Positions 1-37,172 of a stretch of DNA of 37,172 nt are shown here, one piece after another. Below the pieces are notes generated by a model. The model ran no database searches, was not told where the DNA came from, and saw only the letters and a program-made list of their open reading frames with translations. Numbering within the stretch: position 1 is the stretch's first letter; the number at the start of each line of letters is the position of its first letter. This stretch comes from an uncultured Saprospiraceae bacterium (GTDB taxonomy: Bacteria; Bacteroidota; Bacteroidia; Chitinophagales; Saprospiraceae). The position numbers and the translations under genes were made by a program. The stretch lies in contig CALHAM010000125.1 in the NCBI GenBank assembly GCA_937934275.1, positions 1 to 37,172 of the forward strand, given 5' to 3'.

Positions 1-783
1 GTGGCCACGCAGTCGTTCGTCAATAAGTCGTTTGGGCCGCGCGGGTTGGCGCTGATGGCCCAAGGATTGAGTGCGCAGGAGGCCCTAGATAGTTTGCTGA
101 GGAGCGATCCGGGGCGTGCGGTGCGCCAGGTAGCGTTGCTCGACGCTCGCGGAGGCGTGGCTGTGCATACGGGCGAGCATTGTATTGCCTACGCGTGCCA
201 TGCCACGGGGGTGCAGTATTCCGTTCAGGCCAACATGATGCTGGGGCCTGACGTTTGCGCGGCCATGCAACAGGCGCTGGAGACCAGCAGCGGTCGTCCT
301 TTAGCCGAGCGGCTGCTGCTGGCTTTGGAGGCCGCCCAGGCTGTAGGAGGTGATTTTCGCGGCCAGCAATCGGCCGCCTTGCTCGTTGTGCGCGGGGAAC
401 GCACCGACCAACCTTGGGAAGACCGACGGGTAGACCTGCGCGTAGACGATCACCCGGAAGCCATCGGCGAATTGCGCCGCCTCTACCGCGTACACCAGGC
501 CTACGAACACATGAACCGCGGTGATTACTACTTGGAAACCAACGACATGCGCTCCGCCATGCGCGAATACTCCGAGGCGCGCCGCCTCTTGCCTGAGCAG
601 GTCGAACTGCAGTTCTGGACGGCGCTTGCGCTGGCTAATGTCGGGCAGATGGACGCTGCATTGCCCCTGTTCGCGGAGGTCTTTCGGCAAGCGCCCATTT
701 GGAAGATCGCCCTGCCCCGCCTGCGCGCCGCAGGCTTAGTTACCGTCTCGGAAGCCGATCTGGAGCGAATTTTGCGACACTAA
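1..783 (+). CDS. DUF1028 family protein with TPR-like C-terminus (5' end outside window)
   Basis: The reading frame is open from base 1. The first codons, translated as VATQSF followed by a GPRGL motif, match an internal stretch of DUF1028 (COG3342) proteins, so the GTG at base 1 is not the start and roughly 40 N-terminal residues lie upstream. Family motifs visible are DPGRAVRQVALLD, HTGEHC and YSVQANMM. The family is predicted to have an Ntn-hydrolase fold. Its N-terminal nucleophile would lie outside the window, so activity cannot be judged, and the true function of the family is not firmly established. From about residue 165 (MNRGDYYLETNDMRSAM onward) the protein changes to two helical TPR-like repeats with alternating small and aromatic positions, probably a protein-contact module. 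The stop TAA is at 781-783, followed by a 75-bp gap before the OmpA gene on the same strand. Confidence 0.8.
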   Translation: MATQSFVNKSFGPRGLALMAQGLSAQEALDSLLRSDPGRAVRQVALLDARGGVAVHTGEHCIAYACHATGVQYSVQANMMLGPDVCAAMQQALETSSGRPLAERLLLALEAAQAVGGDFRGQQSAALLVVRGERTDQPWEDRRVDLRVDDHPEAIGELRRLYRVHQAYEHMNRGDYYLETNDMRSAMREYSEARRLLPEQVELQFWTALALANVGQMDAALPLFAEVFRQAPIWKIALPRLRAAGLVTVSEADLERILRH

Positions 784-858
784 TCGCCAGCCTCCCTCCG
801 TTCATTGGCCTGTTCTCGGCCTGACCGTTTTAAATCTATAAACACCTTCGGTTTACAC

Positions 859-2661
859 ATGAAGTACTTCGGTGCCCTGCTCGGGGTTGCGTTGAGGCTC
901 TCTGGCCTGCTTGCTCAAACGACCGTGGAAATAGGCGCGATGGGAGGCTTCACCGCTTATGCCGGCGACCTAAACGAGCATGCCTACTACGATTACAAGG
1001 TGCGAGAAATCGGCTATGGGCTGCTGTTGCGCCAGCATTTTAGCCCCTCTTTTGCCCTGCGCATCAATTACTTAGGCGGTAAAGTTGCCGGCGACGAGTC
1101 GCATTTTTCCGAGCCTTACTGGCGCGCGGAACGCCGCTTCAAATTCAGTAGTCAGTTTCACGAAGGCTCGCTGTTGCTGGAGTGGGACCTCCTGGGCTAT
1201 CGGCGCCGCAACGGCTGGCGATTCCGCAAAATTTTCGGCCCCTACGTCTTTGCAGGGGCAGGGTACAACTACTTCCGCACGACCACCGACTATAACGATA
1301 GCTATCAGCCTAACCCTAGCGTTTCGGCCGAGCGCATCTTAGCCGACAAACAGGCCCCAGCGCCGCCACCCACGCCTGTCCTTCACTTCGGCGGCGGCTT
1401 TAAGTGGGACCTCAGCCGCTACTGGCTGCTGGGCTTCGAACTGGGCATGCGCTCCGTCTTTTCCGACTACCTCGACGGCGTGAGCATCGCCGGCATTCCC
1501 AACAACCGCGATTGGTTTGCCTTTGCCGGAATTACCCTCTCACACCGCATTCGATACGTAGACTCCGACCGAGACTGGATACCCAACCGCCGCGACAAGT
1601 GCCCGCTTTCGCCCGGCCCGCGCAAGTACCGCGGTTGCCCCGACGCCGATGGCGACGGCATCGTGGACGACGTGGACGACTGCCCCTTCGTGCCCGGCGT
1701 GCCCAGCGCCCGCGGCTGCCCCGACGCCGACGGCGACGGCATTCAAGACAGCCTCGACTTGTGCCCCCGCCTGGCCGGCCCACCCGCCGCCTGCGGTTGC
1801 CCCGACGCCGATGGCGACGGCATCCCGGACTTCGAAGACCGATGCCCCCACCTGCCCGGTCTACACCACCTCGACGGCTGCCCCGACGCCGATGCCGACA
1901 GCATTCCCGACCCTTACGACGCTTGCCCCTACCTCTGGGGGCCGCCCCTCACCTTCGGCTGCCCCGATGCCGACGCCGATGGCATCGCCGACTTGATTGA
2001 CCTCTGCCCTGACCAACCCGGCGCTTGGATCCACCTGGGCTGCCCCGACACCGACGGCGACGGCCTGCCCAACTACGACGACCACTGCCCCAACCAAAAG
2101 GGCCTGGCCGCCTTCTACGGCTGCCCCGATACCGACAGCGACGGTATTCCCGATTACGCCGACCGCTGCCCCAACCAAAGCGGAAAACCCGAATACTTGG
2201 GCTGCCCCGACACCGACGGCGACGGCTTGCCCGACCCTGACGACGCATGCCCCTACGTGGCTGGCCCCACCTCCAACCGAGGATGCCCAGAACTGAAAAA
2301 ACAAGTCGTTCATCAACTGCAAGAAGCCGGCAAGCAAATCCAATTTGAAACCGGCTCCGATAAACTCACCCAGGCTTCCCTCGCTGTCGTACAGCGCGTG
2401 GCGGAAATCCTTAGAAACTACCCTAACTACCGCGTAACCATCGCTGGACACACCGATAGCCAAGGCAAAAAACAGCGAAACCAGGAACTCTCCGAAAAAC
2501 GAGCTGCCCAATGCCGAGAAAAACTCATCGAACTGGGCATCGAACCCGAACGCCTGCACGCCGTTGGCTTCGGACAAACCAAACCCATCGCCACCAACAG
2601 TACGCCTAAAGGGCGGGCGCTTAACCGGCGCGTAGAGTTTCAGTTGACGCGCATAGACTGA
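859..2661 (+). CDS. OmpA-family outer-membrane protein with DUF6089-like barrel and TSP3 repeats
   Basis: A 600-residue protein. I chose the ATG at 859, not the TTG at 805, because it gives a clean signal peptide (MKYFGALLGVALRLSGLLAQ) directly before the mature sequence TTVEIGAMGG. Residues about 22-230 are an aromatic, alternating strand region resembling the Bacteroidota DUF6089 or porin-type barrel. Residues 232-474 are calcium-binding thrombospondin type 3 repeats of 27 residues, each with a DxDxDGxxD loop and a conserved Cys-Pro. Residues about 490-598 are an OmpA C-terminal peptidoglycan-binding domain with the hallmark TIAGHTDSQG and the closing NRRVEF. The expected arrangement is a barrel in the outer membrane, a stiff calcium-stabilised periplasmic stalk, and an anchor on peptidoglycan. 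It probably stabilises the envelope. The family assignment is secure; a specific function is not known. Confidence 0.92.
   Translation: MKYFGALLGVALRLSGLLAQTTVEIGAMGGFTAYAGDLNEHAYYDYKVREIGYGLLLRQHFSPSFALRINYLGGKVAGDESHFSEPYWRAERRFKFSSQFHEGSLLLEWDLLGYRRRNGWRFRKIFGPYVFAGAGYNYFRTTTDYNDSYQPNPSVSAERILADKQAPAPPPTPVLHFGGGFKWDLSRYWLLGFELGMRSVFSDYLDGVSIAGIPNNRDWFAFAGITLSHRIRYVDSDRDWIPNRRDKCPLSPGPRKYRGCPDADGDGIVDDVDDCPFVPGVPSARGCPDADGDGIQDSLDLCPRLAGPPAACGCPDADGDGIPDFEDRCPHLPGLHHLDGCPDADADSIPDPYDACPYLWGPPLTFGCPDADADGIADLIDLCPDQPGAWIHLGCPDTDGDGLPNYDDHCPNQKGLAAFYGCPDTDSDGIPDYADRCPNQSGKPEYLGCPDTDGDGLPDPDDACPYVAGPTSNRGCPELKKQVVHQLQEAGKQIQFETGSDKLTQASLAVVQRVAEILRNYPNYRVTIAGHTDSQGKKQRNQELSEKRAAQCREKLIELGIEPERLHAVGFGQTKPIATNSTPKGRALNRRVEFQLTRID
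1552..2280 (+). repeat. Nine 81-bp tandem repeat units encoding TSP3 repeats
   Basis: Units begin at 1552 (degenerate), 1633, 1714, 1795, 1876, 1957, 2038, 2119 and 2200, and a ninth GCP triplet starts at 2281. Every unit is exactly 81 bp with no insertions or deletions, encoding 27 residues of the form GCPDxDxDGxxDxxDxCP followed by a variable 9-residue linker. The eight central units keep Asp at the calcium-loop positions, except for small changes such as DADADS in the fourth unit. The high GC and strict period also create long open frames in other phases and on the other strand; these are by-products of the repeats. Confidence 0.9.
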
Positions 2662-2785
2662 TGGAAGTCGCACGCGCACGTCAAAAAGACGGCTCCTGTT
2701 TCGAGTAGTTTGGGCAAAAAGCGCCATTTTCGCCCCTACATCCCTGTGGGCCGTTCTTCTCATTCCAAGAAAATCTTCCTGACCT

Positions 2786-3703
2786 ATGCGATTATCGCCA
2801 GATGCTCTTGCCCTAACCCCTTTGCTCTTCCTCTTCGCCCTGTCGCTGGCGTCTGCCCAAAGCAACGAACCCGAATTCGGCAAATGCGGCTATTACCCAG
2901 ATGCGCAACACGGCAAAAAGACTACTTCAGGAGAGACATACGACAAAAACCTGCTCACTGCCTCGCACAAATCACATCCTTACGGGACCATCCTGCGCGT
3001 TACGCGCTTAGACAACAAAAAATCCGTTGAAGTGCGCGTCAACGACCACGCTCCTTTGCTCAGCGGCTACGTCGTGGATGTCTCGCGCAAGGCTGCCGAT
3101 ATTCTCGGCCTAACGCGCGACGGTGCCGCCAAAGTAAAGGTAGAAGTAGTCGCTCCTCCCGCCAATCTGGCGCCAACAGCCCCAGCGGCTCCTTCCTCAA
3201 CCTCATCTGCCTTTTCCGCCTCGAAAGCAGCCCCGCCCGCCGCCTCCTCCTCCACAGAACAGCCCGCTACCTCGGCCAAAGGCGCAGCCTCTCGTTTGGT
3301 TTTGTCCGGCACCTCATCGGCCGCTACCCAAACGCAACCGGCCGCTCCTCAACCAGTGGCGTATTCCTCTGCGGCCTCGCCCCAACCGAAAATGCCGCCG
3401 GCTCCTGCTCCCAACAAGATCAGTGTGTCTGAACTCTACCAGGTCGAAATCAAACCTGTGCCGGCCAAAACCTTTGGCGTGCAGCTGCTCGTCCTCACTT
3501 CTACCGAGAATCTCTTTCGAGAAATTCAGAAAATCCAAACCAAGTGGCCGCAAAAAATCATCATCAGCCACGAAAAAACGGCAGTATCTACTACATTTAA
3601 ACTCATCTTAGGGCCGTTTGCCTCGCGAAAGGAAGCAGAAGCCCAGCAAAAAGCCGCCGTTCAGAAGGGATACCCGCGAACGTTTATCGTCGAGTTTGAG
3701 TAA
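2786..3703 (+). CDS. RlpA-like protein with double-psi beta-barrel and C-terminal SPOR domain
   Basis: A 305-residue secreted protein. The signal peptide is residues 1-24, ending LSLASA. Residues about 32-122 are a double-psi beta-barrel of the RlpA type: YYPDAQHGKKTTSGE, LTASHKSHPYGT and VRVNDHAP are the family blocks. Glu50, His61 and Asp87 sit at the conserved polar positions of active RlpA lytic transglycosylases, so an enzymatic role on denuded glycan strands is plausible. A long Ala/Pro/Ser/Thr-rich linker (about 123-215) leads to a SPOR domain (about 227-303, starting FGVQLLVLTS), which in this family binds septal peptidoglycan lacking stem peptides. The gene follows the OmpA gene after 124 bp on the same strand and ends just before a strong hairpin. 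The call as RlpA-like is secure; enzymatic activity is inferred from residues only. Confidence 0.88.
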   Translation: MRLSPDALALTPLLFLFALSLASAQSNEPEFGKCGYYPDAQHGKKTTSGETYDKNLLTASHKSHPYGTILRVTRLDNKKSVEVRVNDHAPLLSGYVVDVSRKAADILGLTRDGAAKVKVEVVAPPANLAPTAPAAPSSTSSAFSASKAAPPAASSSTEQPATSAKGAASRLVLSGTSSAATQTQPAAPQPVAYSSAASPQPKMPPAPAPNKISVSELYQVEIKPVPAKTFGVQLLVLTSTENLFREIQKIQTKWPQKIIISHEKTAVSTTFKLILGPFASRKEAEAQQKAAVQKGYPRTFIVEFE

Positions 3704-3719
3704 CCTCATCGAGTGGTTC

Positions 3720-3767
3720 AAAAGGGAATGCCGGCCTGGTCAACTTTCCCAGACCGGCATTCCCCTT
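3720..3767. terminator. Bidirectional hairpin terminator between convergent genes
   Basis: The arm AAGGGAATGCCGGCCTGG (from 3722) pairs with CCAGACCGGCATTCCCCTT (3748-3766) around an 8-base loop, with a single mismatch or bulge. It lies between the convergent RlpA-like gene (stop at 3703) and the Fe-S carrier gene (stop at 3794), so it can serve both. The A/T ends of the stem give a short U-run in either direction. Confidence 0.8.
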
Positions 3768-3793
3768 TGAAGGCTTCAAAAGAGCCTCGGGCG

Positions 3794-4156
3794 TCAGGCC
3801 GTGAACGAAGTACCACAACCACAAGTGGACGAGGCATTGGGGTTGTTGAACTTAAACCCTCGATTGTCTAAGCCGTTCACAAAGTCGATCTCCATGCCCA
3901 GCAAGTAAATAGCGTGTGCTCGGTTCATGAGCACTTTGATGCCGCTCACTTCAAACATATCGTCGCCCTCTTGAGGCAAATCGAAGCCCAAAATGTAGGT
4001 GAAACCCGAACAGCCGCCCCCTTTAACGCCAACGCGCAGGCCATATTCTTCTGGAATGTTTTCCTGCTGTCGAATAAGCGTCAACTGCTCAACAGCACCC
4101 GGCGTTAACCGGATGGGCGCAGTCGCTGTCAGAACATTGTCGTTTGTGTTTTCCAT
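3794..4156 (-). CDS. A-type iron-sulfur cluster carrier (IscA/ErpA/HesB family)
   Basis: A 120-residue protein of the usual family length. The three cysteines that bind a [2Fe-2S] or [4Fe-4S] cluster in A-type carriers are all present: Cys49 in GGGCSGF and Cys112 and Cys114 in STCGCGTSF. The start ATG at 4156-4154 is preceded 26 bases upstream by a perfect TAnnTTTG box. A-type carriers pass clusters from the assembly scaffold to client enzymes in the cytoplasm; lipoyl synthase is one known client class, which may be relevant to lipB nearby, though that link is inference. No isc or suf genes lie next to it, so IscA, ErpA and SufA cannot be told apart here. Confidence 0.92.
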   Translation of the reverse strand: MENTNDNVLTATAPIRLTPGAVEQLTLIRQQENIPEEYGLRVGVKGGGCSGFTYILGFDLPQEGDDMFEVSGIKVLMNRAHAIYLLGMEIDFVNGLDNRGFKFNNPNASSTCGCGTSFTA

Positions 4157-4182
4157 AAAACAATACAGGCCGATTGACGCAA

Positions 4183-4190
4183 CAAAAATA
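4183..4190 (-). promoter_or_regulatory. Bacteroidota-type -7 box upstream of the Fe-S carrier gene
   Basis: On the minus strand this reads TATTTTTG, a perfect match to the Bacteroidota -7 consensus TAnnTTTG. It is 26 bases upstream of the start codon. No clear -33 TTG element is visible at the usual spacing. Confidence 0.5.
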
Positions 4191-4282
4191 CGACTTTTTA
4201 ACGCTAGCAGAGGTTAGTTGGTTCTGGCGCCTATGGGTAGGCCAAGTCTTTTGAGCAAGCTCAACGGCACTGCGCAGGGTGG

Positions 4283-5911
<1,629 letters not shown>

Positions 5912-5921
5912 TTACGGGGCG

Positions 5922-5929
5922 TAAAGGTA
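5922..5929 (-). promoter_or_regulatory. Probable -7 box upstream of pyrG
   Basis: On the minus strand the sequence is TACCTTTA, one base from TAnnTTTG, 25 bases upstream of the pyrG start. It sits in the divergent gap between pyrG and lipB. No convincing -33 element was found. Confidence 0.35.
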
Positions 5930-6014
5930 AGGCGGTCATGGCGGCCCGTCGCCGCAGAAAAAGTGGTTTTTTCCGCAGCTAAAACTTTTGCTGCCTCCCG
6001 ATGTTTCTTCGGCT

Positions 6015-6758
6015 ATGCCGCTCGTACGATGGCAGGACTTGGGCCGCTTGGACTATCAGCCCGCATGGGATTATCAAACGCAATTGCACCGCCGAATGGT
6101 GGAGCGAAAGCTGGAGCATCGACACCTGAAACCCGGCCAATACGAACAGGAGCACTATTGCCTCATCGTTGAGCATTCGCCCGTTTACACGCTGGGCAAA
6201 AGCGGCTCAAGCCAACACTTGCTGCTCAGTGAAGCCGAACTGCGTGAGCGCGGCATCCAGTATTTTCCCATCAATCGCGGCGGCGACATCACCTACCATG
6301 GCCCAGGGCAAATCGTGGGTTACCCGATCCTCGACTTAGAATGCTTCTTCACCGACGTGCACCGCTATGTGCGCAGCTTGGAAGAAATAATTCTGCGCAC
6401 CCTCAACGACTACGAGGTGGAAGCAATCCGCCTGCCTCCGAACACGGGCGTGTGGTGTCCGCCTCGGCCCGCCTGTTCGCTGCCCGCTCCGGAAATCGGC
6501 TTTTGGGAAAAATTTCGAAAAATCTGCGCCATCGGAGTGCACCTAAGCCGATGGGTTACGCTACACGGCTTCGCTTTCAATATCCATACCGACCTGGCTT
6601 TTTTCCGGCACATTGTCCCCTGCGGTATTACAGATGCGGACAAAACGGTAACTTCGCTCGCCTGGGAACTCGGTCACCCCGTTGATGTGGAGGCCGTAAA
6701 AGAGCGCTTGAAGCATCACTTCTGTGCAGTCTTTGACTGCGAAATTGAAACGCTATGA
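6015..6758 (+). CDS. lipB: Octanoyl-[acyl-carrier-protein]:protein N-octanoyltransferase
   Basis: A 247-residue LipB, which moves octanoyl groups from acyl carrier protein to lipoyl domains as the first step of lipoate attachment. The family blocks are complete: RGGDITYHGPGQ (about residues 88-99), the catalytic Lys169 in RKICAIGV, the RWVTLHGFAFN block, and the catalytic Cys203 in VPCGI. I chose the ATG at 6015; a TTG at 5988 in the same frame would add nine residues with no counterpart in the family. An insert around residues 147-165 (WCPPRPACSLPAPE) is slightly longer than in enterobacterial LipB. The stop TGA overlaps the ATG of the next gene (ATGA), so the two are probably translated together. 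Confidence 0.96.
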   Translation: MPLVRWQDLGRLDYQPAWDYQTQLHRRMVERKLEHRHLKPGQYEQEHYCLIVEHSPVYTLGKSGSSQHLLLSEAELRERGIQYFPINRGGDITYHGPGQIVGYPILDLECFFTDVHRYVRSLEEIILRTLNDYEVEAIRLPPNTGVWCPPRPACSLPAPEIGFWEKFRKICAIGVHLSRWVTLHGFAFNIHTDLAFFRHIVPCGITDADKTVTSLAWELGHPVDVEAVKERLKHHFCAVFDCEIETL

Positions 6759-7165
6759 TTAAAGACATTGCTTTTCTCAAAGTAGCCGATTTAGCCATTG
6801 CCATGGCGCCGCGCTTGGTGTTTGAAGAAGACCACGAGGACTTCTGGGATGCCTATTTGCTCAATCTGAAGGACGAACCTATCCATTCCGTCATCGTCAA
6901 CGCCAGTGGATACGGTGAAATTGAAGGCGAGCCGCGGCGAACGACTTCGCTGCGCTACTTTTGGGAACGCATCGATCCGCACACAGCCGTTAAGATAGAG
7001 CCGGTTTGCAAAGCGGTTTTTGGCCTAACCAGCGAGTATTGGGTGAGCTTTGTTTACAAAGATTACCTTTACGACAAGCAGTATATGTTCGTGCCCGGCA
7101 TTTTCGATGAAATGCACTTTTGCGAAATTCCACTGCTCCAGCGCCAAGGGGTTATGATCCGATGA
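6755..7165 (+). CDS. Unknown protein translationally coupled to lipB
   Basis: A 136-residue soluble protein that I do not recognise. Its ATG overlaps the lipB stop codon (ATGA at 6755-6758), which implies coupled translation. It has no signal peptide or membrane segment. The sequence looks like a genuine folded alpha/beta protein: a helix with FEEDHEDFWDAYLLNLKD, then a strand pair IHSVIVNASGYGEI, then an acidic and aromatic second half (YWVSFVYKDYLYDKQYMF). No catalytic motif stands out. Genomic coupling suggests a role near lipoate metabolism or simply cotranscription; no function should be assigned. Confidence 0.8.
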   Translation: MIKDIAFLKVADLAIAMAPRLVFEEDHEDFWDAYLLNLKDEPIHSVIVNASGYGEIEGEPRRTTSLRYFWERIDPHTAVKIEPVCKAVFGLTSEYWVSFVYKDYLYDKQYMFVPGIFDEMHFCEIPLLQRQGVMIR

Positions 7166-7219
7166 ATTAAAAGTAAGATGAGGTGCGGGCGGCCTACGGG
7201 CATGAGGGGTTGAGGGCTT

Positions 7220-7708
7220 TTGGATGCCCTTCTTTTATGGGTTGAGTTATTCTTTTTCTCCGTGAGTATGTTGTTTTTTGAACATAAGGTAGATCCCCTG
7301 CGTCAGGCTGCACTTTTTGTGGGCGGCTCAGCCGTCTTTATGCTGCTTGCGGCGCTGCTTCGCTGGATGGGCGTGTCGGCCATCGACCGTATTTTTCCGT
7401 GGTCTGTGGCTACGGCATTTTTGCTGCTGTACGCGGTTTTCATTAGCGTCATGAGCCTTAATGCCAGCAGCGCATTGAAGTATTGGAGCCGCTCTATTTA
7501 CGGTTTTGCGGTAGTGGCCCTTGGCAATGGGGTGGCCGCCCGGCTCATCTCTGGTCTGGCCTTAGGTGAGGCTCAGTCGTATCGGTGGACGTACGTGGTC
7601 ATCGCCATCTGTTTTTTGGTATTTTTGTCTATCATCAATCTAATGCGGAAAATTGTGGCCTTTGCCGAGCGCGAGGAGTGGAACGCTCCGCGCCGTCGCC
7701 AGCGCTGA
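7220..7708 (+). CDS. Small integral membrane protein of unknown function
   Basis: Up to 162 residues, with four or five hydrophobic helices: the N-terminal one (LLLWVELFFFSVSMLFF), AALFVGGSAVFMLLAALL, a segment around VATAFLLLYAVFISVM, a weaker one around GFAVVALGNGVAARL, and VVIAICFLVFLSIINLM. The C-terminus is basic (PRRRQR) and is probably cytoplasmic. The start is uncertain: TTG at 7220 has a GAGGGC stretch just upstream and keeps the first hydrophobic helix, whereas the first ATG is at 7268. It is 54 bp after the lipB-coupled gene and 36 bp before msrB on the same strand, so it may belong to the same transcript. No family recognised. Confidence 0.65.
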   Translation: MDALLLWVELFFFSVSMLFFEHKVDPLRQAALFVGGSAVFMLLAALLRWMGVSAIDRIFPWSVATAFLLLYAVFISVMSLNASSALKYWSRSIYGFAVVALGNGVAARLISGLALGEAQSYRWTYVVIAICFLVFLSIINLMRKIVAFAEREEWNAPRRRQR

Positions 7709-7744
7709 TTCCAGTTCGAACATTCGAATTTGGCTTTTTTCGAT

Positions 7745-8284
7745 ATGCGCATTTTCGTCTTTCTCGCTTTGTGGGCCGCTTGCCAGTCGGCGACGGCGCC
7801 GCCGCCAGTGTCTGCCAATGCGGGTGCCCAAACGGTGCGGCCAGAGCACACCGATACACTCATTCCGCCTCAGTACGACGAGTTGGGGCGGCTAGTGCGC
7901 GTCCAGAAGACGGATGCCGAATGGCGCGCTCAGCTCAGTCCGTTGGAGTACTACGTGTTGCGCCAGGAAGGCACCGAGCGCGCTTTTACGGGCGACCTGC
8001 TCCGAGAAAAGCGCAAGGGAACGTTCACCTGCCGCGGTTGTGGGCTGCCGCTCTTTCACTCCGAGGCCAAGTTTGAGTCCGGTACGGGTTGGCCATCGTT
8101 TTGGAAGCCCATTCGAGCGGAGTTTATTGCCGAGCACGAAGACCGCTCTTACGGTATGGTGCGCACGGAGGTGGAATGCGCCCGCTGTGGAGGGCACCTG
8201 GGCCACGTGTTCAACGATGGGCCGCGCCCCACGGGTTTGCGCTATTGCATCAACGCCGCATCGCTCGATTTTGTACCCGATTAA
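7745..8284 (+). CDS. msrB: Peptide-methionine (R)-S-oxide reductase, probable lipoprotein
   Basis: A 179-residue MsrB that reduces the R-form of methionine sulfoxide in proteins. Zinc ligands are the two CxxC pairs Cys96/Cys99 (CRGCG) and Cys145/Cys148 (CARCG). The catalytic cysteine is Cys168 in GLRYCIN. The conserved block GTGWPSFW is present. With the ATG at 7745 the N-terminus is a short hydrophobic signal ending WAAC, so Cys13 may be lipidated and the enzyme exported, as known for some envelope MsrB proteins; the lipobox is imperfect (Trp at -3). The stop overlaps the convergent gpmI stop by four bases. Confidence 0.93.
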   Translation: MRIFVFLALWAACQSATAPPPVSANAGAQTVRPEHTDTLIPPQYDELGRLVRVQKTDAEWRAQLSPLEYYVLRQEGTERAFTGDLLREKRKGTFTCRGCGLPLFHSEAKFESGTGWPSFWKPIRAEFIAEHEDRSYGMVRTEVECARCGGHLGHVFNDGPRPTGLRYCINAASLDFVPD

Positions 8285-9840
8285 GAGAGGCTACGCAGGA
8301 GCGTTTGGCCGCTCATTTCTGGAGGTTGGGATAGGTCCAGCAGGTGCAACAGCGTGGGGGCCAGGTCGGCTAAAATGCCGTTGCGTAGCCCTATGGGCGC
8401 ATCAGCCAGCTGCTGGCTGACCAGGAGGCAGGGCACAGGGTTCTTCGTGTGCGCCGTGTTAGGAGTGCCGTCATCGTTGACCATGTAGTCTGCATTGCCG
8501 TGGTCGGCCGTGATGAGTACAGCATAACCGTTGGCTTCTAGAACGGGCACTAAGCGACTTAGGCAAGCGTCTACCGTTTCGGCTGCTTTTACAGCAGCGG
8601 CGAAAACTCCAGTGTGGCCCACCATGTCAGCGTTGGCATAGTTAAGACAAATGAAGTTGGGGCGTTTTTCCCCAATGTGTTCCAGCGCAGCCGCTGTTAC
8701 TTCATAGGCGCTCATTTCGGGTTTTAGGTCGTAGGTAGCCACCTTGGGCGAAGGGATGAGGATACGGCTTTCGCCTTCAAAGGGCGTTTCGCGCCCGCCG
8801 GAGAAGAAGAACGTTACGTGCGGATACTTCTCCGTTTCGGCGATGCGCAGCTGAGTTAGGCCGGCGTCGGCAATCACCTCGCCAAAAGTTTTTTCCAAGT
8901 TTTCCTTTTCGAACAGCACTGGTATGCCCGTGTAGCGCTCGTCGTAGCGCGTCATGGTGAGGTAGTGCAACGGCAAGGTATGCATGTCGTAGTCAGGCAT
9001 GTCCTGCTGCGTCAGGGCTACGGTTAGTTCGCGCAGGCGGTCGGTGCGGAAGTTGAAGGCGATGACCACATCGCCGGGCTGTAGGGTCGCTACAGGCTGA
9101 TTTTCGGCGTTTACGCCCATCAAAGCCGGCAGGAATTCGTCGGTTACTTCGCGCGCATAGCAATCGCGCACGGCGGCTATGAGGTCGCGTACGGGCTTGC
9201 CTTGCCCGCGCACGAGCAGGTCGTAGGCGACTTTAATGCGCTCCCAGCGCTTGTCGCGGTCCATGGCGTAATAGCGCCCAATGACGGAGGCGATGCTAAC
9301 GCGCTTGGCATACCCTTGCTGCTCGAGGTGCTGCTGCAGGTCTTTCAAGAAGCTCGCGCCGCTCTTGGGGTCGCAGTCGCGCCCATCAGTGAAGGCGTGA
9401 ATGAACACTCGCGGCACGCCGGCTTCGCAGGCGGCATCGCACAGCGCCTTGAGGTGGTGGATGTGCGAATGAACGCCGCCGTCGGAGACTAGGCCGATAA
9501 AATGCACGGGTTTACCTTCGGCTTTGGCGGTGTGAAAAGCGGTTTGCAACACCGGGTGTGTACGGAGCAGGCCTTCCCGAATGGCCTTGTTGATGCGGGC
9601 CAGTTCTTGCCATACGATGCGGCCGGCGCCGATGTTGAGGTGCCCTACTTCGGAGTTGCCCATTTGCCCTTCGGGCAGGCCTACGGCTTCACCGTGGGTG
9701 GTCAAGGTGCAATGAGGGCGGCTGTTCCATAAGCCATCCATAAAGGGAGTGTGCGCCTGGCGAATGGCGTCGGCCTCGGGCTTAGCCCCTAATGCCCAGC
9801 CGTCTAAAATGAGCAGACATGCGCGCGTGTGGGTTAACAT
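8281..9840 (-). CDS. gpmI: 2,3-bisphosphoglycerate-independent phosphoglycerate mutase
   Basis: A 519-residue iPGM that interconverts 3- and 2-phosphoglycerate in glycolysis. It belongs to the alkaline phosphatase superfamily, with two metal ions. Asp13 in LILDGWALG is a metal ligand and Ser63 in QMGNSEVGH is the phosphorylated nucleophile. Further metal-binding blocks are NYANADMVGHTG and ITADHGNAD. I chose the ATG at 9840-9838, where family alignment begins (MLTHTRACLLILDGW); a longer frame upstream has no family counterpart. A perfect -7 box (9846-9853) ends only five bases from this ATG, which supports the start and implies a very short or absent leader. Confidence 0.97.
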   Translation of the reverse strand: MLTHTRACLLILDGWALGAKPEADAIRQAHTPFMDGLWNSRPHCTLTTHGEAVGLPEGQMGNSEVGHLNIGAGRIVWQELARINKAIREGLLRTHPVLQTAFHTAKAEGKPVHFIGLVSDGGVHSHIHHLKALCDAACEAGVPRVFIHAFTDGRDCDPKSGASFLKDLQQHLEQQGYAKRVSIASVIGRYYAMDRDKRWERIKVAYDLLVRGQGKPVRDLIAAVRDCYAREVTDEFLPALMGVNAENQPVATLQPGDVVIAFNFRTDRLRELTVALTQQDMPDYDMHTLPLHYLTMTRYDERYTGIPVLFEKENLEKTFGEVIADAGLTQLRIAETEKYPHVTFFFSGGRETPFEGESRILIPSPKVATYDLKPEMSAYEVTAAALEHIGEKRPNFICLNYANADMVGHTGVFAAAVKAAETVDACLSRLVPVLEANGYAVLITADHGNADYMVNDDGTPNTAHTKNPVPCLLVSQQLADAPIGLRNGILADLAPTLLHLLDLSQPPEMSGQTLLRSLS

Positions 9841-9845
9841 AACGC

Positions 9846-9853
9846 CAAAGGTA
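9846..9853 (-). promoter_or_regulatory. -7 box immediately upstream of gpmI
   Basis: On the minus strand this is TACCTTTG, a perfect TAnnTTTG, separated from the gpmI ATG by five bases. Transcription would start at or within a few bases of the start codon. The nearest TTG upstream is 24 bases away (9878-9880), slightly longer than usual for a -33 element. Confidence 0.5.
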
Positions 9854-9881
9854 CAACCTCTCTTCGCCGCGCGCCGACAAA

Positions 9882-9914
9882 ACAAAAAACCCGCCTCGCA
9901 TTGCGCTGGGCGGG
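9882..9914 (-). terminator. Rho-independent terminator of the NTF2-like gene
   Basis: On the minus strand the stem CCCGCC (9914-9909) pairs with GGCGGG (9895-9890) around a 13-base loop and is followed by TTTTTTGTTTTG. It lies about 90 bases downstream of the NTF2-like gene stop and upstream of the gpmI promoter, separating the two minus-strand units. Confidence 0.8.
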
Positions 9915-10002
9915 CCCTACATTACTGCTCTGTGTTATGCTCAAACTACTATGCTGTGCTTCAAGAACTTACCGGCGATAGGCCGCTTTGCCCACAACGG
10001 CT

Positions 10003-10515
10003 TCACTTACCCGTTTTCTTCGAGGTCGTCTTGCGCGCGCTCGTTTTGCCTTTGGACGCTTCCGCCGGGGCTGGCGTTGGTTCAGCGGTCACCGTAGGAG
10101 TGGCCTCTTGAACAGCTTCTTTTTTGATGGATTTTTTGGCCGCCGCTTTTTTGGGCGTTTCCAGCGTTTGGTTCAGCAGGTATTGCTCTTCGATGACTTT
10201 GCCGTCTTTCCACACGCGGCGGATGACTTCATTATACACCAAATTTTCTCCTTGGTGGTTCGTGAAATCAAACACAAACTGCGACAGGGTAACGTCTCCT
10301 TCTACCTGTACGCCTAAGCGCTCAATGCGATTTACGCGGGCAATGTTTTGGAAAAACCAGCCTAAAATTTCTGCTTTTTGAGCCTTAGAGGTGGTTTTGT
10401 GTGCTAAGTCGCTCCAGGTTATGCAATCTTCTGCGGCGAATTGTGCAAAAGCGCCAGCAATGTTGCCTTTCAGTACTTCGGCGTCAAGCGCCTCTACAAG
10501 CTGTGCAATAGTCAT
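10003..10515 (-). CDS. NTF2/SnoaL-like protein with lysine-rich C-terminal tail
   Basis: A 170-residue protein starting at the ATG at 10515-10513. Residues 1-118 look like an NTF2/SnoaL-like cone fold: a first helix pair (MTIAQLVEALDAEVLKGNIA), an acidic turn after FAAEDCITW, and strands such as SQFVFDFTN and VIRRVWKDGKVIEEQYL. Proteins of this fold bind or act on small ligands, but no specific catalytic set is recognisable. Residues about 120-170 are low-complexity, rich in Lys, Ala, Pro and Thr (KKAAAKKSIKK, SARKTTSKKTGK), resembling the tails of bacterial histone H1-like proteins. The gene is monocistronic: it has its own promoter at 10554-10584 and its own terminator at 9882-9914. Confidence 0.8.
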   Translation of the reverse strand: MTIAQLVEALDAEVLKGNIAGAFAQFAAEDCITWSDLAHKTTSKAQKAEILGWFFQNIARVNRIERLGVQVEGDVTLSQFVFDFTNHQGENLVYNEVIRRVWKDGKVIEEQYLLNQTLETPKKAAAKKSIKKEAVQEATPTVTAEPTPAPAEASKGKTSARKTTSKKTGK

Positions 10516-10553
10516 AAACACGCTATGTTTAAATGTTCTCGTTTTCGACGCTG

Positions 10554-10584
10554 CAAAGGTAGGCAGAGTCTTTTTCCAAAACAA
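10554..10584 (-). promoter_or_regulatory. Bacteroidota-type promoter of the NTF2-like gene
   Basis: On the minus strand a TTG element (10584-10582) is followed by a 20-base spacer and the perfect -7 box TACCTTTG (10561-10554). This is the best complete match in the window to the Bacteroidota TTTG/TTG plus TAnnTTTG promoter layout. The box ends 38 bases upstream of the start codon. Confidence 0.65.
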
Positions 10585-10599
10585 TAGTTGGTTGGAAAG

Positions 10600-10735
10600 T
10601 TTTTTACAAGGTTAATAAAGAATTAAAATTGGGTGCAAGACCCCTAGGGTTGCTATCATATTTAAAAACGACTTGCCTGAACCTTTGTTGTGATTTTTAT
10701 TAAAATTAAATTTTGGTATTTATTGGATGTTAGGC
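10600..10735. other. AT-rich intergenic segment with a small hairpin
   Basis: Between the S9 peptidase stop and the NTF2-like promoter, this stretch is far richer in A+T than the window. It contains two copies of ATTAAAATT about 77 bases apart and a hairpin at 10635-10653 (GCAA and CCC paired with GGG and TTGC, loop CTA). In the minus-strand direction the hairpin is followed by ACCCAATTTTAATT, so it could be a weak terminator for the peptidase gene. I see no gene in it. Confidence 0.45.
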
Positions 10736-10812
10736 GAAATGGGTTTAGGCCGGCGCCAGCCTGTTGTTCTGGGTCGGTTTCCGCAAAGGATGGTTTTGGC
10801 GTTGCGATGGCG

Positions 10813-12840
10813 CTACTGTTTGAGGTATTTGTCGAGCCACCCGAAGAACTCGCGCTGCCACATGATGCTGTTTTGCGGTTTAGTTACCCAGTGTCCTTCG
10901 TCGGGGAAGACGACCAGACGGGAGGGGATGCCCAAGAGTTGAGCGGCTTGGAAGGCCTGTAGCCCTTCGGAGAGGGGCACGCGGAAGTCGAGTTCGTTGT
11001 GGAAGATGAGGATGGGGGTATCCCAATTTTTGACGTGTGTATGCGGGCTAAAGGCAGTCCAGGCAGGGTCGTTGGGTCTTTCCCAGTAAGGGCCGCCCAG
11101 GTCGTGGTTGGCGAAGAAGAGTTCTTCGGTGGTGCCGTACCAGCTGAGGGTGTTGAACATGCCGCAATGGGCGACGAATGCTTTAAAGCGCTTTTGGTGG
11201 TTGCCGGCCAGCCAGAAGACGGAGTAGCCGCCGAAGCTAGCCCCAACGGCGCCCATGCGGTTGGCGTCAATGAACGGCTCGCGCGCTGCGGCATCGGCGG
11301 CGGAGAGCAGATCGCGCATGGCCTTGCCGCCCCAGTCGCCGCTGATGGCGGCGTTCCAGGCCTGGCCTTCAGGGCCGCCGGGCATGCCGCGCCGGCAGGG
11401 AGCGACCACGACGTAGCCTTGAGAGGCCATTAGTTGGAGGTTCCAGCGGAAGGAGAAGAACTGGCTGAGGGCCGATTGCGGTCCGCCTTGGCAATAGAGA
11501 AGAGCGGGGTATTTCTTTTTCGCATCAAAGTCGGGGGGCAATACCATCCACACGTTCATGTCTCGGCCATCGGTGGTTTTCACCGTGCGGCGCTCCACCT
11601 TAGCCGTCAAGATGTTGTTCCACACTTCAGCGGTAGCTTGGCTGATGGGCATGGCTTGGCCGTCTTGGGGGTTCACCAAGAAAATTTCGGGCGGATGGGT
11701 CATTGAGACGCGCGAGGCGACGAGGCGGTTGCCAGCCACAAGTACTTTGGTATAATCGTACAGGCCGTTGGTAATGCGTCGGATTTTGCGATTTTCCAGG
11801 TCAATCTGGTGAATTTGGTAGGTAAAGTCGTTGGAGCTGAGGAAATACAGCGATTTGCTATCGGCAGCCCACTGCGGGTGGTTGGCTTCGTACTTCCAAC
11901 CTTCGGTGAGTTCCCAGCGGTCGTTGGTGTGTGTGTCGAGCACCAAGAGGCGCGTGCGGTCGGCCTCATAGCCTGCTTTCTCCATACTCGTCCAGGCCAA
12001 GTAACGCCCGTCGGGCGAGAAGATGGGGTCGAGGTCGTAGCCGGGTAGCCCTTCGGTAATGTTGACCGTTCGGCCCGAGGCCAGCTCGTAGAGGTAGAGG
12101 TCGGAGTTGGTGCTCAGGCTTTCGTCGGTGCCTTTAAGTTTGCGGCAAGTGTAGACGATAAAGCGCCCGTCGGGGCTCCAGGTGATTTGCTCCATTCCGC
12201 CCAAGGGGCGCAACGGGCTGTCGTAGGGTTCATTCATGATGTTGATGGGGCTGCCGAATACGCGCCCATCGCGGTAGGGCATGTAAAAAATGTTGGCGTG
12301 CTGGTAATCGTACCAACTCTTCCAGTGTCGGTAGAAAAGGCTGTCGTAAATGCGGCCCGTAGCCTGGGGCAGGTCAGGGTAGCGCTCGGTTGGCGCCGGG
12401 TCGAACTTGACGCGCTGCACAAAGAGCAGGTGGCGGCCGGTAGGCGAGTAGGAAAAACCTTCGATCTCAAAATCAGTTACTTGGATGGCCTTGCCGCCCT
12501 TGAGGCCAACCTCCCACAGTTTGCGGTTGCGCAAGAAGCCGATGCGCTGGCCGGAAGGATGAAAAACGGCATCTGAGGCGCTGCCCTCTTGAGCTTTGGT
12601 CAGAGGGTATGTCTCCAATGTCTGCAAATTGACTAAATAAAGCACCTTGCTGCCTTGGTTTTTCTCTATGTCGAAGTGCTGTACGGTATAGGCAGCATAC
12701 CGGCCGTTAGGGGAGACGGCCTCAAGCGTGACGCGCCCGACTTTCCACAGTAATTCGGGAGTGAGCAGTTGCTTTTGGGCTTGAGCAAAAGACGGTGAAG
12801 TCATTAGTAAAATGAGTAAAAAGGAAGAGATATACTGCAT
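10813..12840 (-). CDS. S9 family prolyl oligopeptidase-type serine peptidase
   Basis: A 675-residue exported peptidase. The ATG at 12840-12838 gives a good signal peptide (residues 1-20, ending SPSFAQ); longer in-frame options do not. Residues about 30-400 form a WD40-like beta-propeller with PDGRY-type blades (SPNGRYAAY, SPDGRFIVY, SPDGRYLAW). Residues about 420-675 are an alpha/beta hydrolase with the catalytic triad Ser535 (GASFGGYS), Asp618 (NELDFRVP) and His650 (EGHWV). The closest types are acylaminoacyl-peptidase or dipeptidyl-peptidase-like enzymes of the Bacteroidota periplasm, which release short peptides. The exact substrate cannot be read from the sequence. It is divergent from the channel gene; the two starts are separated by only 58 bp. 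Confidence 0.93.
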   Translation of the reverse strand: MQYISSFLLILLMTSPSFAQAQKQLLTPELLWKVGRVTLEAVSPNGRYAAYTVQHFDIEKNQGSKVLYLVNLQTLETYPLTKAQEGSASDAVFHPSGQRIGFLRNRKLWEVGLKGGKAIQVTDFEIEGFSYSPTGRHLLFVQRVKFDPAPTERYPDLPQATGRIYDSLFYRHWKSWYDYQHANIFYMPYRDGRVFGSPINIMNEPYDSPLRPLGGMEQITWSPDGRFIVYTCRKLKGTDESLSTNSDLYLYELASGRTVNITEGLPGYDLDPIFSPDGRYLAWTSMEKAGYEADRTRLLVLDTHTNDRWELTEGWKYEANHPQWAADSKSLYFLSSNDFTYQIHQIDLENRKIRRITNGLYDYTKVLVAGNRLVASRVSMTHPPEIFLVNPQDGQAMPISQATAEVWNNILTAKVERRTVKTTDGRDMNVWMVLPPDFDAKKKYPALLYCQGGPQSALSQFFSFRWNLQLMASQGYVVVAPCRRGMPGGPEGQAWNAAISGDWGGKAMRDLLSAADAAAREPFIDANRMGAVGASFGGYSVFWLAGNHQKRFKAFVAHCGMFNTLSWYGTTEELFFANHDLGGPYWERPNDPAWTAFSPHTHVKNWDTPILIFHNELDFRVPLSEGLQAFQAAQLLGIPSRLVVFPDEGHWVTKPQNSIMWQREFFGWLDKYLKQ

Positions 12841-12854
12841 GGAGCGTTTGTTTT

Positions 12855-12862
12855 TACTTTTG
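12855..12862 (+). promoter_or_regulatory. Possible -7 box for the channel gene
   Basis: TACTTTTG on the plus strand is a perfect TAnnTTTG, 36 bases upstream of the TTG start of the aquaporin-like gene. No -33 element is visible at the usual spacing. It forms a face-to-face pair with the minus-strand box at 12884-12891. Confidence 0.35.
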
Positions 12863-12883
12863 AGGGCCTTTTTGTATTTGCAG

Positions 12884-12891
12884 CAAAAGTA
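12884..12891 (-). promoter_or_regulatory. -7 box upstream of the S9 peptidase gene
   Basis: On the minus strand the sequence is TACTTTTG, a perfect TAnnTTTG, 43 bases upstream of the peptidase ATG. The nearest TTG is too close (11 bases) to be a normal -33 element. Confidence 0.45.
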
Positions 12892-12898
12892 ACGGCCT

Positions 12899-13531
12899 TT
12901 GACAAAAGAATACGTAAACGAGGGTGCAGGGGCGCTCATCCTGACTTTACTGGCGGTTTTAGGGCAGGTATGGGCAAGCGAAAGCACTTTCGCCATGGCC
13001 TACGGCGCCACATTGGTAGCGCTGATGTTGGCTGTGCCGACGTCGGCGGGCTTTAATCCGGCGTTAACTGTAGCGGTCTATTTGGCGGACGACCGAGAGC
13101 GGCTGCCGGGCTTTTTGCCCTATCGCTTTGCCGCCCAACTGGCAGGTGCTGGTTTAGGGGCGCTGTTGGCTGTCTTTGCCGTGCGGTGTTTCAGTCTTCC
13201 TCTTTCCGGAGCAGGGCGGCTCGACGATGTGTTTTGCAACTTGTTTTTGGCGGGCGTAGGGGCCTTCTCCGTGTCTTTTGCTTATCTCAAGACCTGCGAG
13301 GCCGAAGGCACCGCTCCGCTTCGAGCTGCTGCTACGGGCACTATGGCCTTTGCGGCGGCGGCTGTGATGGGAGGCCACCCAGTAGTTACTTTCAATCCGG
13401 CGGTGTACTTAGGGCTGGCCCTGTCGGGCTTCCTCGAGTGGGACGTCTTTGGGGCGGCGACGGTAGCGACGCTGGTCGGCGCTGCTGCTGCTGTCTCCTT
13501 GTGGCTTTTGGGCCGAAAAAAAGCCGACTAA
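12899..13531 (+). CDS. Divergent aquaporin/MIP-family channel
   Basis: A 210-residue, six-helix membrane protein with the two half-helix motifs of the MIP family: NPA at residues 53-55 (SAGFNPALTVAVYL) and NPA at 166-168 (TFNPAVYLGLAL). The AQLAGAGLGALLA block of helix 3 and the glutamate-containing first helix (NEGAGALILTLL) also fit the family. The start is TTG at 12899; the next ATG would remove the first helix, so TTG is preferred. The residue after the second NPA is Val169, where most aquaporins and glyceroporins have the selectivity-filter arginine, so solute preference is unpredictable. The protein is short because the loops are minimal. Its stop overlaps the end of the FkbM pseudogene by four bases. 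Confidence 0.8.
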   Translation: MTKEYVNEGAGALILTLLAVLGQVWASESTFAMAYGATLVALMLAVPTSAGFNPALTVAVYLADDRERLPGFLPYRFAAQLAGAGLGALLAVFAVRCFSLPLSGAGRLDDVFCNLFLAGVGAFSVSFAYLKTCEAEGTAPLRAAATGTMAFAAAAVMGGHPVVTFNPAVYLGLALSGFLEWDVFGAATVATLVGAAAAVSLWLLGRKKAD

Positions 13532-14341
13532 ACGTCGGCGCGCGGTGCTCTCGCTTTCGCCTCTTGGGTACCCTGGGCGCAATCGGTCTTTTGGAAAACA
13601 AAGTGAGCAAACCCTGGAATTTCATCGGCACAGGCGATCTTTCGATCCGGCCCATCTATGCAAAAGCACTCGTACTCGTGGTCAGCGAAGTATTCAAAGA
13701 CGCCGCTCTTAGTCTCTGTGCGCACTTCTATGAGGAAAACGCAGTTGAGCAAATCGGTCGTTAGCCCACCGAGCACTTCCTCTTCAAAACCTTCGATGTC
13801 TACTTTAACAAAGTTGGGTTGCCCGAAGGCTGCTATCGGCCTGTTGAGGCTTCTTACTACCACCTTCTCGCAGTGCCCCCGATAGTGGGTGCCCACAAAT
13901 GCGCTTTTGAACGAACTCCTCCTCTCACCCGTCTCTGTATCTCTAAACAGCTCTCGCTCCTCTCCTCATATTGGGCACCTACGCCACTATGTTGACACGC
14001 CGCATTGCGGCACCGGTTAATGTGCAAGTTGAACTGCAGAAAAGCGTAGTTTCTTTGGTCTGGCTCAGAACAATACACCCGCCCATCGTCGCCCACCTTT
14101 TCACTAAAGAATAGGGCGTACTGTCCGACGTTGGCCTCTATGTCGAAAACCACATCCCTCGGCCTTGGATTGGGTTCTGAAGGTCTGCCTCGTATCGAAT
14201 TTCTCGCTGAAACAGAAACGTTAGATGTTGGGCCTGCTCGTAGTAAAGTCTCTCATTTAAGCCGCGGACTTTTTCCCAACTACGCGAGGCTCTAAATGGC
14301 CTTTGCCAAGAGGGAAAAAACCTGATAAAAAACATCCTCAT
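13528..14341 (-). pseudogene. FkbM-family methyltransferase, frameshifted
   Basis: Read from high to low coordinates, three consecutive frames give one FkbM-like protein. The first (from ATG 14341) encodes an N-terminal segment ending about LFQREIRYEAD. A one-base shift near 14185-14190 moves to the frame with PNPRPRDVVFDIEANVGQYA, the SAM-binding motif I. A second shift near 13945-13955 moves to ELFRDTETGERRSSFKSAF, then GTHYRGHCEK and VKVDIEGFEEEVLGGL, the C-terminal motifs, ending at 13528. Motif I has Glu where the family has Gly (DIGANVG), and the usual FEP of the next motif is SEP. Two frameshifts plus damage to conserved positions indicate decay, not sequencing error. Intact homologues O-methylate sugars or related acceptors, often in surface-glycan loci. 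Confidence 0.8.
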
Positions 14342-14538
14342 GCTCGTTCAGCGTGTGGCAGTAAAGACGGCCACAATAGGTGGTGGTAAGGAAAGGATAG
14401 AGAGAGGCGGGGGCGGTCAAGCGATAAGAGGTTGGCGACGACCAGCCGCAGGGCGTTCGGGGTGGAAGTGCACAGACAGCGGCCTTGCTTTCTTCATGGT
14501 TTGACGGGGGCGAATGAGGCTGAAATTGCGGGGCTCGG

Positions 14539-16020
14539 TCAGGGGGCTTTGTCTCGGTCCCATTGGATGGCTTTTTCCAGCTGTGCCGCCAATCGGAAGA
14601 GGAGGTGCTCTTCGCCCATTCGGGCAGTAAACATGACGCCAATGGGCAAGCCTTCCTCTTCGGTGCGCAAGGTGGGCACAGACATAGAGGGCTGGCCCGT
14701 GATGTTGGCAAAAGCAGTCCAAGGCATGTAATCGTAGATTTTGTCGGCCAATTTTTGAATAGAGGCCTTTACGGCGCTGCCCAGGTGAAGGGTATTGACT
14801 ACGCGCATGAGGCGCTCTTCGGCGGGGCTGGGCTGTAAGGTGCCGATGCGTATGGGGCGTCGGGCCAAGGTGGGCGTCAGCAGTAGGTCGTATTTTTGGT
14901 GGAAGGCGGCGATGCGCTGGCTGATGAACCCCCACTGGCGTTTGGCGTAGGCATACTCGGCTGCGGAGAGGGATTGGCCCAACAGATAGAGTGCGTAGGT
15001 GCTCGGCTCTACGTCGGAAGGCCGAACGGGGCGCTTCAAGAATTGCTGGAGCGTGAGTAGGTCGCTGCCCAGTTCGCCAGCGACAACGATGAGGAAGGCT
15101 TCGGCTAGGTCTTCGCGGCGATAGGGTAGGGAGACTTCAGCCACTTCGTGCCCTTCGGTGCGCAGGATGTCTACCATGCGCAGCAGCGCTTCTTCGCAGG
15201 CTTCGTCCACCGAAAATCCAAGGGTATGTTGGAGCGAGTACCCGATGCGAAGCCGTCCGGGCGAGGTCTCCATCTCTTGTAAGTAGGGTCGCTGAGGAGG
15301 TTCAATCATGTATGGGTCGCCGGGTGCTGCACCGCAAACGACGTCTAAGTAGGCCGCCGAGTCGCGCACGGTGCGGCTAACGCAGTGCTCGACGGCGGCA
15401 CCGGCCCACAGCTCGCCCACCAGCGGCGCCCAAGAGACGCGCCCACGGGTGGGCTTAAGCCCAAAAAGACCGCAGCACGAAGCCGGAATGCGAATGCTAC
15501 CCCCGCCATCGTTGGCTGTGGCTAAGGGGACAATGCCCGCGGCAACCGCTGCCGCCGAACCACCGCTAGAGCCTCCGGGCGAATACGCCTCATTCCAAGG
15601 GTTGCGCGTTGGGCCGAAGGCCTGCGGCTCGGTGAACGGCGTCAGGCCAAACTCTGGGGTATTCGTCTTCCCCAAAATGAGCAGCCCTGCCTGTTTGGCT
15701 CGCCTAACTACTTCGCTGTCGTGAGCAGAGCGGTATTTCGCATAGGCGCGGCTGCCTGCACACATAGGCATGCCCTCGACTTCCATGCCTAAATCTTTTA
15801 CCAAAAAAGGTACGCCAGCAAAAACCGCTTCGCGGTTGATGCGCTGTGCCTCCTCGCGCGCTCGCTCAAGCCGCAAGTGAATAACGGCATTGAGCCGCGG
15901 GTTAACTGCCTCTAAACGAGCCGTGGCCAAGTCTACGAGTTCAACGGCCGAAACTTCACCGCGTCGCACCAACGCAGCCAATCCCAGGGCATCGTGCTGC
16001 CGGTATTCTTCAAATGTCAT
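14539..16020 (-). CDS. Amidase-signature family hydrolase
   Basis: A 493-residue amidase of normal length. The Ser-cisSer-Lys triad is intact: Lys75 (FLVKDLG), cis-Ser151 in PGGSSGGS and nucleophile Ser175 in [10 protein letters not shown]. The spacing of the triad and the blocks [13 protein letters not shown] and [12 protein letters not shown] resemble the 6-aminohexanoate-cyclic-dimer hydrolase (NylA) branch more than the GatA subunit. No gatB or gatC is nearby, so a tRNA amidotransferase role is unlikely. The natural substrate (an amide or a small cyclic or linear peptide) cannot be read from sequence. There is no signal peptide. A -7 box lies at 16066-16073. Confidence 0.9.
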
Positions 16021-16065
16021 GACGAGAGGGTGATGGCTTTACGCTTATCAGAGAAAATATGCTCG

Positions 16066-16073
16066 CAAAGGTA
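16066..16073 (-). promoter_or_regulatory. -7 box upstream of the amidase gene
   Basis: On the minus strand the sequence is TACCTTTG, identical to the gpmI and NTF2-like boxes, 45 bases upstream of the amidase ATG. It is only nine bases from the end of the upstream gene, so the amidase probably has its own promoter. No clear -33 element. Confidence 0.45.
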
Positions 16074-16081
16074 GGGTGCCC

Positions 16082-17062
16082 TCACGCATGCACGTGTAAA
16101 AAGGATTTGGACACCCAGCGTTCTTCTACCCCGATCTTGGCCCATTTGCCCTGCTCTTCAAAGATGAAGACTTCCTCGTTGCGCATTAGGGCACCCATAA
16201 CATTGAACTGCGTGCCGGGGCCGCTGCGCACGTTTAGGGCATCGGTGTTGATGACGGTGGCGCGCTTGACGTCGCGCACGTAATTGGCCGATACCCACTC
16301 TTGTTTGGAGGCAGAAATGCGGTACCAGTTGTTCTGCATCTCGTAGATGCGCAATACGGAGCCAAAGGGCGTGGCGTTCATCTTTCGGCCGCGCGCGCTG
16401 GGTTGATTGCGTATGTTGAGCCATTCAGCCGTTACGTAGCCGTACTTTAAAATAGGCGGTGGCACGTGGCCTGTTTGAATTAATTCGCGCACGAGGGGTA
16501 AAAAGTTGGCCTCGGCGTCGGGTACCTTGTTTCCGCCGAAAAAAGCCGTACCCGGACAACTCTTGGTGGCTCCTCCAGTTCCGTTGGTGCGGTTGCCCGT
16601 GCCTAAATCGAACCAGTGGTGATACACGATGCGGTCGGTCGTTATCGGTATGTTGAAACGCCGGCAAAGAGCCGCTGTAGTGCGCACGATGGTTTCGCGC
16701 TGTTCGAGGCGCATCGTATCGCCGTCGCGGTCGAAATTGCCGATGTTTTCAATGCAAATAGCATGGGCGTTGAAGCCCAAAATACAGGCCGGAGAACTCT
16801 CCAAATCGCGCCCTGTAACGATCATACCGTCGGGGAAGATGCTGAAATGTTGGCCGATGTCTCTCCAGCCGTTGAGATTTCGGTGTACGTGTTGCATCGA
16901 GCGCTGAAGTTCAAAGTGGTTGTTGCCCCGAAAATGCGCGTAATTGGGCACCCACGTGTGGTGCTGCTGAAGGTAAAGCACCGTGCGCGCGACATTTTGC
17001 TGAGTTATCCAGCCTTCAAACTCATCTGGGGTAAGCAGCGTAAAGCCAAATCGTGTTTGCAT
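16082..17062 (-). CDS. N-acetylmuramoyl-L-alanine amidase (Amidase_2/PGRP type) with two SH3b domains
   Basis: A 326-residue protein from the ATG at 17062-17060. Residues about 25-195 form a zinc amidase domain related to T7 lysozyme and PGRP: the zinc ligands are a His in QQHHTW (34/35), a His in VYHHWF (148/149) and Cys169 in KSCPGT. Residues about 205-265 and 268-325 are two bacterial SH3 repeats (EWLNIRNQPS and DALNVRSGPG), which usually bind cell-wall peptides. Together they predict cleavage of the bond between muramic acid and the stem peptide. No signal peptide is visible from this start or in the upstream frame, so export, recycling in the cytoplasm, or release by lysis are all open. 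Confidence 0.9.
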   Translation of the reverse strand: MQTRFGFTLLTPDEFEGWITQQNVARTVLYLQQHHTWVPNYAHFRGNNHFELQRSMQHVHRNLNGWRDIGQHFSIFPDGMIVTGRDLESSPACILGFNAHAICIENIGNFDRDGDTMRLEQRETIVRTTAALCRRFNIPITTDRIVYHHWFDLGTGNRTNGTGGATKSCPGTAFFGGNKVPDAEANFLPLVRELIQTGHVPPPILKYGYVTAEWLNIRNQPSARGRKMNATPFGSVLRIYEMQNNWYRISASKQEWVSANYVRDVKRATVINTDALNVRSGPGTQFNVMGALMRNEEVFIFEEQGKWAKIGVEERWVSKSFLHVHA

Positions 17063-17158
17063 GGGAGAGCGATGTTTTTGGACAGTAGAGAAGAGTGGCC
17101 TTGCGAAAAAAATCGGCTTTGTTGACCGACCGAAAAGGCCATGAGAAAAAAGAGTTGA

Positions 17159-17187
17159 GCGGGGAGTTGGTATAACAACCACCCCGC
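17159..17187. other. Interrupted palindrome upstream of the peptidoglycan amidase gene
   Basis: GCGGGG (17159-17164) and GTTG (17166-17169) pair with CAAC (17176-17179) and CCCCGC (17182-17187) around the loop GTATAA. On the minus strand it is followed, after a short gap, by TTTTTT. It sits between the divergent amidase and flippase genes, where a terminator is not expected, so it may be an operator, a 5' leader hairpin or a relic. Confidence 0.5.
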
Positions 17188-17429
17188 TTTGTGCTCACAG
17201 GAACGCCGAAATGCTTACGAATGCAACATTGCAGGAAATGCCGGACATAAACAAAATCTTAACGCAATTTTTTCAGCACTATTTAGGCCCATTGGCTGCC
17301 TCTGGCTGCTGTTGCACGCATGGGAGTTTTGAGGAGAGATCCCACAAATGCGGCGATTGCTGGGCGACTCTATCGCCTGAACGGTTCGGCCCTTAAGAAG
17401 CCTTTCTTTTCTTTGCGCTCAAACGAGCT

Positions 17430-18728
17430 GTGGTGTCGGACAAACAAAAACCGCCGAGCGAAAAGGGTCTCGCCGTGCTTCCTGCGTGGCGTTTTGTGTT
17501 GGGGCAGGCTGCTCTCACTGGCGTTAATGCGCTGACGGGCTTTGCGCTGGTGCGCGGTTTAGAGAAGGCGGACTATGCGGCATACTCCCTGACCTTTTCG
17601 CTGTTGGCCATTGCCGTCAACGCGAGCAATATGGGCCTAACGTCGGCCCTTCTGGGCTTAGGTGGGCGCGTGTGGCCCGATGCGACATCGGTGCGGTTGG
17701 TGCTGAACTCGGCTCAGCAGTTGCGCAACCGCATTGGCGCGGTGTTGGCCCTGCCTTTTGTAGCGTATTGCGGTTGGCAGTTGCCCCATATCGGCGTAGA
17801 TGTGCCTCAGACAGCGCTGCTTACGGCGTTGGTGCTGGTGGCAGCGTGGGTGCAAATGCAGGCGAATTTCTACGCCATAGTGCTTCAGTTGGGCAAGGCG
17901 GTGGCTGCTTTGCTGCGCCATGATTTAATGAGCGCAGCTCTCAAGTTGATGGGAGTATTCGCAGCAGTACAGTTGGGCTGGCCTGTTTGGGCCGTTGTGG
18001 GCTGGATTGTCGCTTGCCTTTGGCTCAACTATTGGGCGTATATGCGCGCGGCGCAGCCGCTGTTGTCCGACAGCAGCGATGCCGACGAGATCTATCTGCG
18101 CCCTATGCGCGTGCTGGTGCGCGCCAATGCCGTGCGCACGTTGTACTGGTCGTTTGAGGGTCAAATCACGATATTGTTGTGCGCGTGGTTCGCCTCTGCT
18201 GAGCGTTTAGCCGACGTTGGGGCGCTGGGGCGGCTGGGCGTCTTATTTGGCATTTTCCAGTCGTTTGTGGCCAGTTATACCTTGCCCGATTTAGCCAAAG
18301 CCCGTACGCCGACGTTGGTATTGCGTCAGGCGCTGCGAACACTGGGCGCTGCTGCCGTATTGCTGGCGCCAATACTCGTGTGGGCGGCCCTACACCCACC
18401 CTCCCTGCTGTGGATTTTGGGGCCTAATTACGCCGACTTGACAGAGCAACTGCTGCCCTTCTTGCTGGCCAGCGTCGTTGGTCAGCTGGCTGCTGTCCTA
18501 TATCAAATTTGCACAGCCCGTGCCTGGCTCTCGCTCAATCGGTACTACGTGGCTGTGGCTTTGCCGCTACAACTGCTCCTCATTTCCGCCTTAGACCTGC
18601 GACAAATCGAGGGTGTTATCTTGTTTGCCGGGCTAAACAACCTCTTTTTCTTGCTCTTTAATGCCGTAATGTTTGCCCGCTCGTGGCTTCGGTTTGTTCA
18701 AGACCCGACCCATGATGGCGCTTGTTGA
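17430..18728 (+). CDS. Polysaccharide flippase-like membrane protein (MOP superfamily)
   Basis: A 432-residue polytopic protein with about twelve hydrophobic helices. It opens FVLGQAALTGVNALTGFALVRGL and continues with the YAAYSLTFSLLAIAVNAS block, a pattern typical of Wzx/MATE-like flippases of the MOP superfamily, where the first helix is followed by a D/E-Y-A/G turn. Such proteins move lipid-linked sugars across the inner membrane. No glycosyltransferase or polymerase genes are adjacent, apart from the decayed FkbM gene 3 kb away, so its substrate is unknown. The start is GTG at 17430 (a second GTG follows directly). The 246 bp upstream contain the palindrome at 17159-17187 and no other gene that I can support. 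Confidence 0.75.
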   Translation: MVSDKQKPPSEKGLAVLPAWRFVLGQAALTGVNALTGFALVRGLEKADYAAYSLTFSLLAIAVNASNMGLTSALLGLGGRVWPDATSVRLVLNSAQQLRNRIGAVLALPFVAYCGWQLPHIGVDVPQTALLTALVLVAAWVQMQANFYAIVLQLGKAVAALLRHDLMSAALKLMGVFAAVQLGWPVWAVVGWIVACLWLNYWAYMRAAQPLLSDSSDADEIYLRPMRVLVRANAVRTLYWSFEGQITILLCAWFASAERLADVGALGRLGVLFGIFQSFVASYTLPDLAKARTPTLVLRQALRTLGAAAVLLAPILVWAALHPPSLLWILGPNYADLTEQLLPFLLASVVGQLAAVLYQICTARAWLSLNRYYVAVALPLQLLLISALDLRQIEGVILFAGLNNLFFLLFNAVMFARSWLRFVQDPTHDGAC

Positions 18729-18759
18729 AGGTTTTTAGGGAGAGGCGTATTGGGAAGGT

Positions 18760-19539
18760 TCAGGTTCGGCTGGCTTCATACGCTACTGCGAGGCGCTCAA
18801 AATCGGACCAAGAGAGCGCCTCGGGGCGCTGTTCAAAAAAGGTGTCGCTACCGAGCTGTTCGGGGGCAAAAAATTCCTTTAGGGTGTTGCGCAGCATTTT
18901 GCGCCGATGATTGAAAGCGGCTTTTACCAGTTGTCGGAATGTCTCGTCGCGGCACTGCAGCTCGAAGCCGTCCTTGCGCGTCAGGCGGATGACAGCAGAG
19001 CGCACCTTGGGCGGCGGTTGAAATGCACCAGCCTCAAGCGTGAAGAGCGTTTCCACTCGGTAGTACGCTTGCAGCAGAACGCTAGTAATACCGTAAATGC
19101 GACTGCCGGGCGGAGCGGCCACGCGGTCGGCTACCTCTTTCTGAAACATACCCACAACTTCGGGTATGCTGCGGCGATACTCGAGCACGCGAAAAAGGAT
19201 TTGGGTGCTGATGTTGTAGGGGAAGTTGCCGATCAGACAAAAAGCTTGGTCGTTCCAGACGCTTGCAGGGTCGAAAGCTAGGAAGTCGCCTTGAATGAGG
19301 CGTTCACCCAGTTGAGGCAGATGCTTGCGCAAGTAGTCTGCCAATTCCGGATCTGCCTCGATGGCGTAGGTGGTGTATTGCTCGCTGTGAGCCAGTAGCT
19401 GGCGCGTCAAGATGCCTGTCCCCGGGCCGACCTCGAGCACTTGCTTTGTTTCGGCGGCTCTTTGCAGGGCAGCGGCAATGCGCGCAGCGGTGTGGTCGCT
19501 CTTCAGGAAATGCTGGCCGTATGACTTCTTCGGATGCAA
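18760..19539 (-). CDS. rsmA: 16S rRNA (adenine1518/1519-N6)-dimethyltransferase
   Basis: A 259-residue RsmA (KsgA), which dimethylates two adjacent adenines near the 3' end of 16S rRNA in late small-subunit assembly. Motifs: KKSYGQHFL at the N-terminus, SAM motif I VLEVGPGTGILT, and the catalytic motif IV GNFPYNIS. The C-terminal block FNHRRKMLRNTL is also typical. The start must be the TTG at 19539-19537: a stop codon lies seven codons upstream and the conserved KKSYGQHFL begins at residue 4. It is convergent with the flippase gene, with a 31-bp gap. Confidence 0.97.
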   Translation of the reverse strand: MHPKKSYGQHFLKSDHTAARIAAALQRAAETKQVLEVGPGTGILTRQLLAHSEQYTTYAIEADPELADYLRKHLPQLGERLIQGDFLAFDPASVWNDQAFCLIGNFPYNISTQILFRVLEYRRSIPEVVGMFQKEVADRVAAPPGSRIYGITSVLLQAYYRVETLFTLEAGAFQPPPKVRSAVIRLTRKDGFELQCRDETFRQLVKAAFNHRRKMLRNTLKEFFAPEQLGSDTFFEQRPEALSWSDFERLAVAYEASRT

Positions 19540-19653
19540 AGGCGCGTCTTTTTATTTTGCTTACACAATTACACAAAGGAAGGGAAAAGCGCTCATCAAC
19601 GGCTTTGGCAGAGGCGGAAGAGGAAGTGCCTTCAGTGCGGGCATTCCTCTTCC

Positions 19654-21612
19654 TTACCACAGTTCGAACTCCGTGCGGCGGTTTTGGGCGCGCCCCTGGG
19701 GCGTGTCGTTGGGCTGTATGGGTTTGCTTTCGCCAAAGCCGCGATAGCGCAAGCGCTCTGGGGCAATGCCCTTGCCGATGAGATAGTCGTACACGGCTTT
19801 CGCACGGCGCTCGGAGAGGTTTTGGTTGCTGGTTTCGTCGCCGACGTCGTCGGTGTGGCCGTTGATTTGGATGCGCAAGTTTGGATGCTCGCGAAGTAAG
19901 GCTGCTAACTGGTCGAGTTCGACGGTAGAGGCTGCTTTCAGTTCGGCGGAGCCGGTTTCAAAAAAGACATTGCGCAACACGACCGGTTGTGCTGTTGGGG
20001 GCAGGGCGACCGACTCATCGGCGGGCACGAGCGGTTGCAGCGCAATGTGCAATTGGAAGGGCTGCTCAAACGAAGCTGACCCGCTCAGATTAAAATGTTC
20101 GGAGTGAAACAGGTAGTTTTCCTTCGAGACGTTGAGGGCAAAGTCCTTACCCGCTTGAAGGCAGATGAGAAACGAGCCGTCAGTTTGGGTGTAGGCGGTG
20201 ATGTACTCGTGGCCAGTAGTCAGGTCGGTGCACACGACGCGGGCCACGAGCGGTTGGCCGTTGAGGGCGTCGGTAACGATAGCCTTCACGTAGGTAGCGG
20301 GCTTCGGGCGTGCGTGGGCAGGCATATCGAAGGTGTAGATATCTAAGCCGCCGGCACCGCCGGGCAATTTGGCGGCGAAGTAGGCAGTGCTACCGTCTAA
20401 GCTAACGACAAGCGTGCCTTCGTGGCCTTTTGTATTGATCGGATAGCCGAGGTTTTGAGGGGTACTCCACGAGCCGTCTGGCCCTTGGCGGCTGAAGTAA
20501 AGGTCGTTGTTGCCCATGCCGGGCAGGCCGTCGGAGGTAAAGTAAAGCGTTTGGCCGTCGGGGTGTAGGAAGGGCGCCTGCTCATCGCCAGGCGTATTGA
20601 TGGGGGGGCCGAGGTTTTGCGGCTCTGTGAAGCGCCCGTTGGGCAGTCGAGTAGTGAACCACAGGTCTTTACCGCCCAGCCCGCCGGGGCGCTCGCTGCT
20701 GAAGATGATGGTTTTACTATCGGGGCTAATGGTGGGCTGTGCATCCCAGTAAGGCGAGTTCACCGTAGCGCTGAACGGTACGGGTTTGGTCCAAGAGCCG
20801 TCTTTGAGTTGCGACCAGTAGAGGTCGCAGCTGCCTTGCGAGCCGTCGTTGCGGCGGTTGCAAGCCGTGAAGACGAGCCAGCGCCCGTCGGCATTGATGG
20901 CCTGTGCGCCTTCGTTTTGCAGGGTGTTGATGCCCTTGAGGTTTTCGGCGCGCCCCCAGGAGCCATCGGGTTGGCGCTCGCTTTTGTAAAAATCTTCGTT
21001 GTATAGGTCGCGGCGCGTAAAGATCATGGTGTTGCCGTCGGCCGTTAGCGAGGGCAAATACTCGTCTGAAGGCGTGTTGATGGCAGGCCCTACCGAGCGC
21101 GGTACGAAGGGCACAGGGTTTTTGACCGCCTCAGCAGCAAAGCGGCTGTTTTCGGCCAGTCGGCGCGCCCGATAGAGCAGGCGCGCGTCTTTGACGCCCG
21201 ACTGCAAAAACATCTCGATGTAGGCGCTGGCCTCCTCAAAGCGGTCTAAGTTCCACTTGCACAGCGCCATGTTGAACGGCGCCGAAGGGTGAAACGTCGG
21301 GTTTAGCTGCAGCACTCTTTCATAGCCGCGCACAGCTGCTTCCCACTGTTCCTGGTCGAAGTGCACTTCGGCCCACAGCATGTGGGCTTCAATGAAGACG
21401 GAGTCCTCGCGGATAGCATCCTCTAGAAAGCGCAAGCCGCGAAAGGCATTGCCCTCGCGTAGGTAGCGGCGGCCTTCTAAATATGCTGCCCGAGCCTTAG
21501 GTGAGGTAGTCTCAACGGTAGTGTATTGTTGGGCCATTGCTGGCCCAGCTAGCACCAGCAGCAGCGCTACCAGTGCGCCGTGTCGTTTGGGAAGAAAAGG
21601 AAAAGCAAACAT
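19654..21612 (-). CDS. PorE-like OmpA-family protein (TPR, PD40 propeller, CRD, OmpA)
   Basis: A 652-residue exported protein from the ATG at 21612-21610, with a signal peptide ending LAGPAMAQ (residues 1-28). Domains in order: TPR repeats (about 35-165), a PD40 beta-propeller (about 175-430; SPDSKTIIFSSERPGG, HPDGQTLYFTSDG, SLDGSTAYFA), a carboxypeptidase regulatory-like domain (about 438-525) and an OmpA peptidoglycan-binding domain (about 545-652; INGHTDDVGDE, ending AQNRRTEFEL). This exact order is that of PorE, a T9SS-associated protein of Porphyromonas gingivalis that bridges the complex and peptidoglycan. PorE is a lipoprotein; this protein has no lipobox cysteine, and Bacteroidota genomes often carry several such paralogues, so a direct T9SS role is an inference. 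Confidence 0.9.
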   Translation of the reverse strand: MFAFPFLPKRHGALVALLLVLAGPAMAQQYTTVETTSPKARAAYLEGRRYLREGNAFRGLRFLEDAIREDSVFIEAHMLWAEVHFDQEQWEAAVRGYERVLQLNPTFHPSAPFNMALCKWNLDRFEEASAYIEMFLQSGVKDARLLYRARRLAENSRFAAEAVKNPVPFVPRSVGPAINTPSDEYLPSLTADGNTMIFTRRDLYNEDFYKSERQPDGSWGRAENLKGINTLQNEGAQAINADGRWLVFTACNRRNDGSQGSCDLYWSQLKDGSWTKPVPFSATVNSPYWDAQPTISPDSKTIIFSSERPGGLGGKDLWFTTRLPNGRFTEPQNLGPPINTPGDEQAPFLHPDGQTLYFTSDGLPGMGNNDLYFSRQGPDGSWSTPQNLGYPINTKGHEGTLVVSLDGSTAYFAAKLPGGAGGLDIYTFDMPAHARPKPATYVKAIVTDALNGQPLVARVVCTDLTTGHEYITAYTQTDGSFLICLQAGKDFALNVSKENYLFHSEHFNLSGSASFEQPFQLHIALQPLVPADESVALPPTAQPVVLRNVFFETGSAELKAASTVELDQLAALLREHPNLRIQINGHTDDVGDETSNQNLSERRAKAVYDYLIGKGIAPERLRYRGFGESKPIQPNDTPQGRAQNRRTEFELW

Positions 21613-21864
21613 CGTTAGCAAGGGGGAGTAGATGACATATCACACCATTTAAAAACGCTAAACAGCGGGCTGTGTTTTACAAATATTTTGCTCGATGGCT
21701 CTGACAGCCGCCGTCTTAGCCGCTAAAACTCACGTTGTGGTCTCTTTGGCCCCTACCAATGCCTCTTCGCTGTATGCAAAAGTTGCTTCGTTCTTGCAAG
21801 TAGTGCGTGTCATGTGCGCAGCAAGACGTCGCGAGGCTTAACCCCCAGAAGTTCGGCAAAAGTC

Positions 21865-23649
21865 TCAAAAAGGAAAAAATACCGGTATCAACAAGCTGGC
21901 CAAGAGCCAGAACAACAGATTGAGCGGCGCACCCACGCGGAAAAAGTCGCGAAACGTGTAGTTGCCAGCGGCGTACACCATAGTGTTAGTCTGGTAGCCA
22001 ATGGGGGTCATGAAACTGGCCGAAGCGGCGAAGGTAATGGCCATTAGGAAGGGCCGAGCCGACACACCCATGGACTCTGCCACGGCAATCACGATGGGCG
22101 CCAACAGCACGACGGTGGCGTTGTTCGACATGACCTCAGTGAGCAGACTGGCGAACAAATACACCACACTCAGCACGACAAAAGGGCTGACGGCATCGCC
22201 CAGGGCGTGTATCTGTTCGGCCAACAGGCGCGCTGCGCCGGTTTTCTCCAAAGCTAAACCCAAACTCAGCGAGCCAGCCAAAAGCAGCACCACCTTCCAA
22301 CTGACGCTGCGGTAGGCTTCCTCAGGTGTGATAACGCGCGAAAGGATGAGCGCCAAACACCCCAGCAGCGAAGCCGTTACAATCGGAAGAGCTTCAAGCG
22401 TGGCCAGCACAATGACCCCAACAATGACCGACGCCGAGATGAGCGCTTTTCGTTGGAGGAAATCTGTGTACTCCGTGTGGCTAATGACAAATAGGTCGGG
22501 GTATTTGCGATGCAACAGCTCCGATTGATCTTTAGGCGAACCCAACAGAAGGCAGTCGCCTGCGCTGAGTTTCCAATCGCTCAGTAGGCGGTGCTCCAGC
22601 CCTTTGCGCCCGCGCACCCCCAAGAAGACAGCATTGCCAAACTTGCCCTCAAAATCCACCTCTGAAAGGCGCTTACCTGCCAGGTCGGACTCTGGCAAAA
22701 CTACCACTTCGTGTAGGGCCAAGCCAATGCCCGATTTGGGCAGCGTCTCTTGGTTGGGCAACGGTTGCACCAATACGCGGTTGCGCTTTTGCAACTTGCG
22801 TATTTGCTCCACATCGCCTTTCACGTTCAAAACGTCGCCCTCCTGCAACACAAAATCCTCAGGAGGCGAAAAAAAACGCAGGTTGCCCCGACGCACCTGA
22901 ATGATTTCCACCCCCAACTCCGTCACTAAAGGCGAGGTCTTGACCGTCGTGCCTACAGAAGGAGCGCCTGCTTGCAGCACTACATTCGTTACGTATTCGC
23001 CCAGGTGAAACCTTTCCTCCATGCTCTGCTCGCGCTTATGCCCCGGCAACAGAGGCCAACCGATGAAGAGCAAGTACACAAAACCAAACAGCGCAAAAAC
23101 CAGCCCCATGCGCGTCATTTCAAACATGCCAAACGCCCCTAAGCCGTTTTTGGCGGCCAAATCGCTCACTAAAATGTTGGTCGAAGTGCCCACCAGCGTG
23201 CAAACACCACCAAACATGGAGGCGAACGACAGGGGAATAAGCAATTTCTCGGGGCTGGCCTGAATGGCCCGACTACACGACAGCACTACCGGGATGAAAA
23301 GTGCTACCACCGGCGTGTTGTTGATGAAGGCTGAAAAAAAGGCCACCGAAGCCAACATCACACTGGCCCCCAGCCAATAACTGCGCCGAAAAAGCCGCTC
23401 CAAAAAGGCCATCACCGGATACAGCGCCCCGCTTTTATCTACCGTTGAGCTCAACACAAACATGGCGGCCACTGTAGCCACGGCCGTGTTGCTAAAACCC
23501 GATAGCCCCTCCTGTGGCGTCAGGATGCCCGTGATCACCAACGCTGCAATGACAAGCATGGCCGTAACATCTATGGCCACCACTTCCGTAGCAAAAAGCA
23601 CGACTGCTCCAATGAGGATGGCTATTGTCAATAGGATTTCAACACTCAT
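21865..23649 (-). CDS. SLC13-family permease with two RCK_C (TrkA_C) domains
   Basis: A 594-residue transporter with two membrane halves flanking a soluble insert. Half one contains INNTPVVALFIPV and GTSTNILVSDLA; half two contains SNNATVVLLAPI and GYQTNTMVYAAG, the paired substrate and sodium-binding signatures of the divalent anion:Na+ symporter (DASS/SLC13) family. The central insert (about 210-385) has two RCK_C-type domains (FSPPEDFVLQEGDVLNVKG and LLSDWKLSAGDCLLLGSP), which bind regulatory ligands in related proteins. Family members carry sulfate, dicarboxylates or other anions; the substrate is not readable here. The gene starts 29 bp after the hydrolase stop on the same strand, so the two probably share a transcript. 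Confidence 0.92.
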   Translation of the reverse strand: MSVEILLTIAILIGAVVLFATEVVAIDVTAMLVIAALVITGILTPQEGLSGFSNTAVATVAAMFVLSSTVDKSGALYPVMAFLERLFRRSYWLGASVMLASVAFFSAFINNTPVVALFIPVVLSCSRAIQASPEKLLIPLSFASMFGGVCTLVGTSTNILVSDLAAKNGLGAFGMFEMTRMGLVFALFGFVYLLFIGWPLLPGHKREQSMEERFHLGEYVTNVVLQAGAPSVGTTVKTSPLVTELGVEIIQVRRGNLRFFSPPEDFVLQEGDVLNVKGDVEQIRKLQKRNRVLVQPLPNQETLPKSGIGLALHEVVVLPESDLAGKRLSEVDFEGKFGNAVFLGVRGRKGLEHRLLSDWKLSAGDCLLLGSPKDQSELLHRKYPDLFVISHTEYTDFLQRKALISASVIVGVIVLATLEALPIVTASLLGCLALILSRVITPEEAYRSVSWKVVLLLAGSLSLGLALEKTGAARLLAEQIHALGDAVSPFVVLSVVYLFASLLTEVMSNNATVVLLAPIVIAVAESMGVSARPFLMAITFAASASFMTPIGYQTNTMVYAAGNYTFRDFFRVGAPLNLLFWLLASLLIPVFFPF

Positions 23650-23678
23650 GGCCCCAGTTTAGGAGGGTGAGGGCTTGT

Positions 23679-24509
23679 TTACGCCCGTCGCACCGACGTG
23701 GTCGGTGTGGTGTGCAAGATATCGTACAAGTACTCATGGTACTCTGGAAACTCCGTCAAGTTGTTGTGGCCGGCTCCCTCTATGGGAATGAGCCGAACGT
23801 GCTCCGGTGCCAGCGCCTGAAGCATCTCGCTTTGTCGGTAAGGGATGAGGCGGTCTTGGCGGCCGTGTAAGATGAAAATAGGGCATTGCACCTTTCGAAT
23901 GAATAGGTCGGTGCGAATGTGGTAGCGCAGCAGCCAGCGCAGCGGAAGCCAAAAACCATAGCGGCGAATGTGATAGAGAAAAGAGTAGTAGGGGCAGTCC
24001 AAAATCAGCAAGTTGGGGTTGTTCCACGAGGCCACTCGAGCCGCCAGCCCGCTGCCTAACGAGCGCCCGTAAAGCACTATGCGCTCCTCGCTGTAGCGCG
24101 CCGCCAGCCACTTATACACTTGCTGGAGGTCGCTGTACAAGATGCTTTCCGTGCGTCGGCCCTGACTTTTGCCAAAGCCGCGAAAATCCAAAATAAAAAA
24201 ATCGTAGCCCTTGCCCACGAAGTCGCGCGCAAACTTGCCCCAGCCCTTAATGCTGCGCGAATTGCCTTTGATGTAGAAGACCACGCCCTTGCTGTTGGGT
24301 ATTTGGAAATGCAGGGCATTGACTACCCCGCCATCCTCCATGTCGAAATTGATCTCTTGAAAAGGAAACGGATACTCATAGGCAAACCACTGCGGCAAGC
24401 GCTCCGGTCGGAAGAAGAAAAAATCCTGCCCAAAGTAAAAAAGAGCACACAGCCCTCCATAGAGCATGGCCGCTAAAGCAAGCGCCGATAGCAGAGCATC
24501 GTGTTGCAT
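23679..24509 (-). CDS. Membrane-anchored alpha/beta hydrolase
   Basis: A 276-residue protein starting at the ATG at 24509-24507, with one N-terminal membrane helix (LLSALALAAMLYGGLCALFYF) and an alpha/beta hydrolase domain on the far side. The triad is Ser150 (YGRSLGSG), Asp219 (HGRQDRLIP) and His248 (EGAGHNNL); the block ILDFRGFGKSQG is the usual pre-nucleophile loop. This arrangement matches the BEM46/ABHD13-type family, whose substrates are mostly unknown (probably lipids or acyl esters). It lies 116 bp after the photolyase gene and 29 bp before the SLC13 gene, all in the same direction. Confidence 0.88.
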   Translation of the reverse strand: MQHDALLSALALAAMLYGGLCALFYFGQDFFFFRPERLPQWFAYEYPFPFQEINFDMEDGGVVNALHFQIPNSKGVVFYIKGNSRSIKGWGKFARDFVGKGYDFFILDFRGFGKSQGRRTESILYSDLQQVYKWLAARYSEERIVLYGRSLGSGLAARVASWNNPNLLILDCPYYSFLYHIRRYGFWLPLRWLLRYHIRTDLFIRKVQCPIFILHGRQDRLIPYRQSEMLQALAPEHVRLIPIEGAGHNNLTEFPEYHEYLYDILHTTPTTSVRRA

Positions 24510-24625
24510 GTGGCGAAAGTAGAGCGCGCTGCCGTTTAGACCAACACCCTCGAGAAAATACTCATATTGGGGCCGAGCAATAGACCACACCTCTTATTGA
24601 AAGGGCCGTACGGAGGGCTACTGCC

Positions 24626-26182
24626 CTATTCCTGCTGGGCGGCCTTGTTCGGATCAGCTTCCCGAAGCAGGTGTTTTACAGTAGCTGCGTCGCCCATGAC
24701 GGTCGTTTCTTCAGGGCGCCGACGCTTGGTGTGCACGCGCAAAATGCGCTGGTTTTCGGCCTTCACTTCAGGGGTTTTCTTGTGTTCCCACAAGCGCTCG
24801 CGCGCGCGAGCAGCGGCCTTTTCTAAGTCAACAAGCGGCAAGGGGTAGTCGTAGCCGAGGCGAAAACCGTAGAACGCCGCTTCCAGAGGTGTCATTCGCC
24901 ACGGTTCGCGCGCGAAAAGAGCGGGTAGGTGAGCAACTTCAGGCACCCACTTTTTGATGAAAAGACTGTCGGGGTCGTGTTCGGCCGCTTGTTTGACGGG
25001 GTTGTAGACGCGCACCGTGTTGACGCCCATCGTACCGGCTTGCATCTGAAATTGCGGGTAATGGATGCCCGGCTCGTAGTCAAGGAACTGGCGCGCCAAG
25101 TGGTGTACGCCCACCTGCCAGGGCTGCCACAAGTGATGCGTCAGGAACGATACCAGCATAGAGCGCATGCGAAAATTGAGGTAGCCCGTAGCCATCACAC
25201 AGCGCATACAGGCGTCCACCAAAGGCACGCCCGTTCGGCCGTCGCACCAAGCAGCGGCCCACGCCTCATCCACCTCCGTGCGCAGGGTGTTGAAGCCTCG
25301 GTTGAGGTTCTCAAATTCCATGCGGCATTCGGTTTCGAACTTTTGGATGAAGTGGCAATGCCAAAACAAGCGGCTAGTGAAGGCTCCCAAGTTGTAGCGG
25401 TCGCCCGTGCGTTCAATGGCCCTTCGAGTGGCCTGCCATACTTGACGCATGCTGAGGTTGCCCCACGTGAGGTAAGGCGAGATGCGACTACAGCTGCGCC
25501 GGCTCGCTTCGGGCTTCGATAGGTTGCGGAAATATTGGCGCCCCCGCTCGTAGAGGAAGCTGTTCAGGTAGCGCCAAGCAGCCGACTCGCCGCCAGGCTG
25601 AAATGCACTGCTCGACGCGCATACGCCAGCAGGCAGTGAGCTTTTCGACAGGGCGGCCACTTTTTCGGTCGGCAACTGAAAGGGCTTGAAGCGCGCCCAG
25701 TCCGGCTGCGCAAGAGGGCGGCTCATGCGATCCACCCAAGCTTTCTCCCAACCCTGGCGGTGGTAGAGCCGACGAGTAACGCCTCCCGTAGGGGTTTCGC
25801 GCCAGGCAATGCCGTGCCGTTGGCAGAAGGCGGCTACGGCTCGATCGCGCTCAAAAGTGATGCCGTTGCCCGTCTCTTCGTGCGAGAAGATGGCCTTGAT
25901 CTCTACCAACGCGCGAAGTGCCTCGAGTACCTCCAATACCTCGGCGTGAAAGACGTATAGGGGAATGCCGCGCTGCACTAGCTGATGCTGCATCTCGTCT
26001 ATGCTTTGGCGCACGAAGCGCCAGTGCCGCTCGTCACTGTCAGGCGCGCGCATCCACGACGGCTCGAAACAATAAAGTAGCAGCACCGGTAAGCCGGCCT
26101 CAATGGCCTGCTGCAGCGGCTCGTGATCGCTGAGCCGAAGGTCGCGTTTAAACCAAACGAGATGAACCAACGGACGCCCCAT
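24626..26182 (-). CDS. Cryptochrome/photolyase family flavoprotein
   Basis: A 518-residue protein with an N-terminal Rossmann-like photolyase domain (VHLVWFKRDLRLSDHEPL) that would hold an antenna cofactor, and a C-terminal helical FAD-binding domain (DGRTGVPLVDACMRCV, YLNFRMRSMLVSFLTHHLW). These are definite family hallmarks. The FAD loop is atypical: common class I enzymes have a WQW-x-AGTG pattern, whereas here it is YEPGIHYPQFQMQAGTMG, then NTVRVYNP. A basic linker and tail follow (VHTKRRRP near residue 485). Light-driven repair of UV dimers is the default role, but with this loop variant a cryptochrome-like or other photolyase subclass role is equally possible. Confidence 0.9.
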   Translation of the reverse strand: MGRPLVHLVWFKRDLRLSDHEPLQQAIEAGLPVLLLYCFEPSWMRAPDSDERHWRFVRQSIDEMQHQLVQRGIPLYVFHAEVLEVLEALRALVEIKAIFSHEETGNGITFERDRAVAAFCQRHGIAWRETPTGGVTRRLYHRQGWEKAWVDRMSRPLAQPDWARFKPFQLPTEKVAALSKSSLPAGVCASSSAFQPGGESAAWRYLNSFLYERGRQYFRNLSKPEASRRSCSRISPYLTWGNLSMRQVWQATRRAIERTGDRYNLGAFTSRLFWHCHFIQKFETECRMEFENLNRGFNTLRTEVDEAWAAAWCDGRTGVPLVDACMRCVMATGYLNFRMRSMLVSFLTHHLWQPWQVGVHHLARQFLDYEPGIHYPQFQMQAGTMGVNTVRVYNPVKQAAEHDPDSLFIKKWVPEVAHLPALFAREPWRMTPLEAAFYGFRLGYDYPLPLVDLEKAAARARERLWEHKKTPEVKAENQRILRVHTKRRRPEETTVMGDAATVKHLLREADPNKAAQQE

Positions 26183-26315
26183 AAAATACTTGAACAGCCG
26201 ACCGTCTACAGAGTTTTTTAAAACACCCTAAACAACAGGGCGAGGCCAGTAAACGCCGCCGGCTCAGAGGTGTTAATGTTGCAGAAAGTACGCCGCTCAA
26301 AACCGTAGGGCGAAC

Positions 26316-26323
26316 TACCTTTG
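26316..26323 (+). promoter_or_regulatory. -7 box upstream of the giant secreted protein
   Basis: TACCTTTG on the plus strand is a perfect TAnnTTTG, about 91 bases upstream of the ATG at 26415. No -33 TTG is visible at 17-23 bases upstream. The same eight bases form the boxes of gpmI, the NTF2-like gene and the amidase. Confidence 0.45.
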
Positions 26324-26414
26324 ACCCACCTCTAAGGCAACAGGACATACGGTGAGAAGCGAGAAAACCTTCCCTAACTAATCCGCGCTTGCTCACGCAA
26401 CTAACTTCAGTCTG

Positions 26415-29400
26415 ATGAGAAGTATTTCATTTTTCTCAGCGGCTTTGAAGAGCTTCTGGGCGATGCTGGTTTTCTGTTGCGTCTCACTTAAGGCACAAAT
26501 GGCGTGCAACGATGTCAGTGTCGTTGCTTTAGGAGATTCTTGCTCGGCTCTCATCACACCCGGCGCAGTGTTGGAAGGCGAAGTTGGCGATACGGGCTAT
26601 GTCGTTCAGCTATTCACTTCTAAAGGCGTGCCGATAGGCAATGTTCTGACGGCGTCGCACTTGGGCGACACCGTGCGAGCCTTAGTAACGCATAAGGCGA
26701 GCGGCAATTCCTGTTGGGGGCGGTTGGTGCCAATAGATGCTTTAGCGCCGGCGCTGACGTGTGTGCCGCTGCAGATTCCCTGCGCGCTGCCTGGCGATTC
26801 GCCGGCTTTCTTGCTGGCATCTGCAGGGCTTTCGGCCGCCTACCCCACTGTAGTGGAGGCCTGTGGGCCGTTTACACTGACGCATGCGGATACCGAGCAA
26901 GTCTTCTCTTGCGTACCTGGGCAAGCGCTCACTCGGCGCATTTGGCGCACTTGGATAGCCACCGATGCTGCGGGCAACGCGGGCACTTGTGCGCAGCGCA
27001 TCGACGTAGTGCGCATCCCAACCGATAGTATTGCCTTTCCTAGCGATACAGCGCTGGCTTGTGGCAGTGCTTTTCCTGCTCCAGCAGTGGGAGGCGAACC
27101 TTTCCTCTTTTTCAACCAAAAAAAATGGCCTCTATCGCTGAGCGAGCCGACGTGTGGGCTTAATGCGACACATCAAGACCAGCTTTTGCCTCTTTGCGGC
27201 GGTGCTTACGCCGTAGTGCGCACCTGGTTGGTGCATGCCGATTGCCCATCCGTGGGTGTGAGCAACCCCGTGCAGCACGTGCAAATCCTCCATGTGCAAG
27301 ACAAGGTGGGGCCGCAGTTACAATGCCCTTCCGATACGCTTGTTGAGACGGATCCGTTCGTCTGTGGGCGCGCTTGGGCGCTGCCTCCAGTGTTGGTGTC
27401 AGACGCCTGTTCGGGCGTAACGTCGCTACAAGCCCGCTGGAGCGCAGGCGGTTTTGAGCAGAGCCAAGCGGCTGTTCTGATGCCCACCGGCGGCTCTACA
27501 GAGGCATCCGACGCGCTGGGCGTTTGGGCAGAAGCCGTCTTCTTGCCGGCTGGTCAGACAACCGTGTTTACTTACGTGGCTGCCGATAGCTGTGGCAACA
27601 CGGGTTCGTGCTCGTTTCGCGTTACGGTGGTGGATGGAGTGCCGCCTCAAGTTCGCTGCAAGCAATTAATTCAAGTTGTCTTAAACAGCGCTGGCGAGGC
27701 CTGGATATGGGCCGATGCCTTTGATGCTGGCTCAGAGGACAACTGCTCGCCGGTGCGCTTCCGAGCGCGCCGAGACGACGCCGGCGCCTGCCAAGCCACC
27801 GATCGCTTTTTTGACCGCCTGCGCTTCTGCTGCTCCGATGTGGGCAAGCTCGTGCCCGTCCTGATGCGCGCCTACGATGTGCCCTTGCCTGAGGATGCCA
27901 TCAGCCCGGAGCTCTTCGAGCAGCAAGCCAACGAATGCGCGGTGTGGGTACAAGTCGTAGACAAACAGAAACCTCGATGCACCCTCGTACCAGAGGTATA
28001 CGTCTCGTGCGCTAACTTTGACCCTTCGCTCCAGAGCTATCCGCCGCCGACCTTTTCAGACAACTGTTGCTTAGACAAGACAGAGGCTCTTCCGCCCGAC
28101 TATTCGGCCTTCGACTCGCTTTGCCAACGCGGTACAATTGTGCGCACCTTTCGAGCCATGGATTGCCATGGGCTGGGCACTAGCTGCTCACAGCGCATCG
28201 TAGTGCATTACGAGTCGGCTTACGCCATCAAGTTTCCGGACGACCTCGTGCTAACCCAATGCGACTCAACCGGGTTTTACCCTCCTGGGCCTATTGTATA
28301 TGGGCCGCATTGCGCTTCTATCAGCCTTTCGTTTCAAGATAGGGTCCATCAAGCGGGTGCGCTGGCTTGCTATTGGATAGACCGCGAGTGGCGCTTCCTC
28401 GATTGGTGCTCCTACAATCCTGCATGGCCCTTGGTGGAGGTGCCTAACCCCAACCCATCGCCCGACCCCCTCTCGCCCGATAACCTGCCCGGCCCAGTGG
28501 TGGCTCCAGCGGGCTTCTCCCCAGCTCCTACGGTGCGGCGCATACAGCCCAACGATGCAGCGCCAACGGACTTCAGCACTTTTTGGTCACCCGCGACCAA
28601 CGGATACTTGTATCGGCAAATCATCCTCATCCGAGACTCTGTGCCGCCTGAGTTCCGCAGCTGTCCCGATGCTTTAGTGCAAGTATGCGACAACACTTCC
28701 AACGATCCTAATTTCTGGAACGCATCTTATTGGAAAGACCCGCTTATCCCGAACAGCCATGACCTGTGCGAAGTGGCTGTTGACTTAACGGCCACGGCCA
28801 TGGACAAATGCTCGAAGGGCAACCTCAACCTCCAGTATCGCCTGTACCTCGACCTCGACGGCGACGGTGTGCAGGAAACTGTCGTGAGCAGCAGCAACCC
28901 TCCGCCGCCCGGCATGGTGCGCTACGGCAGTGCTTTTACGCCCAACTTTGATGGAGGGCAGCTGCGCCAGTTTGACCAACGCCCCGTGCCTCCCGAGGAA
29001 AAATACCGCTTTACCCTCCAGAAAGGCGGTACCGTCAACGCCGCGGGCTTCCTGCGTTGGAATACGGAAAAAGAGCCGACGACGTACATTTTACCTCAAT
29101 TGCCCCATGGTTTACACCGCATCGAATGGATTGCCGACGACGGTTGTGGCAACCGGTCTGTGTGCGGCTACGACGTGCACATACGCGACTGCCAACCGCC
29201 GGCCCTTGTATGCATGCAAGGGGTGAACCTCAACTTGCCTAACAGCCACCCACAAGTGCTGTACGACCAGGATTTTCTTCAATCCCTTGGCGACAACTGT
29301 ACACCGCTGCCGCTGATCCGCATCGGCGTACGACGCGCAGGTGCCGGGCAGGGCTTCCCAACACTACCCGACGGCTCCGCTCAGAAAGCCATAACATTCG

Positions 29401-30764
29401 ATTGTGCTGATGTAGGTCTCCAGGCCGTCGAACTTTGGGCGCGCGATGCAGCGGGTAATACTGCTCAATGCAACACTTTCGTGCGCGTGCAAGACCCTTC
29501 CTCCGCCTGCATGGCAGTGTCGGCACAGGTGGCAGGTTGGCTGAAAACCGACTCCGACAGGGGCCTGCAGGATGCTACCCTAATCCTTGTCGGCAACGCT
29601 CTGCCCGGCGGGCAGGCTACTGCCTTGTCGGGAGAGCAAGGCGACTTTTACTTCCCGATGGTGCCTACCTACGCTGACTACACTTTGATACCTTCGAAAA
29701 ACGATGACCCGCTCAACGGCGTCTCTACCTTAGACCTGTCGCTACTCAATCAACACATTATCGGCTTAAAGCCTTTAGACAGCCCGTACAAAATCATCGC
29801 CGCCGACGCCAACAACAGTCGCTCCGTAACCACCGCCGACATCGTCGAACTGCGCAAGCTTATTCTGGGCATTTACACCGAACTGCCTAGCAATACCTCT
29901 TGGCGTTTTGTGGACGCTGACTATGTTTTCCCCAACCCGAACAATCCGCTTCAATCGCCTTTTCCTGAATACAGGAGCTTAAAGACCCTGGCGGGACATG
30001 CGCTCAACGAGCGCTTCGTGGCCATCAAGGTGGGCGACCTCAACGGCAATGCCATAACGAACAGCGCTGCTGCTGCGGTTGCTGAGCGCACTTACGGGAG
30101 CGCGCACTTGCGCGTGTTGCCCCTCGGACAGCAGCCCCTAAGGGCACTTCAGCCAGGGGAAGTGTTCGAGGTCCTGTTTCAGGCCGATATTCCGTTAGTA
30201 GGGCTTCAGGGCACCCTTCACTACTTCGACTTAGAATTGCTCGATCTCGTGCCGCTTAGCGCCGTCTCCTTTGAGCACTTCGCCGTTTTTGACCAACAGC
30301 AGGCGTTCACGGTGGCCTGGGATGGCATTGGCCAACCGGCCTGGAAGGCTCTCTTTCGCGCTGTTGCCAGCGGCGAACTGCAGCAGTGTATGAGTTTATC
30401 GGATGCTATTACACCCGCAGCGGCTTTTGCCAAGGGCTACTCTCAGCCTCTGGAGCTGCGCTTGAATTTTGAGGCCGCGGCTCATGACACCACTTCACCG
30501 CCCAGCCTCAAGGCGTACGGCTGTATCCCTAACCCTTGGCGCCAAAAAGCACAATTGCCCTTCTTTCTGCCCCTCGATGCTGAGGTATTTTTAGAAATTA
30601 GCGACCTAACCGGCCAAAAGGTTTTCTCCCAAAAGCGCTTCTTTACTGCCGGACATCACACCTTCGAATTGAGTTGCCGCGCATGGCCAGCGCCACCGGG
30701 AGCCTATTTGTTTCGACTGACGGCCAATGGCCAAAGCACCGCAGGCAAAATGATTCGTGAATGA
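26415..30764 (+). CDS. Giant secreted protein with dockerin-like and cohesin-like segments and a T9SS C-terminal domain
   Basis: A 1449-residue protein with an N-terminal signal peptide (to about residue 28, ending SLKA). Residues about 100-1060 hold several cysteine-containing Ig-like modules that begin with phrases such as DKVGPQLQCPSD, DGVPPQVRC, KQKPRCTLVP, VPPEFRSCPD and QPPALVCM, and contain DxxGN turns (AADSCGNTGSC, ARDAAGNTAQC), a HYR-like pattern. Residues about 1045-1095 resemble a carboxypeptidase regulatory or CnaB-type fold (GEQGDFYFPMVP). Residues about 1096-1155 are dockerin-like, with two calcium-loop helices (GVSTLDLSLLNQHIIG and DANNSRSVTTADIVEL). Residues about 1225-1360 are cohesin-like. 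The last 80 residues are a type A T9SS sorting domain (IPNPWRQ, EISDLTGQKV, GAYLFRLTANG). It should be displayed or released outside the cell, perhaps as an adhesin or matrix protein. Its ligand is unknown. Confidence 0.9.
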   Translation: MRSISFFSAALKSFWAMLVFCCVSLKAQMACNDVSVVALGDSCSALITPGAVLEGEVGDTGYVVQLFTSKGVPIGNVLTASHLGDTVRALVTHKASGNSCWGRLVPIDALAPALTCVPLQIPCALPGDSPAFLLASAGLSAAYPTVVEACGPFTLTHADTEQVFSCVPGQALTRRIWRTWIATDAAGNAGTCAQRIDVVRIPTDSIAFPSDTALACGSAFPAPAVGGEPFLFFNQKKWPLSLSEPTCGLNATHQDQLLPLCGGAYAVVRTWLVHADCPSVGVSNPVQHVQILHVQDKVGPQLQCPSDTLVETDPFVCGRAWALPPVLVSDACSGVTSLQARWSAGGFEQSQAAVLMPTGGSTEASDALGVWAEAVFLPAGQTTVFTYVAADSCGNTGSCSFRVTVVDGVPPQVRCKQLIQVVLNSAGEAWIWADAFDAGSEDNCSPVRFRARRDDAGACQATDRFFDRLRFCCSDVGKLVPVLMRAYDVPLPEDAISPELFEQQANECAVWVQVVDKQKPRCTLVPEVYVSCANFDPSLQSYPPPTFSDNCCLDKTEALPPDYSAFDSLCQRGTIVRTFRAMDCHGLGTSCSQRIVVHYESAYAIKFPDDLVLTQCDSTGFYPPGPIVYGPHCASISLSFQDRVHQAGALACYWIDREWRFLDWCSYNPAWPLVEVPNPNPSPDPLSPDNLPGPVVAPAGFSPAPTVRRIQPNDAAPTDFSTFWSPATNGYLYRQIILIRDSVPPEFRSCPDALVQVCDNTSNDPNFWNASYWKDPLIPNSHDLCEVAVDLTATAMDKCSKGNLNLQYRLYLDLDGDGVQETVVSSSNPPPPGMVRYGSAFTPNFDGGQLRQFDQRPVPPEEKYRFTLQKGGTVNAAGFLRWNTEKEPTTYILPQLPHGLHRIEWIADDGCGNRSVCGYDVHIRDCQPPALVCMQGVNLNLPNSHPQVLYDQDFLQSLGDNCTPLPLIRIGVRRAGAGQGFPTLPDGSAQKAITFDCADVGLQAVELWARDAAGNTAQCNTFVRVQDPSSACMAVSAQVAGWLKTDSDRGLQDATLILVGNALPGGQATALSGEQGDFYFPMVPTYADYTLIPSKNDDPLNGVSTLDLSLLNQHIIGLKPLDSPYKIIAADANNSRSVTTADIVELRKLILGIYTELPSNTSWRFVDADYVFPNPNNPLQSPFPEYRSLKTLAGHALNERFVAIKVGDLNGNAITNSAAAAVAERTYGSAHLRVLPLGQQPLRALQPGEVFEVLFQADIPLVGLQGTLHYFDLELLDLVPLSAVSFEHFAVFDQQQAFTVAWDGIGQPAWKALFRAVASGELQQCMSLSDAITPAAAFAKGYSQPLELRLNFEAAAHDTTSPPSLKAYGCIPNPWRQKAQLPFFLPLDAEVFLEISDLTGQKVFSQKRFFTAGHHTFELSCRAWPAPPGAYLFRLTANGQSTAGKMIRE

Positions 30765-30821
30765 TAGAACTTCTAGGCTATTTTGTGCTCCTTTCCTCAG
30801 ACGCGTTTGGCCGGCCTGTTT

Positions 30822-30829
30822 TACATTTG
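30822..30829 (+). promoter_or_regulatory. -7 box upstream of the AraC-family gene
   Basis: TACATTTG is a perfect TAnnTTTG ending 19 bases before the GTG at 30849. It lies inside the longer open frame that begins at the TTG at 30783, which argues for the GTG as the real start. A TTTG at 30806-30809 is only 12 bases upstream, shorter than the usual spacing. Confidence 0.5.
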
Positions 30830-30848
30830 CCTAAAAACGTCAAGATCA

Positions 30849-31748
30849 GTGGCTAAGCGCATTCCCACGTACAGCATCTGTAACTTACTGGGGGCCGACG
30901 AGTGCTACACGGAATTCGTCGTCTCGCGCATCGGCGATTTTCTGCGCGCGCATCCCAACTTGTATTTCCCCCATCGGCATACGTTTTACCAGATTGTTCT
31001 TTTCACCCAAGGCGGAGGTACGCATTCGATCGATTTTCGACAGTTCACAGTTGAGGCCCACCAGGTATACGCCATGGCCCCTGGACAGGTGCACTCCTGG
31101 GAATTCACTCCCGAAACCGAAGGATATATCGTCAACTTCAACGAGAGTTTTTTTACGGCCATCTGCCACGACCCCCATTTTGTGGAGAGTTTTCCGCTGT
31201 TCAACGCCGTCAGTGGCTCGCCTGTGAATATGCTCGATTTGGAGTGCTGCAGCGAAGTGCAGGTTTTACTCGAAAAAATGCTCAAAGAGTTTCAGCAGGA
31301 CTGGGAATACAAAGCCGAAATCTTGCGGGCCATGTTGCTGCAGGTCATCGTGCTCCTTTCGCGGCATTTGCCTCGGCTGGCACAGCCTCGAGTATCGCGT
31401 CATCAGCTCAACTTGCTGCGACAGTTTGAGCGCCTCATCGAAACGCATTTTCGCCAAAAGCGCTTGCCGCGTGAGTACGCTGAAATGCTGTACATCACCC
31501 CGAACCACCTAAACGCTTTAGTCAGCACTGCTATAGGCAAATCGGCGGGCGAACTCATTCGCGAACGCGTACTATTAGAGGCCAAACGCCTATTGGTCAA
31601 TTCAGACATGAGCGTTTCGCAAATTGCCTCCGAGTTGAACTTTGAGGACAATGCCTATTTCGCTCGTTTTTTCAAAAAGCACACGGGCGTATCGCCTGAA
31701 GTTTTTCGCTCCGAATACGCGCGCGGTTCGGCCAGCGCGGGTCGCTAA
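30849..31748 (+). CDS. AraC-family transcriptional regulator with cupin sensor domain
   Basis: A 299-residue regulator. Residues about 20-110 form an AraC-type cupin sensor (LYFPHRHTFYQIVLFTQGGG and the strand pair HQVYAMAPGQVHSW). Residues about 195-295 are two helix-turn-helix units (YAEMLYITPNHLNALVS and MSVSQIASELNFEDNAYFAR), closing with the family phrase FFKKHTGVSPEVFR. I chose GTG at 30849 because a -7 box lies just upstream and because it gives the usual family length. The ligand and target genes are unknown. It follows the giant T9SS protein by 84 bp and converges on the TIR-SDR gene across 54 bp, where a weak GC stem (31754-31758 with 31774-31778) may end transcription. Confidence 0.92.
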   Translation: MAKRIPTYSICNLLGADECYTEFVVSRIGDFLRAHPNLYFPHRHTFYQIVLFTQGGGTHSIDFRQFTVEAHQVYAMAPGQVHSWEFTPETEGYIVNFNESFFTAICHDPHFVESFPLFNAVSGSPVNMLDLECCSEVQVLLEKMLKEFQQDWEYKAEILRAMLLQVIVLLSRHLPRLAQPRVSRHQLNLLRQFERLIETHFRQKRLPREYAEMLYITPNHLNALVSTAIGKSAGELIRERVLLEAKRLLVNSDMSVSQIASELNFEDNAYFARFFKKHTGVSPEVFRSEYARGSASAGR

Positions 31749-31802
31749 CCATCGCCCCTCACAACAGCCGAACGGGGCAAACAGTCTCGAACTTTTTGCA
31801 GC

Positions 31803-34166
31803 TCATTGGCGCCCCGAACGGTCAATTGTCGTTGCCGACGCTTGTTGCGTGCTGTACATCCAAATATCCTGCACATTGACGTGTGGCGGTCGGGTGGCGA
31901 TGAAGTAGATGGCTTCGGCCACATCAGCGGCCTTGAGGGGTTGAAAGTCCTCGTAAATGCGGGCGCGTTCGGCGTCGCCGTCAAAGCGCGTCAGCGCAAA
32001 TTCGGTGTCTTCCGTATGGCCTGGGCTAACTTGGCTAACGCGGATACCGTAGGCGTGTAGGTCTAAGCGCATGCCGCGCGTAAGGGCCTCTACGGCAAAC
32101 TTCGTGGCGCAATACACGTTGCCGTTGGGGTACACTTCCTTGCCTGCACTTGAGCTGACATTGATGATGTGCCCGCGGCGGCGCTGCACCATGCCGGGCG
32201 CTACGGCGCGCGTAACGTAGAGCAGCCCTTTGATGTTGGTGTCAATCATCGTATCCCAATGCTCGAGGCTGCCCTCGTGAATGGGGGCTAAGCCTTTGGC
32301 TAGGCCGGCGTTATTAACCAATACGTCTATTTCTTCCCACTCTTCGGGCAGCTGAGAGAGAGATTCTACAACTGCCTGAGGGTTGCGCACATCGAGGGGC
32401 AGGCTGAGCATTTCGACGTCGGGGTATTGCTCGGCGAATCGCTTGCGCAGGGCCTCCAATCGGTCGGAGCGGCGGCCCACTAACACGAGGCGATGACCGT
32501 GTTGGGCAAACACTTCAGCGGTGGCTAAGCCAATGCCCGAGGTAGCTCCGGTGATGAGCACCGTTAGCACCCGAACTGGGTGCTGCTGTAGCGTTTCGGG
32601 CGCGGGCTGGAGCGCTAAGGTAGGTGTAGGTGTCTCTTTTGGAGTGGGTCCGAAGAGGGCATCGCGCTCAGCGGTTCGCAGGTTTGGGTCCAGCGTGCCG
32701 GCGTGTTGGTATAAGTCGTAAGCTTGTTTGTGGTCGCCGGCGGCGTGCGTTAGTTCGGCTAAGGCCATCCAGGCATCGGCGCGGTCGGGCTGCAGAGCGA
32801 CTACAGTTCCGAACACTTGGCGAGCGCGGTCAGGTTGGTCCATTCGGTCGCGCAAGAAGGCGGCGTATCGGGAATGCAGATCGGCATTGTTGGGTTCGGC
32901 TGCCAAGGCCTGCTCGATGTAATAAAGCGCGGCTTCGGGGAAGTCTTCCAGGAGGTGTTCCGTGGTCAGGTCGGCCAACTTGCGGAACACTTCCGGATAG
33001 TTAGGGTCGAGGTCAGCCACGCGGTCCCAGCAGTATTTAGCCAGTAAGTAGTCGCCTTTTGTAGAGGCGGTTTCGCCCATTGCGTTGTAAGCATCGGCCT
33101 CCGTAGGGGCGTATCCGTTGGAGGGTGCGGTGGGCTTTTCTGCCGGTGGTGGCGGAGGAGGCAGCGTTTCGGCAGGCGTTACAGCTATGGGTTCTGGCTG
33201 AGTGAAATGAGCACGAGCGCGGTGGTACTCGGCCAGGGCGATGGCGTGTCCGGGATGTTGTTGGGTCAATTGGCGCAGCATCTCGATGCCGCGTTCCGGG
33301 TAGCCTTTATCTATCCACGTCCAGGCGTTGCGGATGTCTTGTCGGATGCGTATCTCTTCATCTTCTGGTAACGCTGTTTTAGGAGGCTCGATCGGCGGCT
33401 GAGGCGCGTCCACCGTTTCGCTATCGAGTGGTTTAACCACCGTTTCAATGGGCGCTTCTACAGGCTGCGGTGTAAGCGGCCCGCGAAACACTGGGGGGGC
33501 TATCGGCGCACTGGCGATGGGCGCCTCTACAGCGGCCACTGGCGGTGCTTCGGCATCCAAAACGGCTAGCTCTCGATAGGTATGGTAGCGGTCTATAAGG
33601 CCGAAGTGCTGAAAGAACAGCGCGTATTCATCGGCCTTGAAGGCGTCCCAACGCGCATAACCCGCCTCGCGCAGCGCCGTAAACAGCTCGCCGATATCGT
33701 TGGCTATCAGCCGGTAGGTTTCTACCTCGCGGTCGTAGGCTTCACGTTGCTCCAGCGGGGCCTCGCGCAGGCGATCGGTACTTTTTAGGAAGACTTCTTG
33801 CCAATAATTCATGTAGCGCACCACCTCGCCGGCGCGCTCAAAATGCGTAGGTACAGGGCGACGACTGCCGTCGGGTTGCACCTCACAGCCGTCAGCCACC
33901 ACCGTGAGCAAGCGCTTTTGCACCGAGAGCGTCTGGTACATCTTCCAAGCGCCAGCCATGCACAGCGGGTTTTTCAAAAAGTTGTCGGTCAACAGCCACA
34001 ATACCGGGCCGCCAGTAGCTTCCATGCGGGCGCTTAAGCGGCCCGGCAGCTCGTTGGGCTGAGGCGTGTGATGTTCAAAGACAATGCCCGCCCGGCCCAA
34101 ATCGGCCGTCAGACGGTTGGCTAAGGCGCGGTTCTCGGGGGCATACAGGAGGTGTATAGAAATCAT
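31803..34166 (-). CDS. TIR-like/TPR/short-chain dehydrogenase fusion protein
   Basis: A single uninterrupted 787-residue protein. Residues 1 to about 190 are TIR-like: first strand ISIHLLYAP, helix ENRALANRLTADLG, a BB-loop-like stretch (PQPNELPGRLS), then the strand GPVLWLLTDNFLKNPLC. A Pro/Ala-rich linker (about 205-265) leads to TPR repeats (about 270-320 and 355-505), divided by a polyproline stretch at about 335-341. Residues about 532-787 are a complete YdfG-type SDR: cofactor motif TGATSGIG (539-546), VNNAG (617-621), catalytic Ser672 (one of three serines, 671-673) and YCATK with Tyr685 and Lys689; GRRSDR after the second strand favours NADP(H). The TIR lacks the Glu expected two residues after the LC dipeptide (Gly72), so NADase activity is doubtful. 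The role is unknown; an enzyme recruited by TIR or TPR contacts is one reading. Confidence 0.85.
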   Translation of the reverse strand: MISIHLLYAPENRALANRLTADLGRAGIVFEHHTPQPNELPGRLSARMEATGGPVLWLLTDNFLKNPLCMAGAWKMYQTLSVQKRLLTVVADGCEVQPDGSRRPVPTHFERAGEVVRYMNYWQEVFLKSTDRLREAPLEQREAYDREVETYRLIANDIGELFTALREAGYARWDAFKADEYALFFQHFGLIDRYHTYRELAVLDAEAPPVAAVEAPIASAPIAPPVFRGPLTPQPVEAPIETVVKPLDSETVDAPQPPIEPPKTALPEDEEIRIRQDIRNAWTWIDKGYPERGIEMLRQLTQQHPGHAIALAEYHRARAHFTQPEPIAVTPAETLPPPPPPAEKPTAPSNGYAPTEADAYNAMGETASTKGDYLLAKYCWDRVADLDPNYPEVFRKLADLTTEHLLEDFPEAALYYIEQALAAEPNNADLHSRYAAFLRDRMDQPDRARQVFGTVVALQPDRADAWMALAELTHAAGDHKQAYDLYQHAGTLDPNLRTAERDALFGPTPKETPTPTLALQPAPETLQQHPVRVLTVLITGATSGIGLATAEVFAQHGHRLVLVGRRSDRLEALRKRFAEQYPDVEMLSLPLDVRNPQAVVESLSQLPEEWEEIDVLVNNAGLAKGLAPIHEGSLEHWDTMIDTNIKGLLYVTRAVAPGMVQRRRGHIINVSSSAGKEVYPNGNVYCATKFAVEALTRGMRLDLHAYGIRVSQVSPGHTEDTEFALTRFDGDAERARIYEDFQPLKAADVAEAIYFIATRPPHVNVQDIWMYSTQQASATTIDRSGRQ

Positions 34167-34485
34167 AGAGGCAGATGATGAAAAGTTGGTCGTAAAAACG
34201 ATATGCGGTTAACAGAATTTTGGCCTGTGCACAAAAAACTCAGCAAGCACCGCAGCCAAAAGGGCAGGCGAAGTTAATACTTCTTGGCTTGGCAGGTCGC
34301 CCCCTTGCCGGGCCAAAAGTGTACCGGAATGCAGTCAATAGGCGTCTGGTGGCAGACGAACAAGGGTATCGGTGAGTAAATCCTTTAAAAAAAATGGAAA
34401 GAGGCGCAAGTGTAAAGCCATCCACGGGTTGCTTCATCTTATCAGATCTGCCCCTACGAGCATTTCTTTTATTGGGCTTAGGGCA
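34167..34485. other. Intergenic region between the TIR-SDR gene and mltG
   Basis: This 319-bp stretch has no coding region that I can support. It contains a perfect small hairpin at 34343-34358 (CGTCTG, loop GTGG, CAGACG) and an A-run at about 34387-34394. The promoter of the TIR-SDR gene should lie in its lower half, but no clean TAnnTTTG box is visible there. Short open frames in it have no recognisable features. Confidence 0.6.
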
Positions 34486-35520
34486 CTACCGCTTTCTTTT
34501 AGACACCCACTCCTGGAAACGGCGGGCATTGACCATGTGCGCGGCGTAAGTAGCGGCGAACACATGCATGCCCGACTCATCGGGCCGAGCGCAAAAGAAG
34601 AAATAATCGTGTTGTTCGGGGTTGAGCACGGCGTCAATACTGCGCACAGAGGCCATGCTAATAGGCCCAGGCGGCAGGCCTTTGTAGAGATAAGTGTTGT
34701 AAGGTGAGTCGAAAGTGGTGTGGTATAGGGTAACGCGTCGGGCGTTGAAGTCGCGCGTAGCGAAGACGCAGGTAGGGTCGGCCTGCAAGCGCATGCCTGC
34801 GCGCAGGCGGTTGAGGTAGACGCCAGCAATGGTCGGTCGCTCGCTGTCAACGTTGGTTTCGCGCTCGACGATGGAGGCCAACGTGTACACTTCTACAGGC
34901 GACAGCCCTAAAGCTCCAGCTTTTTTTCGGCGGTCGTTTTTGTCCCAAAAAGCCTTGTTTTCTTTGGCCATGCGCTCCAAAAGGCCGCGCGGTGTCGTAG
35001 TCCAAAACAGTTCATAAGTGTTCGGAATAAACAGGGCGATAAGGGTTTGGGGCGTGTAGCCCAGTTCTTCCAGCAGCTCAGGGTCGTGAAAAGCGGCAGC
35101 AAAGGCCGCTGAGTCGGCCTCCAAAAGCTGACCCGCTAAGCCGGCGATATCTTCGGGCAGGCGCTCCACATTGAGCACCAAGCGCACAGGCGCCTGTTCA
35201 CCGGATCGAAGGTGCTGAATGAGGCGGCGATTGCTCCAGCCGGGTTTGATCTCAAAGCGGCCTGGTCGCATTTGAGGGCGGCGGTATTTCATCTTCTCCG
35301 CCAGCCAGATGAAACTCCTGCGGTCAGTCAGGAAACCGCCCTGTTCTAAACTGTCCACAACTTGTTCAAATGTGGCTCCCGTAGGTATGTAAACGTATCG
35401 GCGCGGCGTTTTGCTGGGCACACCTGAAAAATAGATGGCCTTCAACGGTGGCCAAGCAATGGCGGCTACCAGCAGTAGTATAACGAAAAAGAGAGTTAAA
35501 CGAAGGGTCTTTTTTTTCAT
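34486..35520 (-). CDS. mltG: Endolytic murein transglycosylase MltG
   Basis: A 344-residue protein from the ATG at 35520-35518. It has one N-terminal membrane helix (LRLTLFFVILLLVAAIAW) after the basic MKKK, then a LysM-like region, then the YceG/MltG catalytic domain. The catalytic glutamate is Glu219 in ASIVERET; the blocks LQADPTCVF and YNTYLYKGLPPGPIS complete the signature. MltG cuts nascent glycan strands at the inner membrane and sets their length. A longer frame upstream of the chosen ATG has no family counterpart. The gene faces away from bamD; 243 bp separate the two starts. Confidence 0.96.
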   Translation of the reverse strand: MKKKTLRLTLFFVILLLVAAIAWPPLKAIYFSGVPSKTPRRYVYIPTGATFEQVVDSLEQGGFLTDRRSFIWLAEKMKYRRPQMRPGRFEIKPGWSNRRLIQHLRSGEQAPVRLVLNVERLPEDIAGLAGQLLEADSAAFAAAFHDPELLEELGYTPQTLIALFIPNTYELFWTTTPRGLLERMAKENKAFWDKNDRRKKAGALGLSPVEVYTLASIVERETNVDSERPTIAGVYLNRLRAGMRLQADPTCVFATRDFNARRVTLYHTTFDSPYNTYLYKGLPPGPISMASVRSIDAVLNPEQHDYFFFCARPDESGMHVFAATYAAHMVNARRFQEWVSKRKR

Positions 35521-35708
35521 AAACGAAACGTTTGCCGGGCAAAGCTGGCTAAGTTTTCCATACCTCGCTGCCTTTTTTCGCGCAATGGCGCTCTTGGAGC
35601 TGCCTAAGTTTGCCGATTTTTCCTTAAAAAGGAGATCTGCCCTCGACAACGCCAGCGCTCCTTTTAACGTCAGGCGCATATACTACTGTCTTTACTCGTT
35701 CATAGCCA

Positions 35709-35757
35709 TTGGCAAAAATTCTCTCTCATAATTTTGCAGCAAAACACCGTAACTTTG
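35709..35757 (+). promoter_or_regulatory. Two -7 boxes upstream of bamD
   Basis: TTG at 35709-35711, a 17-base spacer and TAATTTTG at 35729-35736 form a full promoter. A second perfect box, TAACTTTG (35750-35757), ends six bases before the bamD ATG at 35764, so a nearly leaderless transcript is possible from it. Both fit TAnnTTTG. Confidence 0.5.
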
Positions 35758-35763
35758 CCGGCC

Positions 35764-36570
35764 ATGAGAAAAACTCCTGTGCTGTTGTTTGCCCTGCTCT
35801 TTTGGGCATGCAAAAGCGAATACGAACGCGTCCGGAACAGTGGAGACGCCGACCTGATCCTGAAAAAAGCCTACGAATACTACGATAAAGGCGAATACCT
35901 GCGCTCTCAAGGGCTGTTCGACCTCGTGCTTAATACACTGCGCGGAGGCAAGGAAGCCGAAAAAGCCTACTTCTACCACGCGTATACCTACTATCACCAA
36001 AAGCAGTATATGTTGGCGGCTTACTATTTCCGGAATTTTTCTAACACCTTTACAACTTCGCCCTATCGAGAGGAGGCCGCCTTTATGTCGGCCTATTCCA
36101 ATTATCTGTTGTCGCCGTCGTTTCGCCTAGACCAAAACAGTACCCGCCAGGCTATTGAAGATTTTCAGCTGTTTGCCAACCTATTTCCCAACAGCCCACG
36201 CGTAGCGGAATGCAATAAGTACATCGATATTTTGCGCCGAAAGCTGGAACAAAAAGCCTTTGCTGAAGGCGAACTTTACTACAATTTGCGCCAGTATCGC
36301 TCTTCTGTGGTTTCCTTCGAAAACCTGTTGCGCGACTATCCGGAAAGCCCTGACGTCGAACAGGTGCGGTACCTGATCGCTAAGGCCTCGCTGTTGTTGA
36401 GCCAAAACAGCATCTTAGAAAAAAAGCCAGAGCGCTATCAAGAGACCATTCAGCGCTGCAACGACTTTTTGGAAAAGCACCCTTCGGGCAAATACGCCAA
36501 AGAGGTACGCCAAATGCGTCAAACCGCGGAGCGAGAAATGAAAGCAGCCAAAAAGCTTATGCAAACCTGA
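35764..36570 (+). CDS. bamD: Outer-membrane assembly lipoprotein BamD
   Basis: A 268-residue lipoprotein: the signal MRKTPVLLFALLFWAC ends in a lipobox whose Cys16 would be lipidated. The rest is a chain of TPR-like helical repeats (EYYDKGEYLRSQGLFDLVL, YYFRNFSNTFTTSPYREEA, LYYNLRQYRSSVVSFENLL), as in BamD of the outer-membrane beta-barrel assembly complex. I chose the ATG at 35764, which yields the signal peptide. The order bamD, rpoZ-like, coaBC is common in Bacteroidota and supports the call. A basic, mostly helical tail (EMKAAKKLMQT) ends the protein. Confidence 0.93.
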   Translation: MRKTPVLLFALLFWACKSEYERVRNSGDADLILKKAYEYYDKGEYLRSQGLFDLVLNTLRGGKEAEKAYFYHAYTYYHQKQYMLAAYYFRNFSNTFTTSPYREEAAFMSAYSNYLLSPSFRLDQNSTRQAIEDFQLFANLFPNSPRVAECNKYIDILRRKLEQKAFAEGELYYNLRQYRSSVVSFENLLRDYPESPDVEQVRYLIAKASLLLSQNSILEKKPERYQETIQRCNDFLEKHPSGKYAKEVRQMRQTAEREMKAAKKLMQT

Positions 36571-36613
36571 GTCAACATTACTTTTTGAACAAAAAACAAG
36601 CAAATTCTTCGAT

Positions 36614-36952
36614 ATGACAGAGATCAAAATCAAAGCCCAAGGCTTGGATCCCAACGTGCAGCCGCGCGACGTGAATGAGTTAGTGGTGCCGACGGGTAAC
36701 ATTTACAAGAGCATAGCCATTATTAGCAAGCGCGCTGCTCAACTGAATAATGAGTTGAAGTGGGAAATTCAGCGCAAGTTGGAGGAGTTTGCCGTGCCTA
36801 CCGATACCATTGAAGAGGTGCAGGAGAACAAGGAACAAATCGAAATTTCGCGTTTTTACGAGCGCCTGCCCAACCCGGCTATAATTGCCACCCACGAATT
36901 TATACGCGGGGAATTGCAATGGCGCGAGTCAGGCCAAGCCGACGAACAATAG
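36614..36952 (+). CDS. rpoZ: RNA polymerase omega-like subunit (Rpb6-type, Bacteroidota)
   Basis: A 112-residue protein. The block NIYKSIAIISKRAAQLN (about residues 29-45) is the conserved omega/Rpb6 helix that clamps the beta-prime C-terminus in RNA polymerase assembly. The rest is acidic and helical, as in Bacteroidota homologues, which diverge strongly from enterobacterial RpoZ. The location between bamD and coaBC is the usual one. It starts 43 bp after the bamD stop and is probably cotranscribed. Confidence 0.85.
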   Translation: MTEIKIKAQGLDPNVQPRDVNELVVPTGNIYKSIAIISKRAAQLNNELKWEIQRKLEEFAVPTDTIEEVQENKEQIEISRFYERLPNPAIIATHEFIRGELQWRESGQADEQ

Positions 36953-36969
36953 CGCCTTAGCGTCTTGGC

Positions 36970-37172
36970 ATGAAGAAGATTGTCCTTGGCGTCAGCGGTT
37001 CGATAGCCGCCTACAAGGCAGCACATCTCGTCCGCTTGTTGGTCAAAGAGGACGCAGAGGTACGCGTTTTGATGACTGCAGCAGCTACTGCTTTCGTTAC
37101 CCCCTTGACGTTGGCAACGCTGTCCAAAAACGCCGTGCTGACCGACGTGAGCACTGAAGCGGGCTGGAACAA
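36970..37172 (+). CDS. coaBC: Bifunctional phosphopantothenoylcysteine decarboxylase/synthetase (3' end outside window)
   Basis: The first 67 codons of CoaBC, from the ATG at 36970, 17 bp after the rpoZ-like stop. The N-terminal flavoprotein motif KKIVLGVSGSIAAYKAAHLV is diagnostic of the CoaC decarboxylase domain, followed by VLMTAAATAFVTPLT. The enzyme makes phosphopantetheine in coenzyme A biosynthesis. The reading frame remains open at the end of the window, so the CoaB synthetase part cannot be seen. Confidence 0.95.
   Translation, partial: MKKIVLGVSGSIAAYKAAHLVRLLVKEDAEVRVLMTAAATAFVTPLTLATLSKNAVLTDVSTEAGWN

Follow-up and report, generated by a model that had tools for sequence, protein, structure and literature searches.

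What is a TIR domain doing on the same chain as a metabolic dehydrogenase? The question is raised by a single open reading frame of 787 codons, with an ATG start, on the minus strand of the window (the whole stretch of 37,172 nucleotides that was analyzed, Table 1). A first-pass annotation had described this frame as a three-part arrangement of TIR, TPR, and SDR modules. This layout was confirmed, and the orthologues share it. The TIR domain has additional elements, namely a β-hairpin at residues 93–105 and a C-terminal helical extension at residues 138–206. The TPR motifs scored above the Pfam cut-offs, with 40.5, 39.2, and 35.6 bits for TPR_17, TPR_19, and TPR_14 against cut-offs of 24.4, 25, and 23.5 bits, respectively. 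Linker 1 contains a GxLxPxP motif, a pattern picked post hoc from the viewed alignment, which was found in 22 of 27 genus copies versus 0.5 expected from shuffles, and in 0 of 31 other copies tested.

Table 1. Features of the fusion gene, with positions counted from the first letter of the window
Feature	Residues	Positions	Strand	Basis
TIR-TPR-SDR fusion gene, 787 aa		31803..34166	-	ORF and orthologue comparison
TIR domain	1-206	33549..34166	-	fold and predicted model
Gly72, catalytic-glutamate position of TIR domains	72	33951..33953	-	sequence alignment, not superposed coordinates
Linker 1, proline-rich, predicted disordered	207-267	33366..33548	-	pLDDT <50 at 210-265
GPLTPQP, motif GxLxPxP within linker 1	229-235	33462..33482	-	genus alignment
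TPR-like block, three helices	268-321	33204..33365	-	alignment and model
Linker 2, predicted disordered	322-355	33102..33203	-	pLDDT <50 at 323-352
TPR array, nine helices	356-505	32652..33101	-	Pfam and model
Linker 3, predicted disordered	506-531	32574..32651	-	pLDDT <50 at 509-529
Classical SDR, YdfG type, complete	532-787	31806..32573	-	profile, alignment, structure match
Asn644, SDR tetrad	644	32235..32237	-	alignment; presumed role
Ser672, SDR tetrad	672	32151..32153	-	alignment; presumed role
Tyr685, SDR tetrad	685	32112..32114	-	alignment; presumed role
Lys689, SDR tetrad	689	32100..32102	-	alignment; presumed role

The dehydrogenase part had been called intact, with cofactor motif and catalytic residues, and this was borne out in 90 aligned SDRs. 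The window SDR carries the glycine motif TGATSGIG. Residues G540, G544, G546, N644, S672, Y685, and K689 were identical in 90 of 90 rows, and T539 was Thr in 75 and Ser in 15. The tetrad and Arg565 were identical in both subsets, the 60 fused or split SDRs and the 30 stand-alone ones. R565 was present in 90/90 rows and R566 in 89/90; these are presumably the basic residues that follow strand 2, which would point to a preference for NADP. In the matches listed for the 37 genomes of the genus, no other SDR exceeded about 40% identity, fragments of the same gene aside.

The N-terminal domain adopts a TIR fold by structure comparison, and its best matches include known NADase TIR domains. Foldseek by itself gave a weak signal for this fold. 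The TIR-like N-terminus proposed earlier was thus recovered in the fold comparison, and a non-TIR fold for residues 1–190 was ruled out by the structure matches to TIR domains. At E ≤ 0.1, TIR_2 matched 34 of 52 alignment members (best 3e-16), and at E ≤ 1 it matched 18 of 27 genus members (best 2.5e-6); the window protein by itself scored under the Pfam cut-off for TIR_2. When the family profile was compared with PDB sequences, the top rows were MyD88, TIRAP/Mal, and TRAM, of which MyD88 alone was significant (5.7e-5). Tyr118 and Trp122 were invariant in 111 of 111 domains. The window's own genome holds five further TIR_2 matches, on contigs C45, C15, C141, C46, and C122.

The fusion was present in 27 of 27 fetched genus loci (the first residues of L046 lie beyond the contig end), which together with the window represent 28 of 37 genus genomes. 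Among the nine genus genomes that were not fetched, seven had fusion fragments and two had distant SDRs only. In other genera of Saprospiraceae, 31 of 32 loci were fused and one was split. A further scan, which partly overlaps the genomes of these sets, gave 74 loci, of which 62 were fused, 8 were cut by contig ends, 2 had TIR and SDR in neighboring ORFs, and 2 were without SDR. In genus g49, a TIR-TPR gene is followed by an SDR gene 8–11 nt away in three species (L111, L258, and L259). With a genus-trained profile, the N-terminal domain was detected in 229 of 398 family genomes and 70 of 112 genera; this profile underscores distant copies, since G285, G363, and G429 moved from 1e-8 to 1e-11 to 1e-23 or better with a wider profile. 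The domain was matched in 36 of 248 order genomes, one of them outside the family (L112, without SDR), and was single-copy in all 36 and in nearly all of the 229 family genomes. Outside the family, matches occurred in six of 345 class genomes and five of 345 phylum genomes, with one in both, and this SDR was not found in the loci fetched from them. By Pfam, four of these outside-family matches were TIR domains joined to Schlafen AlbA_2, dynamin (two), or EAD11, which are defence-like partners. An assembly artefact was ruled out by the recurrence of the fusion in many genomes; rather than being confined to this assembly, an outcome that the first-pass annotation had named as damaging, the fusion occurs across Saprospiraceae. 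Two ORFs, L191 3989–6511 (840 aa) and L236 4001–4753 (250 aa), carry the family TIR domain without SDR. The fusion also appeared on a 6.8-kb contig (L166) of a MAG named Thermoanaerobaculia, where binning contamination is likely.

By alignment on the family profile, the window has Gly72 at the position of the TIR NADase glutamate; we take position 72 to be the catalytic column from its CMxE context and the known TIR motif, not from superposed coordinates. Glu was found at this position in 12 of 110 distinct family copies, a set that includes a few cut or unfused copies and one from the mislabeled MAG L166. Of the remaining 98, 50 had Gly, and most others had Arg, Gln, Asp, or Asn. The 111th alignment row, L112, belongs to another family and has Glu. 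Eight additional copies (L258–L264 and L266) lacked Glu at position 72. In contrast, all 21 related TIR domains for which no link to this SDR was seen carry Glu, mostly in a CMxE context. These relatives comprise seven within Saprospiraceae (L265 and L267–L272) and 14 outside it. A search of the 21 loci gave no SDR match; six of their ORFs leave the fetched stretch (L240, L241, and L255 at the far end; L243, L245, and L268 at the near end), and in L256 the TIR is split over two ORFs. Among the 12 Glu-bearing family copies, seven (L114, L187, L192, L195, L196, L208, and L230) share the context CM(F/Y)E(A/V)L, as in L114, which splits off first among the family's SDRs in the tree (support 87/89). 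That Glu is mostly missing from SDR-linked domains but retained by the relatives not seen linked suggests that the TIR part changed its role. The proposal that NAD+-related TIR chemistry is coupled to the redox enzyme fared poorly here, given Gly72 and the 98/110 non-Glu copies against 21/21 Glu in relatives not seen fused to this SDR. One family genome, G429, has three more Glu-bearing TIR proteins without SDR (L269, L271, and L272).

The protein is probably an NADP(H) dehydrogenase with a noncatalytic TIR/TPR interaction arm, through which the enzyme would be tethered, clustered, or regulated. Its core would be a housekeeping NADP(H)-dependent SDR of the YdfG/serine dehydrogenase (3-hydroxy acid) type that is presumably active, and its substrate may be a small 3-hydroxy acid, a β-hydroxy amino acid, or a semialdehyde. 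The arm would consist of a TIR fold minus the NAD+-cleaving residue and of TPR repeats, strung on linkers predicted to be disordered. It would most likely act by binding partners, whether different proteins or further copies of itself; judged by sequence, it would not itself cleave NAD+. YdfG-type SDRs are tetramers, so the enzyme would display several TIR-TPR arms. This reading agrees with the "scaffolded" redox enzyme suggested at first pass. No partner of the arm was found.

The TIR part is under clear purifying selection. Comparison of the window, L021, and L022 with one another (three pairs) gave dN/dS values of 0.03–0.05 for residues 1–130, 0.04–0.08 for the SDR, and 0.07–0.14 for the TPR array; for linker 1 a single pair allowed an estimate, 0.28. 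In six other pairs, TIR values were 0.025–0.041 in three, 0.12 in one, and 0.23 in two, and SDR values were 0.02–0.09 (one not estimable), with several dS values near saturation. Mean column identity across the genus was 56% for the TIR, 79% for the SDR, and 35% for the TPR. These values indicate that the TIR part is retained for something, more loosely than the SDR. The TIR dN/dS of 0.23 in two of nine pairs, well over that of the SDR, counts against an interaction arm, as do the lower TIR identity across the genus and the presence of NADases among the best structure matches. A tentative extension, which we hold to be doubtful, is that the TIR was domesticated from NAD cleavage into metabolism, losing its residue after SDR fusion and becoming a polymerizing or docking device. 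In the same scenario, and with equal hesitation, TIR-driven assemblies might collect the metabolic enzyme, and the NADP(H) state of the SDR could perhaps gate them.

The SDR also occurs without the arm. Of 20 family genomes listed as lacking the N-terminal domain, 18 carried the same SDR as a stand-alone gene of 251–277 aa, and in two no SDR match was found at the limit used. Many family members thus have this SDR but no arm, which makes the arm dispensable. A gene weakly like DsbE/ResA thiol-disulfide proteins (likeness below NCBIfam cut-offs, one member tested) is encoded upstream in the same orientation at 57 loci (e.g., L047 2370–3692). It occurs in 23 of the 28 genus loci, 18 of the 32 from other genera of the family, and 16 of the 18 with a stand-alone SDR; it was found in 0 of 13 loci from other families of the order. 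In all but two of the 57 loci, the gap between this gene and the fusion or SDR ranged from -20 to 270 nt; the exceptions are L129 and the split locus L111, in which the TIR-TPR gene comes in between. In nine of the 16 stand-alone loci with the gene, the gap was -4. Since the DsbE/ResA-like gene precedes both the fusion and the bare SDR, the arm sits between that gene and the SDR. This neighbor is absent at the window, L021, L022, and L023. Further upstream, a 177-aa gene occurs in 25 loci and a GltP/DctA-like symporter in 15. The window's upstream MltG gene is common to L021 and L022, its BamD-like gene to L022 only, and its AraC-type neighbor to none. The neighborhood was dropped as a clue to function; the more widely conserved DsbE/ResA-like gene does not name a substrate. 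Elsewhere in the window, a 1449-aa ORF at 26415–30764 (+) has, by eye, the look of a secreted protein made of repeats and ending in a sorting tail.

In a redox-gated signaling scaffold, the SDR would be mainly an NADP(H) sensor and oligomerizing core and the TIR/TPR part the output. Such a scaffold would suit a TIR constrained like the SDR in the window's closest kin. TIR modules can work by assembly, and MyD88 and Mal function through TIR assemblies, according to an excerpt of a published account (PMC9153377). We nevertheless consider the scaffold unlikely, since the full tetrad is kept and many family members carry the SDR with no TIR-TPR, there mostly next to the same DsbE/ResA-like gene. 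Enzyme activity therefore seems to be the core function.

The history of the arm was traced on a tree of the 90 SDRs, the bootstrap of which had not settled. On this tree, the label "fused" needs at least seven changes, three of them forced by well-supported branches. Constraining fused and split forms to one clade gave a p-AU of 0.045, and constraining the family's stand-alone forms to one clade gave 0.11. One fusion followed by several losses is tentatively favored over several fusions because the first family branches (L114 and L113) are fused and the split-form SDR of g49 nests among fused SDRs (96/95; long branch). The arm's repeated gain or loss would suit a passive fusion, two unrelated functions left uncoupled on one chain, as would the full-length predicted model (pTM 0.38), in which the modules make no fixed contact with one another. 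However, the fusion is kept across many genera, the split genes are still adjacent in three species, and the loss of Glu largely tracks SDR joining, suggesting a role change of the TIR. Passive fusion is, in our judgment, quite improbable.

A TIR that actively hydrolyzes or cyclizes NAD(P)+, feeding on or controlling the nucleotide pool of the SDR, would draw on the true TIR fold and on the Glu kept in 12/110 copies, so NAD+ cleavage is possible in those lineages. With Gly in the window and non-Glu residues in the other 98, we judge this reading very unlikely. The defence-like partners of the four outside-family TIR relatives could hint at an anti-phage or immune protein, which is the least credible reading given the lost catalytic residue, the single-copy occurrence, the same upstream gene with and without the arm, and no PADLOC match (0 families at E ≤ 0.01). 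A known defence system was set aside on the same PADLOC result.

Herein, the preferred reading of a dehydrogenase with an interaction arm can be set against known systems. YdfG of E. coli (PDB 3asu and 3asv; NCBIfam PRK10538), an NADP-dependent serine/3-hydroxy acid dehydrogenase, matched window residues 535–777 with a phmmer E-value of 4e-65, and Foldseek matched structure 3asv to the window SDR at 44% identity. The cofactor motif and tetrad of YdfG-type SDRs are kept. The window protein scored 251.3 bits, below the PRK10538 cut-off of 411, making it a relative and not the named equivalog, and unlike YdfG it has an N-terminal arm of ~530 residues. YdfG acts on malonic semialdehyde, as stated in an excerpt of PMC12455653. 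MyD88, TIRAP/Mal, and TRAM are animal innate immunity adaptors without an SDR, and their similarity to the window TIR is remote. The bacterial TIR structures PdTIR, TcpB/BtpA, BtTir, and AbTir, which we take to be NADases, differ from the window in its Gly72 at the Glu position. The catalytic glutamate is not present in all TIRs, according to the excerpted account above (PMC9153377). A similar arrangement, L112 (451 aa) from another family of the order, is matched by two of the sequence profiles (A2 and A4) and has TIR followed by TPR as in the window, but it lacks the SDR, keeps Glu (CMYE), and matches Pfam TIR_2 at E 1.3e-15.

Most of what is known about TIR domains comes from immunity and NAD+ signaling. 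Our results suggest that this immune-type fold was apparently reused as a protein connector on a metabolic dehydrogenase. Glu-bearing relatives not seen fused to this SDR, an early fused clade with Glu, fused forms without Glu, a split pair, and bare SDRs next to the same upstream gene together offer a natural series for studying nonenzymatic TIR roles. No published description of a TIR-TPR-SDR architecture was found in the open-access PMC text that was searched. The parts are known singly; their stable combination and a mostly Glu-less TIR on a metabolic enzyme seem new.
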